This document shows positions 1 to 64,000 of a stretch of 64,000 bases of DNA, piece after piece. The notes beneath the pieces are model-generated. The model was given only the letters and a program-made list of their open reading frames with translations, had not been told where the DNA came from and did no database searches. This DNA comes from Acidobacteriota bacterium. Lineage in GTDB: Bacteria; Acidobacteriota; Terriglobia; Bryobacterales; Bryobacteraceae. The translations under genes were made by a program, and so were the position numbers. The first letter of the stretch is position 1. The number at the start of each line of letters is the position of its first letter. The stretch lies in NCBI GenBank assembly GCA_025353165.1, contig JANXRE010000070.1, positions 1 to 64,000 of the forward strand. The letters run 5' to 3'.

Positions 1-23
1 AGTACTTCCTTCAACTTGCGCAT
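1..23 (-). CDS. istA: IS21-family transposase IstA, first 8 codons (cut by window edge)
   Basis: On the minus strand an ATG at 21-23 opens a frame reading MRKLKEVL before it leaves the window. That matches the usual N-terminus of IS21-family IstA transposases (M-R-K-[IL]-[KR]-E-V-L-R-L). An AAGG-type ribosome site lies about 10 nt upstream. IstA is the DDE transposase of IS21 elements and normally works with the ATPase IstB; both would lie outside the window. Eight residues are weak evidence alone, but the adjoining non-coding repeats support the call. Confidence 0.5.
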
Positions 24-244
24 GGTCAGCCTTTTCTGTGGCAGCGGGGATTCTCCACTTACCAGTGGAGTCCTTCGCCACGACTGTCCTGCGCCGTCGT
101 TCCAATCCCATGCCGATCAGCCTTCCGAACTACCACCGTAATACCGATCGTTTTCAGTTCGGAATGCTGATCGCCATCCCCCGGAATCCGCAAATGGAGA
201 ACTGCAGAGGGGAAACGGCCTCTGGCGATTCGCCCACTCACACA
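24..244 (-). mobile_element. Terminal non-coding region of an IS21-type element
   Basis: The stretch upstream of the istA start has no convincing gene. It contains repeated, partly inverted GATC-centred motifs followed by CCGGAAT or CCGAACT (around 115-135, 148-160 and 168-190), the kind of multiple terminal repeats found at IS21 ends. On the minus strand a TGTGTGAGTGGGCGAATC-like edge ending near 244 is a plausible outer terminus beginning with TG. The exact end is inferred, since the other end is not in view and no target duplication can be tested. Confidence 0.45.
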
Positions 245-499
245 TCAAGACCCTTGTTGCCTGCCGATTGCCGCGGGCCGGGGTGCCCGGAGTTCCTCCG
301 CAACGCTGGTTATCGCGGCCGCAGTAATCGATTTGTCCGCGCTGTTCTTTGCCAGAGACTAGAGGCAGTCATCGGGGCCTCTGCACGTTTCCTTCAAAGG
401 GCTGTCTTGAAAACCTCCTGATTACGAACGAGAAACGCGCTTGCGGCTCAGGATCGCCACGCGCATCGGTTTACTCCCCATTCTCATTCTGGCCGGCCC
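245..499. other. Non-coding gap between IS end and toxin gene
   Basis: I see no gene, structured RNA or repeat that I can name here. ORFs crossing this stretch have no recognisable protein features. It probably represents flank disturbed by the neighbouring insertion element. Confidence 0.4.
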
Positions 500-931
500 T
501 CAGTTCCCAACCCGCATCGGATGGACGATCTTCAGCCCGGCGAAATCTCTTTCGCTATCGGTAACCACGACGCAATCATTCGCTTCAGCGACTGCGGCTA
601 TGATCATGTCGAGGGGGCTCCGAGGCCGCCCGGCCGCGGTCCCATCAGCCATCAGGCGCGCCCAGACGAGTGCGGCCTTCTCATCGAACGGAAGCACCCG
701 GCCGGCGAACAGTGCCTGGGGTTCCTCGGGACCGGAGAACCAACGCTCCAACTCCTTCCGCTTTCTTCCGGCAGGCTTCTCCAGCAGTCCGCGCCGGATC
801 TCAGCGATAGTCAGGGAAGAGATAAATAGATCCTCGTCTGCCTGCTCAGCCATCCATCCGGCGAGCGCCGCCGGCGCCACCGGTTTGGTGGCATTGCCGA
901 TGATATTCGTGTCGAGAAGATGGCGGCTCAC
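500..931 (-). CDS. VapC-like PIN-domain toxin of a type II toxin-antitoxin pair
   Basis: A 143-residue PIN-domain protein, the usual VapC length. The acidic residues expected to bind Mg2+ are present: D7 in LLDTN, E44 in TIAEIRRG, D108 in SPLDMIIAA, and D129 in the TDSERDF segment. PIN toxins of this family are site-specific endoribonucleases, usually cutting tRNA or rRNA and held inactive by the cognate antitoxin. Its start ATG overlaps the stop of the upstream small gene by 4 nt (928-931), the standard arrangement of a co-translated antitoxin-toxin pair. All catalytic positions are intact, so it looks functional; the RNA target is unknown. Confidence 0.85.
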   Translation of the reverse strand: MSRHLLDTNIIGNATKPVAPAALAGWMAEQADEDLFISSLTIAEIRRGLLEKPAGRKRKELERWFSGPEEPQALFAGRVLPFDEKAALVWARLMADGTAAGRPRSPLDMIIAAVAEANDCVVVTDSERDFAGLKIVHPMRVGN

Positions 932-1167
932 AGGTCCACCTTGCGGTCAGCCGTGACTGGGCGGTTGAGATTGAGATCCGCGCCGACTAGAGGCGACCGG
1001 GGTAACGCGTTGAGGATACCGCCCTTTTTTGGCGGCTCCCCTGAGATGGTGCGGCGCACGGTGGCGCGAATCTGCGCGGAATCCGGGCAAATGTCGGCGA
1101 GCCGCTTCGCGAGCGCTCGGATCAGCTCGCGATCGGCGTCGAGCCCAAGCACCTCGAAGCGGGACAT
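928..1167 (-). CDS. VapB-type antitoxin partner of the PIN toxin
   Basis: A 79-residue protein starting MSRFEVLGLDADRELIRA and ending in a conserved-looking tail (RSPLVGADL...RKVDL). This shape resembles small antitoxins found next to PIN toxins: an N-terminal region likely to bind DNA or dimerise and a C-terminal tail that would wrap the toxin. A longer reading frame continues upstream to 1698, but that part is the debris of another gene, so I place the start at the ATG at 1165-1167. The 4-nt overlap with the toxin supports one operon. The family assignment rests on remembered similarity and context. Confidence 0.7.
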   Translation of the reverse strand: MSRFEVLGLDADRELIRALAKRLADICPDSAQIRATVRRTISGEPPKKGGILNALPRSPLVGADLNLNRPVTADRKVDL

Positions 1168-1282
1168 CCCACGCTGGTTGAGGCGCTTCCGGTAGTTCTG
1201 ATCGCTCGTTCCCGTGAGGAATTGCCCATGCCGCGATCCTCTGTATATCCGGTAATAGATCCACAGAATAGCACGACGGCGC

Positions 1283-1575
1283 TTAGTCGGATCGCTTTCT
1301 GGCCGCCAGGGCGGCCATGTCGGGAAACTTGCTGTTGGACTTTGATATTCCCATTTGAATCCCGGACGCCTTCCCAACTTCCGTCGATCACGACGTACTG
1401 ATAGCTGCGCTCTGGAGACCGTTCCTAACCAGGGCCAACGCGCTGGGCGAACCGTGGGGTCGTCGATGTTGAGCCCGTAGGCGTTCCTACTGTTCCAGCC
1501 CATCCGGGGCGCGGCCTCGAGCTGGGCGGGTAATGTGCGCGAATAACACAGAAATAGAAGCAACGACGCGCGCAT
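1283..1575 (-). pseudogene. Decayed GH27 alpha-galactosidase, N-terminal part
   Basis: From an ATG at 1573-1575 the minus strand reads a signal-peptide-like MRASLLLFLCYSRTLPAQL, then APRMGWNSRNAYGLNID, the hallmark start of GH27 alpha-galactosidases (P-M-G-W-N-S-W). The homology then hops frames: LALVRNGLQSAA, next YQYVVIDGSWEGVRDSNGN, next KSNSKFPDMAALAA, before a stop at 1283-1285. At least three frameshifts are needed and the C-terminal three quarters are missing. An intact enzyme would be exported and cleave terminal alpha-galactose. The break lies just upstream of the toxin-antitoxin pair, which may have arrived with the event that destroyed the gene. Confidence 0.75.
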
Positions 1576-1715
1576 TTGCAAAAAATATCCGAAGTTTGTT
1601 TGCACAATCAATCGCCGCGAAAAACAACTGCGGAAAAAACTGGAGCGCCGCCGTCGGTTTAGGTGTATCCTATCCGGGTGACATTGGCCGAAGTCCATGT
1701 GGGAGGAGAATTAAA

Positions 1716-2537
1716 ATGACGAATGAGAATTCCGCAAAGACAGTCGGGGCGGGTGCGCTTCTTCTGGTTGTCTTGCTACTGGGAGGGTTGATCAACTCAC
1801 CGTCCGCACACGCACAAAGCAACGCAGATGCGGATCGGATTCAACAAGGGTTCGCGATGGCGCCGGTTCCACTCAATCTGATGGGAAAGAGCTCCTACCA
1901 AGTTGCTCTTGTGGGCCGGGGCAGCTACTTGGTCAACGCCATAGGAGACTGTAACGGTTGCCACACTTCCGGCGGCCCTCCGAACTTCAATTACCTTTAC
2001 GGTCACAACCCGTACTTTCTTCACCCCGGGCCGGCGCAGGCCAATCCGGCCGAGTATCTGGCCGGGGGCGCGAACTTCTCTACGGCCCTCCCGTTCAACG
2101 TCGGACCAGGCTTACCTTATGGAAACTATTTGGGTCCGAACATTATCGCCCGCAACTTGACGCCGGACCTGCACGGTCTACCGGAGGGCGGAAAGACACT
2201 GGCGCAATTCAGGGGAGTCCTGCGCACTGGCGTCGACATGGACCACATCCATCCGACCTGCACATCGAGTACCCCGGTCCCCACCCCGCCAAACTGCATT
2301 CCACCGCCAGTGGACGGGAGCAGGCTCCAGATCATGCCCTGGCCGGTATTTCATCAACTGTCGGACGATGACATCGAGGCAGTTTATGAATACTTGAGCG
2401 CGATTCCCTGCATCGACAACAAGACCAGCACACCGCCGGACGGGGCGCCGAACGAACTGCGCAACAATTGCGGTTCCTCCGACAATAGCGGGGCAGTCAT
2501 GCCGACCGAGGATTCCCTAGCAAGAACGCGGCGTTAA
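1716..2537 (+). CDS. Exported monohaem c-type cytochrome
   Basis: A 273-residue protein. The start is the ATG at 1716, preceded by GGAGGAG; longer in-frame upstream sequence is unrelated. Residues 12-34 form a signal peptide ending AHAQ, so it is exported. The haem-binding motif CNGCH lies at residues 79-83, and a methionine in the later IMPWP segment is a likely sixth iron ligand. It has one haem site, unlike multihaem members. This family of larger c-type cytochromes often serves periplasmic electron transfer or accompanies oxidoreductases, but no dehydrogenase is adjacent. The stop codon overlaps that of the convergent permease gene. Confidence 0.8.
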   Translation: MTNENSAKTVGAGALLLVVLLLGGLINSPSAHAQSNADADRIQQGFAMAPVPLNLMGKSSYQVALVGRGSYLVNAIGDCNGCHTSGGPPNFNYLYGHNPYFLHPGPAQANPAEYLAGGANFSTALPFNVGPGLPYGNYLGPNIIARNLTPDLHGLPEGGKTLAQFRGVLRTGVDMDHIHPTCTSSTPVPTPPNCIPPPVDGSRLQIMPWPVFHQLSDDDIEAVYEYLSAIPCIDNKTSTPPDGAPNELRNNCGSSDNSGAVMPTEDSLARTRR

Positions 2538-3874
2538 TCGGCCGGCGCTTCGAACCGGATCGCCTTCTTGAATCCGCCCGTGCGCCACGCGCCGTACGCG
2601 AGACCAACCACCAGCCAGCACGCGCCGAAAATCATCGCCACCGGGCGCAGGCTGTACCAGATCCCGAAGCAGATCACGAAACCGATGAGCGGCGGGAGAA
2701 GATGGGTGAGCTTCTTGTGCTTCGCCCGCACCCAGTAATGCAGAAACGCGGCGGCGTTCACGCCCATGAACCCAATGAACGCGCCGAAGTTCAACAACTC
2801 CGCGCCGAGCTGGTACGAAACCAGGAAGGACCCGACCAGACAGACCGCGCCGATCAGCAGGATGTTGTACCGCGGGATGTGCGTTTTCGGATCTACGAAA
2901 CCGAAGAATCCGCGCGGCAGCGCCGAGTCGCGGCCCATGCCGTACAGCAGCCGCGCGCCGGCGAGCTGCGACCCCGCGCCCGACCCGATGGTGGCCACCA
3001 GCAGCGTGAAATTCAGCACGTGGAACAGCCATTGACCGCCGACGCGCTTGGCGACGTACACGTACGCGGTCTCGACATTCGGAAAGGCTTCGCCGAACGG
3101 CCATACCAACTGCGCCGCGTAAACCTCGACGGCCGACAGCACGCCGACGATTACGCAGACCAGCACCGTGGCGTATAGAATGTTGCGGCGCGGATCGCGC
3201 ACCTCCTCCGACAGAGTCGATACTCCGTCGAAGCCGATGTAGGTCAGCGCGGCGATGGAGGTGCCCGTCGCGACCAGCGGCCATTTGAAGGTGGCGGGGT
3301 CGTAGAACGGCCGCGTAAAGAATAGAGCGTCATGAGCCGGCATCCCGAATACGTATCGGACGGCTTCGATCAGTACGGCCAGCACCACCACACCCATCGC
3401 GACGGCCAGCGCCGTGTTCATGCGCGCGGTCGCTTGGATCTTCCGCAGGTTCATCACCGTGAACAGACCCGCGAAGAAGAAGTCCCACGCCACCTCGGGC
3501 ATCGCCGGGACGATGTTCATCGCCGCCTTCGCGCACCACACCGTGCAGATCAGCGGGTTGAGCACGTAGTCCATCAGCATGCTCCAACCCGTCATGTAGC
3601 CGAGCGCCGAGTGGATCTCTTTCCCGACGTACGTATACGCCGAACCCGCGCTCGGATAGGCCCGCGCCATCCGTCCGTAACTGATGGCGGTGAACAGCAT
3701 CGCGACCATGGCGATCAGGATGGTGGTGACGACGTGCCCCCGCGCCTCCTGCTGCACGACGCCGAACAGCGGCATGGGCGCCGTGGGTTGCACCAGGATG
3801 ATTCCGATGATCACCAAATTCCATAACCCGAGCGATCGTGTCAGCCGTGGTGCAGCGGTTGCGGATGATTCCAT
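2534..3874 (-). CDS. APC-superfamily amino acid/amine permease
   Basis: A 446-residue, strongly hydrophobic protein with about 12 predicted membrane helices. The first helix region (LGLWNLVIIGIILVQPTAP) and the AISYGRMARAYPSAGSAYTY stretch are typical of the amino acid-polyamine-organocation family, which imports amino acids or amines with a cation. The length fits the family. Substrate cannot be read from sequence; a putrescine or amino acid importer is plausible. It stands alone on its strand, with stop codons overlapping tail-to-tail with the cytochrome gene by 4 nt and a divergent DUF58 gene upstream. Confidence 0.8.
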   Translation of the reverse strand: MESSATAAPRLTRSLGLWNLVIIGIILVQPTAPMPLFGVVQQEARGHVVTTILIAMVAMLFTAISYGRMARAYPSAGSAYTYVGKEIHSALGYMTGWSMLMDYVLNPLICTVWCAKAAMNIVPAMPEVAWDFFFAGLFTVMNLRKIQATARMNTALAVAMGVVVLAVLIEAVRYVFGMPAHDALFFTRPFYDPATFKWPLVATGTSIAALTYIGFDGVSTLSEEVRDPRRNILYATVLVCVIVGVLSAVEVYAAQLVWPFGEAFPNVETAYVYVAKRVGGQWLFHVLNFTLLVATIGSGAGSQLAGARLLYGMGRDSALPRGFFGFVDPKTHIPRYNILLIGAVCLVGSFLVSYQLGAELLNFGAFIGFMGVNAAAFLHYWVRAKHKKLTHLLPPLIGFVICFGIWYSLRPVAMIFGACWLVVGLAYGAWRTGGFKKAIRFEAPAD

Positions 3875-3915
3875 GGAGTTGTCAAACCAGCATACCTGAG
3901 GGCGACAATAGTCGT

Positions 3916-4989
3916 ATGTTCGGGTTCTGGCCGCGCGTGCGTTCCCTGCTGGAGTCCGGCATGCGCCAGCAAATCACCAAGGCCGGGGTTCTGTACACCG
4001 CGGCGCTGATTCTGATCGCGGTCCTCGCCTTCGCGTCGGCCAACAATCTCCTGTTCCTCATCCTCGCCGCCATGCTGTCCACGCTGCTGGTCTCCGGCTT
4101 CATCAGCCGCTTATCGCTGGCCGGCCTCGAACTCGAATTTTCCCATCCCGAGCACATCTCGGCCCGGCGCCGCACGCCTGGCAAGGTCGTACTCCGCAAT
4201 CTGAAATGGATCCCGTCGTTCTCCATCCGGCTCACCGGCGGCGAGCGCAGTGGAATCATATCGGAGTTGTATTTCCCCAGCGTGCCGGGCGGCGGCATGC
4301 TGGAAGAGCACGTGGACCTGCTCTTTCCCGCGCGCGGCGCGTACCAGGAGAACGATTTTCACCTCTCGACGAAGTTCCCGTTCGGATTCACCGACCGGCG
4401 CGCCACCGTTCCGCTGCGCCAGGAGATCCTGGTCTATCCCTGCATCGATCCGACGCCCGATTTCGAACGGCTGCTCGTGGAGCTTTCCGGGGACGTGAAC
4501 TCGCACTTCCGCGGGCGCGGGCACGATTTCTACCGCATTCGCCCGTACGTCGCGTTCGAGAGCGCGCGGCACGTCGACTGGAAAGCGACGGCGCACACCG
4601 GAGACGTGCAGGTCCGCGAATTCGCGCGCGAGCGGGAGCCGGCGGTAGCGGTCCTGCTGGACACCGAGCCGCTGCCCCAAGGCGACGCGGCGTTCGAGAG
4701 CATGGTGGATTGCTGCGCGTGCGTCGTCTGGCGATTCGCGCAGCACGCGGGGAAAGTTCACTTCCACGCGCAGGGGTTCCAGTTGCGGGTTCCCGAAGAC
4801 GGAGACGTCTACGCCATCCTGAAGTTTCTGGCGGCCGTCACCCCATCCCGCGGCCGGACTCCCCCGGTCTTGCAGGACGCCACTGGATATCAGGTCATAT
4901 TCAGCGCCAACCCGGGACGGCTCGAGCCGTACGGTTGGGCGGCGGCGGACGGCGCCGGCGCACGCCTCTGGCATCCAACCACTTCCTAA
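3916..4989 (+). CDS. DUF58 membrane-anchored protein
   Basis: A 357-residue protein with two adjacent membrane helices at about 23-42 and 44-62, followed by a large domain. The DUF58 signature sits at about residues 205-240: a YRIRPY segment, then RHVDWKATAHTGDVQVREF. DUF58 proteins usually accompany a MoxR AAA+ ATPase and a VWA protein in cell-envelope or enzyme-maturation clusters. No MoxR is adjacent here, so this copy is an orphan. The start at ATG 3916 gives a compact N-terminus; an internal ATG 15 codons later is an alternative. Confidence 0.8.
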   Translation: MFGFWPRVRSLLESGMRQQITKAGVLYTAALILIAVLAFASANNLLFLILAAMLSTLLVSGFISRLSLAGLELEFSHPEHISARRRTPGKVVLRNLKWIPSFSIRLTGGERSGIISELYFPSVPGGGMLEEHVDLLFPARGAYQENDFHLSTKFPFGFTDRRATVPLRQEILVYPCIDPTPDFERLLVELSGDVNSHFRGRGHDFYRIRPYVAFESARHVDWKATAHTGDVQVREFAREREPAVAVLLDTEPLPQGDAAFESMVDCCACVVWRFAQHAGKVHFHAQGFQLRVPEDGDVYAILKFLAAVTPSRGRTPPVLQDATGYQVIFSANPGRLEPYGWAAADGAGARLWHPTTS

Positions 4990-4992
4990 CGC

Positions 4993-5040
4993 CGTGGCGC
5001 ACGCACTCGTGCGTGCCGCGTCGCCACTCCTGGCGACGCC
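4993..5040 (+). repeat. 48-bp double-hairpin palindromic repeat, copy 1
   Basis: Two hairpins in tandem: GCACGCA-ctcg-TGCGTGC, then GTCGCCA-ctcc-TGGCGAC. It lies between the convergent DUF58 and C45 genes and touches the stop of the latter. The reverse complement of all 48 bases occurs at 25641-25688 without a mismatch, and variants lie at 32453-32490 and 32528-32574. This is the style of REP elements moved by RAYT-type transposases; none is in view. It may also act as a transcription barrier between the convergent genes. Confidence 0.85.
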
Positions 5041-6410
5041 TACTTCGCCGAGAACAACGTCCAGGGCTGCGATTCGATGTCGCGCAGAAGCGGTTTCTGC
5101 CAGTCGAATTCGGGGTGCGCCGCCAGATGATCGGCCGCGCTGAATTCAATCCCGCACGGGTGGCCCAACGCCGCGAACATCGACATGCGGCCGGCCAGCG
5201 CCGCGTCCGTGATCTTGGCCTGCGCCACGCCCGCCGTACCGAACTCCGGCTGCCATGGTTTCATCCCGCGCGGCGACTTATCGATGTGCCCGCAGAGCGT
5301 GCGCTCGCTTGGCGCTTTCGCCTTGGCGAACGTGTCGTAATGATCGGCCAGGAATAGCTGGCCGGTGACGGGATCGATGGAGCCCTTGTATTGCTCCATC
5401 AACTCGCCCCACCGCGCGCGGCGCGCGTTGGAGCTGATGCTCATGTTCTTGGGATCGAACGTGGTTTCCTCGGCTGTGAGTTTCGGATCGACGGGATAGT
5501 TCGCGCCCGCAAAGTAGCCGTCCTTCGAGCGCCACAGGTTCACGTTCTTCAGTCCCAGCTCGAGACTCGCAATTTCGTTTGTCCGGCTGTCGGCGACCAG
5601 CCAGTTGTTCGCATACCCCCCGTTATTGCCCTCGCGCATGATGGCCGCGAACTCGTCGATGCTGGTCGCGTACTGCATCGCTTTGCGCGCCCGCACAAAT
5701 TCCGGAATGCCGTTCGGGTCGAAGCCGTGGAACTCACTGATGGTGGTCTCCGTGATCACGATGCCGGCCGCGTTGATTCCGAAATCGTCGCCGCTGTGGA
5801 TCAGGCCCGGCATGCCATCCATGATGAAGCGCTGCCCCTTCGATGGTGTAATGTCGAAGATCACATTCCAGCGGGATGCGGTGAGGTAATCGGTCCAGTT
5901 ATTGTGGCCGATCACGATCTTTCCGTCCTTGGTGTAGCTGCCGGTGGCGACGAAGGCGCTGCAACGCTCGGGAACGGGTAGCGGAGCGGCGCCCTTCTCG
6001 TGCCAGTTCAGATAGTACGGCGACAGCTCCATGTAGGCGTTCATGGTGACGATGTCCCAGATGTCCAGCGTGAGGCCTTTCGCCTTCACGCCGTCCACGA
6101 TGCCCTGCAGCTCGGCGCGATACTCCGCCTCGATATGCGGCCACAGCACGGATTCCGACGCGGCCCGGAAGTAATTCCAGTCCTTCGAGTCGTGCGTCAT
6201 CGACAGGCGGATGGCCTGGTAGTTGTCCTGGATCTCGGCAGCCAGCAGATACCCGTGTTGATATCCGATCTCAGCCGGCGAGCCCGCCAGGTGTACAGGA
6301 ATCCAGCCGTTGCGCGAGGCTTCGCGCGAAGCGTGTTTCAGATTGCCGGCGGGAGCGAGCATCCCAAGCGCGGCGAGGACAATAGCCAAAGAAAACACAA
6401 AAGACTTCAT
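5040..6410 (-). CDS. Exported C45/Ntn-type hydrolase or acyltransferase
   Basis: A 456-residue protein with an N-terminal signal peptide (MKSFVFSLAIVLAALGMLAP). The ERCSAFVATG segment places a cysteine at residue 150 where C45 (acyl-CoA:isopenicillin N acyltransferase-like) and phospholipase-B-like Ntn hydrolases have their autocatalytic nucleophile. It is followed by GKIVIGHNNWTDY, another family landmark. Such enzymes self-cleave before the cysteine and hydrolyse or transfer acyl-amide groups. The substrate is unknown. It is last in a minus-strand cluster and its start lies within the end of the preceding frame. The ATG at 6408-6410 has only a weak ribosome site. Confidence 0.75.
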   Translation of the reverse strand: MKSFVFSLAIVLAALGMLAPAGNLKHASREASRNGWIPVHLAGSPAEIGYQHGYLLAAEIQDNYQAIRLSMTHDSKDWNYFRAASESVLWPHIEAEYRAELQGIVDGVKAKGLTLDIWDIVTMNAYMELSPYYLNWHEKGAAPLPVPERCSAFVATGSYTKDGKIVIGHNNWTDYLTASRWNVIFDITPSKGQRFIMDGMPGLIHSGDDFGINAAGIVITETTISEFHGFDPNGIPEFVRARKAMQYATSIDEFAAIMREGNNGGYANNWLVADSRTNEIASLELGLKNVNLWRSKDGYFAGANYPVDPKLTAEETTFDPKNMSISSNARRARWGELMEQYKGSIDPVTGQLFLADHYDTFAKAKAPSERTLCGHIDKSPRGMKPWQPEFGTAGVAQAKITDAALAGRMSMFAALGHPCGIEFSAADHLAAHPEFDWQKPLLRDIESQPWTLFSAK

Positions 6411-6846
6411 GACTCATTATGCACGACGGCGAACGGCGTGCCGCGCTACCGCTCGCGGGAGGGCCTTTTGTGACCGGCGGATTAGCCGCGATCGTCTGCT
6501 CTCGCAGACGCTGGAATTCGGCCTGCAACTCGTCGAGTTCGGCATCCGACATATGCTGCAGGCTGACCAGATGCGTGCGCGCCGGCTTCACGGCTCGCAG
6601 GAGTTCATCGAGCTTCAACTGCATGACCTTCGAATCGCGATTCTGCATGGATTGAATCAGGAACACCACTAGAAACGTAACCACATTCGTGAAGGTGTTC
6701 ATCACCAACTGCCAGTTTTCGGAGTAATGGTAACGAGGACCGGCGAGTGCCCACGCGACAATTAACCCGGCGCTGACGCAGAACGCCCATGGCGAGCCCA
6801 CCAGGTCCGCGCTCCAGTTCGAAAATTGACGAAAACGGTTTCGCAT
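6271..6846 (-). CDS. Low-affinity iron permease-like small membrane protein
   Basis: The first roughly 125 of 191 residues match the small membrane family annotated as low-affinity iron permease. RFSNWSADLVGSPWAF is followed by two helices (about 20-37 and 48-65), then QNRDSKVMQLKLDELLRAV and an acidic coiled tail rich in E and L. Relatives stop near this point. Here the frame runs about 60 residues further, across the start of the C45 gene, giving a 140-nt same-strand overlap in a different frame. The tail (from about residue 125) has no family features. A lost stop or a real out-of-frame overlap are both possible. The iron role comes from the family name only. Confidence 0.65.
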   Translation of the reverse strand: MRNRFRQFSNWSADLVGSPWAFCVSAGLIVAWALAGPRYHYSENWQLVMNTFTNVVTFLVVFLIQSMQNRDSKVMQLKLDELLRAVKPARTHLVSLQHMSDAELDELQAEFQRLREQTIAANPPVTKGPPASGSAARRSPSCIMSHEVFCVFFGYCPRRAWDARSRRQSETRFARSLAQRLDSCTPGGLAG

Positions 6847-6863
6847 AAATTAAGTGAACTCCC

Positions 6864-7562
6864 TTAGAACCGGTCCCGCAGCCCGGCGAACGTTTCCACC
6901 CGCAAATAACGGCCGTCACCCGGATCCCGGATCTCCTCCTTCTCCAATACCCAGGTATCCGCGTGCGGCACCAACACCGCGCCCATGCCCGCTTCAAGAG
7001 CCGGGTTGATATCCGAGCGCGGCGAATTGCCGATCATCCAGGCGCGCCCGGGATCCATCTTCCGCTCCGCGCAAAGCGCCCGGTACGAAGCGGCGTTCTT
7101 TTCCTTCACGATCGCGGTATGGCCGAAGTACACGCCCAGCCCCGAACGGTCGATCTTCAGCTTCTGCTCCTCGGGATGACCTTTCGTGAACAGCGTGAGA
7201 TCGTGACGCGAGGCGAGATATTCCAGCGTCTCGGGAACGCCCGGGATCATAAGGATCGGCTGTTCCATGATGCGCTCGGCCATTTCCATAACTGTGCCCA
7301 ACTGCGCGTCGTCGATCTCGCGTTCGGCGAGATGCAGGAACGCCTGCTGAAGGTTCCGGCCGAAATTCACCGAGCCGTAGCCGTGAATCCTGGCATTCAC
7401 GGACTCGATCTCGTCGAGGACCGCGCGAACCTCCGTGGGGCTCAGCCGCGAGTGGTCCAGAAAGTCGGCGAACTCGTCGAAGGCCCGCAGAAAGTAGATG
7501 TTGTTCTCCCACAAAGTGTCGTCGGCGTCCACGATCAGGAACTGCCGCCCGCCCACTCTCAT
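6864..7562 (-). CDS. HAD-superfamily hydrolase
   Basis: A 232-residue HAD phosphatase-like protein. Motif I is DADDT at residues 12-16, with D12 the likely nucleophile and D14 the acid. Motif II is around LFTKG, the motif III lysine lies in AIVKEKN, and motif IV is GNSPRSDINPA, with acidic residues binding Mg2+. The helical insert after motif I marks a C1-cap type. The substrate cannot be inferred. The start overlaps the stop of the upstream Lon-N domain gene by 4 nt, so the two are translationally coupled. Confidence 0.85.
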   Translation of the reverse strand: MRVGGRQFLIVDADDTLWENNIYFLRAFDEFADFLDHSRLSPTEVRAVLDEIESVNARIHGYGSVNFGRNLQQAFLHLAEREIDDAQLGTVMEMAERIMEQPILMIPGVPETLEYLASRHDLTLFTKGHPEEQKLKIDRSGLGVYFGHTAIVKEKNAASYRALCAERKMDPGRAWMIGNSPRSDINPALEAGMGAVLVPHADTWVLEKEEIRDPGDGRYLRVETFAGLRDRF

Positions 7563-8179
7563 TCGGACTGGTCCCGCCTTCGGTTATGTCCGTTTCCGTG
7601 GGCGAGATCGCGCATACGGCTGGCCTCGATCGCGTGCGCCACATAGCCGGGCAGAAACTCGGCGAGTTGCTTGAGCCGGGCGCTCTCACTTCTCAAGCCC
7701 AGCATGGCCTGCCGCAGTTCGATATCGCTCACCAGGTGCGCGACGCGGAAGCTGAGCTTCGGATCGCCGGCGAAGTCCGGCTCGCCCTCGAGGCGGCGGA
7801 GCCGTTCGTAGCCGGTGGCGATTTTCGCGACCAGATCGGGCGGCGGCGGCTGGTCGTCGTCATCTTCGAAGAACTCCACCGCGCCTTGCAGGTACGCCTT
7901 CTCCTCGTTCAGGAAAAGAATCTCGAAACGGCGGCGCCCCACCGCCTCGATGTCCATCCGGCCATCCTCGTATTTCCGCGCGACCTCCCGGACGGTGGCG
8001 GTGCAGCCCGTGTTCACGATGCCGTTCTCATGAGCCAGCACGATGCCGAATTCGCTATTTCGCTCGATCGCCTGGCCGATCATTTCCTTGTAGCGCTCTT
8101 CGAAAATGTGCAGGGAAATCGGGGCTCCGGGCAGCAGGACCAGGCGCAGCGGAAACAAAGGCAGTAAGTCCTGTTGCAT
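7559..8179 (-). CDS. LON peptidase substrate-binding (N-terminal) domain protein
   Basis: A 206-residue protein made of a Lon N-terminal-type domain without ATPase or protease parts. The start MQQDLLPLFPLRLVLLPGAP and the HIFEERYKEMI segment are the family's classic opening. The ATG at 8177-8179 fits this and avoids an upstream extension without homology. Stand-alone Lon-N proteins are thought to bind unfolded or oxidised proteins; their function is poorly known. An acidic, proline-rich linker (DDDDQPPPP) splits the domain. It is first in a minus-strand cluster with the HAD and iron-permease-like genes and is divergent from the SDR gene. Confidence 0.8.
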   Translation of the reverse strand: MQQDLLPLFPLRLVLLPGAPISLHIFEERYKEMIGQAIERNSEFGIVLAHENGIVNTGCTATVREVARKYEDGRMDIEAVGRRRFEILFLNEEKAYLQGAVEFFEDDDDQPPPPDLVAKIATGYERLRRLEGEPDFAGDPKLSFRVAHLVSDIELRQAMLGLRSESARLKQLAEFLPGYVAHAIEASRMRDLAHGNGHNRRRDQSE

Positions 8180-8228
8180 GATAACATTATGCTTTTCCAG
8201 CTTCCCCGGCAGCAAATAAGTGCCTTCG

Positions 8229-9005
8229 ATGAACATTCGCGATAAGGTCGTTTTAATCACCGGCGCGAGCGAAGGCATCGGCGCGGCCTGCGCGGACGAG
8301 TTCCGCGGACGCGGTGCGCGCGTGGTCCTGACCGCGCGATCCGGCGAGCGGATGCAACGCGTGGCGAAAGACGGCGACCTGGTTGTTCCCGCCGACCTTT
8401 ACGAAGCGGAAGATCGCCGCCGGCTGATCGAGACAACCATCGAGCAGCGAGGCTGCATCGATGTACTGGTTAACAGCGCCGGCGCAGGCTTGTATGGCCC
8501 GGCGTGGAACGCGCCCGGGCCGGAGACGCGCGCGCTGTTCGAACTGAATTTCTTTGCGCCGCTGCACCTGGCCCAGCTCGCCGCGCCGCACATGCGCCAA
8601 CGGAGATCCGGCTGCATCGTGAACGTCAGCTCGATCGCCGGCAAGATCACACTGCCCTGGCTCACGTTGTACTCCGCGTCGAAATACGCTGTCTGTTCGT
8701 TGACGGACGGCCTGCGTATGGAACTTTCGCCCTTCGGGATTCACGCCATCGCGGTCTGCCCGGTCTATGTCCATACGAATTTCCAAGCGAACGCGCTCGG
8801 AGCGGGGCACGTTCCGGAGCGGGTGGCGAGCTCGCGGCGCTTCGCGATCACCGCCGAGCACTGCGCCCGCGCGATCGTCCGCGGCGTGGAACGGAACGCG
8901 CGAACCGTGATGGCGCCGCGCGGCGGATGGCTGCTGGTGGCCTGCGCGCGGCTGTTTCCGCGGATTCTCGATTCGGCGCTGTCGCGCATGCAGGAGGCAT
9001 CGTGA
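8229..9005 (+). CDS. Short-chain dehydrogenase/reductase (SDR)
   Basis: A 258-residue classical SDR. The nucleotide-binding TGASEGIG lies at residues 11-18, the NSAG motif near 82, the catalytic serine in VNVSSIAG (about 134-135), and YSASK with Tyr148 and Lys152. It would oxidise or reduce an alcohol/ketone with NAD(P)H. The C-terminal part has a hydrophobic stretch (WLLVACARLFPRIL), seen in membrane-associated SDRs acting on lipids. I chose the ATG at 8229; a GTG three codons upstream is possible. The last codon overlaps the GTG start of shikimate kinase, so both are in one operon. Confidence 0.85.
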   Translation: MNIRDKVVLITGASEGIGAACADEFRGRGARVVLTARSGERMQRVAKDGDLVVPADLYEAEDRRRLIETTIEQRGCIDVLVNSAGAGLYGPAWNAPGPETRALFELNFFAPLHLAQLAAPHMRQRRSGCIVNVSSIAGKITLPWLTLYSASKYAVCSLTDGLRMELSPFGIHAIAVCPVYVHTNFQANALGAGHVPERVASSRRFAITAEHCARAIVRGVERNARTVMAPRGGWLLVACARLFPRILDSALSRMQEAS

Positions 9006-9526
9006 TCCTCAAGCTGAAGCGCACGCCGGGGATCTACCTGGTTGGATTCATGGCGGCCGGCAAGAGCACGCTGGGCCGCATGCTGGCCGACGAACTCGGG
9101 TGGAGTTTCGTCGATATCGATCAGGATATCGAACACATGGAACGCGCCTCGGTCGCGGAGATCTTCGAAACACGCGGAGAAGAAGCGTTCCGGGAGATCG
9201 AGTCGCAAGTGATCGGCGCTTGGGTGCACAGGGTCCAGCGCGGCATGCCCACGGTGATCGCGCTGGGCGGCGGCGCTTTCACGCGGGACCCGAACTACGA
9301 AATGCTCGAGGAGAATGGAATCACAGTCTGGCTGGATTGTCCGCTCGAAGCGGTGGAGCAGCGGGTGGCGGAGTGCTCGGCCCGGCCGCTGGCGCGGGAC
9401 CTGGACCGCATGCGGGCGCTGTACCACGCGCGGCTGCCCGCGTATGCCCGCGCCGATTTCCGCGTCGACGCCTCCGGCGACGCCGAGCACACCATAAAGC
9501 TGCTGCTTGGCTTGCCCATCTATTAG
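9002..9526 (+). CDS. aroK: Shikimate kinase
   Basis: A 174-residue P-loop kinase. Walker A is GFMAAGKS at residues 15-22, the shikimate-binding aspartates are in VDIDQD (about 38-40), ETRGEEAFREIE carries the substrate-binding arginine, and GGGAF at about 89-93 is the shikimate-kinase glycine motif. It phosphorylates shikimate at the 3-OH with ATP in the aromatic amino acid pathway. Start is GTG 9002, overlapping the SDR stop (GTGA). No other aro gene is nearby. AroK/AroL-type length fits. Confidence 0.85.
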   Translation: MILKLKRTPGIYLVGFMAAGKSTLGRMLADELGWSFVDIDQDIEHMERASVAEIFETRGEEAFREIESQVIGAWVHRVQRGMPTVIALGGGAFTRDPNYEMLEENGITVWLDCPLEAVEQRVAECSARPLARDLDRMRALYHARLPAYARADFRVDASGDAEHTIKLLLGLPIY

Positions 9527-9528
9527 CC

Positions 9529-10860
9529 ATGCCCGGAAACTTGCGTCCCGATGCGATCGCGATCTTTCGCGCCGGGCTTACCGCCGCCGATCCGGCGCGC
9601 GCCGTTCTGCGCCATGTGCGACTCCTGCCCACAACCGCTCCCTCACGCGGTGTGCTGGTCGTGGGCCGGCGCAAGTACCCGCTCTCGCGCTACCGCCGGA
9701 TCCTGGTGCTGGGGGCCGGTAAGGCGTCGGCGGCGATGGCGCTCGCGCTGCAGAAAACTCTGGGTTCGCGAATCGCGGACGGCATGATCAACGTGAAGTA
9801 CGGGCACACGGTGGAGCTGCGCCGCGTGGCGTTGAATGAATGCGGGCATCCGCTGCCGGACATGGCGGGCATTTGCGGCGCGGAAGCGATCGCCGAGTTC
9901 GCGCGCGAAGCGGCCTCGGACGATCTCATCCTGTGCGTGCTCTCGGGAGGCGCGTCGGCGCTTCTTCCCGCGCCAGCGCCGCCGATCACATTGGCCGAGA
10001 AGCAGGAAGTCACGCGGCTGATGCTGGCCTGCGGGGCGACGATCCACGAGATGAACACCGTCCGCAAACACATCTCCGCGCTGAAAGGCGGACAACTCGC
10101 GCGGCTCGCCGCTCCGGCTACCGTGGTCTCGCTGATCCTGTCGGACGTCATCGGGGACGACCTGGAAGTAATCGGATCGGGACCGACGGCGCCCGATCCC
10201 TCGACGTTCGCCGAAGCGCTCGCCGTCCTGGACAAGTACGACCTCCGGCGCCAGGTGCACGAGGTAGTACGGACGCGGCTGGAGGCGGGCGCGCGCGGCG
10301 AGATCGAGGAGACTCCGAAGTCCGTGCCAAATGCGTACAACCTGGTGGTCGGAAGCAACCGCCTGGCAGTGAATGCGGCGGCGGCGAAGGCCAAGGAACT
10401 GGGGTACCGGACGATGATCCTGTCAACCACGATCGCGGGCGAGACCCGCGAGGTCGCGCGAGTTCACGCCGCGATCGCCAGGGAGATCGTGGCCTCGGGA
10501 CACCCGTTGAAGGCGCCGGCGTGCGTGCTGAGCGGCGGCGAGACGACGGTGACCGTGCGCGGCAACGGACTGGGCGGTAGAAACCAGGAATTTGCGCTCG
10601 CGGCGGCCTTCGACATCGCCGGCTTGCGGAATGTCGCGATACTCAGCGCGGGCACCGACGGGACGGATGGGCCGACGGACGCGGCCGGGGCCGTCGCCGA
10701 CGGCGGCACGCTCGCGCGCGCAAGGAAAGCGGGCCTCGATGCGTCCCGCTTTCTGGAGAACAACGATTCGTACCGCTTCTTCGCCGCGCTCGGCGGCCTG
10801 ATCCATACCGGCCCGACGAATACGAACGTGATGGATCTGCGGATCGTGCTGGCGGGTTAG
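9529..10860 (+). CDS. Glycerate 2-kinase (MOFRL/GckA-TtuD family)
   Basis: A 443-residue protein of the DUF4147/MOFRL glycerate kinase class. It has LVLGAGKASAAMA near residue 65, CVLSGGASALLPAP near 145, LSDVIGDDLEVIGSGPTAPDP near 205, and a C-terminal GGRNQEFALAAA and LSAGTDGTDGPTDAAG region, the MOFRL hallmark. The family makes 2-phosphoglycerate from D-glycerate and ATP, feeding glyoxylate, tartrate or serine carbon into glycolysis. Start ATG 9529 follows the shikimate kinase stop by 2 nt. The stop overlaps that of convergent rfbD by 4 nt. Confidence 0.88.
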   Translation: MPGNLRPDAIAIFRAGLTAADPARAVLRHVRLLPTTAPSRGVLVVGRRKYPLSRYRRILVLGAGKASAAMALALQKTLGSRIADGMINVKYGHTVELRRVALNECGHPLPDMAGICGAEAIAEFAREAASDDLILCVLSGGASALLPAPAPPITLAEKQEVTRLMLACGATIHEMNTVRKHISALKGGQLARLAAPATVVSLILSDVIGDDLEVIGSGPTAPDPSTFAEALAVLDKYDLRRQVHEVVRTRLEAGARGEIEETPKSVPNAYNLVVGSNRLAVNAAAAKAKELGYRTMILSTTIAGETREVARVHAAIAREIVASGHPLKAPACVLSGGETTVTVRGNGLGGRNQEFALAAAFDIAGLRNVAILSAGTDGTDGPTDAAGAVADGGTLARARKAGLDASRFLENNDSYRFFAALGGLIHTGPTNTNVMDLRIVLAG

Positions 10861-11738
10861 CCCAAACGGCCGGTGGTCTGCAAGTAGTCGCGAATGCACT
10901 CGGCCAGCGGGGGCATGGGCGCGATACCGAACTGCTCGACTTTCGCGTTGGACAGCGCGGAGTACTTGGGCCGGCGCGCGGACGTGCGATACTCCCGCTC
11001 ATTGGTCGCCCGAAGCTCGGGGTGCAGGCCCGCCGCTTCGAAGATCAGGTGCGCATATTCGAACCACGTGATGGGGGCGCCGCCGCCGATATGAAAGAGG
11101 CCCGACGCGCCGCGCTCCAGCAGGTCGATGGTGCGGGAGGCGAGCGCGGGCGCGTAGGTCGGCGAGGCGACGTGATCCTCGACTACGCGGATCGGATTGG
11201 ACGACGCTCCCAGACGAAGCATGACCTCGACGAAGTTCCCGCGGTTGGTCGCTCTCCCCGCGGGTCCGAAGACTCCGCAGGTTCGCACGATCAGCGCATC
11301 CTCGCAATAGGCGCGCGCGTACAATTCGCCTGACAGCTTCGAGACGCCGTAAGCGCTCAACGGGTGCGGCATGTCGGTCTCGACATAGGGACGATCGGTG
11401 ACACCGTCGAAAGCGTAGTCGGTCCCGTAATGGACCAGCTTCGCGTCGGCCTGGCGGCACGCCACCGCGAGGTTCCGGACGGCCAACGCGTTCACGATGA
11501 AGGCCGCCTGCGGTTCCTGCTCGGCAACATCCACCATGTTGTAGGCCGCGGCATTCATCACCGCCGCGGGATCGAAGCCGGCAATTGCCTTCTCCACTGC
11601 CTGCGCGTCGGTGATGTCGACCTCGGCCCGGTCCAGCCCCAGCGCCTGGTATCCGCGCCGGGTGAACTCGCTCATCAGTTCCACGCCGACCTGGCCGCCG
11701 CTGCCGAATACGATCACTTTCTTTTCTGTTCTGCCCAT
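10857..11738 (-). CDS. rfbD: dTDP-4-dehydrorhamnose reductase
   Basis: A 293-residue extended-SDR protein of the RmlD/RfbD family. The nucleotide-binding motif is FGSGGQVG at residues 11-18, VDITD and NAAAYNMVDVAEQ are typical of RmlD, and the catalytic YGVSK is near residue 132. It catalyses the last step of dTDP-L-rhamnose synthesis with NADPH. The rest of the rml set is absent from the window, so this may be a stand-alone copy or a relative acting on another nucleotide sugar. Its start lies 25 nt inside the end of murB, so the genes are translated together. Confidence 0.85.
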   Translation of the reverse strand: MGRTEKKVIVFGSGGQVGVELMSEFTRRGYQALGLDRAEVDITDAQAVEKAIAGFDPAAVMNAAAYNMVDVAEQEPQAAFIVNALAVRNLAVACRQADAKLVHYGTDYAFDGVTDRPYVETDMPHPLSAYGVSKLSGELYARAYCEDALIVRTCGVFGPAGRATNRGNFVEVMLRLGASSNPIRVVEDHVASPTYAPALASRTIDLLERGASGLFHIGGGAPITWFEYAHLIFEAAGLHPELRATNEREYRTSARRPKYSALSNAKVEQFGIAPMPPLAECIRDYLQTTGRLG

Positions 11739-12691
11739 GGAAGTCCTAGGATATCGAAACCGACGTACTGCACCTCTTCCTCCAGGTCGAAGCCGAAGCG
11801 CTCGCGCACGCGCCGCTTCAGACCGTGGATCACTTCGCGCACCTGCCGGGCGGTTCCTTTGCCGCCGTTGTAGATGAGGTTGGCGTGGTAATCGGCGACG
11901 TGGATGTCTCCGTTGTTCATGCCTTTTGCTCCGACCTGTTCCAGAAAGAAGGCGGACGGCACCTTGCCCTCGATGACGACGCGCGGCGGGACCAATTCTT
12001 GAACCGGCGCGGGCAATTCATCGAGCAGCAGGTTCTTGAAGATGGACCCGGCGCATTTCATCGAGGGCGGGTACTTGCGGTCGCGAATCTCGCGGATCTC
12101 GGCGGCGCGGCGGAGCAGATCGGCGGCGTCGCCGGGAACGAGTTCCAAGACTGTGGAGAAGACGATCCAGCCCTTGTTCTTCTTGAAGGCGCTCTCGCGG
12201 TAGCGGAACGCGCACTCCGCGTTCGAGATCGTCCGCACTTGTGCGCCGTCGAAGAAGCGAACCTCGCGCACATAAGAGGAGAGGGAGTTGCCATAGGCTC
12301 CGGCGTTGCCGTAGACGGCCGCGCCGACCGATCCGGGAATGCCCGTCATAGTATGAATCCCGGAGAGGCCGCGATCGATGCTGAAATCGACTAGCGCTTG
12401 CAACTCCGCGCCCGCTTCGGCGTGCACTCGATTGCCTTCGACCCGAATGCCGGCGGCGGTGAAGCGAAGCACCACGCCGGGAAATCCTTCGTCGGCCACA
12501 ATGAGGTTGGTGCCGCCGCCGATGACGACGAACGGCTGGCCCGATTCACGCAAAGCAGTCACCGCCGCCATGAACGAATGCTCGCTCGACGTTTCGACGT
12601 AGAGCCGCGCCGGCCCTCCGATGCCGAAGCGCGTGTATTCGGAGAGGGGCGCTTGTTCACGCAACTGCAAGTGGGATATCTCGCGGAGCAT
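11714..12691 (-). CDS. murB: UDP-N-acetylenolpyruvoylglucosamine reductase
   Basis: A 325-residue MurB. The FAD-binding GGGTNLIVAD lies at about residues 58-67, GNAGAYGNSLSSYV follows, and the YRESAFK loop (Y-R-x-S-x-F-K) and the AGSIFKN segment carry the catalytic serine and neighbouring contacts. It reduces UDP-GlcNAc-enolpyruvate to UDP-MurNAc with NADPH, a committed step of peptidoglycan synthesis in the cytoplasm. It stands outside any dcw-type cluster, sharing an operon with rfbD. Full length, no defects seen. Confidence 0.93.
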   Translation of the reverse strand: MLREISHLQLREQAPLSEYTRFGIGGPARLYVETSSEHSFMAAVTALRESGQPFVVIGGGTNLIVADEGFPGVVLRFTAAGIRVEGNRVHAEAGAELQALVDFSIDRGLSGIHTMTGIPGSVGAAVYGNAGAYGNSLSSYVREVRFFDGAQVRTISNAECAFRYRESAFKKNKGWIVFSTVLELVPGDAADLLRRAAEIREIRDRKYPPSMKCAGSIFKNLLLDELPAPVQELVPPRVVIEGKVPSAFFLEQVGAKGMNNGDIHVADYHANLIYNGGKGTARQVREVIHGLKRRVRERFGFDLEEEVQYVGFDILGLPWAEQKRK

Positions 12692-12713
12692 TCAATTGCG
12701 ATTATAGAAGACG

Positions 12714-13484
12714 ATGCCCGGAAACATAGGATTTGCAGGATTCCCAGAAGAAGCGTTGCGCTTCTTCCGCAGCCTCGAACGCAACAACCGCCGCGAGTGG
12801 TTCCAACCGCGCAAACCAATCTTCGACGAGAAGGTGCGGGCGTCGATGATCGAGCTGGTCGAGGCGGTGAATCTGGGCCTGGCGCGCTTCGCTCCGGAAT
12901 ATGTCACCGGACCGGAGCAGGCCATCTACCGCATCTACCGCGACACGCGGTTCAGCTCGGACAAGACGCCTTACAAGACGCACCTCGCGGCGAGCTTATG
13001 GCGGCGCGGTTTCCAGAAGCATTCCTGCGCGGGGTTCTACTTCAGCGTCTCCCATAAAGAAGTGGAGATCGCGGGCGGCGTGTACATGCCCGGGCCCGAA
13101 CAACTGCTCGAGATCCGGCGGCATCTCGCGGAGCATCACGCACAGTTCCAGAAGCTGGCAGCCAACCGGAAACTGGTGGCGCTGATGGAGCCGCTGAAAG
13201 GCGATTCGCTTTCGCGGACGCCGAAGGGTTTCGCCTCGGGCCACCCGGCGGACGATCTGCTGCGCCGGAAGCAATGGCTGTACTACACGGCGCTCGATCC
13301 GGCCCTGGCGACCACGCCGGAACTGTACGGGGAGTTGATGACGAGACTGCGCGCCATGCAGCCGGTTCTGGATTTCCTCAACCAGCCGCTGACGAGAAGA
13401 CGAAACGGCCCCCTCGGGGAGGAGGCCGTTCTAGGGAAAGGGGTTCCACGCGGCGATTTGGGGAAAAACCGCGCGGGCCCTTAG
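12714..13484 (+). CDS. DUF2461 (TIGR02453) family protein
   Basis: A 256-residue DUF2461 protein. Family landmarks are FPEEALRFFRSLERNNRREWF near the start, then IYRIYRDTRFSSDKTPYKTH, and GGVYMPGPEQLLEIR. The function of the family is unknown. It starts at an ATG 22 bp from the divergent murB start. Relatives end soon after the LDFLNQPL region; here the frame continues about 28 codons through a hairpin (13404-13430), so the original stop was probably lost and the tail is likely non-native. Confidence 0.8.
   Translation: MPGNIGFAGFPEEALRFFRSLERNNRREWFQPRKPIFDEKVRASMIELVEAVNLGLARFAPEYVTGPEQAIYRIYRDTRFSSDKTPYKTHLAASLWRRGFQKHSCAGFYFSVSHKEVEIAGGVYMPGPEQLLEIRRHLAEHHAQFQKLAANRKLVALMEPLKGDSLSRTPKGFASGHPADDLLRRKQWLYYTALDPALATTPELYGELMTRLRAMQPVLDFLNQPLTRRRNGPLGEEAVLGKGVPRGDLGKNRAGP
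13404..13430 (+). terminator. Hairpin at the 3' end of the DUF2461 gene, possible terminator
   Basis: AACGGCC (13404-13410) pairs with GGCCGTT (13424-13430), with a smaller CCC/GGG stem inside. No clear T-run follows on either strand, so it is not a textbook intrinsic terminator. Its place at the expected natural end of the gene, inside the extended frame, suggests a former 3' untranslated region. Confidence 0.35.
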
Positions 13485-13543
13485 CTGCTACTGATTAGAC
13501 AGACGAGAGACGAATTGGTTAGGTTCCGTGGCACAATAGAATT

Positions 13544-14158
13544 GTGCGTAAGCCTCTTGCTTGCATGGCCACACTTGCATTCGCGCTGATTGGGGCCGGC
13601 TGCTCGGAAGCCCCTCCGCCGCAGAAGAAAGCTCCCAAGAACCTGGAACCGCTGACCGGACGCCAAGCGTTTCAGCAAATGTATCCGTCGGCGCGCGCGT
13701 GGATGCCGGACGCCCAGCCGATGGAAATCAAGAGCATTCCGCTAGAGAGCGTGAAGGCGGCGCCGGGCAAATCCGGCGCGTGGCAAGTCACCTTTGTTTC
13801 CGCGGGGCGCCGACGGGCCAAGATCTTCACCTGGTCGGCGATCGAGGCGGAAGGCAATCTGCACCAAGGCGTGTTCTCGGGACCGGACGAGAGCTGGGCG
13901 GGGCCGCGAGGCCAGGAGCGGCCGTTCCTCGTGCAGGCGATCAAGACAGACTCCGACGCGGCATTTGAAACCGCCAGGAAGAAGAGCGCCGAATACGTCA
14001 AGAAGTACCCCGACAAGCCGCTCGTGTTCATCGCCGAGTATACGAACCGGTTCCCGAATGCCGTGTGGCGCGTAGTGTGGGGAGAATCGGTGAACAGCAG
14101 CGACTATTCAGTGTTCGTGGACGCGAGCACCGGGGAGTATCTGGAGAAAGTCCACTAG
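13544..14158 (+). CDS. Predicted lipoprotein of unknown function
   Basis: A 204-residue protein starting with GTG. The N-terminus MRKPLACMATLAFALIGAGC has a lipobox (IGAGC) with Cys20 as the lipidation site, followed by a Pro-rich linker. The mature domain contains VTFVSAGRRRAKIFTWS, an AEYVKKYPDKP segment and a C-terminal WRVVWGESVNSSDYSVFVDASTG, which looks like a compact beta-rich fold with a PepSY-like ending. I do not recognise the family. It is monocistronic, and its stop overlaps that of hspR by 4 nt. Surface or periplasmic anchoring is inferred. Confidence 0.7.
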   Translation: MRKPLACMATLAFALIGAGCSEAPPPQKKAPKNLEPLTGRQAFQQMYPSARAWMPDAQPMEIKSIPLESVKAAPGKSGAWQVTFVSAGRRRAKIFTWSAIEAEGNLHQGVFSGPDESWAGPRGQERPFLVQAIKTDSDAAFETARKKSAEYVKKYPDKPLVFIAEYTNRFPNAVWRVVWGESVNSSDYSVFVDASTGEYLEKVH

Positions 14159-14553
14159 CGCTTTTCGCGGTTGCGCACTACCGGTTTCAATTGAATGACG
14201 GGGATCAGCGAGCGCTGGTCCCGCGGATCCTCCGGGATGACGCGGCGCGTCAGTTCGCTGTTCAACTGCGAGACGAACTCCTCGATCTGGCGCTGCATAG
14301 CCGACATCTTCTCGCGCATGTTGAGAATGATGTCGACCCCCGATAAGTTCACCCCCAGGTCGCGAGTGAGATGCAGGATCACGTCCAGGCGCTGCAAATC
14401 CTCGTCCGTATATAGCCGCGTGTTCCCTTCGCTGCGGGACGGCCGGAGCAGTCCCTCCCGCTCGTAAAGGCGCAGCGTCTGCGGGTGGATCTGGTATTGC
14501 TCCGCGACCGCCGAGATCATGTAGGCGGCGCGCCCTTTCTTCTTGGTGGCCAT
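14155..14553 (-). CDS. hspR: HspR, MerR-family heat-shock repressor
   Basis: A 132-residue MerR-type regulator. The winged-helix part runs from YMISAVAEQYQIHPQTLRLYEREGLL to RPSRSEGNTRLYTDEDLQRL, and a coiled-coil follows from about residue 68 (GVDIILNMREKMSAMQRQIEEF). HspR represses dnaK operons by binding HAIR inverted repeats with DnaK as co-repressor, so free DnaK signals an absence of stress. Position last in dnaK-dnaJ-hspR is the classic autoregulated arrangement. It lies 4 nt after dnaJ. Confidence 0.9.
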   Translation of the reverse strand: MATKKKGRAAYMISAVAEQYQIHPQTLRLYEREGLLRPSRSEGNTRLYTDEDLQRLDVILHLTRDLGVNLSGVDIILNMREKMSAMQRQIEEFVSQLNSELTRRVIPEDPRDQRSLIPVIQLKPVVRNREKR

Positions 14554-14557
14554 GGCG

Positions 14558-15715
14558 CTATACCTTCGACCAGATTTCGGCGCGCGGATCCTCGCCGTGA
14601 ATCTTGGCCAACTCGCGCAACAACTCGCGGGTCTTCTCGTCGTTGGTGGGAGGCGTCTGCACCATCACCTCGACGATCTGGTCCCCGCGCCGGTCCTTGC
14701 GCGCGTTGAAGACGCCCTTATCCCGCATGCGAAACTTCTGGCCGCTCTGGGTACCCTGGGGGATTTTCAGCATTGCGCGGCCGTCGATGGTCGGGACCTC
14801 GATCTTGGTCCCCAATCCGGCCTCGTCGACGCGAACCGGCAGAGCGATCTCGATGTCGTCGCCGTTGCGGCGGAAGAACGGATGATCTTCGACGCGAACG
14901 GTGATGTAGAGGTCGCCGGCTGCCGCGCCGAAACTGCCGGCATTGCCTTTCCCCCCGACTCTCAGGCGCGACCCGGTCTGCGCGCCCGGGGGAATGCGGA
15001 TTTCCACCGACTCCGTTCGCGGAATGCGGCCGTCGCCCTGGCACGCCGCGCACACGTTGCGGAGACGTCCCGATCCACCGCAGCGGTTGCAGGTCAGATT
15101 GAAGCGCATGGCTCCCGCCATCTGCGACACGTTGCCGGTACCGCCGCATTCCGGGCACGTGGTGGAAGCGCCGCCGGCGTTCCCCGCGCCGCCGCAAGAA
15201 GCGCAGACTTCCTGGCGAATGATATTGACCGGCACCTGCGTACCCTTGATGGCCTGCCAGAAGTCGATTTCGAGCGCGTACTCCAGGTCGCTGCCGCGCT
15301 CGGGGGTGGGCTGCGGTTTCTTACCGCTTCCGCCGAACCAGTTGTTGAAAATATCGCGGAACCCGCCGGGCGCGCCGGTTTCGGACGCGCCGGCGCCGCG
15401 GCCGGCCTGGTGGACGAAATCGCTGAAATCGAAGCCCTCGAAACCGTGGCTCGACCCCGGCGGCGGAGTCCCTCCCGGAAAGCCGTTTTCCGAATAAAAG
15501 CCGACCTGGTCGTACATCTGCTTCTTCTTCGGATCGTTCAGGATGTCGTAGGCCTCCTGAATCTGCTTAAACTTCTCCTCGGCGGTTTTGTCGCCAGGAT
15601 TCAGGTCGGGATGATGCTTGCGCGCAAGTTTCCTGTACGCCTTGCGGACATCGTCGGGGGAGGCCTTGCGGTCTACCCCCAACGCTTCGTAGTGGTCTTG
15701 CGGCTTGGCGGGCAC
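14558..15715 (-). CDS. dnaJ: Chaperone DnaJ
   Basis: A 385-residue type I J-protein. The J domain (about 7-70) has HPD at residues 35-37. A Gly/Phe-rich linker runs from about 80 to 130. Four zinc-binding motifs follow: CASC 171-174, CPEC 187-190, CNRC 209-212 and CAAC 222-225. Then come the two beta-barrel substrate domains. It delivers unfolded proteins to DnaK and stimulates its ATPase. It lies 6 nt after dnaK and no grpE is in the operon. Confidence 0.95.
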
Positions 15716-15721
15716 GGGTGT

Positions 15722-17643
<1,922 letters not shown>

Positions 17644-17647
<4 letters not shown>

Positions 17648-18195
17648 GAACTTTTGAATCCTCCATTTTGCGAAACGAAGCCAAATGTGTCAGCCAGGTT
17701 GGCAAAGACCGCTCCCTTACGGTCGCGGCTCTGTCGATTTAGCCTGCTCCCATTATCAGATCTTAGTCCGTTGTTGTCAAGCACTAATGCTGGTGATTGT
17801 GGTAGGTCTTGCTTCTTGGGCTCGACTTGAGGTGCCGGATCGGTGGCTGGGACGGCGCGGGGCAGGTCGCGGCGGAGTGCCTTGAGGGCGTCGAGGGCTC
17901 GATAATATGACCGCTGGGCCATCGCGAGGTGACGGAGGTGGGTGCGGAAGCGGCTCTCGTTTTCCTCGAACTGGGCCTGGGCGATGCCGGCGGGGCCGGA
18001 GGCGTAGTGGCTACCGGCGTAGAACCAGAACTCGCGGTCGACGCGGCGGGCGGCTTTGAGGTCCCAGACGGCGTCGACGAATTCCTCGACGAGGACTCGT
18101 TCGTGGGCGTTGCGGGGTTGGTGGGCTTCCAGCAGTTCGGCCCGCAAGGTATCGTATTCGGTCTCCAGTGAGACCTGGATGGTTTCAGTTTCCAT
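17644..18195 (-). CDS. Hypothetical protein, probably a truncated remnant running into the dnaK promoter
   Basis: A 183-residue frame whose stop overlaps the dnaK ATG. The first half ([20 protein letters not shown], then [16 protein letters not shown]) resembles the middle of a large acidobacterial and planctomycete family that usually opens with an N-terminal NA-[KR]-HG-L motif; that opening is missing here. The last 50 or so residues coincide with the dnaK promoter and with a dispersed palindromic repeat (17708-17731), so they are unlikely to be native. It may be a decayed gene whose debris became the dnaK leader. Function unknown. Confidence 0.45.
17708..17731 (+). repeat. Dispersed ACCG...CGGT palindromic repeat, copy A
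   Basis: ACCGCTCCCTTACGGT followed by CGCGGCTC. The outer ACCG/CGGT can form a hairpin. A second copy with one extra base is at 31988-32012. Here it sits in the dnaK leader, inside the upstream ORF. Confidence 0.7.
17752..17780 (-). promoter_or_regulatory. Probable dnaK promoter with degenerate HAIR-like operator
   Basis: On the minus strand TTGACA (17775-17780) and GATAAT (17752-17757) are separated by exactly 17 nt, a near-consensus sigma-70 promoter about 105 nt upstream of the dnaK ATG. The -35 overlaps CTTGACA-N7-ACTAAGA, which resembles a degenerate HspR HAIR element (consensus CTTGAGT-N7-ACTCAAG): five of seven positions match in the left half, about four in the right. HspR is encoded in the same operon, so autoregulation here is a reasonable inference. 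The whole site lies within the C-terminal codons of the upstream ORF. Confidence 0.6.
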
Positions 18196-18349
18196 GACGA
18201 ATGGGTCTCCCCATTCCCTTCATATCACATGGGCGCGGGGAATCCGGGTTTGGGCGGAGTGGAGTTCGTTTGGGTTCAGTTAGTTGGGGGGAAATGGAGT
18301 GGTGTGAACGGGGTTTGGCGGGCGGGGCGTTTCGGGGAAAACGACCCCA
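18196..18349. other. Short gap upstream of the 183-residue ORF
   Basis: A G-rich stretch with no recognisable gene or repeat. On the minus strand GGGAATGGGGAG precedes the start at 18195 and may be its ribosome site. No remnant of the family's expected N-terminus could be found here. Confidence 0.4.
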
Positions 18350-18627
18350 ATGAGCCGGAAGATCATTGATATGGGCGTCGTCGTCGTGCTGGGCTTGCTC
18401 CAGTGCTTCGCGGCTCTGGTCCTGGCGGTGACGCTCTATGCAATCACGCCCGAGCAGGATCCCGATGCTGGCCCGGGGCTGCCGGGTCGGCGAGGGCGCT
18501 GGGGGCGTACCTGCTGGGGAGCGACGTCGCCGTCCCCGCACCCTTCTTCGCCGCGGGCAGCACGCTTTTCTGCTGGCTACTCCTGAAGCACAAAAGAAAA
18601 GGCTTGACATGTGACGTGGTGCTATAG
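18350..18627 (+). pseudogene. Frameshifted small two-helix membrane protein
   Basis: An ATG at 18350 opens MSRKIIDMGVVVVLGLLQCF and AALVLAVTLYAIT, a clear membrane helix, then loses sense after about residue 40. In another frame the sequence resumes with ALGAYLLGSDVAVPAPFFAA, GSTLFCWLLLKHKRKG, a second helix with a basic end, up to a stop at 18625-18627. A single -1 type shift in the GC-rich stretch near 18466-18490 would join the two. A protein of about 90 residues is the likely original. Its end overlaps the -35 element of the next promoter. Function unknown. Confidence 0.5.
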
Positions 18628-18638
18628 TTAAGTATAGC
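18604..18638 (+). promoter_or_regulatory. Candidate promoter with GCTATA-N6-TATAGC operator dyad
   Basis: TTGACA at 18604-18609 is followed by a perfect 6-bp inverted repeat GCTATA (18621-18626) / TATAGC (18633-18638). The dyad covers the region expected for the -10 (TTAAGT with an 18-nt spacer, or TATAGT with a short spacer). It is about 100 nt upstream of the secreted-protein gene at 18740 and ahead of a YtrA-type GntR regulator, a family that binds such AT-rich dyads. Regulation by that GntR protein is inference. Confidence 0.45.
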
Positions 18639-18739
18639 AGTAGACCGTGCGGTGGTTGATTGGAGCTGAGTCGCTCGCAACTGAGTTACCCCGGCGAATC
18701 AGCCCGGCCCGGAACAAAAGAAGTTTAAGGAGAATGACC

Positions 18740-19312
18740 ATGAGAGCCCTTCAGTTTATGCCGTCCGTTGTTCTGCTGTCGCTTTCCACCCTGGCTTTCG
18801 CGCAGTCTCACGCGCACCAGCCCACCGACAAGCCGGCGCCCTCCGAGGCGCAAAAGTCGTTCGACACCATGAAGACCTTCGCGGGAGAGTGGGAAGGCCC
18901 CGTGACAGTCCCGGAGGTGCCTGAGATGAACGGCGGCATGCCCATGCACCTGTCGCTGCGCGTGACTTCCAGAGGAAACGTAGTGGTGCACGAACTTCAG
19001 GAAGCAAACACTCCGTTGGATCCGGCTAAGTACGACCATCCGGTCACGATGCTCTATGTGGATGGCGACCAGCTCAACCTGATCCACTACTGTGACGCGG
19101 GCAATCGGCCGCACATGACCGGTAAGACCTCACCCGACGGCAAGACGGTGGAGTTCGGGTTAGTGGACCTCTCGGGCAGCACGAAAAAGGGCCACATGGA
19201 CCACGCCGTTTTCACCTACATCGACGCCGACCATCACACCGAGGACTGGACGTACATGATGCCGGGCGACAAGCCGGTCCACGCGCACTTCACCGTGCAC
19301 CGAGTGAACTGA
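18740..19312 (+). CDS. Exported protein of unknown function
   Basis: A 190-residue protein with a signal peptide (MRALQFMPSVVLLSLSTLAF, then AQS). The mature part has FAGEWEGPVTVPEVPEMNGG, then alternating strands and HYCDAGNRPHMTGKTSPDG, and is rich in His and Met. This resembles lipocalin-like or DUF1579-like single-domain barrels, but I cannot name the family. The start is ATG 18740, 7 nt from AAGGAG, rather than the ATG two codons upstream, which would leave almost no spacing. It precedes the GntR-ABC genes and may belong to the same regulon. Confidence 0.7.
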   Translation: MRALQFMPSVVLLSLSTLAFAQSHAHQPTDKPAPSEAQKSFDTMKTFAGEWEGPVTVPEVPEMNGGMPMHLSLRVTSRGNVVVHELQEANTPLDPAKYDHPVTMLYVDGDQLNLIHYCDAGNRPHMTGKTSPDGKTVEFGLVDLSGSTKKGHMDHAVFTYIDADHHTEDWTYMMPGDKPVHAHFTVHRVN

Positions 19313-19357
19313 AGCCGGCGTCATTCCGGTAAGGTACGGGTTCTCTAGGAAGACCTG

Positions 19358-19771
19358 ATGAGCCATGAGTGGAACGACAGCCAGCCGATTTACCGCCAGC
19401 TTCGCGACCGGGTCGTCGCGATGATACTCGACGGCGTGCTCAAGGAAGGCGATCCGCTGCCCTCCGTGCGCAATGTCGCGGCCGAATCCCGGGTCAATCC
19501 GCTCACGGTTCTGAAGGGCTATCAACAACTGGTGGACGAGGGACTGGTTGAGAGCAGACGAGGTCTCGGCATGTTCGTCAATACCGGCGCGCGCAATCTG
19601 TTGCTGCAGAGCGAGCGGCGGAAGTTTCTGGACGAAGAATGGCCCAGAATCCGCGCCGCCATTCAGCGGCTCGGCCTGAGCGCGGAAGAACTCCTGAATT
19701 CAGCCGCACCCGGCCGGCCGTCGCCGGATGCCCCAAAGTCGAATACCGCGGAGGAGAAGCCAAAGCCATGA
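19358..19771 (+). CDS. GntR-family (YtrA subfamily) transcriptional regulator
   Basis: A 137-residue regulator. The winged-helix domain spans about residues 9-78: PIYRQLRDRVVAMILDGVLK, EGDPLPSVRNVAAESRVNPL, then the wing with GLVESRRGLGMFV. Only a short helical effector or dimer region follows, as in the YtrA subfamily. YtrA regulators normally repress adjacent ABC transporter operons. Its stop overlaps the ABC ATPase start by 4 nt (ATGA), so regulator and transporter are co-translated. Confidence 0.88.
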   Translation: MSHEWNDSQPIYRQLRDRVVAMILDGVLKEGDPLPSVRNVAAESRVNPLTVLKGYQQLVDEGLVESRRGLGMFVNTGARNLLLQSERRKFLDEEWPRIRAAIQRLGLSAEELLNSAAPGRPSPDAPKSNTAEEKPKP

Positions 19772-20643
19772 CCGTTATAGAAGCGCGCGGCCTGCGCAAG
19801 GTCTTCGGTGCGACGGTGGCGGTGGACAGCATCGATTTGCATGTCAAAGAGGGCCGCATCCTCGGACTCATCGGTCCCAACGGCGCAGGCAAGAGCACCG
19901 CGCTCAACGCGATTCTCGGCCTCACCCCATATCAGGGAGAACTGAGGGTGTTGGGACGCGATCCCTGGACTCAGCGCGATCAGCTCATGCGCGACGTCTG
20001 CTTCATTGCCGACGTGGCCGTGCTGCCGCGCTGGATGCGGGTATCGCAAGCGCTGGAGTTCCTCACTGGCGTGCATCCGCGCTTCGATCGCGCCAAGGCG
20101 GAGGCGCTGCTCGCCAGGACCGACATCCGGCATGCGAGCAGGGTGCGGGAATTGTCGAAGGGCATGGTGGTGCAGTTGCACCTCGCCCTGGTGATGGCCA
20201 TTGACGCCAGATTGCTGGTGCTCGACGAACCGACCCTGGGCCTGGACATCCTCTACCGCAAGCAGTTCTACGATTCCCTGCTGAACGACTACTTCGATCG
20301 CAGCCGCACCATCGTCGTGACCACCCACCAGGTGGAGGAGATCCAGCACGTCCTCACCGATCTCATGTTCATCAACCGCGGGCGGATCGTGCTCGGTTGC
20401 AGCATGGACGACATCGAGGCGCGCTACCGGGAAGTGCTGGTGAATCCCGAGCACGTGGCCGCGGCGCGTGCGCTAAAACCGATTCATGAACGCCAGATGT
20501 TGGGGCGCAGCATCCTGCTGTTCGATCGGGCCGATGCGCGGCAACTCGCCGCGCTGGGCGAAGTGCGCACGCCCGGCATCGCCGACTTGTTCGTTGCCGT
20601 GATGGGCAATCAGGCCGGCATGGCGCAAGGAGCCGCTCGATGA
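19768..20643 (+). CDS. ABC transporter ATP-binding protein
   Basis: A 291-residue ABC ATPase. Walker A is GPNGAGKST near residue 37, the signature is a weak LSKGM instead of LSGGQ, Walker B is LLVLDEPTLGLD, and the switch histidine is in VTTHQVEE. The first part (RGLRKVFGATVAVDSIDLHV) is typical of antibiotic or export ABC systems. It pairs with the membrane protein that follows, overlapping it by 4 nt. Together with the YtrA-like regulator this resembles drug, bacteriocin or envelope-stress export units. Substrate unknown. Confidence 0.88.
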   Translation: MTVIEARGLRKVFGATVAVDSIDLHVKEGRILGLIGPNGAGKSTALNAILGLTPYQGELRVLGRDPWTQRDQLMRDVCFIADVAVLPRWMRVSQALEFLTGVHPRFDRAKAEALLARTDIRHASRVRELSKGMVVQLHLALVMAIDARLLVLDEPTLGLDILYRKQFYDSLLNDYFDRSRTIVVTTHQVEEIQHVLTDLMFINRGRIVLGCSMDDIEARYREVLVNPEHVAAARALKPIHERQMLGRSILLFDRADARQLAALGEVRTPGIADLFVAVMGNQAGMAQGAAR

Positions 20644-21524
20644 ATACCCAATCCAACGCTCTGTCCGCCATGTCGCCGGCTCGGCCGCTGTACTGGTTGA
20701 TCCGGCGCGAATTATGGGAGAACCGCTACATCTACATCGCGCCCCTGGCTGTCGCGGCCCTTGTGCTGTTCGGCTTCCTGATCGCCACCCTGGGCCGCGC
20801 CGTGGCGACGGCCGATCCGGCGCGGAAGGCGGCCGTGTTCGCCGAACATACCGGTTTCGTTGAGCTTCTGATCATGGGGACTACGTTCATCGTCGCGTTG
20901 TTCTACTGTCTGGGCGCGCTGCACGGCGAACGCCGGGATCGCAGCATCCTGTTCTGGAAGTCGCTGCCGGTCTCCGATCTCGACACCGTACTCTCGAAGG
21001 CGAGCATCCCGGTAGTGGTGCTGCCGCTGCTCACCTTCGCGGTCACCCTGGCCACGCAGTGGATCATGCTGCTGCTGAGCAGTGCCGTCATGCTGGCGAG
21101 CGGCCTGAGCCCCGCGGCGCTATGGACGCAGTTGTCGTTGGCCGAGATTTCCCTGCTTCTCTTCCACCTTCTGGCCATCCATGGGCTTTACTTTGCGCCC
21201 GTCTACGCCTGGCTGCTGTTGATCTCAGCCTGGGCGCGCCGCGCGCCATTTCTATGGGCGGGCTTGCCGCTGCTCGCGATTGGCGTGGTCGAGAAGGTTG
21301 CGTTTAACACTACGCATTTCGTCACCATGCTGGGAAACCGCATGGGCGGGGGCGATGGAGTTCCACCCTACCCTATGCCCGACAGCGCGGCGATGCATCA
21401 TGCGCTGACGCTACCGGCTCTGGGCGGATTTATGGTCAGCCCTGGCCTTTGGATCGGGTTGTTACTCGCGGCGGCGTTCCTGGCCGCGGCGGTCCGGCTG
21501 CGCCACTCTCGCGAACCGATCTGA
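20640..21524 (+). CDS. ABC transporter membrane subunit
   Basis: A 294-residue protein with about six hydrophobic segments: near 34-52, 75-95, 118-140, 163-200, 207-220 and 262-282. The opening WLIRRELWENRYIYIAPL and later GERRDRSILFWKSLPVSD are typical of ABC-2-type permeases, which follow ATPases like the one upstream. It would form the membrane pore of the transporter. Operon order is regulator, ATPase, permease, all with 4-nt overlaps. Confidence 0.82.
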   Translation: MNTQSNALSAMSPARPLYWLIRRELWENRYIYIAPLAVAALVLFGFLIATLGRAVATADPARKAAVFAEHTGFVELLIMGTTFIVALFYCLGALHGERRDRSILFWKSLPVSDLDTVLSKASIPVVVLPLLTFAVTLATQWIMLLLSSAVMLASGLSPAALWTQLSLAEISLLLFHLLAIHGLYFAPVYAWLLLISAWARRAPFLWAGLPLLAIGVVEKVAFNTTHFVTMLGNRMGGGDGVPPYPMPDSAAMHHALTLPALGGFMVSPGLWIGLLLAAAFLAAAVRLRHSREPI

Positions 21525-21570
21525 TTTGCATGCACGGTTGATTCAGTCACTCGCATAAGGACAGACAAAC

Positions 21571-22085
21571 ATGAGCACGGTAACAGCAATGGAACCCTTG
21601 GTAGGGAGGGGCGCTGGCCGGACCGTCGGTGTGCTGTCGCTCCTGCATTTGGCGGCGGGACTCACGGTGCCTTTCATCTTGCTTCTGCCGCTCATCGCGC
21701 CGCCCGGATTTCTGGCCAATGGGGCAGGCATTCCGAATCAGGTACGCGCGCCGGTCCTTCTCCTGTTCGTGGGCAGCGCAATTGCGATGGGATCTCCGGC
21801 GCTGCATGGCCGGTCTTCCGTCAGTACAGCTCCGCGATGGCGCTCTAACTTCTGGCGCTCGCGGCCGCCAGTTTTCCATTCCAGGCGGTCGACAACGCAC
21901 ACCTCCTGTCCAACGCGGCGGCGCAGGTCCTGATTTCCGGACAACTCCCCAGGAAGCCGGGTTCGAGGCAGTTTGCCTCTCAGGATTGTGGCCGGATGGC
22001 GGGCCAACCGGGCACTGGCGCGCTCGGCGTGGGGTCTCGGCCTGCAAGTCGCGACGCCGGCAGCGACTTCAGCGCAAAAGCTTAA
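21571..22085 (+). pseudogene. Decayed DUF4386-like membrane protein
   Basis: The frame starting at ATG 21571 reads GRTVGVLSLLHLAAGLTVPF, then a second helix (LLLFVGSAIAMG), and breaks near 21790. The homology goes on in another frame as ISGAAWPVFRQYSSAMAL, an in-frame TAA, then LLALAAASFPFQAVDNAHLL and QVLISGQLP. One frameshift plus one stop have killed it, and the C-terminal helices are gone. DUF4386 proteins are small multi-helix membrane proteins of unknown function. It follows the ABC permease and may have been its operon partner. Confidence 0.7.
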
Positions 22086-22093
22086 GTTCGCGC

Positions 22094-22711
22094 TTATTGG
22101 GGTGCGCCGCCGATCTGGAACACCGCGACCTCGGCCAGCAGGTTGGGCCGGGCCTTCACCTCGCGGCCGCCCGCCAGGAAAATGCGCCGGGCTACGTTCC
22201 ATCGCTCGCGAGCGGCCAGCGATTCGAAGTCGTGAATGGTCAGGAAATGGATGTTCGGCGATTCGTGCCACTCGTACGGAAACAGTTCCGTTTGCGGGGC
22301 GCGGCCGCTGGCCAGGTGCGCCCAGCGGACACGCCAGTGCCCGAAATTCGGAAACGCTACGATTGCCCAGCGCGCCACCCGCAGCATCTCGCGCAGGACT
22401 TGCAGCGGGCGCATGGTCTGCTGCAGCGTCTGGCTGAGAATCACGTAATCGAAGACCTGGTCGGGGTAGTCGGCTAAGCCCTGATCGATGTCTCCCTGGT
22501 AAACCGAGACGCCGCGAGCGATTGCCCGCTGGACCTTGGCGCCGTCGATCTCGACGCCGCGCGCGTCCACGCGTTTGTTTTCCGCCAGCCAAGCCAACAG
22601 CTCGCCTTCGCCGCACCCGAGGTCCAGCACCCGCGAGCCCGGCTCCACCAGCTCGCTGATGATCGCGTGGTCCATGCGGCCCAGGACGGAATGAACGAAG
22701 GGACGCGTCAC
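22094..22711 (-). CDS. metW: MetW-type methionine biosynthesis methyltransferase-like protein
   Basis: A 205-residue class I methyltransferase-fold protein. It has [20 protein letters not shown] and GEGELLAWL (motif I), a VEIDGAKVQ acidic loop, [13 protein letters not shown] and the [11 protein letters not shown] segment that marks MetW. MetW pairs with MetX in many bacteria and is needed for homoserine acylation. The start is the GTG at 22709-22711, overlapping the metX stop, which avoids a longer frame without homology. Confidence 0.9.
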
Positions 22712-23826
22712 TTCGGTCCGGCTCCAGTACGCATCGTGCTCGCCAGAAAGCCCGCGATCAGAGCCGCTTCCCCGGAGACGTCCACCAGGAACGCGTCGTG
22801 CCCATAATTGGACGGGAGCTCGCAATAGGCCACATCGCGGTTTCTTTTGCGGAGGGCGCTGACGACTTCGAGCGATTGATAACTCGGATAGAGCCAGTCG
22901 GAAGTAAAGCTCAGGACCAGAAATCGCGCGCTGGTGTTCTCCAGCGCGGCCGCCAGCGTCTTGCCCCGCCCGGCGGTCAGATCGAAGTAGTCCATGGCCT
23001 TCGTGATGTACAGATAGGAATTCGCATCGAAGCGGTCGACAAACTGCGTCCCGCGATAGCGCAGGTAACTCTCGACCTCGAAATCGACGTCGAAGTGGAA
23101 CCCGGCCTCGGCCCCGTCCCGCATGCGCCGCCCGAATTTCTCGCGCATCGAATCGTCGCTCATGTAGGTGATGTGTCCCACCATGCGCGCGACCGCGAGT
23201 CCTCGCGCCGGAGGCTTCCCGCCGTAGTAGTCGCCGTTGTTCCAGTCGGGATCGGCCATGATCGCCTGGCGTCCCACTTCGTTGAAGGCAATCTGCTGCG
23301 CGCTGTGCCGCGCCGTGGCCGCGATGGGAATGACCGCCGCGACCGATCGCGGATAAGCCACGCCCCACTCGAGCGCCTGCATTCCGCCCATTGAGCCGCC
23401 CGTAACGGCGAGCAGCCGATCGATCCCGAGATGGTCCACCAGCATCTTCTGCAGCCGCACCATGTCCCCGACGGTCACGACCGGGAATTTCAAGGCGTAC
23501 GGACAACCGGTGGAGGGGTTGATCGAACTCGGGCCGGTGGTGCCGGAGCATCCGGAAAGCACGTTGGAGCAGATCACGAAATATTTGCCGGTATCGAAAC
23601 CCTTGCCGGGCCCCACCATGTTGTCCCACCATCCCGGCGTGCCGGTTTCGGCGTGCACGCCGGCCGCGTGGGCGTCTCCGGAAAATGCGTGGCAGATGAG
23701 GATGGCGTTGGTCCGGCCGGCGTTCAGCTCGCCATAGGTTTCGTAAGCGATATCCACGGGCCCCAGCGACGCTCCGCCGTCGAGCGGGATGGATTCGAAC
23801 CGGGCAAATTGTGTATCGGCAATCAT
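22708..23826 (-). CDS. metX: Homoserine O-acyltransferase MetX
   Basis: A 372-residue alpha/beta hydrolase-fold transferase. The nucleophile Ser145 lies in [14 protein letters not shown], the aspartate in TSDWLYPS, and the histidine in NYGHDAFLV near the C-terminus. It acylates L-homoserine (acetyl- or succinyl-CoA cannot be told apart here) to open methionine synthesis. It heads metX-metW and is divergent from holB with under 60 bp between starts. No SAM riboswitch was seen in that short gap. Confidence 0.93.
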
Positions 23827-23882
23827 TCGGCAGGTTTTTCAACAAGTCTATCAGCCGCGGCGGTCTGCTAAAACGGAAGAGA

Positions 23883-24908
23883 GTGATCCCGAAATTTCAC
23901 GGCAATCCCGGCGTCGCCGCGACGCTGGAAGACATGGTGTCGCGGCGCCGCATTCCGCAGACGATCCTGCTGGACGGCCCGCACGGCATCGGCAAGGCGA
24001 CGCTCGCCCGCCGCTTCGGCTCGCTGCTGATGGACGGCGCGGAGAAGATCGAGAAGGACGACCTCTCGCTGCCGGACAATCTGTCGATCGTCTCCGAGCG
24101 CGAAAAATGGCCCTCGGAAAAGCGCGTGGACGATCCCCTGCTGTTCTCCACCCACCCCGATTTCTTGACGTTCGCGCCCGACGGCCCGCTCCGCCAGCTG
24201 TCCATCCAGCAGATGCGCGTGCTGAAGGAGCGGTCGCAATTCAAGCCGCTGCGCGGGGATTGGCGGGTGTTTCTGATCGACCAGATCGACCGCGCGAACG
24301 AGCAGGCCGCCAATTCGCTGTTGAAGGTGCTGGAGGAGCCGCCTTCGCACTTGATCCTGATACTGACGGCGGAGAATCCGTACAATCTTTTGCCCACGAT
24401 TCGCTCGCGGGCGGTGCCGTTTCATCTGGAGCCCTTAGCGGAGTCCGAGATGCGGCCGTTCATCGCGGAGCGGCACCTGGATCAGCCCGAGCGCAGGCTG
24501 GCCCTGGCGTCGGGAAGCCCGGGAATCGCGATCTCGATGGACCTCGACGCCTACGACAAGCGCCGGTCGGCGATGCTCACGCTGCTGCAGGTGGGCGCAG
24601 GGCAAGCGCCGTTCGCGGAGTGGGCGCGGGCCGGCGAGGCCATCGCCGTACGGAAGACGGAGAAGCTGGACTACTACCTTGACGTGCTCTACGTTCTGCT
24701 GGAGGATCTGCTGCTGCTCCAACAGGGACGGACGCCGATCCGCAATTTCGACGCGCAGGCGGAGCTGGAGGCGATTTCGGCGCGCGTGAGCTTCGAGTGG
24801 ATTCGCAACGCGGTGAAGCGGGTGGACGAACTGGTGGGACTCCTGCGCCGCAATATTCAGAAGAGCATCGCGCTGGACGCGTTCGCGCTGGAGTTGCGCT
24901 CCCGGTAG
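23883..24908 (+). CDS. holB: DNA polymerase III delta-prime subunit
   Basis: A 341-residue clamp-loader protein. GNPGVAATLEDMVSRRRIPQ opens it, GPHGIGKATLARRF is a P-loop-like motif, FLIDQIDRANEQAANSLLKV and LEEPPSHLILIL follow, and TIRSRAVPFHLEPL is the sensor region with the conserved SR. It loads the beta clamp with DnaX and HolA. I chose the GTG at 23883; upstream in-frame sequence would run into the metX promoter region. The last codons, ALELRSR plus stop, recur almost unchanged 0.7 kb downstream at 25600-25623. Confidence 0.88.
   Translation: MIPKFHGNPGVAATLEDMVSRRRIPQTILLDGPHGIGKATLARRFGSLLMDGAEKIEKDDLSLPDNLSIVSEREKWPSEKRVDDPLLFSTHPDFLTFAPDGPLRQLSIQQMRVLKERSQFKPLRGDWRVFLIDQIDRANEQAANSLLKVLEEPPSHLILILTAENPYNLLPTIRSRAVPFHLEPLAESEMRPFIAERHLDQPERRLALASGSPGIAISMDLDAYDKRRSAMLTLLQVGAGQAPFAEWARAGEAIAVRKTEKLDYYLDVLYVLLEDLLLLQQGRTPIRNFDAQAELEAISARVSFEWIRNAVKRVDELVGLLRRNIQKSIALDAFALELRSR
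24885..24908 (+). repeat. Direct repeat at the 3' end of holB, proximal copy
   Basis: The final 24 nt of holB (codons ALELRSR and stop) match 25600-25623 at 22 of 24 positions. The two copies flank the 691-nt hicAB segment. Confidence 0.75.
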
Positions 24909-24919
24909 TCCGTTTTGAC

Positions 24920-25354
24920 TCAAGCCGCGTCGCGCGCTTCGACGTGCAATCGCTTGCCGAACGCGGCGAATGCCGCTTCGATCTGGTCCAGCCGGGAATG
25001 ATGCCGGAGGGAGAACACACGGTCGATATGGGTCTTGGGAATCCCAATGCGGCGCGCAAGTTCTGCCTTCGTCAGGCCCGACTCCAAGAATGCGGCGTAG
25101 AGATCGGCCTTAGCCACCTGCAGGGCGGGCAGGCGCACGTGACGGTATCTCGCGCCGCGGTGGCGCTTGGCCTTTGGTAAGGGCTTGGATTCCCGGATGA
25201 AATCGCCGATGGTCAGCATCAGCAGATCTTGCGCCATCTCCATAGCCTCTGTGCCGGTTTCGCCTTGTGTGACACCGTAGCCGAAATCGGGAAAGGTGAC
25301 GACACAGCCGCCGGCTTTCCGGCCGGGTTCGAATAATGCCAGATCATGTTCCAT
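24920..25354 (-). CDS. hicB: HicB-type antitoxin with C-terminal helix-turn-helix
   Basis: A 144-residue protein. The N-terminal HicB fold (DLALFEPGRKAGGCVVTFPD, FGYGVTQGETGTEAMEMAQD) resembles a degraded RNase H. It is followed by DFIRESKPLPKAK and a C-terminal XRE-like helix-turn-helix (SGLTKAELARRIGIPKTHID). HicB neutralises the HicA mRNA interferase and represses the operon. The start at ATG 25352-25354 overlaps the end of the hicA remnant by a few bases, as in normal hicAB. The antitoxin looks intact while the toxin does not. Confidence 0.85.
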   Translation of the reverse strand: MEHDLALFEPGRKAGGCVVTFPDFGYGVTQGETGTEAMEMAQDLLMLTIGDFIRESKPLPKAKRHRGARYRHVRLPALQVAKADLYAAFLESGLTKAELARRIGIPKTHIDRVFSLRHHSRLDQIEAAFAAFGKRLHVEARDAA

Positions 25355-25520
25355 TTCGGCCCTCACATCTGCTTCGCAGCGTTCCGGTCTTGATTTCCTT
25401 CGCCGGGTGACGGGGCATACGCGAAACCTGTGAGCCAAGGACGATTCGCGTGTGGCGCGATTCATCCACGAACGTGCAGCCATGCTTTCCGAGCCATCGC
25501 CGAAGCTCGCTTGCCTTCCC
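25344..25520 (-). pseudogene. hicA: HicA toxin remnant lacking a start codon
   Basis: A minus-strand frame directly upstream of hicB reads KASELRRWLGKHGCTFVDES, then SRMPRHPAKEIKTGTLRS, the RRWL and MPRHP-x-x-EIK motifs of HicA (an mRNA interferase of about 60 residues with the catalytic His in MPRHP). There is no ATG, GTG or TTG at the proper place: the codon before KASEL is GGG, and none was found further upstream in frame. The C-terminus RCEGRNGT replaces the usual ILKQLGL-type helix. The toxin has probably lost its start and its end. Confidence 0.7.
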
Positions 25521-25569
25521 CTCCCAATGGTTACCACTAGTGGTTACCAGGTCAAACCGCGCTGAAGGA

Positions 25570-25623
25570 GCAATCGCAATTCACAAGCATGAGGTGCCCG
25601 CACTGGAGTTGCGTTCCCGGTAG
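25570..25623 (+). repeat. Second, decayed copy of the holB 3' end
   Basis: In the holB strand this reads AIAIHKHEVPALELRSR and stop. The last seven residues are identical to those of holB and the preceding ones are loosely similar. The core 25600-25623 matches 24885-24908 at 22 of 24 bases. It likely represents the original end of holB before the hicAB segment came in, or a tandem duplication that was later invaded. Confidence 0.65.
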
Positions 25624-25640
25624 TGACACCACGGAAAGCA

Positions 25641-25688
25641 GGCGTCGCCAGGAGTGGCGACGCGGCACGCACGAGTGCGTGCGCCACG
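25641..25688 (-). repeat. 48-bp double-hairpin palindromic repeat, copy 2
   Basis: Exact reverse complement, 48 of 48 bases, of 4993-5040. It lies between the duplicated holB end and recO. Over 20 kb from copy 1, this perfect identity means recent dispersal or gene conversion. Confidence 0.85.
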
Positions 25689-25731
25689 CAGTACGTGTTA
25701 ATCTGAACTAGAATAGAGCCGGTTCGAAATT

Positions 25732-26367
25732 ATGCCGGACCGGGTGAGCGAAACATTCATTTTACGCACTTATCCCCTCAGGGAATCGGATCTGGTTGTC
25801 AGTTTTCTCACTCGGGATCAGGGCAAACTTCGCGGCGTCGCCAGACGCGCGCGGAGACCGAAAAACAGCTTCGGTGCCGGGCTTGAGCGGTTGTCCCAGG
25901 TGCGATTGTCCTACTTCCAGCGGGAGAATCGCGAGCTGGTCAATCTGGATTCCTGTGAGATCATCCGGTCCCAGTTCGACCTGATGCAAAGCTACGAAGC
26001 GGGTGTGGCGCTGGATTATTTCGCCGAGGTTACGGACCAGATGCTGCCGCCCGGCGAAGTCAACGAGCGTTTTTACCGGCTGCTCGGAACGGTGCTGGAG
26101 TATCTGCATTCGGGCGGGGCCGTTTGGGCCGCCGTGACGTATTTCAGTCTCTGGGCCGTGCGGTTGTCGGGCATCCTGCCGGAGATGAAGATCAGCCAGG
26201 AGTCCCAGTCGATCGCGATGGAGATGTTGACAACACCGATGGCGGAACTGACGCCGAGGGAGTGGAGCCAGTCCACCGCTTCGGACCTTCGACGGTTTCT
26301 GGTGAGACAGATGGAAGAGCATATTGAGCGCACTCTGATCACGGCGTCCGCCCTGGAGGCGCTCTAA
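25732..26367 (+). CDS. recO: DNA repair protein RecO
   Basis: A 211-residue RecO. It has the N-terminal OB-fold region ([35 protein letters not shown]), then the all-helical domain with [14 protein letters not shown]. It loads RecA on SSB-coated gaps with RecR and RecF. The family's zinc-finger cysteines are missing, as in several lineages, and it is at the short end of family length. First gene of recO-glyQ-glyS. Confidence 0.88.
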
Positions 26368-26369
26368 AA

Positions 26370-27242
26370 GTGGACTCCTTTCAAGAAACAATCTTCAAGC
26401 TGAAGAAGTACTGGTCGGATCGCGGCGCAATCATCACCGAGCCTTACGACGTGGAGGTGGGGGCGGGCACCATGGCGCCCGAGACGTTCCTCCGCGTGCT
26501 TGGCCCGAAGCCGTACCGCGTGGCCTACGTTCAGCCGTCGCGCCGTCCCGCGGATGGGCGCTACGGCGAGAACCCGAACCGCCTTTACAAGCACCAGCAG
26601 CTCCAGGTGATCCTGAAGCCCTCGCCGAACGACATCATCGAACAATACCTCGCCAGCCTGGAAGCCATCGGGATCGATCTCTCCAAGCACGACATCAAGT
26701 TCGAAGAGGACAACTGGGAAGCGCCGACGTTGGGCGCATGGGGCGTGGGATGGCAGGTGATGCTCGACGGCCTGGAGATCACGCAGTTCACGTATTTCCA
26801 GCAGTGCGGCGGGATCGATCTGGATCTCGTACCGGCTGAGTTGACGTACGGCCTGGAGCGGCTGGTCGCATTTCTCCAGAGCGTCGATAGCGTGTACGAC
26901 ATCGAGTGGACGCCCGGCGTGAAGTATTCGGAAGTGCGGCTCGCGGACGAATTGCAGTTTTCGGTTTACAACTTCGAGATGGCCGACGTACCCACGCTGT
27001 GGCAGTTGTTTGAACTGTACGAGCGGGAGTGCCAGCGATTGATCGACGCCTGGAAGGATTATCCGGAGAAGAATCGCTTCCCGGTGCTGGCCGCGTATGA
27101 CCAGGTCTTGAAGTGCTCGAACCTGTTTAACCTGCTGGATTCCCGCGGCGCGATCAGCGTAACGGAGCGCGTGGGCGTGATCGGGCGCGTGCGCAAGCTG
27201 GCGGTCGGGGTGGCGCATCTGTGGCTGGAGCAAGCTGCATGA
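26370..27242 (+). CDS. glyQ: Glycyl-tRNA synthetase alpha subunit
   Basis: A 290-residue alpha chain of the tetrameric bacterial glycyl-tRNA synthetase. It shows [54 protein letters not shown] and [14 protein letters not shown], all class II catalytic features of the family. It activates glycine. Start is GTG, 2 nt after recO. The stop overlaps the glyS ATG (ATGA), which supports equal synthesis of the two subunits. Confidence 0.95.
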
Positions 27243-29224
27243 GCATCCCGTTCCTGCTGGAGATCGGGACTGAAGAGATCCCCGATTGGATGATCGTTCC
27301 CGCGTTGAACCAGTTGCAGAATCTGTTTCAGGAATTGCTGGACGGCAACCGGCTCGAAGGCCGGGTCACGTCCTCGGACGCGACTCCCCGCCGTCTGGTT
27401 CTACGCGCCGAGGGCATTCTGGAGAAGCAGCAGGACATCGAAGAGTTGGTCGTCGGACCGCCGAAATCGGCCGGCGCGCAGGCCGCCGATCGTTTCGCGC
27501 GGAAGAACAACACGACCGTCGATCAACTCACGACCCAAATAACCGCCAAGGGCGAATACTTCAGTTTCAACCGTAAGACTCCCGGCCTGCCGGCCTCTGA
27601 ATTGATTGGCTCGGCGATGCCCGGCATCGTGGCGAAAATCCAGTGGCCGAAGGCGATGTATTGGACCGGGAAGGGAGGGTTTCGCTTCATCCGTCCGATC
27701 CGATGGCTGGTCGCGCTGCTGGGCGACCAGGTTGTGCCGTTCGAGATCGCCGGAGTGAAGTCTGGCAACCTGACGCGCGGCCATCGGCGGCTTGGAAAAT
27801 CCGAGATCCCGATTACGATCGCGAACTACGAACAGTCGCTGGCGGAGAATGGCGTGGTGCTGTCGGCAGAGGCGCGCCGAAAACGGATTGAGGATGGAAT
27901 CCGCGAATTCCACGTCAAAAGCGACGCCGAACTTCTTCACACGCTCGTGTACATCACCGAGTGCCCTACCCCGATTCTGGGCAGCTTCGACCGCGAATAT
28001 CTGACGTTACCGCATGAAGTACTTGTCACGGTAATGCGACATCACCAGAAGTATTTCTCGGTGCTGGATGCCGCGGGCGGCCTTGCGCCGAATTTCGTGG
28101 CTGTCATGAACACCAGCGCCGACCCCGAAGGGCTGGTTCGCCAGGGGAACGAGCGTGTGCTCCGGGCCCGCTTCAACGACGCCCGCTTCTTCTACGACGT
28201 CGATCAGCACAAGACACTCGCCGACCGTGTTCCGGATCTGGCGCACGTTACCTTTCAGGCCAAGCTCGGCTCCTATCTGGCAAAGACGGAGCGCATCACC
28301 GCGCTGGCGGGGAGCCTCGCCGATTTGGTAGGCGCCGACAGAGCCGCGATCGAGCGTGCGGCGACCCTGTGCAAGGCCGACCTCACCACTGAGATGGTGA
28401 AGGAATTCACCGACCTTCAAGGCGTTGTCGGCGGTCTGTACGCCAAGGCGCAGGGCGAGCCCGAAGAGGTATGGAAAGCGATCTACGATCACTACAAACC
28501 TGTAAGTATGGATTCGCCCGTTCCATCCACGCTCTCCGGCCAAATCGTTTCCCTCGCCGACAAGCTGGACACGCTGCGCGGCGCTTTCCAGATCGGGATG
28601 GTTCCGACGGGCTCGAAAGATCCCTTCGCGCTTCGCCGCGCGGCGCAGGGGTTGGTTAAGATCATTGTCGAGGGCTGCCTGCGGCTGAGCCTCGCGCAAC
28701 TGATTGGCAACGATCCGGCCCTGCGCGACTTCATCGCCGATCGCGTGAAATACTACTTCCGCGAGATCCGCGGATTTAAGTACGACGAAGTGAACGCGGT
28801 GCTGGCGTCGGGCTGGGACGACCTAGTGGACGTTCAGGCACGGCTCTCCGCGCTGCAGGCTGTTCGGCCCACCGAGAACTTCGAGCCGCTGGCCGCGAGT
28901 TTCAAGCGCATCGCGAACATTCTCAAACAGGCGGACTTCGAACCGGCAGCGGCCGCGCGAGTGGACACCGCGCTGCTGGAAGCTGGTCCGGAACGCGAAC
29001 TGTACGACGAATTCGATCGCATCCGCGAGGCTGCGCGCTCGACCGAGTACGTGCACGCGCTGGACGCGATCGCCTCGATCCGGCCGAACGTCGATCTCTT
29101 TTTCGACAAGGTCCTGGTGAACGCGCCGGATCCGAACATCAGGCAAAACCGCCTGACGATGCTTCACCAATTACTCACCGAGTTTTCCACGATCGCCGAT
29201 TTTTCGGAGATCGTAACGCAATGA
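27239..29224 (+). CDS. glyS: Glycyl-tRNA synthetase beta subunit
   Basis: A 661-residue beta chain, slightly shorter than the roughly 690 typical. The family opening [20 protein letters not shown] is followed by an HD-like central region, then the C-terminal anticodon-binding domain. It recognises tRNA-Gly for the alpha2beta2 enzyme. The ATG at 27239 matches the family start; a few extra codons upstream belong to glyQ. ppdK follows after 13 nt. Confidence 0.95.
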
Positions 29225-29237
29225 TAGGAGCTTATAA

Positions 29238-31982
<2,745 letters not shown>

Positions 31983-31987
31983 CGTCC

Positions 31988-32012
31988 ACCGACTCCCTTA
32001 CGGTCGCGGCTC
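31988..32012 (+). repeat. Dispersed ACCG...CGGT palindromic repeat, copy B
   Basis: ACCGACTCCCTTACGGT followed by CGCGGCTC, one base longer than copy A at 17708-17731. It sits 6 nt after the ppdK stop, where it could serve in termination or transcript protection. Confidence 0.7.
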
Positions 32013-32103
32013 GGAATGACGCAAGCCGAGCCGCGATCGCGAACGCCAGAAGCCGTAGATCGCAATGGCCGCGACGATGCCAATCTGGGTCGCCGCGACC
32101 GGG

Positions 32104-32385
32104 TTATACCGGGCAGTAAACTCCGATCCCACCGGGATCCGGCCAGCCGTGTTCAGGCAGAAGGGCCCGACGCAGGCCGGTGGCACGGTACACCTCACCC
32201 ATGCCTCCGCGGCCGAGCAATCCGATGATGCGATAGCGTCCGGCGACCAGTGTTCCGGGGAGGAATCGGCCCTCGTCGACGGAGGGCGTGTGGCGGATCC
32301 GCGACGTGGAGGTGGTGGCGATCGTCTCGTCGGATTGCGGCAGCTTCGCTCCACACTTCGAGCAGGTGCGAGGCGTCGCCGGCAA
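32104..32385 (-). pseudogene. N-terminal fragment of a PknB-type Ser/Thr protein kinase
   Basis: A 93-codon frame with CSKCGAKLP (half of a zinc-ribbon) and then GTLVAGRYRIIGLLGRGGMG and EVYRA, the glycine-rich ATP loop of bacterial Hanks-type kinases. The homology stops right after EVYRA. The lysine of subdomain II, the catalytic loop and the DFG are all missing, so no kinase activity is possible. Beyond the break a different frame holds a lone hydrophobic helix (AATQIGIVAAIAIYGFW) ending near 31998, possibly a leftover of the kinase C-terminus or of another gene. Confidence 0.75.
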
Positions 32386-32452
32386 GCGTACCGCCAGACA
32401 CGCAAAGGATCATGGGGGAGTGTTGCCCCTCACCGATCGATTATCGCGCAGT

Positions 32453-32490
32453 CCAGCGTGGCGCACGCACTCTTGCGTGCACCACGCTGG
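32453..32490 (+). repeat. Palindromic repeat variant, single-hairpin copy
   Basis: CCAGCGTGG (32453-32461) pairs with CCACGCTGG (32482-32490), enclosing GCACGCA/TGCGTGC. The result is one long hairpin of about 17 bp. It shares GTGGCGCACGCACTC with the 48-bp family but lacks the second hairpin. Confidence 0.75.
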
Positions 32491-32527
32491 CAATCTTGCC
32501 GACGCTCGGCGGGCCGGACGAAAACCA

Positions 32528-32574
32528 GTGTCGCGAGGAGTCGCGACACGGCACGCAAGAGTGCGTGCGCCACG
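32528..32574 (-). repeat. Palindromic repeat variant, double-hairpin copy
   Basis: GTGTCGCGA-ggag-TCGCGACAC followed by GCACGCA-agag-TGCGTGC. This is the same architecture and orientation as copy 2 (25641-25688), but the stem of the first hairpin has compensatory changes (GTCGCCA to GTCGCGA and partner). Together with the inverted copy at 32453-32490 it brackets a 37-nt spacer in a BIME-like pair. Confidence 0.8.
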
Positions 32575-32581
32575 GTCGAAC

Positions 32582-32803
32582 TCAGTTCATTCCGCACATG
32601 CCCGGGGTCGGGCAGCGGTTGCCGCACGGCAGGGAAGGCGCGGAGTCCTTCGAGCGCCCGTTGGCGTGCGCGGAAAACGTGGACAGCTCGCGCGACACGT
32701 GATCTTGTCCGCAGGAAGGGCACGCGATGTTGCTGGCGCTATTACGCACGAGCTTCTCAAACTTACTTCCGCATTCCTGGCACTTGTATTCAAAGATTGG
32801 CAT
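32582..32803 (-). CDS. FmdB/CxxC zinc-ribbon regulatory-type protein
   Basis: A 73-residue protein opening with MPIFEYKCQECGSKFEKLV and then ACPSCGQDHVSRELS. The first two CxxC pairs (residues 8-11 and about 28-31) make the FmdB-type zinc ribbon. A second Cys-rich tail (PCGNRCPTPGMCGMN) is less usual. The family is named after a putative regulator of formamide or amide genes; its actual role is unclear. It follows dacB by 6 nt on the same strand. Confidence 0.85.
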   Translation of the reverse strand: MPIFEYKCQECGSKFEKLVRNSASNIACPSCGQDHVSRELSTFSAHANGRSKDSAPSLPCGNRCPTPGMCGMN

Positions 32804-32809
32804 GGTAAT

Positions 32810-34270
32810 TTAGTGGACCAACGCTACTCCTATTCTATCAATTGCATCCTGGACTTCGGAAGCGGACGCGGACGTGTGATTGACCAGGATCGAGAACGCA
32901 AGAACGCCGTGCTTCGCGCTGGCCGCATATCCCGACAACGCGTTCACGTGCGTGAGTGAACCGGTCTTCGCTTGCAGATTGCGGGCGGCCGGATCCGCGC
33001 CGAACCGCTTCGCCAGCGTGCCGTCGAACCCGCCAACGGGCAGGATGCCGCGCCAAACATCGCGATTCGGCGACCGATACATATACTCGAGCAGTCGCAC
33101 CACGGCTTCGGGTTTCACCAGAGTCAGGCGCGACAAACCGGAAGCGTCCGAGAACGAATAATCCCGGCTGCCGAGCCCGATTTCCGCAAGGAAATCCGCC
33201 AGTTCCTTCATCCCCGCGTCGCGGCTGCCAGTGCCTGTACGCACGCGCGCTACTTCGCGCAACACCATCTCGGCCCAGAGGTTCGAACTGATCTTATCCA
33301 CCACGCGCAGCACCTCGATAAGAGGCGGCGATTGCCGCTCGGCAAGCACGACTGGCGGCAGCGATGGAGCCCCATCGCCCGGCCACCGGTGGCGCGAAAC
33401 CGGGCGGCCCCGGATGGAAATGCCCCGGCGTACCAGCGCCTGGTACAACGCAGTCGCCGAGTACAGCGCCGGATCGTCCACGGCGATCCACTGCGGCGGA
33501 GCTTCCACGCCCAGCCGAACCGCGCCTCGCAAGATGACTTCGCGGGAGCCGGGCGCGCGCTCGACATCGATATCCGTCTCGCCTTTCGAAACCGTTCGCA
33601 ACCGGTTGTCGTAAACGAAATACTCGACGGATGGTTGCGGCGAGATCACGGCGGCATCGTCTTCGCGCGACCCCGGGGCAATTCCCACCACGACACAATT
33701 GTGATTGAAACTCAGCGCGCTGACGGGCGCGCCGTAGTCCCACACCGTATCGTCTTCGGCCCATCCTGGCGGGTATGGCTCCCACACATACGCGCTGTCG
33801 TCTCCCACGACGTCGCCTTCGATGGCGCGAATGCCGCGCGCCGCCATCTGCGCGGCCAACCGATCGATGGCCTCCATCGGATCGGCCAGCGCCGGACCGC
33901 GGTCGTACGGTATAGGCCGGTTCGACATCGTCGGGTCGCCGCCGCCCCACAGCACAACGTCTCCGTGAAGCACGCCGTCGACAGGCTGCGCAGCCGCCAG
34001 CACGCGCGTCGTAAACCGGTAGTCCGCTCCGAGCCGTGTCAGCGCCAGCGATGTCGAAAACAGCTTAGTATTCGAAGCCGGAAGGAACATCCGCTTGCCG
34101 TTGTGGTCCGCCAACACCTTACCCGTGGACAGCGAAACAACACGCACGCCGACGAAGCCCCCAGCCAGCGCGGGGGACTCCGCTATGATGCGATTGATCC
34201 TTGTTTGCAGGGATTCGGCAGGCGCCGCCAGAGATGCGCAGCACAGCAAGAGAACTCCGGAACGAAGCAA
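32810..34270 (-). CDS. dacB: D-alanyl-D-alanine carboxypeptidase/endopeptidase (PBP4 type)
   Basis: A 486-residue class C penicillin-binding protein. A short signal peptide (LLLCCASLAAPAES) is followed by the SxxK motif in PASNTKLF (Ser66, Lys69), SSN in DKISSNLWAEM, and KTG in LQAKTGSLTHV. The long insertion after SxxK is typical of PBP4. It trims or cleaves peptidoglycan cross-links in the periplasm. The start must be TTG at 34268-34270, because an in-frame TAA lies just upstream and there is no earlier ATG. A TATAAT sits only 5 nt before it. Confidence 0.9.
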   Translation of the reverse strand: MLRSGVLLLCCASLAAPAESLQTRINRIIAESPALAGGFVGVRVVSLSTGKVLADHNGKRMFLPASNTKLFSTSLALTRLGADYRFTTRVLAAAQPVDGVLHGDVVLWGGGDPTMSNRPIPYDRGPALADPMEAIDRLAAQMAARGIRAIEGDVVGDDSAYVWEPYPPGWAEDDTVWDYGAPVSALSFNHNCVVVGIAPGSREDDAAVISPQPSVEYFVYDNRLRTVSKGETDIDVERAPGSREVILRGAVRLGVEAPPQWIAVDDPALYSATALYQALVRRGISIRGRPVSRHRWPGDGAPSLPPVVLAERQSPPLIEVLRVVDKISSNLWAEMVLREVARVRTGTGSRDAGMKELADFLAEIGLGSRDYSFSDASGLSRLTLVKPEAVVRLLEYMYRSPNRDVWRGILPVGGFDGTLAKRFGADPAARNLQAKTGSLTHVNALSGYAASAKHGVLAFSILVNHTSASASEVQDAIDRIGVALVH

Positions 34271-34275
34271 TCCGC

Positions 34276-34281
34276 ATTATA
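34276..34281 (-). promoter_or_regulatory. TATAAT box abutting the dacB start codon
   Basis: A perfect minus-strand TATAAT ends 5 nt upstream of the TTG start of dacB. If used as a -10 element, transcription would begin at or inside the start codon, giving a leaderless mRNA. No good -35 is seen at the expected distance. Confidence 0.3.
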
Positions 34282-34289
34282 CTTCAGGC

Positions 34290-34958
34290 ATGCGCGGAGC
34301 CCTGATATCGTGGACGATCTTCACTGCGTCCCTCGCGGCGCAGGGCACTAAGCCGCAGGCCAAACCCGAAGACTATCCCGTGCATGCCGACTTGAACGGT
34401 GTCACGATCGCCGCCGAGAACTTCGGGCACGGCATCACCAGCGAGTACGGAGCGTTGTTCGCCCGCGAATACATCGCCATCGATGTCGCGGTTTTCTCGA
34501 AGGACAAGAAAGCCCTGGCGTTCTCGGCGGGTCAGTTCACTTTGCGGATCAACGGCAAGAAAACGCCCCTGCTGGCGCAAGCGCCGGGCATGGTGGCGGC
34601 CTCCATCAAGTACGACGATTGGACGCAACGGCCCGGGATCACGGGCGGCGGGGGATTGGGAAACGGCGGAGTCACGATGGGCGGCCCCCGGCCGGCTGAG
34701 CGATTCCCCGGCGATCCGAATGGGCGCCGACCGCCCAGCGTGCCGCCGGTGGGAACGGACGATCCGAACGTTCCCAAGGAGCAGCCCGCTTCGCTTGACG
34801 AGGTGCTGCAGCGAAGTTCGCTTCCGGAGGGGAATCAGAACGTCGCGCCGTTCAGCGGATTCCTCTACTACCCACACACAGGAAAAATGAGCAAGATCAA
34901 GTCGCTGGAGTTGCTCTATGAAGGGCCTTACGGCGAGGCCACGATACGTCTGCTTTGA
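34290..34958 (+). CDS. Exported protein of unknown function
   Basis: A 222-residue protein with a short signal peptide (MRGALISWTIFTASLAAQG). The mature part has an N-terminal domain of about 90 residues (YPVHADLNGVTIAAENFGHG; FAREYIAIDVAVFSKDKKAL), a Gly/Pro-rich low-complexity linker around residues 115-145, and a C-terminal SGFLYYPHTGKMSKIKSLEL strand region. I do not recognise the family. It is divergent from dacB and its 3' end overlaps the convergent MFS gene by 31 nt. Confidence 0.65.
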   Translation: MRGALISWTIFTASLAAQGTKPQAKPEDYPVHADLNGVTIAAENFGHGITSEYGALFAREYIAIDVAVFSKDKKALAFSAGQFTLRINGKKTPLLAQAPGMVAASIKYDDWTQRPGITGGGGLGNGGVTMGGPRPAERFPGDPNGRRPPSVPPVGTDDPNVPKEQPASLDEVLQRSSLPEGNQNVAPFSGFLYYPHTGKMSKIKSLELLYEGPYGEATIRLL

Positions 34959-36118
34959 GCGCCCGATATCCTGGCTTCCAGCCAAATCGCCAGCACGAGC
35001 ACCAATACCAGAATGGTGCCCGCCACGGGCAACGCCATCACCGCGCGAATTCCCCACAGTTCCGCGAAGAGCCCTAACGAACAGGGCGCCAGCAGAGCGC
35101 CGGTGAAGGCGATCGAGAAGATGCCATTGAAAAAGCCGGGACGGTAAGACGGGAAGCGGCTTCCGATTTTCTCGATAACCAGAGGATAGATAGGCGCCCA
35201 TGCGCCGCCTATGAGCAGCACTCCCGTGATCGCGCCGAAACGATTGTTGGTCACCGCGAGCACCAGGGATCCGAAGACGGACGCGAGGGCAGAAAAAAAC
35301 AGCAGCTTCACATGACTCACATGCGGCAAGATCACCTGTGCGAGTACGCGGCCGGCAATGAGCGCCACCCAATACAGCGCCACTAATTGCAGCGATTGTT
35401 CCGGGCTGATACCCAGCCGCTGTACCAGAAACAGCGGCAGCCATCCCGCGATGGACCACTCGTTTCCGAACTGGAAGAACAGCAGCAGAGCCAGCAACAC
35501 GGCGATGGGCGAACGCATTTGCTTCAAGCCTTCGACAATGGATACGTGCTGCGGAAGAGGGCGGGTGGGATAGCTCATGCGCGCGTACATGATGGCGAAC
35601 AGGCCGGGGATGGCCGCGACGAGGATCAGAATGCTGGGCGCGGTATAAACGTAGAATGCGCCCGAGACCAGGAGCGCCATGGCCACGCAACCCCCGCCCA
35701 GGAAAATGCCGGCGAGGTTCACGGTGGCGGCTCGATCGCGCTCGTACATCGGCGAGATCGCCTGAAAGATGGCGACCTGCAGTAATCCCGCGGCGGCGCC
35801 GATTCCCGCCAGGCCCGCCATTCGCCACGGGGCGTAAACCGGCGGTCCGGCGGCGGCCAGGAAAAGAATCGCGCCGCAGGCGATGGCGCAGCCGAGCATC
35901 AGAACGAACGCCACTCCTTTAGCCGGGAGCAACGCCTGCGCCAGTCTCAGGGAAAGCAGGATGCCCGCGGTCAAAGAGAGGAAATACAGGCCAATCGTGA
36001 GGTAGTGACTGCTGATGTGGTGGCCCCAGGCGAGCAGGATCGCGCCGGTGAACGACAACAGCATGCCGCACACGAAGAACCCCGCCAGCGCGCGGCGGGC
36101 TCCAGGGATCGGATCCAC
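34928..36118 (-). CDS. MFS transporter
   Basis: A 396-residue protein with about 12 hydrophobic helices. GILLSLRLAQALLPAKG and NEWSIAGWLPLFLVQRLGIS are compatible with the sugar or fucose-permease-like branch of the major facilitator superfamily. I start it at GTG 36116-36118 (VDPIPGARRALAGFF). The reading frame extends upstream through a rho-independent terminator, so the longer start is unlikely. Substrate unknown. TACAAT lies 6 nt before the GTG, hinting at a very short leader. Confidence 0.8.
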   Translation of the reverse strand: MDPIPGARRALAGFFVCGMLLSFTGAILLAWGHHISSHYLTIGLYFLSLTAGILLSLRLAQALLPAKGVAFVLMLGCAIACGAILFLAAAGPPVYAPWRMAGLAGIGAAAGLLQVAIFQAISPMYERDRAATVNLAGIFLGGGCVAMALLVSGAFYVYTAPSILILVAAIPGLFAIMYARMSYPTRPLPQHVSIVEGLKQMRSPIAVLLALLLFFQFGNEWSIAGWLPLFLVQRLGISPEQSLQLVALYWVALIAGRVLAQVILPHVSHVKLLFFSALASVFGSLVLAVTNNRFGAITGVLLIGGAWAPIYPLVIEKIGSRFPSYRPGFFNGIFSIAFTGALLAPCSLGLFAELWGIRAVMALPVAGTILVLVLVLAIWLEARISGAQSRRIVASP

Positions 36119-36145
36119 TCGTTTATTGTAGAGTCTTCCGGCCAG

Positions 36146-36172
36146 CAAAAAGCCCCGCCTTGCGGCGAGGCT
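36146..36172 (-). terminator. Rho-independent terminator upstream of the MFS gene
   Basis: On the minus strand AGCCTCGCC-gcaa-GGCGGGGCT followed by TTTTTGC. The stem is 9 bp with one mismatch, the loop is a GNRA tetraloop, and a T-run follows. It is the clearest intrinsic terminator in the window. It would end a minus-strand transcript coming from 36175-36373, where no protein gene is evident, so either a small RNA or an attenuated MFS leader ends here. Confidence 0.75.
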
Positions 36173-36373
36173 GAAATCGAAAACCCAAATGGAGAGGCAA
36201 CCGACACCAAAGCGCCGACCACACCCCTCAAGTAAACCCCGATCTTTGAGGAGCGCGCTGGGCCACAAGTAATTCGTTGATTCTGAATAGGCCGCGCGTT
36301 AGAATCCGGCTTTGCGTATCCCCGATTCCATCGCCGGGATCGTCGACCTTGATACACTCAAAGCCTGCCCGAT

Positions 36374-36829
36374 ATGCAGCTTTCCGACATTTTCGTGGGG
36401 CTTGGCCAGGACAACGTGGCGCAACTGCTCCGGTCGATTTCCATCGGCAAACTCAAGACTTTTCAGCTTTACGAGCGCCTGAAAACAAGACTTCACGCGA
36501 ACAAGGTGAACGGCGAACAGCTCCGCAAGTGCGCGCCGCGCGTCTGGGCCCGCCTGCAGGAGGGTGACAACGAACTCGCCACGGACCTGGGGCAATCCAT
36601 CCTTGTGTCGCACCTGGACTTGATCCAGGCGACGCTGAACTTTCTCGGTATCCCGCACGAGGAAGGCTTCTTCGCGAAGGAAACGGACGTGAGCTCGTAT
36701 CTGAAGGAGGGCTGGCAGCAGAACGTCTTCGACAAGTTCCACGACGCGTTCTCCGAGTCCGTGCTGCTGTTCTACATCAACCACCTCGCATGGGAGGTAC
36801 TCAAGACGGAAGATGTGTTTCGGCCATGA
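36374..36829 (+). CDS. Conserved-looking hypothetical protein
   Basis: A 151-residue soluble protein, helix-rich, with no signal peptide: MQLSDIFVGLGQDNVAQLLR, then KTFQLYERLKTRLHANKVNG, and a C-terminal LFYINHLAWEVLKTEDVFRP. I cannot assign a family. Codon usage matches its neighbours, and its stop overlaps the start of the ankyrin gene by 4 nt (ATGA), which supports a real gene in the operon leading to pheST. Confidence 0.65.
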   Translation: MQLSDIFVGLGQDNVAQLLRSISIGKLKTFQLYERLKTRLHANKVNGEQLRKCAPRVWARLQEGDNELATDLGQSILVSHLDLIQATLNFLGIPHEEGFFAKETDVSSYLKEGWQQNVFDKFHDAFSESVLLFYINHLAWEVLKTEDVFRP

Positions 36830-37497
36830 AGTCCCTGTTCGACGCCATCCGGAGCGGCGATAACATTCGTGTCAAAGCGCTGATCGCAGCCGACCCAACG
36901 TTGGTCGACGCGCGAGACGCAAACGGCGTTCCCGCGCTGGCCGCCGCGAAGTACAACGGAAGATCCGATATCGCCGCGATGTTGCTGGAAGGCGGCTCGT
37001 CTTTGGACGTGTTTCTCGCCGCCATGATGGGCAGCGCGGGTCGTCTGACGGAACTGATCGGCGGCGATCCGGCGCTTGTCCGGGCGCTCAGTCCGGACGG
37101 CTGGACCGCTCTGCATCTCGCGGCGTTTTTCAATCAGCCCGAAGCGGTGAGACTCCTGATCGCCTCGGGAGCGGATGTCAACGCCCGTTCGACGAACGCG
37201 ATGACGAACATGGCGCTTCACGCGGCGGTGGCCGGAAGGGCGACCGATGTCGCCCGCATTTTGCTGGAGAGCGGAGCGCACGTGAACGCGAGGCAACACG
37301 GCGGCTGGACAGCCCTCCACGGCGCGGCGCAAAGCGGGAATACCGAACTGGTGCGGCTGCTGATCGCCGCCGGAGGCGACCTCCGCGCCCGGGCTGACAA
37401 CCAGCAGGGCGCTTTGGATCTCGCGCTAACGGGCGGCCATCAGGAAATAGTCCAGTTGCTCGAGGAATACGGAGATCGTGCTCGAACAGCAAATTGA
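36826..37497 (+). CDS. Ankyrin-repeat protein
   Basis: A 223-residue protein built of about six ankyrin repeats; clear units are GWTALHLAAFFNQPEAVRLL, NMALHAAVAGRATDVARILL and GWTALHGAAQSGNTELVRLL. There is no signal peptide, so it is likely cytoplasmic and binds a protein partner. It starts within the stop of the preceding gene and overlaps pheS by 20 nt. The partner is unknown. Confidence 0.85.
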   Translation: MKSLFDAIRSGDNIRVKALIAADPTLVDARDANGVPALAAAKYNGRSDIAAMLLEGGSSLDVFLAAMMGSAGRLTELIGGDPALVRALSPDGWTALHLAAFFNQPEAVRLLIASGADVNARSTNAMTNMALHAAVAGRATDVARILLESGAHVNARQHGGWTALHGAAQSGNTELVRLLIAAGGDLRARADNQQGALDLALTGGHQEIVQLLEEYGDRARTAN

Positions 37498-38500
37498 CGG
37501 CGTGCGCCGGCGCGCTCTGGAGCGCATTCAGTCGGCGGCGAACGCGGACGAGCTGGAAGCGGCTCGGGTGGAAGCGCTCGGGCGCAAGGGATTCCTTTCG
37601 AATGCCAGCAAGGAATTCGGCAAGCTCGCACCCGAAGAACGCGCGCGGGCCGGCAAATTACTGAACGAAGCCAAACAGGCGATCGAGACGGCGCTGGAAG
37701 ACCGCCGCGCCCGCTTCGACCGGGACACGCTGAAAGCGAAGCTCGAGTCCGAGTGGATCGACCTTACGCTGCCAGCGCCCGGAATCCGGCCAGGGAGCCT
37801 GCATCCCGTCACGCAAGTGCAAACGGAGATCGAGGAGCTTTTCATCTCGATGGGTTTCACCGTTCTCGACGGCCCGGAAGTCGAAACGGAATATCACAAC
37901 TTCGACGCTCTCAACATTCCGGCCAATCACCCGGCGCGCGACACCCAGGACACGTTCTGGCTGACCAATGGCCTTCTGCTTCGCACGCATACTTCTCCGG
38001 TTCAGGTGCGGGGCATGCAGAAGCTCGGGCCGCCGCTGCGCATGATCGCCCCGGGGCGCGTGTTTCGCAACGAGGAAGTGGACGCTTCTCACGAGCACAC
38101 GTTTTATCAACTGGAAGGCATGATGATAGACCGCGACGTTTCTGTCGCGCACCTGATTTACTTCATGATGACGCTGCTCAGTTCGATCTTCCGGCGCGAA
38201 GTCACCGTCCGGCTGCGGCCGGGATTCTTCCCGTTCGTCGAACCGGGATTCGAGCTCGACATCCAATGTCTGATTTGCGGTGGTCCGGGCTGCCCGGTCT
38301 GCAAGCAGAGCGGCTGGGTGGAGTTGCTGCCTTGCGGCCTGGTGCATCCGAACGTGCTCCGGATGAGTGGGATCGATCCGGAGGAGTGGAACGGCTTCGC
38401 CTTCGGTCTCGGGCTGACGCGCCTGGCGATGATGCGCTACGGCATCGATGACATCCGGCTGCTCGCGAGCGGCGATCTGCGATTTCTGAATCAATTCTAG
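37478..38500 (+). CDS. pheS: Phenylalanyl-tRNA synthetase alpha subunit
   Basis: A 340-residue PheS. The N-terminal coiled-coil is followed by the class II core: GFTVLDGPEVETEYHNFDAL, RTHTSPVQVRGM, PGRVFRNEEVDASHEHTFYQ, GFFPFVEPGFELD and GFAFGLGLTRLAMMRYGIDD. It charges tRNA-Phe with PheT. Start is GTG 37478, inside the last 20 nt of the ankyrin gene. Confidence 0.96.
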   Translation: MLEQQIDGVRRRALERIQSAANADELEAARVEALGRKGFLSNASKEFGKLAPEERARAGKLLNEAKQAIETALEDRRARFDRDTLKAKLESEWIDLTLPAPGIRPGSLHPVTQVQTEIEELFISMGFTVLDGPEVETEYHNFDALNIPANHPARDTQDTFWLTNGLLLRTHTSPVQVRGMQKLGPPLRMIAPGRVFRNEEVDASHEHTFYQLEGMMIDRDVSVAHLIYFMMTLLSSIFRREVTVRLRPGFFPFVEPGFELDIQCLICGGPGCPVCKQSGWVELLPCGLVHPNVLRMSGIDPEEWNGFAFGLGLTRLAMMRYGIDDIRLLASGDLRFLNQF

Positions 38501-38503
38501 GCA

Positions 38504-40831
38504 ATGAGATTTTCGTATCAGTGGCTTTGTGAACTGGTGGAAGGCACGCACCCGGATCCGGTTGAACTGGGCCGCGTCATCACGATGAAGACCGCCGAGT
38601 GCGAGGGCGTCAACGTCTTCGCGCCGCATCTCGCGCGGGTCGCCGTAGCGCGCGTGTTGTCGGTGGATCCGATTGCCGGCACGCACAACCGGAAAGTAGA
38701 TGTGGACGCGGGCGTGTACGGACGGCGCACGGTGGTTTGCGGCGCAACGAACTGCCGCGCCGGCATGACGACGATCTACGTTCCGCCTGGGACAACACTC
38801 GGCGTCCTCGCGATCGAGACGGCGGAAATCAACGGCGTGCGGAGCGACGGCATGCTCGCGAGCGGCCAGGAACTCGGCATCAATCGCGACCATTCGGGCA
38901 TACTCGACCTCGACGGCCAGAGCTTCGGGCTGAAGCCGGACTGGACCATTGAGATAGACAACAAGTCCCTGACACACCGACCGGATCTGTGGGGACATCA
39001 CGGGATGGCTCGCGAGGTCGCGGCGATTACGGGTTTGAAGCTGTTGGACCCGGTTCAGATGAACCTGATCCCCGCGCGGTCCGAGCCTTCGCCGATCGCC
39101 GTCGCGATAGAAGATTACACGCTGTGTCCCCGTTACAGCGCGCTGCTGTTCGAGAACGTCACCATCCAGCCGTCGCCGCTGTGGCTCCAGTACCGGTTGG
39201 AAGCGATCGGGTTGAATCCGATCAACAATATTGTGGACGTGACGAATTACGTCATGGCGGAACTGGCGCAGCCGATGCATGCGTTCGACGCGGAGAAGCT
39301 CCGGGGGCATACGATTTACGCCAGGCCTGGCCAGGCGGGCGAGCGTGTGCTGGCGCTGAACGGCGAGTGGTACGATGTGGGGCCTTTTAACGTTGTGATC
39401 GCGGATGACGCGGGTCCGATTGCGATTGGCGGCGTTATCGGCGGCGGCGAGAGCGCAATCGGCGAGGAGACGACACGGATTGTGCTGGAAAGCGCGAATT
39501 TCCAGGCCTCCAGCATTCGCAGGACCTCGTCCATTCTCAAACTGCGCACGGATGCGTCCATGCGTTTTGAAAAAGCGCAGGATCCCGTCAACACGTTGCG
39601 CGGTTTGGCCCGCGCGGTCGAACTGCTGCGCCTCGTATCGCCCGGAATCCGCATCGTTGGCGGGCTGGCGGACGCATGGCAGCCGAAGCCCGCGCCGGCG
39701 CCGATCCGGCTGCCGCTGGACTGGCTGGATCGTAAACTCGGCCGCGCAACACCCGCCGCTGAGGCGCGTTCGATTCTCGAATCGCTGCAGTTCGGCGTTG
39801 CGGAGGCCGGGCCGGGGGTATTCTCGGTATCCGTTCCGACGTGGCGTGCGACGAAAGACGTATCGATGAAGGATGATTTGGTGGAAGAGGTCGGCCGGAT
39901 GATCGGCTACGACACAATCGCGCCGCAAGCTCCGCTGGTCGCGACCACGCCGCCTCCGGCGAACGAGGAGCGGGCCTTCCATCATCGGGTCCGCGAAACG
40001 ATGGTCCAGCAGGGCTTCACCGAAGTCTACAATTATTCCTTCGTGAGCGAAGACGAGATTGCGGTTTTTGGTTTCGACAGCGCGGACCACCTTCGCCTGG
40101 GCAATCCAATCGTCGCCGATCAGCAGTTGATGAGGAGCTCGCTGCTGCCCGGGATCCTGCGGAACATCCGGCATAACTCAAAACATTTGGACGCGTTCCG
40201 ATTTTTTGAAATCGGCCGTGAGATTCATTCAAGTGCGGACGGACTCCCGAACGAGATACCTCACTTAACCGCCGCGATCTTCACTCGGGAGACGGCTGGC
40301 ACTCAGTTGTTCGAGCTAAAGCGGGTTGCGGAGTGCCTGGTGGGCGATGCCGCGGTGGAGCCGGTCGAAGGGGGCTCGTACGAGCATCCCGCGCGCGCCG
40401 GCGTGGTGCGCGCCGGCGGCCGGGACATCGGGCGGCTGTTCGAATTCCATCCGTCGCTGGTGGAGGGCGGACGCGCCGCGGTGCTCGATCTGGACCTGCG
40501 CGCACTCGAATCGGCGCAGCCCAACGAGCGAAGATATAAGGCGCTCCGCCGTTACCCGGCCAGCGCCTTCGACCTTTCAGTCCTGGCGGGTGCCCGGGAT
40601 CTCGCTGGACTGATTCAGGCGCGGTTGGCGGAACTCGCCGGCTCGGATTTATTGTCCATCGAGTTCCTCCGCCAGTACGAAGGCTCTCCTTTGCCCGAGG
40701 GAAAGAAGAGCGTGTCCTACCGCCTTACAGTTGCCGACCCGGGCCGGACGCTGTCCTCGGACGAGGTTGCGGCGGTCCGCGCCCGGATCATCGAGGGCAT
40801 GCGCGGCCTGGGTTACGAACTCAGGGTTTAG
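38504..40831 (+). CDS. pheT: Phenylalanyl-tRNA synthetase beta subunit
   Basis: A 775-residue PheT. It has the EMAP/OB tRNA-binding part (VVCGATNCRAGM), B3/B4 editing domain (HRPDLWGHHGMAREVAAITG), B5 region and the C-terminal anticodon-binding fold, with full family length. It forms the alpha2beta2 synthetase with PheS and edits Tyr-tRNA-Phe. It lies 3 nt after pheS; its stop overlaps that of mscL by 4 nt. Confidence 0.96.
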   Translation: MRFSYQWLCELVEGTHPDPVELGRVITMKTAECEGVNVFAPHLARVAVARVLSVDPIAGTHNRKVDVDAGVYGRRTVVCGATNCRAGMTTIYVPPGTTLGVLAIETAEINGVRSDGMLASGQELGINRDHSGILDLDGQSFGLKPDWTIEIDNKSLTHRPDLWGHHGMAREVAAITGLKLLDPVQMNLIPARSEPSPIAVAIEDYTLCPRYSALLFENVTIQPSPLWLQYRLEAIGLNPINNIVDVTNYVMAELAQPMHAFDAEKLRGHTIYARPGQAGERVLALNGEWYDVGPFNVVIADDAGPIAIGGVIGGGESAIGEETTRIVLESANFQASSIRRTSSILKLRTDASMRFEKAQDPVNTLRGLARAVELLRLVSPGIRIVGGLADAWQPKPAPAPIRLPLDWLDRKLGRATPAAEARSILESLQFGVAEAGPGVFSVSVPTWRATKDVSMKDDLVEEVGRMIGYDTIAPQAPLVATTPPPANEERAFHHRVRETMVQQGFTEVYNYSFVSEDEIAVFGFDSADHLRLGNPIVADQQLMRSSLLPGILRNIRHNSKHLDAFRFFEIGREIHSSADGLPNEIPHLTAAIFTRETAGTQLFELKRVAECLVGDAAVEPVEGGSYEHPARAGVVRAGGRDIGRLFEFHPSLVEGGRAAVLDLDLRALESAQPNERRYKALRRYPASAFDLSVLAGARDLAGLIQARLAELAGSDLLSIEFLRQYEGSPLPEGKKSVSYRLTVADPGRTLSSDEVAAVRARIIEGMRGLGYELRV

Positions 40832-41259
40832 CTAAGTGCCGAAGTGCACTGCGGGCATTTCCGCGCGGCGAGCGGAATCGCCATCGCGCAATACGGACAA
40901 TCTTTGGTAGGCGCAGCCGCCGCTACTACCGGCGTCTTCCTACTGTTCGCAGCCTTGACGACCAGAAAGATCACGGACGCAACGATCAGAAAGTTGACTA
41001 AGGTGTTGAGGAACGCGCCATACGCGATGACAGGCGCGGATGCTTTTCGCGCCGCGTCGAGCGTTTCGTAAGTCTTACCATCGAGCGTCCAGTAGAGAGT
41101 CTTGAAGTCGACCTTGCCGAGCACCATGCCGATGGGAGGCATGATTACGTCGTTCACGAGCGACGCGATGACAGCCCCGAAAGCGACACCCATAATTACC
41201 GCGACGGCCAAGTCGAGCACGTTGCCGCGCAGAATGAAAGCTTTGAATTCTTTGAGCAA
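40828..41259 (-). CDS. mscL: Large-conductance mechanosensitive channel with C-terminal zinc ribbon
   Basis: A 143-residue MscL. KEFKAFILRGNVLDLAVAVI and MGVAFGAVIASLVNDVIMPP are the family's N-helix and first membrane helix; the second helix is around 85-105. It opens under membrane tension to release solutes. The tail CPYCAMAIPLAARKCPQC adds a two-CxxC zinc ribbon, as in many non-enterobacterial MscLs. Start is TTG 41257-41259, with GAGGAGG 7 nt upstream. Confidence 0.93.
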   Translation of the reverse strand: MLKEFKAFILRGNVLDLAVAVIMGVAFGAVIASLVNDVIMPPIGMVLGKVDFKTLYWTLDGKTYETLDAARKASAPVIAYGAFLNTLVNFLIVASVIFLVVKAANSRKTPVVAAAAPTKDCPYCAMAIPLAARKCPQCTSALS

Positions 41260-41279
41260 AGTTACGCCTCCTCGGGTGA

Positions 41280-43124
41280 TTATGGCACGCGACCGGATTC
41301 CTGTGCAGCGCGAAACTCGCGTTCGGCCTCCGCGGTCTTTCCCAGCTTCTGCAGAATCATGCCCAAAGTGTTGTGCGCCTCGGCCGAGCCGGGATCGGAT
41401 TGGAGCGCGGCCAGCATTTGCCGTTGGGCCTCGGTCCAATTCTGTCGCATGGCCGCGAAGATGCCCAGGTTGTAGTGCGCCGTATAGCTATTGGGATCGA
41501 TGGACAGAAGGTGATTCAGGTGAGCGCGGGCTTGAGCGAAATCCTGTTTCTGAATATAGATCTCGGCCAGCGCCTCGTCGGCCAGCGTGTACCACGGCTC
41601 GAGGGCCAACGCCGTCTTGAGCTCGCGCGCAGCGTCATCGAACTGGCGAAGCTGGTAGTGACAGAACCCCAGCTCGTAGTGAGCCTCGGCGTCCTTGGGA
41701 GCCTGCTTGATCGCCTGCTGGAATTCGCGCGCGGCTTGCGCGAACTGGCCGAGCCGTTTCTGATTCAATCCCAGATTGATCTGGATGTCCACGACGTCCG
41801 GCAGCTTGTCCCGCAATTTCTCCAGGACGCCGCCGGACTCCGCCAGCCGGCCAGTGGAGGCGAGCGACAATGCGCTGAAGTACTTTTCAAAATCGCCGAT
41901 GCGATCTTTCGGATCCACGCGTGGTTCACGGCCGGAACCCGAGGATCCGCCCAGATAGCCGAGCGATCGGAGGGCATTGACGGATTCCGGCGTAGGCTTG
42001 CCCGGGCGGACGGCCGGAGAACCGGCGCGCACCGCGGCGATCTGCTTACTCATCGCGGCTGCCGCCGGCCGCTGCTGATCGTAAACATTTCGCAGCTCTT
42101 TCGGGTCGCTTGAGAGATCGTAGAACTCAGGCTTGGGAGCCTCGATGTACTTGTAGCGGCCCGACCGCAAGCTTCGCAAGGTGGCGCAGCCGAAATGGTT
42201 TCGCGCGTACAGGCTTTCGGAATAGACCTGCCCTTCGCCGGCGGCCCCGATCAGGCTGCGGCCTCGCATCTCGCCCGGCCGCGCAACGCCGATTGCATCC
42301 AGGATGGTCGGCGCGACGTCCAGCAATCCGGCGGGATCGTCCACCCGCTCCCGCGGAATGCGCCTGGCCCCCGCCGGCCAGTGAATGAGGAGCGGCACGT
42401 GCAGAGTGCTCTGGTAGATGAAATACCCGTGCGTGCTCTCGCCGTGGTCGCCAAGGCCCTCTCCATGATCGGAAGTGAACACGATTAGCGCCTTCTGCAA
42501 AATCCGGCGGCGTTCCAGGAACGCCAGAAACTCCCCGAGCACCCGATCCACGTAGGCCAGCTCGCCGTCATAGCCCTGCGCGAGGTCGTACGGGAGGTGC
42601 AGGTCGTACAGATGGAGAAAAAGGAAGAACGGCGCGCTGGAATTGCGCTCCACCCAGCGCATCGCTGCTTCCGCCACCTGGGCTCCCGGCCGCTTGCGAT
42701 CTATCTGGCCGGTCGTTTTGTTGTGGAGATCGAGAGGGCCGTCGTACACGTCGAAGCCCCGGTTCAATCCAAAGCGCCGATCCAAAACGAAGCTGCCCAC
42801 GAAAGCGCCTGTCCGGTATCCGGCTTTCTTCAAGACCGTGGCGAGTGTAATGGCGCCAGGCCCGAGCGGCACGCCGTTATCCTGCACTCCGCTGGCGAAA
42901 GGGTAGGTGGAGGTAAGCAGCGCAACGTGAGCCGGCAGCGTGAGGGGAAACGGAGTGCCGACCTGGGTAAACAGCGTCCCATTCTTCCCCAGCGCATTGA
43001 TATGCGGCGTCGCGGAACCCAGGCGATCGGCCCGGAGCGTATCCACCGAAATCAGAATGACGGGCGTGGACGGCTGGGCCTGGCATGCGAACGCAGCCAG
43101 CGCAAGGAAGGCCAAACGAAACAT
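41280..43124 (-). CDS. Sulfatase/phosphoglycerol-transferase-like protein with C-terminal TPR repeats
   Basis: A 614-residue exported protein (signal MFRLAFLALAAFACQA). The sulfatase-type alkaline phosphatase fold spans about 22-400: VILISVDTLRADRLG binds the metal, with Thr as the likely nucleophile where sulfatases have formylglycine Cys/Ser, and FTSDHGEGLGDHGESTHG is the second metal site. Three or more TPR repeats follow (e.g. AEAHYELGFCHYQLRQFDDA). This combination is common in Acidobacteria and may act on surface polymers. It lacks the C/S-x-P-x-R sulfatase signature, so true sulfatase activity is doubtful. Start ATG 43122-43124 fits the signal peptide. Confidence 0.82.
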   Translation of the reverse strand: MFRLAFLALAAFACQAQPSTPVILISVDTLRADRLGSATPHINALGKNGTLFTQVGTPFPLTLPAHVALLTSTYPFASGVQDNGVPLGPGAITLATVLKKAGYRTGAFVGSFVLDRRFGLNRGFDVYDGPLDLHNKTTGQIDRKRPGAQVAEAAMRWVERNSSAPFFLFLHLYDLHLPYDLAQGYDGELAYVDRVLGEFLAFLERRRILQKALIVFTSDHGEGLGDHGESTHGYFIYQSTLHVPLLIHWPAGARRIPRERVDDPAGLLDVAPTILDAIGVARPGEMRGRSLIGAAGEGQVYSESLYARNHFGCATLRSLRSGRYKYIEAPKPEFYDLSSDPKELRNVYDQQRPAAAAMSKQIAAVRAGSPAVRPGKPTPESVNALRSLGYLGGSSGSGREPRVDPKDRIGDFEKYFSALSLASTGRLAESGGVLEKLRDKLPDVVDIQINLGLNQKRLGQFAQAAREFQQAIKQAPKDAEAHYELGFCHYQLRQFDDAARELKTALALEPWYTLADEALAEIYIQKQDFAQARAHLNHLLSIDPNSYTAHYNLGIFAAMRQNWTEAQRQMLAALQSDPGSAEAHNTLGMILQKLGKTAEAEREFRAAQESGRVP

Positions 43125-43196
43125 TTTTCCCGACTCTAACACGAAACCATTGGCTTGCTTTTTGGCGGCTAATGACTGCAATGCTATCATTGCCGT

Positions 43197-43439
43197 ATGC
43201 CCAGCCTCACGATTCGAAAACTGGATGACGCCGTGAAGTCGCGGCTGCGTGTCCGGGCGGCTCAGCGAGGCCGGTCCATGGAAGAGGAGGCGCGGGAGAT
43301 CCTCAAGGCGGCACTCACACAGGAGACGCCGCACAGGTTGAATCTGGCGGAATCGATCCGGCGGCTTATAGAACCGCTCGGAGGCGTGGAGCTCGCTCGT
43401 CTTCCGCGCGAACCTGTCCGGCGGCCTCCGAAACTCTGA
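43197..43439 (+). CDS. FitA-type ribbon-helix-helix antitoxin
   Basis: An 80-residue protein. PSLTIRKLDDAVKSRLRVRA, AQRGRSMEEEAREIL is the FitA/VapB-like ribbon-helix-helix DNA-binding domain, and the C-terminal tail (SIRRLIEPLGGVELA) would bind and block the toxin. It lies 2 nt before the PIN toxin gene. The pair represses its own promoter in known cases. Confidence 0.9.
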   Translation: MPSLTIRKLDDAVKSRLRVRAAQRGRSMEEEAREILKAALTQETPHRLNLAESIRRLIEPLGGVELARLPREPVRRPPKL

Positions 43440-43441
43440 AA

Positions 43442-43861
43442 ATGATCGTCCTCGATACGAACGTGCTGTTCGAAGCCCTGAAACCCGCGCCTTCGGAAGT
43501 TGTCCTGCGTTGGCTCGCTGCCCAGGAGCCAATGGCCGTATTCACTACTACGATCACGCAGGCCGAGGTGCTCTATGGGGTCGAGGGGTTGCCCACGGGC
43601 AAACGCCGCACGCGATTGCATGGCGCGATCGAAAAGCTGTTTGGCGACGAATTCCGAGGCCGCATCCTTTCCTTCGACCAAGACGCTGCGCGCTTGTTTG
43701 CCCGGATCGTGGCCAATCGAGCGGCGATGGGCCGGCCGATTTCGCAGTTCGATGCCATGATCGCGTCGATCTCCCGCTCGCATCGCGCCGCCGTGGCAAC
43801 ACACGATGTGGATGACTTCGAGCACTGCGGAGTCCCCGTCATAAACCCTTGGGACAAATAA
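43442..43861 (+). CDS. FitB/VapC-type PIN-domain toxin
   Basis: A 139-residue PIN protein with D5 (MIVLDTNVLFEALKP), E42 in QAEVLYGVE, D104 in SQFDAMIAS and D125 in THDVDDF, the full set of metal-binding acids. FitB-type PIN toxins are ribonucleases held by FitA. The pair sits as an island between two minus-strand genes, with a 3-nt gap to the convergent beta-lactamase-like gene. Confidence 0.92.
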   Translation: MIVLDTNVLFEALKPAPSEVVLRWLAAQEPMAVFTTTITQAEVLYGVEGLPTGKRRTRLHGAIEKLFGDEFRGRILSFDQDAARLFARIVANRAAMGRPISQFDAMIASISRSHRAAVATHDVDDFEHCGVPVINPWDK

Positions 43862-43864
43862 CAG

Positions 43865-45514
43865 CTACGGCGCTTCCACGCGCCACAAATCCGCGCCGTC
43901 GTATTTCATCATCCGCGCTTTCGCCTCGGCCACGTAAAGGAACTCGACCGTGTCCGGGCCGTCCGGCCCAATCCGGAACAGAGCCTTTCCGATCGGCACG
44001 AGCGGGTCGCCGCCTATCCACAACTGGCCTTTCCTCACGGCAACGCGGACGCTGCCCGTCCAGGCGCTGTCGCCGCGGTAGTGCCCGGTGAACGGTTCCA
44101 ATGCGCCGGTGGGCGGAAATGTGCGCGGACCCGCGTAGTTCGGATTCGTATACCAGTGGGCGCCATGCGCAAGCTCGACGACCTTCGACTCGGCGCGCCC
44201 AAAGACGAAGGGAAAGCGGCGCAGATCCGGTTTCATGGCCCAAAACGCATCCTCGCCGGCGGCTCGCAGCCGGATTGTTTCCCCGCCCAGTCGAATGGCG
44301 AGGCCACCGCTTTCCGGGACCACTCCGATTTTGCGATTGTCCGGCGACGTATAGGCTCCGAGGTAATCGCCGGGGTTTTTCACGGCCATCGGGTCGGGCA
44401 GATCGGGCGCCTTCGGCAGATCTTTTCCTTCCATTTGCGCACGCATCAGGCGTACCGCAAACTCCGTCACGGGGTTGGGGCGGTAGCCGAGTTGCACGTT
44501 TAGGGAGGCGAACGCGGCGACGCCGGAATCGAGATCCACGTGCATTGCCGACGCGAAAGAGATCATGCCGCCCGTGTGACGGAGGAGGGTGTGGCCGTCC
44601 AGTTTGTCCACCCCGATCCCGTATCCGTACGACGCCGTGGGGCTCAATTCCTTCGCTTCGATGTACGGCTGGATGAACTGGGCGAAGCTGGCTGCCGGCA
44701 GTAGCGCCTGTCCCTTGCGAAGCAGCATTTGCAGATAGCGGCCCATGTCGCCCGCGGTGGAAACGATGCTGCCCGCCGCATCGTCGAAGACCAGGTTCCC
44801 GGCGGGGGCCAGCGGGTCGTGGCCGGCGTAGCCGATATCGTCGATCAGCGGGACGTAACTCCGCGACGTGCGCGCGCGGTTGTGGCCGGCGATCACAGCC
44901 TCCGAGGACGACATCCCCAAGGGCCGGAAGATGCGGTCGCGGATCGAGTCTGGCCAGGGTTTGCCGTCGAGTTTCTCAATCAAGTGCCCGAGGATCGCGA
45001 AACCAAGATTGCAGTAGTGAAACCGCTGTCCAGGCTGGAACGCTTGCACGTGCCTCGCCGACGGGTCGGACAGAAACAGGCCGAGGCTGTTCGGGAGACC
45101 GGACGAGTGCGTCAGCAGGTGATGCGTGGTGATCGTCCCGTAGTTCGTCTCGACCGGCAGCCAGGGCAGGTAGTCGAGAACGGGCCGCTGCAAATCCAAC
45201 TTCCCCTCGTCCTTCAGTTGAAGGAGCGCCAGCGCCACGAACGACTTGGTGATCGATCCAATCTCAAAGAGAAGTTCCGGGGTCACCGGCGCTCTTGCCT
45301 CGAGATCCGCGAACCCGTATGTCTTGACGCGCACCACGCCACCGGAGTTCGCAAGCGCGAGCGTCATGCCGGGCGCGTTCATCGCCCGCATGTAGCGCTC
45401 AATGAACTCGTCCAGACCCGGGAAAATGGGATTCGAGTCCGCCGCAAACACCCGCGCTGCGCCCACGCCGGCCGCGCCCAATAGCAACTCCCGCCGGTCG
45501 AGTTTCAGGGACAT
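43865..45514 (-). CDS. Serine hydrolase of the class C beta-lactamase family
   Basis: A 549-residue exported enzyme. A Tat-like signal (DRRELLLGAAGVGAARVFA) is followed by the beta-lactamase/transpeptidase domain, with SITK (Ser87, Lys90), a Y-x-N motif in HYCNLGF, and HTGG near residue 310 replacing KTG. A C-terminal beta-barrel of about 130 residues (DUF3471-like) extends it beyond AmpC length. Such proteins are usually peptidases or esterases acting on D-amino acid or acyl substrates rather than resistance factors. Confidence 0.87.
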   Translation of the reverse strand: MSLKLDRRELLLGAAGVGAARVFAADSNPIFPGLDEFIERYMRAMNAPGMTLALANSGGVVRVKTYGFADLEARAPVTPELLFEIGSITKSFVALALLQLKDEGKLDLQRPVLDYLPWLPVETNYGTITTHHLLTHSSGLPNSLGLFLSDPSARHVQAFQPGQRFHYCNLGFAILGHLIEKLDGKPWPDSIRDRIFRPLGMSSSEAVIAGHNRARTSRSYVPLIDDIGYAGHDPLAPAGNLVFDDAAGSIVSTAGDMGRYLQMLLRKGQALLPAASFAQFIQPYIEAKELSPTASYGYGIGVDKLDGHTLLRHTGGMISFASAMHVDLDSGVAAFASLNVQLGYRPNPVTEFAVRLMRAQMEGKDLPKAPDLPDPMAVKNPGDYLGAYTSPDNRKIGVVPESGGLAIRLGGETIRLRAAGEDAFWAMKPDLRRFPFVFGRAESKVVELAHGAHWYTNPNYAGPRTFPPTGALEPFTGHYRGDSAWTGSVRVAVRKGQLWIGGDPLVPIGKALFRIGPDGPDTVEFLYVAEAKARMMKYDGADLWRVEAP

Positions 45515-45548
45515 GGCGTGAGAATACCATCATTGATAAACTAGGGGC

Positions 45549-46235
45549 ATGAGGATAACTGGGATTGTAATTCAGATGTCTATCCTCGCCGCCACTTGCC
45601 TGGCTGCGAAACTCCCGACCACCAATCTTCGCGGCGACTACGTCGAAGCGCGCACCGCGGACGTGTACACTGGTCCCTGCTTCGCCAACGGCGAGGTCGG
45701 ACAGACGGGCCGGCTGGCCGTGATGGGCTGGCATGTCGAGACAGGCGAATGGGAAGGCGTCAACCTCGCCGGCTTATCCGTCATGGGCGTCATCCGCGGC
45801 AAGAGCACGCTGGGCGATTACGCGGCGACGTCGTATCCCGCCGTCAAGGCAGTGATCATCGTTGACGAGAAGGCGACGCCCGAGCAGCGCATGGCGTTGC
45901 AGGCGTTCGCGCAGCGCATGTCCGGCGACCTACTGACCGACGTTGTGAAGACCGTTGCCCAGCCGATCGACTTCCAAATGGCCGGCAACAGCGTGCATTC
46001 CATGCAAGCCGAAATGATCGCCGGCCACCTGGCAAAGGTCGCCACGCGGCCGCTGAACGAGGGCGATCAGATCTGCCACAACGAAGGCGTTTTCTACCCG
46101 CCGCTGACCGAGACGGATCACGCCATGGCTGCTTACACGACGGCGAACTCTTATACGGGGAAGGAGCTCGGCGAGAGCTGGAGCTACCCCGAAAAGCGCA
46201 GCGCCTTCGTCGCCAGCTTCCACTATTCGAACTAA
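45549..46235 (+). CDS. DUF1326 family exported protein
   Basis: A 228-residue protein with a signal peptide (ITGIVIQMSILAATCLAAKL) and the DUF1326 opening LRGDYVEARTADVYTGPCFA. The domain fills the rest of the chain. The family is of unknown function, and the conserved Cys and acidic residues near the start suggest metal or ligand binding. Monocistronic, convergent with the TIM-barrel gene (7 nt gap). Confidence 0.82.
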   Translation: MRITGIVIQMSILAATCLAAKLPTTNLRGDYVEARTADVYTGPCFANGEVGQTGRLAVMGWHVETGEWEGVNLAGLSVMGVIRGKSTLGDYAATSYPAVKAVIIVDEKATPEQRMALQAFAQRMSGDLLTDVVKTVAQPIDFQMAGNSVHSMQAEMIAGHLAKVATRPLNEGDQICHNEGVFYPPLTETDHAMAAYTTANSYTGKELGESWSYPEKRSAFVASFHYSN

Positions 46236-46242
46236 CCGGCGC

Positions 46243-47076
46243 TCAGGCGAGAGCCTGCTTCATGTAGGCGAAACACTTCCGCACCTCGGTGATCGGGTCC
46301 GATGCTCCGTCGTACTCGTATTCGATCATCGCGGGAATCGAATATGGCTTGTCGCGCAGCAGGCGCAACACTTCCGCGATTGGCGTTTCCCCTTGCCCGA
46401 ACGGCAGGTTCCGGCCCTGGAATTTCTTGCGATCCTTGATGTGCAGCGTCACGATCCGGTCGTGGTGCTTGTCGATGTAGTCGACGGGATCGAAGCCCGC
46501 GGCGGTGAAGTGGCCGATGTCCAGATTCACGGCGATGAACTTCGAGCGGCCCTTCATCGCCCGTTCGAATTTCCACGGCTCGGCGAATTCGTTGAGCGAC
46601 CAGTCGGAGTGGTTGTGAAGTCCGACTGTAATTTTGTACTTCTTCGCAAACTTGTCGATGCGATCGACGGCACCGACATTGGTGGACGTAGTAATTTTAT
46701 CCAGCCCCAGCGCCTGCGCTATCCGGAAGCCATTCTCGAACTCCGTATCGCTCCAGTCGTCGCGGAAGCCGTAACTCACAGCGTATAGGTTGACGCCGGC
46801 GTCGTCGAACTTCTTCCTGACGCCGGGCAGTTCCTGGAGCGGCGGATCGCCGCGCCACTTCTGCTCCAGCGGTCCCAACGATAATTCGCAGTACCCGAGG
46901 CCGCACTTTTTGAAGGCGTCGATGCAGAGGTCGAGGTTCCACGGATTGAGATCGCGGAAACTGTACGATTGCGCGCCAATCATGACGCCACGCACGGTGG
47001 AATCGATTGATGCGCCAAACAGATTTGCCGCCGGTATCGCGGCGGCGAGCCGGGCAAACTCTCGGCGAGTGAGCAT
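46243..47076 (-). CDS. Sugar phosphate isomerase/epimerase-like TIM-barrel protein
   Basis: A 277-residue protein of the xylose-isomerase-like TIM-barrel family. The N-terminus MLTRREFARLAAAIPAANLF is a Tat-type signal. Metal-site segments are VGLHNHSDWSL, AVNLDIGHFTAAG, TLHIKDRKKFQ and AMIEYEYDG, giving the usual E/D/H cluster. Exported members occur next to oxidoreductases in sugar catabolism. No partner gene is adjacent. Substrate unknown. Confidence 0.85.
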   Translation of the reverse strand: MLTRREFARLAAAIPAANLFGASIDSTVRGVMIGAQSYSFRDLNPWNLDLCIDAFKKCGLGYCELSLGPLEQKWRGDPPLQELPGVRKKFDDAGVNLYAVSYGFRDDWSDTEFENGFRIAQALGLDKITTSTNVGAVDRIDKFAKKYKITVGLHNHSDWSLNEFAEPWKFERAMKGRSKFIAVNLDIGHFTAAGFDPVDYIDKHHDRIVTLHIKDRKKFQGRNLPFGQGETPIAEVLRLLRDKPYSIPAMIEYEYDGASDPITEVRKCFAYMKQALA

Positions 47077-47096
47077 GGGAGGATTCTAGCGCGTTT

Positions 47097-48071
47097 TCAG
47101 CGCAACTTCTTCGCGATATCCTCGGCGATCTGCCGCCCGTGAAAGCGTCCGTTCTCGATGAAGATCTCGTTCGTGTGCATTCCCGCGACGATTACTCCAG
47201 CCAGGTAAATGCCGTTGCGATCGCTCTCCAACGTCTCTTTATTCGTGCATGGGCGCTGTGTCTCGGGATCGAAAACAATTCCGTGCTTCGCGAGGAAGTC
47301 GGTGTCGGGATGATACCCGATCAACGCGAACACAAAATCGTTCTTCACTTCGATATCGCCATCCGGGGTGGAAAGCAGGACGGAATCCGGCCGGATCTCC
47401 AGAACACGCGACCGGAAATAAGCCTTGATTTCGCCGGCCTTGATCCGGTTCTCGATGTTCGGCTTGATCCAATACTTCACGTGCCGGTGAATGCCCTCGC
47501 CGCGGTGCACCATCGTCACCCGCGCGCCGCTCCAGAACAGCTCGAGCGCCGCAATGGCGGCCGAATTCTTCGCGCCCACCACCATCACGTCGTGATTGAA
47601 ATACGGATGCGGCTCGTTGTAATAATGGATTACTTTGTCCAGATTCTCGCCAGGAACACCGAGTAAGTTCGGACGATCGTAGTAACCAGTGGCGAAGATA
47701 ACTTTCTTAACGGTGTAAGTGCGCGGACGACCGTTCCGGTCTTGTGTATGCGCGACAAACACGCCGTCCTGACCATCGATTTGAGTTACTAACTCGTACT
47801 GGTGAACATCAAGTTTGTAGTGCTCCGCCACCCGCCGGTAGTATTTCAGCGCCTCGCCCCGCATGGGCTTGTCCCCGACCGAAGTCATCGGAATGTCGCC
47901 GATCTCCAGTAGCTCCGGCGTCGTGAAAAACGTCATGTGCGCGGGGTAATGGAAGATCGAATTGACAACGCACCCCTTGTCGAAAAGGACCGCTTCGACT
48001 CCCAGCCGCTTCAGCTCAATTCCACACGCGAGGCCCGTGGGCCCGGCCCCAATGATTGCAACGTCGGCCAT
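47097..48071 (-). CDS. ypdA: YpdA-type FAD/NADPH reductase (bacillithiol disulfide reductase family)
   Basis: A 324-residue flavoprotein. The FAD motif is ADVAIIGAGPTGLACGIELK, ATGYYDRPN is the family's ATG motif, and MVVGAKNSAAIAALEL is the NADPH-binding motif with A for the usual G. The CxxC of thioredoxin reductase is missing, as expected for YpdA, which reduces bacillithiol disulfide or related thiols. The start is the ATG 2 nt after the alaS stop. No bsh genes are in view, so the thiol used is inferred. Confidence 0.85.
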   Translation of the reverse strand: MADVAIIGAGPTGLACGIELKRLGVEAVLFDKGCVVNSIFHYPAHMTFFTTPELLEIGDIPMTSVGDKPMRGEALKYYRRVAEHYKLDVHQYELVTQIDGQDGVFVAHTQDRNGRPRTYTVKKVIFATGYYDRPNLLGVPGENLDKVIHYYNEPHPYFNHDVMVVGAKNSAAIAALELFWSGARVTMVHRGEGIHRHVKYWIKPNIENRIKAGEIKAYFRSRVLEIRPDSVLLSTPDGDIEVKNDFVFALIGYHPDTDFLAKHGIVFDPETQRPCTNKETLESDRNGIYLAGVIVAGMHTNEIFIENGRFHGRQIAEDIAKKLR

Positions 48072-48073
48072 GC

Positions 48074-50677
48074 CTACAGCATCGCCTCGACTTTCGCATA
48101 AACCTCCGACAGCGCGCCGGGCAGCGCCGCGGCGTCCTTGCCGCCGCCCTCGGCCATGTCCGGGCGTCCTCCGCCTTTGCCGCCCACGGCCTGCGCGACG
48201 CCGCCCAATAACTTGCCGGCGTGCACCTTCGAGGTGAGGTCCTTGGTAACCGCGGATACGATGGATACGTTGCCGTCTTCGGTGGAAGCAAGAACCACAA
48301 TGGCCGTCTTCCACTTGTTCCGAAGCGAGTCGGCGAGCGACCGCAACTGTCCGCGGTCAAGCCCATCGACCTGCCCGGCCAGCACCTTCACGCCCTTGAT
48401 GTCCCGAGCGTCATGCTCCAGCCGTCCGGCCTGCGCCTGAGCGATTTGCACCTTCATGTTGTCGAGCTGCTTCTCCAGTGAGCGCTGAACCGCGAGCATT
48501 TTTGCGACATGCTCCACCGCCTCGCCAGGCTTCGCCGCGTTCAGCATCCGCTCCACGCGATACAGCGTATCCGCCGTTTCGCGGAATCGTAGCAGCGCCC
48601 CCTCTCCCGTGATCGCCTCGATTCGGCGCACGCCGGCGGAAATCGATCCCTCCTCGACGATCTTGCAGATCCCGATATCGCCGGTCCGGTGAACGTGCGT
48701 GCCGCCGCACAATTCCTTGCTGAAGCCCGGGACCTCCACTACTCTTACCTTGTCTCCGTACTTCTCGCCGAACAGCGCCATGGCTCCCGTCGTCAGAGCC
48801 TGGTCTAGATCCATCACGTGCGTGTGGACCGCGACATTCCCCAAAATCTCCCGGTTCATCAGCCGCTCGACCTCGGCCAGTTCCTCCGCGTCCACCGCCG
48901 TGTAGTGCGTGAAGTCGAACCGCAGGCGCCCCGGCTCGACGATGCTTCCGGCCTGCTTCACGTGATTGCCGAGCACAGCGCGCAGCGCGGCGTGCAGCAG
49001 ATGCGTCGCGGTGTGATTGCGCATGGTCGACTCGCGCTGGTCGTGGTCCACGCGTCCGATCAGAGTCTCGCCTTCCTTCACCGGACGCAGCAACTGGACC
49101 TTGTGGACCGTGGCGCCCGGCGCAGGCTTGTAAGTATCCTCGACGACGCCTATTTTTTCCTGCGTCTCCGGATCCAGCAGCACGCCGGTGTCGCCGACCT
49201 GTCCGCCCGATTCCGGATAGAAAGGAGTGCGCTCGAAAACGAGTTCCGTTTTCCCGTCGCGTTCGATCAGATGTTTGACCGTCACCGGCATCTCAAACGT
49301 GTCTCGAACAAACTCGGCCGGTGCCAGCGATTTGTACACCTCCGGAACATTCGTCTTATCCGCGCCTTTCCAACTGGCCCGGGCGCGCTCGCGCTGCTTT
49401 TCCATCTCGAAGTTAAAGCCAACCTTGTCGATGTTCAGACCAAACTCGCGAGCCATTTCCATTTGCTCGTCGAGCGCCAGGCCGTAAGTGTCGTACAGCC
49501 GGAAGGTTGTCGCGCCAGGCAGCATCCCATCCACAGCCGCCCTTGCTTCGTCGTGGAACACCCGCTCCGCAATCGCGAACGTTGTAGCATACCGGTGCTC
49601 CTCCTTCTTTACTACGCGGGCGACCCGTTGCACTCTGTCCATCAGCTCGGGATAGGCGTCCTTCATCAGTTCGGCGACGAAACCCGTCAGTTTATAGAGG
49701 TATGGCTCGGTCACACCGATCATGCGCGCGTTTCGCATCGCCCGGCGCATGATCTTGCGCAACACGTAGCCGCGCCCGTCGTTGGCCGGGAGCACTCCAT
49801 CGCCGATGAGGAACTCCGTCGCGCGCGCATGATCCGCGTTGATCCGAAGCACCGTATCGGTCCGGTCGTTCTCGCCGTAGCCGGTCTTGAACAACTCCGC
49901 CGCGTGGTCGATAATCGGCCGGATCAAGTCGGTCTCATAGTTCGAGAGCTTGCCCTGCATCACGGCCGCGACGCGCTCCAGGCCGAGCCCGGTGTCAATG
50001 GACGGACGCGGCAGTGGCGTCAGTCTGCCGCCGCTGTCGCGATCGAACTGCATGAACACCAGATTCCAGATCTCGACGAAGCGGCCGCCCGCGTCGTTCG
50101 GGAACTGTTCCCGCTCCCGCCCGGGCTCCGCTGCTTCGATTCCCAGATCGTAGTGAATCTCCGAACACGGTCCGCATGGTCCCGTCTCGCCCATCTGCCA
50201 GAAGTTGTCCTTCTCATCGAGGCGAAAGATCCGGTCCTTAGAGACGCCGGCCACCTCCTGCCACAACCGCTCGGCGTCGTCGTCTTCGCGGAAAACGGTA
50301 ACGTATAGGCGGTCCTTGGCCAGCCCGTACTCTCTCGTAACCAGGTCCCACGCAAAGGCGATCGCTTCGCGTTTGAAATAGTCGCCAAACGAGAAATTGC
50401 CGAGCATTTCGAAGAACGTATGATGCCGCCGCGTATAACCGACGTTCTCGAGATCGTTGTGCTTGCCCCCGGCTCGTACGCATTTCTGGGAAGAGGTCGC
50501 CCGGTTATAGTCCCGCTTCTCCAATCCCAGGAAGACGTCCTTAAACTGGTTCATGCCCGCATTCGTGAACAGCAAAGTGGAGTCGTTCGCAGGAACGAGA
50601 GACGAAGAACGGACGATGCGATGGCCGTTGGAAGCGAAGTAGTCGAGGAACTTCTGGCGGATCTGGCTGCCTGTCAT
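48074..50677 (-). CDS. alaS: Alanyl-tRNA synthetase
   Basis: An 867-residue AlaS. The class II core opens with IRQKFLDYFASNGHRIVRSS and FFEMLGNFSFGDYFKREAI. The editing domain has HTATHLLHAAL (HxxxH) and CGGTHVHRTG, and the C-terminal C-Ala domain (GGKGGGRPDMAEGG) is present. It charges tRNA-Ala and hydrolyses Ser/Gly mischarged tRNA. I prefer the ATG at 50675-50677, with GGAAG upstream, giving the family-standard start; an ATG six codons earlier is possible. Confidence 0.95.
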   Translation of the reverse strand: MTGSQIRQKFLDYFASNGHRIVRSSSLVPANDSTLLFTNAGMNQFKDVFLGLEKRDYNRATSSQKCVRAGGKHNDLENVGYTRRHHTFFEMLGNFSFGDYFKREAIAFAWDLVTREYGLAKDRLYVTVFREDDDAERLWQEVAGVSKDRIFRLDEKDNFWQMGETGPCGPCSEIHYDLGIEAAEPGREREQFPNDAGGRFVEIWNLVFMQFDRDSGGRLTPLPRPSIDTGLGLERVAAVMQGKLSNYETDLIRPIIDHAAELFKTGYGENDRTDTVLRINADHARATEFLIGDGVLPANDGRGYVLRKIMRRAMRNARMIGVTEPYLYKLTGFVAELMKDAYPELMDRVQRVARVVKKEEHRYATTFAIAERVFHDEARAAVDGMLPGATTFRLYDTYGLALDEQMEMAREFGLNIDKVGFNFEMEKQRERARASWKGADKTNVPEVYKSLAPAEFVRDTFEMPVTVKHLIERDGKTELVFERTPFYPESGGQVGDTGVLLDPETQEKIGVVEDTYKPAPGATVHKVQLLRPVKEGETLIGRVDHDQRESTMRNHTATHLLHAALRAVLGNHVKQAGSIVEPGRLRFDFTHYTAVDAEELAEVERLMNREILGNVAVHTHVMDLDQALTTGAMALFGEKYGDKVRVVEVPGFSKELCGGTHVHRTGDIGICKIVEEGSISAGVRRIEAITGEGALLRFRETADTLYRVERMLNAAKPGEAVEHVAKMLAVQRSLEKQLDNMKVQIAQAQAGRLEHDARDIKGVKVLAGQVDGLDRGQLRSLADSLRNKWKTAIVVLASTEDGNVSIVSAVTKDLTSKVHAGKLLGGVAQAVGGKGGGRPDMAEGGGKDAAALPGALSEVYAKVEAML

Positions 50678-50699
50678 CAACTTCCATTTTCCCATGCGG

Positions 50700-51060
50700 G
50701 CACCAACCGGGTGTAAGTTGAAAAATCAAACATGACCAAGACCGCTACTGTGCTGGCGGTGGTTGTCGCCGCAACCGCGCAGACCGCATCCATTCGCCAA
50801 GCTCCGACTTGCATTCCAACGTGTGGGATAGGACGCGGTGGGCCATCGCCAACATGAATCGCGGCGAGTGCACAATTTCGATGCCGGCCAATTGTTTATG
50901 CCGGCAGGCAGTGTAGCTTTGGATCCCGGGGGATCGAAAGCAACGTGCTGCGCCGCCGGAACCGGCAGCACACCCAGCAGAGCAATGACCAGGTTTCTTG
51001 CGGCCATCATTTTCGACCGCGCACCACGTCCTCCGGAATCCCAAATAGGGTACACTAGCG
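50700..51060. other. Degenerate gap between alaS and the MBL-fold gene
   Basis: Two broken coding traces overlap. On the minus strand from ATG 51008-51010: MMAARNLVIALLGVLPVPAA, then QHVAFDPPGSKA, a signal peptide plus a start reminiscent of YceI-type lipocalins, after which homology ends. On the plus strand from ATG 50732: MTKTATVLAVVVAATAQTAS, again signal-like, continuing only after a frame change with NVWDRTRWAIANMNRGECTI. Neither is a full gene. I read this as decayed exported genes; which strand was real is uncertain. Confidence 0.35.
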
Positions 51061-51081
51061 TCGATCGCTAAGAGGAGGCCC

Positions 51082-52044
51082 ATGAGCCGTTTCGTTTTGA
51101 TCGCGCTGTTTCTCTCCCTCCTGGGGGTTGGTTTTTTCGCGACCAGGAGCGACGCACAACCCAACACCGTGCAGCAGATCGCGCCCGGCGTCTGGTTTCG
51201 GGAAGGCGATATCGAGCATCAGGGTCACTGCAACAACGTGATCATCGAGATGGAGAAGTACCTGATCGTGGTGGACGCGAATTTCCCCAGCGGCGCGCGC
51301 GCCGTCCTGGAGGACGCGAAGAAGATTTCGTCCAAGCCGGTGAAGCTGGTGTTCGACACCCACCACCACGGCGATCACGCATACGGCAATCCCGTGTGGA
51401 CGAAGATGGGCGCAATCACGCTGGCCTACCAGGGAGTGGCCGACGAGATGAAGCGCTACGAGCCCAAGCGGTTCCAGGCGACGATCAAGGAACGCAAGGA
51501 CGTCGCCGAGTTGCGAACCACGGTTCCCGAACCGCCGATGCAGACCTTCTCGACGCCGCTGCACCTGGCCGAGGATGCCACGCGCCGGGTCGAGTTCCGT
51601 TTCTTAGGATGGGCGCACACGCGCGGAGACGGCTTCGTTTACCTGCCTAAAGAGAAAGTGCTGTGCACCGGCGATGCCGCCGTCAACGGCCCGTACAATT
51701 ACACGGCCGACGGCAACATCGGCAACTGGCCGACGGTGATGGCCGAGGCGCAGAAACTGGATGTGCGGCATGTGCTGCCGGGGCACGGGCCGGCGGGCGG
51801 CAAGCACATCCTCACCAGGCAGGCCCGGTTCTTCGTCGAATTGAAGAGCGCGGTCGAAGCGGCCGTGAACAGCGGCAAGAAGCTCGAGGACATCGTAACC
51901 ATCATCAACGGCGAGCCGAAGTCATCGTCGCTGAAGCTGAGCGACGAGGTTCGCAGGTACGTCGGCGCTCCCTTCGCCGCCCAGGTCCGGGACGCGTACA
52001 ACGAAGTCAAAGCGGGAAAGCCAACGGGCGACCTTCCGCATTGA
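51082..52044 (+). CDS. Exported MBL-fold metallo-hydrolase
   Basis: A 320-residue protein with a signal peptide (VLIALFLSLLGVGFFATRSD). The metal-binding HxHxDH-type motif is in THHHGDHAYGN (His94-His99), followed by AHTRGDGFVYLP, the CTGDAAVNGPYN segment with the bridging Asp, and LPGHGPAGG. It would bind two metal ions in the periplasm and hydrolyse an ester, lactam or thioester. Substrate unknown. GAGGAGG lies 7 nt before ATG 51082. Confidence 0.88.
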   Translation: MSRFVLIALFLSLLGVGFFATRSDAQPNTVQQIAPGVWFREGDIEHQGHCNNVIIEMEKYLIVVDANFPSGARAVLEDAKKISSKPVKLVFDTHHHGDHAYGNPVWTKMGAITLAYQGVADEMKRYEPKRFQATIKERKDVAELRTTVPEPPMQTFSTPLHLAEDATRRVEFRFLGWAHTRGDGFVYLPKEKVLCTGDAAVNGPYNYTADGNIGNWPTVMAEAQKLDVRHVLPGHGPAGGKHILTRQARFFVELKSAVEAAVNSGKKLEDIVTIINGEPKSSSLKLSDEVRRYVGAPFAAQVRDAYNEVKAGKPTGDLPH

Positions 52045-52089
52045 GCCGGCTGAGAGCGCCTGGGATATAATCAACTAGGAGTTCCTGGC

Positions 52090-53067
52090 TTGTCTATCCG
52101 AAAAACCCTGCGCCTTGTGGCGCATATTCAAATGCTCCCCGTGTTGGAAAGCGGCGAGGAGACTCTCGTTGGCGGCCAAGCGGTGATGGAAGGCGTCATG
52201 ATGCGCGCTCCGCACAGTTATTGCGTGGCGGTGCGCAAGCCATCCGGCGAGATGGTCACGGAAGAGTATCCGCTAGCCAGGGTCTCGGAGAAATACCCGC
52301 TGTTCCGGTTCCCGATCCTGCGCGGGTTGGGCACGCTCGGCCAAGCCATGTCGCTCGGCATCAAGGCGCTTCGCTTCTCGGCCAACGCCGCGTTGGATGA
52401 AGGCGACTCGAGCAAGAAATCGTCCGAGATTTCGTCCTGGGCGATGGGGCTGAACCTGCTTTTCTCGCTGGCCTTTTTTATCTTCCTGTACAAGTTCGTG
52501 CCGCTGAAGCTGGCCGAATGGATCGGCAATAGCTACCCTCTGCTGCACAGTGATTTCGCCATCAATATGGTGGATGGAGTGCTGCGCATCGCGATCTTCC
52601 TAACCTTCCTGTTCGGCGTGTCGCGCATGAAGGACATCCGGCGCGTTTTTGAATATCACGGCGCGGAGCACAAGGTTGTGTTCAACTTCGAATCGGGTAA
52701 GCCGGTCACCGTCCCCAACGCACAGGCGTTCCAGACATTCCATCCGCGATGCGGCACCAGCTTCCTGCTCGTCGTAATGGTGATCTCGATGCTGGTGTAC
52801 GCAGTCGTGCCGGTACATGGCTTCGCCGCGAAGTTCGCCATCCGCATTCTCCTGCTGCCTTTGATCGCCGGCCTGAGCTATGAGCTGATTCGGTTCGCGG
52901 CCAGGCGGCAAGGCACGCTGATGGGAGCGTTGACGACTCCCGGGCTGTGGCTTCAGCGGATCACCACCAAGCAGCCGTCCGACTCGCAAACGGAAGTTGC
53001 CATCCGCGCTCTCGACGGTGCGATGCAGCTCGAGAAGGCGCAGGGCGGCGAGCTCGTCATCGCCTGA
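52090..53067 (+). CDS. DUF1385 (YqhQ-like) membrane protein
   Basis: A 325-residue protein. The DUF1385 start VGGQAVMEGVMMRAPHSYCV, the HGAEHKVVFNFESG motif and HPRCGTSFLLVVMVISML are present, with about four or five membrane helices. The family is of unknown function and is widely found upstream of prfA and prmC, as here. Start is TTG 52090, with AGGAG 8 nt upstream. First of the DUF1385-prfA-prmC operon; prfA follows after 3 nt. Confidence 0.9.
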   Translation: MSIRKTLRLVAHIQMLPVLESGEETLVGGQAVMEGVMMRAPHSYCVAVRKPSGEMVTEEYPLARVSEKYPLFRFPILRGLGTLGQAMSLGIKALRFSANAALDEGDSSKKSSEISSWAMGLNLLFSLAFFIFLYKFVPLKLAEWIGNSYPLLHSDFAINMVDGVLRIAIFLTFLFGVSRMKDIRRVFEYHGAEHKVVFNFESGKPVTVPNAQAFQTFHPRCGTSFLLVVMVISMLVYAVVPVHGFAAKFAIRILLLPLIAGLSYELIRFAARRQGTLMGALTTPGLWLQRITTKQPSDSQTEVAIRALDGAMQLEKAQGGELVIA

Positions 53068-53070
53068 ACC

Positions 53071-54150
53071 ATGCAATATTCGCAAAGGCTGGCCGGGATG
53101 GAGGCGCGCTTCGACGAGCTGACGCTCCAAATGGCCGACCCGGCCGTCATCAACGACTCCGACCTCTACCGCAAGACGACCAAGGCACAGAGCGATCTCA
53201 GCGAAGGGGTTCAGAAGTACCGCGAGTGGAAAGCGGTGCGCGAAAACCTCGATCAGGCGCGCCCGATGCTCCAGGAGTCCGACCCTGAATTGCGCGCGAT
53301 GGCCGAAGAGGAAATCGCCAGTCGCGAGCCGGAACTCGCAAGAATTGAGGACGAGCTGAGGGTCCTGCTACTGCCGAAGGATCCGAACGACGAGAAGAAT
53401 GTAGTTCTCGAAATCCGCGCCGGAACGGGCGGCGATGAAGCGACGCTGTTCGCGGCCGAGGTTTTCCGAATGTACTCGCGTTACGCCGAAACGCACGGCT
53501 TGCGTGTGGAAGTGACGTCGGCGAGCGAATCGTCGGTGGGCGGCCTCAAGGAAGTGATCGCGCTGATCAACGGCAACAAGGTATTCAGCCGGTTGAAATA
53601 CGAAAGCGGCGTGCATCGCGTTCAGCGGGTCCCCGAAACCGAGCAGCAGGGCCGGGTGCATACCTCGGCGATTACGGTCGCCGTGCTGCCCGAAGCCGAG
53701 GAAGTGGATATCCAGATCGAAGCCAAGGACATTCGCGTCGACACGTTCTGCTCGTCGGGCCCCGGCGGCCAGTCCGTGAACACGACTTACTCGGCGGTGC
53801 GCATCACCCACTTGCCCACCAACGTGGTTGTGTCCTGCCAGGACGAGAAATCGCAGATCAAGAATCGCGCCAAGGCGCTCCGTGTTCTGCGGTCCCGCCT
53901 GTACGAACTGGAACTGGACAAACAACGTGAGCAGATCGGCGCGGAGCGGCGGAGCATGGTGGGCACGGGCGACCGCAGCGAGAAGATCCGGACCTACAAT
54001 TTCCCGCAGAACCGCGTAACGGATCACCGCATCGGTCTCACTCTGCATCAACTCGATCAGGTAATGGAAGGCAAGCTGGATCCCATCATCGAAGCCCTCA
54101 CCACGCATTACCAGACTGAGAAGCTGAAAACCCAGACCGAAGCGGCGTAA
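53071..54150 (+). CDS. prfA: Peptide chain release factor 1
   Basis: A 359-residue RF1. It has [18 protein letters not shown], the stop-codon-reading PET (residues 188-190, the P-x-T tripeptide of RF1), and [15 protein letters not shown] with GGQ at 232-234, whose glutamine is methylated by PrmC. It ends translation at UAA and UAG. The modifying enzyme is encoded next. Confidence 0.96.
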
Positions 54151-54152
54151 CC

Positions 54153-55007
54153 GTGACGGTCCGGACGGCGCTTCTGCAGGGCACGCAGCTGCTGGAAGAG
54201 GGCCGCGTCTCGGCGCCAAGGCTGACCGCGGAGGTTCTTCTTTCCCACGCGATCCGGTGCGATCGGTCGTGGCTCTACGCGCACGACAACGAGGAGTTGC
54301 GCGAGGTCTGGTGGATTCACTTCGGGCGCTACCTGCACGAGCGCTTACAGGGCAAACCAACCCAATACATCACCAAAAGGCAGGAGTTCTACGGCCGCGA
54401 GTTCTTGGTGAGCCCCGCCGTTCTGATCCCCCGCCCCGAGACCGAGCACGCAGTCGAGTCGGCGCTGCGCCGGCTGCCGGAATCGCCCGGGACTGTTGTG
54501 GACGTCGGCACGGGTTCCGGAGCCATCGCAATCACGATCGCGCTGGAATCCGGCGCGCGGGTGCAGGCGACCGACCTGTCGGCGGAAGCGCTGGCCGTGG
54601 CGGCCTCGAACGCCCGGAAACTCGGCGCGAGCGTCGGCTTCGTGCAGTGCGACCTTCTTTCTGCGGTCCGCGATTCGTCCGTGCAACTGGTTGTGTCGAA
54701 TCCACCCTATATTCCGGAAGACGACAAGAGCGTCACTCAGCGCGAGGTGCTGGAATTCGAGCCGCACCTTGCTCTGTTTGGCGGCCCGGACGGCATGGAG
54801 ATTTTCCGCCGCCTGGCCGTCGAAGCCGCGCGAGTGCTCCGGCCCGGCGGATGGCTGATCATGGAAGTTGCATACAACGCGGATCGGCGTGTTCGCGACC
54901 TACTCGAGCCGAAGTGGACGAATGTGCAGGTTGAGACGGATCTCGCCGGTTTGCCAAGGGTGGTATCCGCGCAATGGCCGGGGCCCATTGGGGGCGGCAC
55001 TCCGTAG
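54153..55007 (+). CDS. prmC: Release factor glutamine methyltransferase
   Basis: A 284-residue HemK/PrmC enzyme. The N-terminal helical RF-binding domain is followed by YGREFLVSPAVLIPRPETE, the SAM motif VDVGTGSGAIAI and the catalytic NPPY at 183-186. It methylates the GGQ glutamine of RF1/RF2 with SAM. Start is GTG, 2 nt after prfA. Its last codons GPIGGGTP look non-native: the preceding RVVSAQWPG is duplicated before dinB, where the matching frame ends at once with a stop. Confidence 0.93.
   Translation: MTVRTALLQGTQLLEEGRVSAPRLTAEVLLSHAIRCDRSWLYAHDNEELREVWWIHFGRYLHERLQGKPTQYITKRQEFYGREFLVSPAVLIPRPETEHAVESALRRLPESPGTVVDVGTGSGAIAITIALESGARVQATDLSAEALAVAASNARKLGASVGFVQCDLLSAVRDSSVQLVVSNPPYIPEDDKSVTQREVLEFEPHLALFGGPDGMEIFRRLAVEAARVLRPGGWLIMEVAYNADRRVRDLLEPKWTNVQVETDLAGLPRVVSAQWPGPIGGGTP
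54957..54982 (+). repeat. Direct repeat at the 3' end of prmC, proximal copy
   Basis: AGGGTGGT-ATCC-GCGCAATGGCCGGG matches 56099-56124 at 23 of 26 positions. The two copies flank a 1,116-nt accessory segment between prmC and dinB. Confidence 0.75.
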
Positions 55008-55176
55008 CATCTGCCCCGGGGACGCCCGGATCTGATAATCTTCTTGCGATGCCGCTCCTCGACTTTGGGAATCGACGGCACGGGACTGTGCGTCGCTCAT
55101 CTCGTTTTCCAACCGTTCCACGGCCTGTACCATTTCTACGATTTGGGTGCTGGGCCACCGCACCAGGAGGGTTAAT
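54983..55176. other. Start of the inserted segment, no intact gene
   Basis: After the prmC stop there is no recognisable coding or structured sequence up to the GTG at 55177. AGGAGGG just upstream of that codon is its ribosome site. Confidence 0.4.
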
Positions 55177-55643
55177 GTGTCCGACGCGCTGATACAGATC
55201 ATCTCTAGCATTGTGGGTGGAGTTGTCGGCGGCGGGCTGGCCGTGTGGGAGCAATACTGGCTGTGCAGCGTGGGTTCCAAGAATTGGAACGATCAGAGGT
55301 GCGAAGGCAGAAGGTCGATTGCATCATCAAGCTTTTCGGGTTGCGGTTCGTGATCGGGGTGGGTTTCCCAGTCAGCGACCCACAGCGGGAATCCCTGATG
55401 TTCGAGATGAACAGGATCGCTGCGTAGTATAGCGATGATTCCGATGTGCAGCGACATCTGCGGGACTTCTTTCAGAATAGGACAAACGAAAGGCTGATAA
55501 CTGTATTAAGGAGCATGTCCCGTACGACTAAACTCACGCTCGACGCCCTCAGTGACGCAGACATCACCAACGTATTCCTGATGTTCCCTTCAGGTTGGCC
55601 TACCGGACCGGTGAGCGTCGGTAACTTAAAGATAAGGATGTGA
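55177..55643 (+). pseudogene. Decayed small membrane-anchored protein (DUF6680-like)
   Basis: From GTG 55177, preceded by AGGAGGG, the frame reads SDALIQIISSIVGGVVGGGL plus AVWEQYW, a membrane anchor. The sense then shifts frame near 55245-55265 to FQELERSEVRRQKVDCIIKL and FGLRFVIGVGFPVSD, meets an in-frame TAG at 55425-55427, and continues in the same frame with YSDDSDVQRHLRDFFQNRTN, MSRTTKLTLDALSDADITN to a stop at 55643. One frameshift and one nonsense change break a protein of about 150 residues. The likeness to DUF6680-type proteins is a recollection. Confidence 0.65.
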
Positions 55644-55655
55644 GGGGCCACTTTT

Positions 55656-55943
55656 ATGGATTTCCATTTCCAAGGCGTCCAATACCTTCAAGGTCAGCTT
55701 GCGGTGGTCGGCTCCATCGTTGCAGAGGATAGCGCACGGATCCCTCTATACCTACCTGCGGCGTACGCCCATACCATGGGATGCGCTCTGATTGAACTGG
55801 CTGTTCTCGCTCAAGAACGAGAGGCAGAACTCCGCCGGACGGGCCAAGTGCTCGATGTGAACACCATGGTTGCCGAGTTCGGTGCGAGGGTGAGTGCCCG
55901 CTTGAAGCTGAACGGCTCGGATGCTACCGTAACGCCGACCTGA
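55656..55943 (+). CDS. Small hypothetical protein
   Basis: A 95-residue frame: MDFHFQGVQYLQGQLAVVGS, RIPLYLPAAYAHTMGCALIE, then a helical LAVLAQEREAELRRTG and VAEFGARVSARLKL. It has no signal peptide. It follows the decayed gene by 12 nt and may have been its operon partner. AGGGG lies 14 nt upstream, further than ideal. I do not recognise it. Its survival beside a broken partner makes it worth checking. Confidence 0.45.
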   Translation: MDFHFQGVQYLQGQLAVVGSIVAEDSARIPLYLPAAYAHTMGCALIELAVLAQEREAELRRTGQVLDVNTMVAEFGARVSARLKLNGSDATVTPT

Positions 55944-56098
55944 TTGGAAGCTGATGCGTGGCCGGCACCGGCCTGGTAGAGCGTCGGCGGGTATTCCAAG
56001 GGAGATCACGGAGGCTGCCGGCCCAAGCAAACCGGGTCGGCGTCAGATGTCGCTACAATGATTTACGAACGAAGAAAGACAATCGCGATTTCTAGCAG
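55944..56098. other. Rest of the inserted segment, possible dinB promoter
   Basis: No gene seen. TACAAT at 56054-56059 could be a -10 element for dinB about 60 nt upstream of its start, but no good -35 lies at the right distance and no clear SOS box was found. Confidence 0.3.
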
Positions 56099-56124
56099 AG
56101 GGTGGTCCCTGCGCAATGGCCGGG
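56099..56124 (+). repeat. Direct repeat spanning the dinB start, distal copy of the prmC end
   Basis: AGGGTGGT-CCCT-GCGCAATGGCCGGG. Read in the prmC frame it gives RVVPAQWPG and then TGA at 56126-56128. The dinB ATG (56116) lies inside it. This looks like the ancestral prmC end overlapping the dinB start. Confidence 0.7.
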
Positions 56125-57363
56125 CTGAAGACGATCTTTCATATCGATATGGACGCGTTCTTCGTGTCCGTTGAGGAATTGTTTGATCCGTCTCTCAAGG
56201 GCAAGCCGGTCGTGGTCGGGGGGCAGGCGAATGAGCGCGGCGTCGTTTCCGCGGCCTCGTACGCTGCCCGGAAATATGGCGTTCATTCGGCCATGCCGCT
56301 TCGCACCGCCTATAAACAATGCCCACACGCTATCTTCGTCGATGGCCACCCGCATCGCTACCGCGAGTATTCCGGAAAGGTCTTCGAGGTCCTGAACCGT
56401 TTCTCGCCCCGCGTTGAGATGGCGTCCATCGACGAAGCCTACATCGACGTGACCGGGGCCGAGCGCCTGCTCGGGCCTCCGCTCGTCGCGGCGCACGCGC
56501 TGCACCGGGCCGTGAAGCGCGACACTGACCTGAACTGCTCGATCGGGGTTTCGACGTCGCGCCTCGTTTCGAAGATCGCTTCCGATCAGGCGAAGCCGAA
56601 TGGCGTTCTCTGGATCATGCCCGGAATGGAGGCGCGGTTCCTGGCGCCGCTCGATGTCCGAAAGGTCCCCGGCGTCGGCAAGGTGGCCGAGAAGAACCTG
56701 AATGCGGTCGGCATTCGCAAGGTCGGCGATCTCGCGGCGCTCGACGAGCGGTTCCTTGAACAGCACTTCGGGAAATGGGGGCTGGCGCTCGCGGGTAAGT
56801 CGCACGGACTCGACGCGGGAGCCTGGTTCCACGGCGAGGTCGGCGATGAGACCGACGCGAAGTCCATCAGCCACGAGCACACGTTCAACGAGGATACGGC
56901 CGACGCCGATGCGCTCGAAGCGATGCTGGCCCGCCTGTCCGGGATGGTCGCGCGGCGGCTGCGCGAGAGCGGACTATTCGCGCGGACCATTCAGTTGAAG
57001 CTGCGATATTCCGACTTCAAGACCTACACGCGCGCGCACACTCTGGATCACCCGACACAGCTCGACATCGACGTGCTCAACGAGTCCCGCCGGCTGTTCC
57101 GCCGCGCGTGGACAGGCGCGCCGGTGCGGCTGCTCGGTGTCCACGCGGGAGGACTGCAGGAAACGGAAGGGCAGATGAACCTGCTCGAAGGCGAACGCAC
57201 AGAGCGTTGGCGCAAAGCGCTCGAAGCCGTGGACCGCATGCGCGATAAGTTCGGCGAGTCCAGCCTTTCCCTGGGGACCGGCATGAAGAGCCGCTTCCGC
57301 GAACGCGTGCACGAGAATCCCGCGAGCCTGCCGGGGAAGGGTCACCGCCCGGCAAAAAGCTGA
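56116..57363 (+). CDS. dinB: DNA polymerase IV
   Basis: A 415-residue Y-family polymerase. FHIDMDAFFVSVEELFDPSL carries the first metal aspartates, YREYSGKVFEVL the nucleotide-binding part, MASIDEAYIDVTGAERL the catalytic DE, then VPGVGKVAEKNLNAVGIRKV (helix-hairpin-helix) and the little-finger domain. It lacks the extreme C-terminal beta-clamp motif QLxLF in standard form, though QMNLLEG near 355 may serve. It performs error-prone lesion bypass. Confidence 0.94.
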   Translation: MAGLKTIFHIDMDAFFVSVEELFDPSLKGKPVVVGGQANERGVVSAASYAARKYGVHSAMPLRTAYKQCPHAIFVDGHPHRYREYSGKVFEVLNRFSPRVEMASIDEAYIDVTGAERLLGPPLVAAHALHRAVKRDTDLNCSIGVSTSRLVSKIASDQAKPNGVLWIMPGMEARFLAPLDVRKVPGVGKVAEKNLNAVGIRKVGDLAALDERFLEQHFGKWGLALAGKSHGLDAGAWFHGEVGDETDAKSISHEHTFNEDTADADALEAMLARLSGMVARRLRESGLFARTIQLKLRYSDFKTYTRAHTLDHPTQLDIDVLNESRRLFRRAWTGAPVRLLGVHAGGLQETEGQMNLLEGERTERWRKALEAVDRMRDKFGESSLSLGTGMKSRFRERVHENPASLPGKGHRPAKS

Positions 57364-57371
57364 CATGGTTA

Positions 57372-58760
57372 TTATCCGGCGGTGATGCGGGCGGCGGCTT
57401 CGCGGCCCATTCTGACGCAGTCGGGGATTCCGATTCCGGTGTAGCCGTTGCCGGCCAGGTGCAGGCCTGGAGCCGCCGCGACGCGCGCTTCGATTTGTTT
57501 CAGCCGGGCCTGGTGGCCTACCGTGTATTGCGCCATCGAGCGCGGCCAGCGGGCTACGTGATGGAACAGCGGCACGGCGGAGACTTTCATGATGCGGCGA
57601 ACTTCCTGGCGCGCGATCCGCACCACCACTTCGTCGGATTCGTCCAGGATCGCGGCGTCGTTCGCGCCACCGAAGAAACAGCGCAGCATCACGAGGTCGT
57701 CGGGAACGCGATGCGAGAACTTGTTCGCCACCCAGGTGCAGGCCACCAGGCGATTGCGTTCCTTGCTCGGAACCAGAAAACCGAAACCGTTCAGCGGGTG
57801 GCCGAAACTTGCCTTGTCGTAGCCGAGCGCCAGGGTCAGCGAGGAAGTGTAGGGAACGGCATCCAGCAGTGCGCCGAGACCGGGGTCGAAGGATCCGATC
57901 AGCGCGGCGGCGGAGTACGCCGGGCACGCCAGGATCACGTGATCGGCGTCGAGCCATTCGCCGTCCACGCGTACGCGGTAGCCGCCGGGCGTGCGCTCCA
58001 CCGTTTCGGCTTCGCCGCGCAGGACGGCGGTGGAAGACTCGATCCGGCGCTCAAGCTCCCCGACCATCTCGCCGAGGCCGCCTTTCAACGTTTGGAACAA
58101 CGGCAGTTTCTGCCCGCCATTGGCGCGCGATTTCGACATGGTGGCGAGGACGCCGCGGGTGAGGCTACCGTATTTCTGCTCGAGTTCGACGAAGCGGGTG
58201 AGGACGCTGGCAGCGCTGAGCTGGGCGGGATCGCCTCCATAAATGCCGGAGAGCAGCGGTTCGGTGAGGTAATCGAGGGACTCGTCGCCGTAGTGGTCGC
58301 GAATGAAAGCGGCGACGGAGCGGTCGTGCTGGGGCAGCGACGGGGGCTGCCGCAGGTACTCGAGGCCCATGCGGATTTTGGTGCCCCAACCGAGCAGCGG
58401 CGTGGAAAGGAGCGGACGGATGCGGGTGGGCACCATCATCATGAGGCCGTCCGGCAAAGGCACGAGCCGGCCGCCGCGCCAGATGTAGGTGACACGGAGA
58501 TGATCGTTGGAACCGATCAAATCGCCGCCGAGCCCGATTTCCTGAATAAGCTCGGTAGCGGCGGGCTTAATGGCGATGAAGCTGTCGGGGCCCGCTTCCA
58601 GGACGCAGCCTTCGACGCGCTCGGTTTGAATGACGCCACCCAGCCGTGGGCGCCGTTCGATGAGAGTGGAGCGGACACCGGCCTTGGCCAGAAACCAAGC
58701 GGCGGAGAGACCCGAGATGCCGCCGCCCACGATCACGACTTTGGGCTGGTCTCCGGGCAC
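57372..58760 (-). CDS. hemY: Protoporphyrinogen oxidase (FAD-dependent)
   Basis: A 462-residue flavoprotein. The FAD motif VVIVGGGISGLSAAWFLAKA opens it, then RPRLGGVIQTERVEGCVLEA and AGPDSFIAIKP, and a C-terminal GNGYTGIGIPDCVRMG that closes the FAD site. It oxidises protoporphyrinogen IX to protoporphyrin IX with oxygen in haem synthesis. Start is GTG 58758-58760, sharing one base with the hemE stop. hemH, the usual next partner, is not seen between the two. Confidence 0.92.
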   Translation of the reverse strand: MPGDQPKVVIVGGGISGLSAAWFLAKAGVRSTLIERRPRLGGVIQTERVEGCVLEAGPDSFIAIKPAATELIQEIGLGGDLIGSNDHLRVTYIWRGGRLVPLPDGLMMMVPTRIRPLLSTPLLGWGTKIRMGLEYLRQPPSLPQHDRSVAAFIRDHYGDESLDYLTEPLLSGIYGGDPAQLSAASVLTRFVELEQKYGSLTRGVLATMSKSRANGGQKLPLFQTLKGGLGEMVGELERRIESSTAVLRGEAETVERTPGGYRVRVDGEWLDADHVILACPAYSAAALIGSFDPGLGALLDAVPYTSSLTLALGYDKASFGHPLNGFGFLVPSKERNRLVACTWVANKFSHRVPDDLVMLRCFFGGANDAAILDESDEVVVRIARQEVRRIMKVSAVPLFHHVARWPRSMAQYTVGHQARLKQIEARVAAAPGLHLAGNGYTGIGIPDCVRMGREAAARITAG

Positions 58761-59797
58761 TACGGCTTGAAATTCCTCACGTAGTCGACCACGGCTTTTA
58801 CATTCTCGACCGGGGTCTCGGGGAGTATGCCATGGCCGAGATTAAAGATGTGGCCGGGCCGGGTGCCGGTGCGCTTGAGCAGTTCGTGGACGCGCGCCTT
58901 GAGCTCGGGAAGGGGGGCGAGCAGGACGGCGGGGTCGAGGTTGCCCTGCACGGCGGAGCGATAGCTGATGTCCATCCAGGCCTGGTCGATATTGATGCGC
59001 CAGTCGACGCCGATGACGTCTCCGCCGGCCGCGTGCAGTTCGCGGAAAAAACCTCCGGCACCGGTGCCGAAGTGAATCACGGGCACGCCGGTGGAACGGA
59101 TTCGCTCGATGAGGGCGCGCGAGTAGGGCGCGACGTAGCGGACGTAATCGTCGGGACCCAGCGCTCCGACCCAGCTATCGAAAACCTGGATGGCGCGAGC
59201 TCCGGCGGCGACTTGCATCACGGCGTACGGCCCCAGCACGTCCACCAGCTTGCCCATGAGCCTGCGCCACAGGGTCTCGTCGCGGTACATCATTTGCTTG
59301 GTGCGGAGGAAGGTGCGCGACGGGCCGCCTTCGATCATGTAGCTGGCCATGGTGAACGGCGCGCCCACGAATCCGATGACAGGGACCCGCCCGGCGAGTT
59401 GGCGCACGGCCAACTGAATCGACTCGCCGACATACCCGAGGTCGTCGGTGTTGGAGATCGAGAGGGTGTCGATGTCTTCCGACGTGCGCACCGGGTTCTC
59501 GATCACCGGTCCTTCCCCGGCGACGAATTTCAGCTTCAGGCCCATGGGCTCGACCGGCAGCAAGAGGTCGGCGAAGATGATGGCCGCGTCCACGTCGAGG
59601 ACCTCGATCGGCTGCAACGTGACCTCGGCGGCGAGATCGGGGCGTTTGCAGATTTCGAGCAGGGAGTTTTTGGAACGGATCTCCCTGTACTCTTTCATAT
59701 ATCGGCCTGCCTGCCGCATAAACCACACGGGGCGGACATCGGTCGGCCGGCGGCGGCAAGCATCGAGGAAACGGCTGGTCATGGGAGCCACGCGCAT
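58760..59797 (-). CDS. hemE: Uroporphyrinogen decarboxylase
   Basis: A 345-residue HemE. PVWFMRQAGRYMKEYREIRS is the family signature with substrate-binding Arg, then LPVEPMGLKLKF, GFVGAPFTMASYMIEGG and HFGTGAGGFF. It decarboxylates uroporphyrinogen III to coproporphyrinogen III. The start is ATG 59795-59797, with AGGAGG 7 nt upstream; that start lies 19 nt inside the end of apbE, so the genes are coupled. Confidence 0.94.
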   Translation of the reverse strand: MRVAPMTSRFLDACRRRPTDVRPVWFMRQAGRYMKEYREIRSKNSLLEICKRPDLAAEVTLQPIEVLDVDAAIIFADLLLPVEPMGLKLKFVAGEGPVIENPVRTSEDIDTLSISNTDDLGYVGESIQLAVRQLAGRVPVIGFVGAPFTMASYMIEGGPSRTFLRTKQMMYRDETLWRRLMGKLVDVLGPYAVMQVAAGARAIQVFDSWVGALGPDDYVRYVAPYSRALIERIRSTGVPVIHFGTGAGGFFRELHAAGGDVIGVDWRINIDQAWMDISYRSAVQGNLDPAVLLAPLPELKARVHELLKRTGTRPGHIFNLGHGILPETPVENVKAVVDYVRNFKP

Positions 59798-60756
59798 GGG
59801 GCCTCCTTCTGGTCTTCGCAGAGGAAGACGCGAAAATCTTTTTGTTTGTGCTGGACCGCCCACTGGCGGCCATTCACGTAGAACGGCTTGGCCCACGCCT
59901 CGCTGTCGATGGTGCGAGGCGCAATCACGGAGACGGACAGCACACCCCGCGCGGGATAACCCGTGCGCGGGTCCATGATGTGGCTCCACATGCGTCCTTC
60001 GGCGTAGAAGAACTTCTCGTAGTTACCGGAGGTGGACATCGATTCGTTTTTCAGGTACACGTCCTGGATGGTTTTGTTGCGATCCTTCGGATCCTTGATG
60101 CTGATTTTCCAGCCGCGCGGATCGCTGGGCGGCGCACCCAGGGCGTAGATGCTGGAAGCGGAGCCTCCCACGAGGGCCGTGCCGATGCCGTCTTTCTTCA
60201 GCACTTCGGTCATGCGGTCGACGGCGTAGCCCTTGCCGATTCCGCCGGGGTCGAGCTCGACGCCGGCGCGGTCGAACTTCACCGTTCGGGTGGCGCGGTC
60301 GAGGATCAGGTGCTGGTAGCCCACGCGATCCATGGCACCTTGAATCTCGGCGCGGTGGGGCAGGCGCCCGGAACCTTTGTAGAAGCCCCAGATCTTCATC
60401 AGGGGTCCGACGGTGATGTCGAACGCTCCTTCACTGGTTCGGCTGTAGTGGACGCAGGCTTCCAGGAGATCGAAGTCCTCGGCGGAGACCTGGACGGGAC
60501 GGCTGGCGGCGTCGCGGTTGAGCTCGCTCCATTCGCTGGCCGGCTGGTAATTGGAGAGCATGCGGTCCAGGCGGCGGGCTTCCTCGGCGGCCTCCTCGGA
60601 GGCGGAGCGCATCTGGTTCTCGTCGTCGCCGTAGAGGATGACGGTGTAAGTACTGCCCATCGCGTCGATATTGGTCTCGAGGCGAAGCGGGGGTTGCGTC
60701 GTGGGCGCGGACGGCGCGGCGGCGGCCAGAAAGAGAGCTATGACGAGATGTTTCAC
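59779..60756 (-). CDS. apbE: FMN:protein transferase ApbE, exported
   Basis: A 325-residue ApbE with a signal peptide (HLVIALFLAAAAPSAPTTQP). Family motifs are NIDAMGSTYTVILYG, EGAFDITVGPLMKIWGF, VELDPGGIGKGYAVDRM and HIMDPRTGYPARGV, which bind FAD and Mg2+. It attaches FMN covalently to periplasmic or membrane flavoproteins such as Nqr/Rnf subunits; none is nearby. The start is GTG 60754-60756, immediately after the T-run of a hairpin and without a ribosome site, which is unusual. Confidence 0.9.
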   Translation of the reverse strand: MKHLVIALFLAAAAPSAPTTQPPLRLETNIDAMGSTYTVILYGDDENQMRSASEEAAEEARRLDRMLSNYQPASEWSELNRDAASRPVQVSAEDFDLLEACVHYSRTSEGAFDITVGPLMKIWGFYKGSGRLPHRAEIQGAMDRVGYQHLILDRATRTVKFDRAGVELDPGGIGKGYAVDRMTEVLKKDGIGTALVGGSASSIYALGAPPSDPRGWKISIKDPKDRNKTIQDVYLKNESMSTSGNYEKFFYAEGRMWSHIMDPRTGYPARGVLSVSVIAPRTIDSEAWAKPFYVNGRQWAVQHKQKDFRVFLCEDQKEAPCAWLP

Positions 60757-60757
60757 T

Positions 60758-60783
60758 AAAAAACGTGCCGGACGGTGTCCGGC
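60758..60783 (-). terminator. Intrinsic terminator or attenuator abutting the apbE start
   Basis: On the minus strand GCCGGAC-acc-GTCCGGC is followed by ACG and six T's (60758-60763), then AG and the apbE GTG. The stem is a perfect 7 bp. As the T-run ends 2 nt from the start codon, apbE-hemE-hemY transcription coming from upstream must pass it, so it may be an attenuator, or the end of an upstream unit. Confidence 0.7.
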
Positions 60784-60969
60784 GTCACTTTCAGGATACC
60801 GAGGGACGCGGGGAAAACACTAGGGTTGGGCGCGAATTGTTGATTTTTTTACAAAAATGGTTGTACCGGGCCTTGCCGGCGAATCGACGACCTAGCCAAC
60901 CCGGAGACGATTCAAGCCGTACGTCAGGGTTAGGTTCGACCAGGGAGGATGTCCTTCAGAAGTGACGGC
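60784..60969. other. Non-coding gap upstream of apbE
   Basis: An AT-rich patch (TTTTTTTACAAAAATGG around 60845-60860) stands out in the GC-rich context and could hold a promoter for apbE, but no good -35/-10 pair is seen. No gene is recognised. Confidence 0.35.
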
Positions 60970-61238
60970 TCATGCCGCATAGATAACCCGGGCACCTTTA
61001 AGAACCTGCGGGCGTACCCAAGGCTTCAGTCCGCGTTTAGCGACCAGATCGACCCGGCACCCAGCTAATGACTCCAATTCACCGGCCAGGGATTCGAACT
61101 GAATCAAACCGATGCATACACCGGGCTTGAACTCCACCATAATGTCGATGTCGCTCTCTGGACGCATCGCGCCGCGGACTTCACCCCGTAGCGGCGGCAC
61201 ACTGACGCTAGCGACGGGCCGTCAACCTGCCGAACCAT
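60970..61238 (-). pseudogene. MNT-type nucleotidyltransferase (antitoxin-like) with deleted active-site half
   Basis: From ATG 61236-61238 the frame reads MVRQVDGPSLASVCRRYGVK, the usual N-terminal helix of minimal nucleotidyltransferases. It should then reach LxLFGS but instead jumps frame to RGAMRPESDIDIMVEFKPGV and GLIQFESLAGELESLAG, then CRVDLVAKRGLKPWVRPQVL to the stop at 60970. About 20 nt holding the GS half of GSx10DxD are deleted, shifting the frame. Such proteins are MntA-type antitoxins paired with HEPN toxins; no HEPN gene is adjacent. Confidence 0.7.
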
Positions 61239-61376
61239 TGAACGAACTCCCTGCTCCCATCGCATGGTCAGCCGGTGCACGGCGTTCCCTACCGTTCCAA
61301 TGTTATTGCCAACCAGGCTCAGTCCGTTTTTGTTCGTACGCGCCCGCCAGGTGGACGGTTCGCGCGTTGCGGCGAA

Positions 61377-61949
61377 TCAGGCCGGGACGGTTCGGGGCGG
61401 AAAGACGCCGGGCTGTGCGCCGGGGACGGGACGCCGCTTATGGGCGAAGGTCCGGGGAGCGGGAATGACGCGGCTGGCGACGTATTCCTTGATTTCCTGC
61501 TCCGTTACGATGCGGTGGGATTCGCCGGATTCGGGGTCGACGCCAAGCGAGCGAAGGCATAGCCGCGGTCCGTCCTGAATGGCCACGCGGTACTTGTTCA
61601 GCAGCGCGAAGTCGATGCTGATGACGAACGAACGGCGCACCTGCCCCAGGCAGACGCGTTCGAAGCGGTATATTCGGACGGTCCCTTTCTGGTCGAAGCC
61701 CAGAAGGCGAAGCGGGTTGTCCTCGCGCTTTTCGGTTTGGCGCAGCATGCCGCCCAGCGGCTCAACGGAGACTTGCACGGCGCGCATCAAGCGGGTGTCG
61801 ATCTGGAAATTCACCACTTGGCCGACCCGGAGACGCTTCAGGTCATAGGCCAGGATGTCGTTATTTTCAAAGGGAAAAGACTGCCCTTCGTCGCTGCGAA
61901 TACGCCCCGGAGATGCTGCCCGGCCCAGAGATTCGATGGTTCCTCTCAT
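61377..61949 (-). CDS. Cold-shock-domain-like protein with unknown C-terminal domain
   Basis: A 190-residue protein. Residues 1-60 (MRGTIESLGRAASPGRIRSD; FPFENNDILAYDLKRLRVGQ; VVNFQID) resemble a divergent cold-shock OB fold without the strict RNP motifs. The middle domain (LGFDQKGTVRIYRFERVCLG, FVISIDFALLNKYRVAIQDG) is unknown to me, and the end is basic and proline-rich. AAAAGGGG lies 5 nt before the ATG. It is intact while its surroundings are decayed. RNA or DNA binding is inferred. Confidence 0.6.
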   Translation of the reverse strand: MRGTIESLGRAASPGRIRSDEGQSFPFENNDILAYDLKRLRVGQVVNFQIDTRLMRAVQVSVEPLGGMLRQTEKREDNPLRLLGFDQKGTVRIYRFERVCLGQVRRSFVISIDFALLNKYRVAIQDGPRLCLRSLGVDPESGESHRIVTEQEIKEYVASRVIPAPRTFAHKRRPVPGAQPGVFPPRTVPA

Positions 61950-62092
61950 AGCCCCTTTTTTGCATTTGACTACGGGCCCAGATAAGGCGGGATGTCAAAG
62001 CCTTCTACAGCATAGCAGGTTACGGGCCGATCGAGGTGAAATCTCCGCTACTCGCCAATGACCGTGAGTCAGAAAGCCTGGATGAAGGTTCA
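61950..62092. other. Gap before the transposase fragment
   Basis: No intact gene. An open frame reading KSPLLANDRESESLDEGSPA leads into the transposase fragment but has no recognisable content. Confidence 0.35.
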
Positions 62093-62185
62093 CCAGCGGA
62101 GTTTCGCCGTCAGCACTTGTTCGTGGGCTCGGGCGTGATCGAGGCGGCCTGCAAGACTGTGATTGGTTCCGGTCTCAAATCGTAG
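62093..62185 (+). mobile_element. ISKra4-type transposase C-terminal fragment
   Basis: The plus strand reads FRRQHLFVGSGVIEAACKTV, then IGSGLKS and a stop. The GSG-V-[IV]-EA-[AG]-CKTVIG motif is characteristic of the catalytic C-terminal part of ISKra4-family transposases. Only about 30 residues remain and a stop cuts the expected RLKQSGMFW continuation. No terminal repeats were seen. It is a dead remnant. Confidence 0.6.
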
Positions 62186-62233
62186 GTCGATTAGGAATTC
62201 GGATCCGCCACGCCGGGTTTCTCCTTCACATGT

Positions 62234-62353
62234 TCAAATCTGCCAGATGCGCGCGCTGGAATCCCGCCAAGTCACCCCTTGCCCGGGCTCGTAGCGAAGG
62301 ACGATCTGGTTTCCATTGCTGTCCTCCATCAGCGTGGGATACATGCTGTCGGA
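62234..62353 (-). pseudogene. RHS/YD-repeat protein fragment
   Basis: The minus strand reads MYPTLMEDSNGNQIVLRYEP, then GQGVTWRDSSARIWQI to a stop. DSNGNQI-x-LRY followed by W-x-DSSARI is typical of RHS/YD-repeat proteins, which are very large surface or toxin-delivery proteins. About 40 residues are left. No RHS core or toxin domain remains. Confidence 0.55.
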
Positions 62354-62426
62354 ACTTGCCCGGTTCCTGCGGCGGTGCAGCGCATTTGCGTCATGAACCT
62401 CCCCGTCGGGTTGTAGTAGTAACAGT

Positions 62427-62896
62427 TCACCGCAGGATCCCTCCCGCTCTTCCAGTCCTCGCGGCGAGCTGACTGAGGGTCTCTGCCCCCTCCACGAAAT
62501 CGAAGGGAATCTTTGTGGTTTCTCCATTTCTTAGCTCGAGTTCAAGAGCCGCCTGTGCGACTGGCTTGCCGTCCTCGCAGGTCACCATTGACGATCTTCG
62601 GTAGGTGACTTGCCGTTGAAGGTGAACTTAACTGGAGATCCGAACAAAGGCCGATAAATGAACTCGTCGAGCGTGAAAATAATTGCCCTTCGCCGTTCAA
62701 CGATGATGCGCAGCGCGAACGCAGCCGCGGCAAAGAGCAAAAATTCCGTCCGATGGAAGATACTGCCTACCAGCCAAAAGCACACGAACAGAGCGATGGC
62801 GATCGCGGCGATGAGAAATACGCGCTGTGAGTACACGGCTACCGCGTATTCCTCCCCAGCATGCCACCAACTCCGCATGACAATTTCATCCGTCAC
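62427..62896 (-). pseudogene. Frameshifted two-helix membrane protein, second gene of a pair
   Basis: From GTG 62894-62896 (overlapping the previous stop as GTGA) the frame has helices LIAAIAIALFVCFWLVGSIF and FLLFAAAAFALRIIVE, then DEFIYRPLFGSPVKFTFNG. It loses sense near 62600. In another frame the protein goes on: VTYRRSSMVTCEDGKPVAQA, LELELRNGETTKIPFDFVEG, ETLSQLAARTGRAGGILR and a stop at 62427-62429. One frameshift splits a protein of about 155 residues with a bPH-like C-terminal domain. It could be a recent mutation or a sequencing error. Confidence 0.65.
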
Positions 62897-63192
62897 AAAT
62901 ACCGCGGGTGGGGCCCAATGCTGCAGGCACTACCTTCGGCTCCGGGCGGCAAAGCGGCAGCACCTAAAGCGATGATTCCCGAAATGGCGCAGACGACAAT
63001 TGCCATCCGTGCGGGCACTCCTTCATGCACGATCACGACATACCAGAACGGAAGTGCAAGGCATATGATAACGACCCCCCACCTGATGGGCATTAGCTTC
63101 GAACCGGCTGTTGGTTTCATGAAATTGTTCACGACATCGATGACCCGGGCGCACTCCTTGTTATAACGTCGGTCGGGCATGTGAAGATCCAT
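62893..63192 (-). CDS. Small membrane protein of unknown function
   Basis: A protein of about 99 residues: MDLHMPDRRYNKECARVIDV, then two helices (WGVVIICLALPFWYVVIV and MAIVVCAISGIIALGAAAL) and a polar end. I use ATG 63190-63192; a TTG 10 codons upstream has an overlapping GAGGAGG and could also serve. It is coupled to the following frameshifted membrane gene through a GTGA overlap. Family not recognised. Confidence 0.5.
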   Translation of the reverse strand: MDLHMPDRRYNKECARVIDVVNNFMKPTAGSKLMPIRWGVVIICLALPFWYVVIVHEGVPARMAIVVCAISGIIALGAAALPPGAEGSACSIGPHPRYL

Positions 63193-63475
63193 TGTTAGGT
63201 CATACGTCGTGTTCCTCCTCAACGGCCCGGCAAACGGCGCCGACAGATCCCGCTCAGTGCCACGTGGTTCGCGACTTCAATCGGCGTGACCGCGGCCGCG
63301 CGGGGTAATCGACTGACAATGTCGCCGCTCGCCAGCATGCGCACGGTCTGGTGGCGAAATCCGGTCGAGCTGCACGTTCGAACCCTCCACCTCAAGTCCG
63401 CTCCCGCCCCGCGGTGGTATAGTAAGGGGGTCGCTTGCCCCTGCCTTCCATGAAGCCGGAACCAAGCCCAACCCC
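63193..63475. other. Intergenic region upstream of sucC
   Basis: No gene is evident. TATAGT at 63418-63423 might be a -10 element for sucC, about 55 nt from its ATG, but no convincing -35 is present. No riboswitch-like fold is apparent. Confidence 0.35.
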
Positions 63476-64000
63476 ATGAAAATTCACGAGTATCAGGCGA
63501 AGGCCCTGCTCGGCCGGTACGCGGTTCCCGTGCCCCGCGGCCAGGTCGCTTATACCCTCGACGAGGCCGAGTCCGTGGCCCGCGAACTGGGCGGCAGCGT
63601 CGTCGTGAAAGCCCAGATTCACGCTGGCGGGCGCGGCAAGGGCGGCGGCGTGAAAGTCGCCAAAGACGCGGCCGAAGCCCGGGCCATCGCCTCCCGCATC
63701 CTCGGCATGACGCTCATCACGCACCAGACCGGCCCCGAAGGCCGCGTGGTGAAGCGCTTGCTCATCGAGGAAACCCTGCCCATCGAGCGCGAGCTGTACC
63801 TCGGGATCGTCCTGGACCGCGCTCAAGGCAAGCCGGTCTTCATGGCCTCCCGGGCGGGCGGAATGGAGATCGAAGAGGTCGCCGCGAAAACGCCGGAGCT
63901 GATCCTCAAGGAAACCATCGAGCCGGGCTTCGGCCTGCAACCCTACCAGGCGCGAAAACTCGCGTTCGGCATGGGAATTCCGCCCGCCAGTACGAACGCG
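63476..64000 (+). CDS. sucC: Succinyl-CoA ligase (ADP-forming) beta subunit, 5' part
   Basis: The first 175 codons of SucC, cut by the window end. The family opening [20 protein letters not shown] is followed by ATP-grasp features [20 protein letters not shown], then [20 protein letters not shown] and [12 protein letters not shown]. It couples succinyl-CoA to ATP formation in the TCA cycle together with SucD, expected next. The start ATG 63476 matches the family. The frame has no defect up to the edge. Confidence 0.95.

Follow-up and report, generated by a model that had tools for sequence, protein, structure and literature searches.

A 1.1-kb foreign-looking insert has very probably split an overlapping prmC-dinB gene pair in a Bryobacteraceae genome, with 26 bp of the junction now on either flank

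In an Acidobacteriota bacterium of the family Bryobacteraceae, an ancestral pair of overlapping genes, prmC and dinB, has very probably been split by a 1.1-kb foreign insert that now has 26 bp of the junction at each end. The locus lies in a window of 64,000 nt, the whole stretch of DNA that was analysed; G000 denotes the genome of the window, while other G and L numbers denote compared genomes and loci, respectively. On the forward strand of the window, prmC, which encodes the release-factor glutamine methyltransferase, occupies 54153..55007 (NCBIfam TIGR03534, 271 bits against a cut-off of 199.1), and dinB, which encodes DNA polymerase IV, occupies 56116..57363 with its start codon preserved (NCBIfam NF002677, 326.8 bits against a cut-off of 256). 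The event is recorded in a flanking repeat, a compact junction in relatives, a homologous stop codon and a lengthened prmC end.

The repeat consists of two direct copies on the forward strand. The left copy (AGGGTGGTATCCGCGCAATGGCCGGG, 54957..54982) lies inside prmC, and the right copy (AGGGTGGTCCCTGCGCAATGGCCGGG, 56099..56124) represents the former prmC 3' end and both abuts and overlaps the dinB start. The copies are spaced 1142 nt apart and are identical at 23 of 26 positions, as had been reported in an earlier, sequence-only reading of this DNA. In dinucleotide shuffles of positions 53800-57600 (n = 300), the top 26-mer match between any two places reached 18-22 positions, and shuffles in which just the prmC end was compared with the dinB start reached 12-18, so that the observed 23 stands above all 300. 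The pair is also the single one of its kind in the 5.77-Mb assembly: a search with AGGGTGGTNNCNGCGCAATGGCCGGG at up to three mismatches returned just the two junction copies, and the reversed control of AGGGTGGTNNCNGCGCAATGGCCGGG gave 0 matches across the whole assembly. Within the 64-kb window, three pairs no more than 5 kb apart match at 23/26, the prmC|dinB pair being one of them. Two further pairs of direct repeats, each about 26-28 nt long, are 24218/25558 and 24883/25598 (window 24218-25625), and both match at 23/26; their first copies fall within an ORF (23811-24908) that we take to encode a DNA polymerase III delta'-like protein, and their second copies fall beyond it.

All three mismatches between the junction copies fall on the same flank of a 14-nt block that matches perfectly. 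The left copy codes for VVSAQ, and serine is found at that site in eight other rows of the comparison, with alanine the commonest residue and proline in no row. This pattern points to the right copy, released from its role in prmC, as the one that diverged. By eye, the clustered mismatch ATCC/CCCT creates a self-complementary AGGG-TGGT-CCCT that could reflect a single templated mutation.

The right copy, read in the prmC frame, gives RVVPAQWPG followed by a TGA at 56126..56128 (forward strand). The sequence-only reading had proposed that prmC, relieved of the 1.1 kb, would end in precisely this way and overlap the dinB ATG at 56116, and the frames are as it claimed. This former prmC stop now lies in dinB codons 4-5 and ends 17 nt ahead of the dinB DMDA codons. 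The present protein ends in ...RVVSAQWPGPIGGGTP; its final seven codons (PIGGGTP) and stop lie within the insert, the new stop falling 21 nt further on. Counted from the start of the PRV motif to the stop, the restored frame holds 10 residues and the present protein 17. Among 21 compact rows the median distance from PRV to the end is 10 residues, and it is exactly 10 in 13 of the 21 (the motif search gave no placement in L090 and a wrong place in L087). The view that GPIGGGTP is an acquired tail is therefore sound as to the lengthening and one residue too generous as to its extent: the first G already closes the restored end, which leaves a gained tail of the seven residues PIGGGTP. A PrmC end of equal length was encountered once among the 30 prmC loci, in G057 (L013), where a Gly/Thr-rich NAGTGGTFPA closes a protein with 17 residues from PRV. 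This end counts against an acquired tail, although the DNA downstream of the G057 prmC does not resemble the insert, with 111 of 200 shuffles scoring equally high; the G057 contig stretch is short and ends ahead of any dinB.

The junction was then read in relatives. PrmC had a match in 148 of the 151 genomes searched, and 84 of 91 yielded DinB at E ≤ 1e-60 (G000 counted in both); the junction could be read where one fetched locus held both genes, namely in 37 genomes, 32 of them of the same family including G000. This sample is uneven, being composed of the 30 best prmC matches, the 30 best dinB matches and 20 regions, mostly chosen for gene closeness. Among the linked family genomes, the junction measures at most 24 nt in 20 of 32, with an exact 4-nt overlap in 13 of 32, and it is wider in the remaining 12, G000 included (55-3080 nt). 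Five linked genomes outside the family show a -4 overlap in one case and spacings of 87-2195 nt in four. Around the best dinB matches, 80 named loci were also taken, several of whose genomes are common to the family set; 23 of them have prmC upstream of dinB, of which 17 are compact and 10 have the -4 overlap. The other 57 have no prmC in the stretch, which indicates that linkage is often absent or that contigs end too soon. In 12 of the 13 exact-overlap genomes, dinB starts at the codon equivalent to the G000 CTG at 56125, and thus their prmC stop is homologous to the TGA at 56126-56128. G000 itself starts dinB at the ATG at 56116, three codons (MAG) earlier than most relatives, as do G001, G010 and G029.

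The same picture emerges from a 400-nt query of the joined flanks. It matched 202 of 237 family genomes, via dinB alone in most rows listed, and the joined flanks align unbroken in at least 13 other family genomes (G028, G089, G296, G024, G035, G011, G272, G031, G026, G086, G162, G259 and G238 among the matches listed), whereas in G000 the alignment is split in two. At least 140 query bases to the left of the join, on the prmC side, are covered in 10 of the 13 one-piece alignments listed. Nine one-piece loci, six of them new to the census, were read directly and all are compact; the TGA lies exactly 17 nt ahead of the DMDA codons in seven of the nine and 21 and 24 nt ahead in the others, and the 17-nt spacing holds for five of the six new genomes. 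The homologous stop, the -4 overlap in 13 of 32 genomes and the PRV distance of 10 residues together bear out prmC directly overlapping dinB as the ancestral state. The forecast of an empty site in relatives held, with qualifications: the compact junction is there in 20 of 32, but a prmC ending in AQWPG was seen in none of the relatives examined, and the sole congener compared, G001, is not empty, carrying a 551-bp gap that differs from that of G000 and has no significant flanking repeat. For this reason, the empty site of this particular genus is one that we infer.

The inserted segment itself spans 1116 nt (54983..56098, forward strand) and has a GC content of 56.6%, compared to 65.2% in prmC and 64.4% in dinB. 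It is foreign-looking and apparently decaying DNA. What appears to be a small broken gene, hydrophobic at its start (55177..55643, forward strand), begins at a GTG at 55177, changes frame at about 55250, meets a TAG at 55425-55427 and reaches a later stop at 55641-55643. As its pieces are without relatives, we infer rather than observe that they once formed one gene. Twelve nt past the preceding stop lies an intact orphan ORF of 95 aa (55656..55943, forward strand), whose GC3 is 0.61 compared to 0.79-0.81 in prfA, prmC and dinB, and whose structural model is a three-helix fold of low confidence (mean pLDDT 63.9). Shine-Dalgarno-like sites were noticed at 55166-55176 and 55643-55655, one per small ORF (by eye, GGAGGG at 55166-55171 ahead of the GTG and AGGGG at 55643-55647), and with such a sequence ahead of both, the two ORFs look like a former two-gene operon. 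The cargo has presumably decayed since its insertion.

Searches of the insert ORFs against Pfam, NCBIfam, PHROGs and PADLOC gave nothing better than E 0.06, and thus no recombinase was found in the insert; transposase and integrase were likewise absent from it in these four collections. This agrees with the ORF reading and with the earlier description of a segment holding a broken small membrane protein gene and one small ORF but no recombinase. An Rfam scan of the insert found no match up to E 1. Relatives of the 95-aa ORF were absent from the viral contigs, genome contigs and plasmids searched, as were those of the 132-aa read-through of the broken gene from phages and plasmids. In 297 genomes of the phylum, the read-through has three non-self matches, the best of which (E 3.4e-5, 34% over 65 aa) sits in a 91-aa ORF beside what is presumably a cytochrome-c-biogenesis gene, and the other two are weak (E 0.003-0.005). 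The 95-aa ORF has five weak matches (E 0.002-0.008), four of them in frames of more than 900 aa. In all these searches no credible relative of either ORF emerged. At the DNA level, a search with a threshold of E ≤ 0.001 recovered G000 alone among 237 family genomes; the same 1.1-kb cargo, which the earlier reading advised looking for behind other genes, was thus found in none of the other 236. The best other match in its own genome has E = 0.02 over 60 nt.

These features can be placed in a simple history. In an ancestor of the Bryobacteraceae type, the prmC TGA would have lain inside the first dinB codons, the two genes overlapping. A 1.1-kb foreign piece would have entered this overlap with 26 junction bases remaining on each flank, such that the left copy would hold prmC in frame, with seven codons and a stop read from the insert, and the right copy would preserve the dinB start plus the bases immediately ahead of it. 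Because the frames overlap, an insertion would leave both genes intact only where the overlap became duplicated or one of the genes recruited a new start or stop, and a flanking repeat is thus one footprint to be expected of a survivor. With 26 junction bases on both sides, prmC and dinB both stayed readable. The repeats themselves could be a target duplication or the remnants of attachment sites.

By what route the DNA entered is a separate matter. We tentatively favor, at a little less than an even chance, a single illegitimate insertion event at a staggered break, through Ku-type end joining or some transposase. Ku is encoded in the G000 genome. Against this reading, a target duplication of 26 bp would be long by transposon standards. 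Transposons and IS elements likewise come to lie between direct repeats of their target sequence; the G000 insert differs from them in having no transposase match and, among the repeat pairs listed, no inverted-repeat pair at its ends. The further copies to be expected of such an element were found neither in its own genome nor in the 236 other family genomes (E ≤ 0.001). The main alternative to a one-off illegitimate insertion, and a somewhat unlikely one, is a decayed site-specific element resembling a CIME, in which a tyrosine-recombinase element would have used the prmC 3' end as its target, the repeats would be attL and attR with a putative GCGCAATGGCCGGG-like core, and the integrase would have been lost or supplied in trans. 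Tyrosine-recombinase elements have repeats of 8-60 bp and often occupy the 3' ends of housekeeping genes (PMC5704250), a range and a targeting preference that the 26-nt repeat fits. The same text describes CIMEs as decayed ICEs or IMEs that keep attL and attR (PMC5704250), and G000 resembles them in its flanking direct repeats, in the placement of these where a housekeeping gene ends (3') and in an insert in which no integrase was found; it departs from them in that its insert is just 1.1 kb, its target end is lengthened, and neither a related integrase-bearing element nor evidence of mobility was found. The mismatches, confined to one side of the 14-nt block, would be expected if one arm were element-derived, and nine integrase-domain matches, eight of them above the cut-off, occur elsewhere in the genome. 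However, no integrase was found in the insert or among six Pfam-scanned ORFs from the inserts of relatives, no further att-like copy exists in the assembly, and the prmC end was lengthened rather than exactly restored (17 versus 10 residues from PRV).

An import by homologous, Campbell-type recombination is improbable, although incoming and perhaps circular DNA bearing a related prmC 3' end could have recombined by short homology and the three clustered mismatches could then be donor differences present from birth. The lack of any DNA match to the insert in the 236 other family genomes (E ≤ 0.001) leaves no donor visible, and the roughly 20 nt of homology would be short for RecA recombination. 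That the repeat is a chance similarity, or the locus an assembly chimera, is barely credible: the assembly is in 200 contigs, but the locus is interior to a 104-kb contig and surrounded by prfA, prmC and dinB, the shuffles never reach the observed match, and the right copy coincides exactly with the former prmC end as placed by homology.

G000 is not alone in having a widened junction. In a dinB tree of 38 rows, a gap of 782 nt stands beside one of 3 nt and a gap of 281 nt beside a -4 overlap, both with good support, and gaps of 769 and 87 nt adjoin two -4 rows, again with good support. Gapped rows of 2022, 1820 and 3080 nt form a cluster, and an ABC-transporter ORF is common to two of them (G053 and G002), indicating that the gaps are not all separate events; G000 itself takes no resolved placement among the 38 rows. 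The junction cargo of other lineages includes a dual-specificity phosphatase, a WapI-like immunity protein, DUF433, PadR and a DinB_2-domain protein. By Pfam, the dual-specificity/tyrosine phosphatase gene lies at L032:2380-2892 (G010), the WapI-like gene in L022 (G075) and the DUF433 gene in L132, which has two -4 overlaps among its tree neighbors. Separately, record L113, titled Bordetella parapertussis, bears a prmC-dinB locus of the Bryobacterales type, and its title looks mislabelled.

Among 14 gapped loci examined for a flanking repeat, G000 alone is significant (0/300 shuffles), the other 13 giving p values of 0.067-1.0; a general rule of duplication is thus unsupported. In G022 the 8-nt TGAAGACC occurs at both homologous places (p 0.087). 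A test with wider flanks, from which L055/L094, L075/L093 and L086 were left out since gaps under 120 nt produce self-overlap artefacts, gave p 0.025 for G053 (12 nt, 11/12 identical) and 0.59 and 1.0 for two loci outside the family. An AG[A/C] directly after the stop in four of six gapped TGA-ending rows is possibly, and only suggestively, a vestige of the earlier dinB start; among the named loci it follows the prmC TGA in L121 and is absent from L132. It is quite improbable that the overlap is a recurrent landing site into which small accessory genes, such as the phosphatase, WapI-like and DUF433 genes and pairs of orphans, enter by a shared integrase-less route with overlap duplication as its footprint. 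Were this true, an essential and a non-essential gene that overlap would have been prised apart repeatedly at the Bryobacteraceae prmC|dinB junction.

The split may also bear on dinB expression. The prmC/dinB junction of relatives is of the same -4 overlap type as the gene pairs in which, according to Huber et al. (2023, PMC10666635), engineered spacers of about 20 nt almost abolish translational coupling. By this measure dinB in G000 should be uncoupled from prmC, and it is probably no longer translated in dependence on it; the spacers in that work are engineered whereas G000 presents a natural insertion, and the coupling of prmC to dinB is itself presumed. A consensus scan for a dinB promoter inside the insert returned 0 candidates. 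A TACAAT at 56054-56059 within the insert was noticed by eye.

Literature searches on CIMEs, insertions into overlaps, end joining, and prmC, dinB or Solibacter left this junction undescribed among the titles and abstract openings of the matches listed. As a genome change the event is of a familiar kind, here well preserved. It records, like a fossil, a way for foreign DNA to settle in a tight operon with an important gene left whole, the overlap ending up on both sides of the newcomer. As the accessory genes at the prmC/dinB junction differ by lineage within one family, the Bryobacteraceae offer sister pairs for studies of uncoupling.
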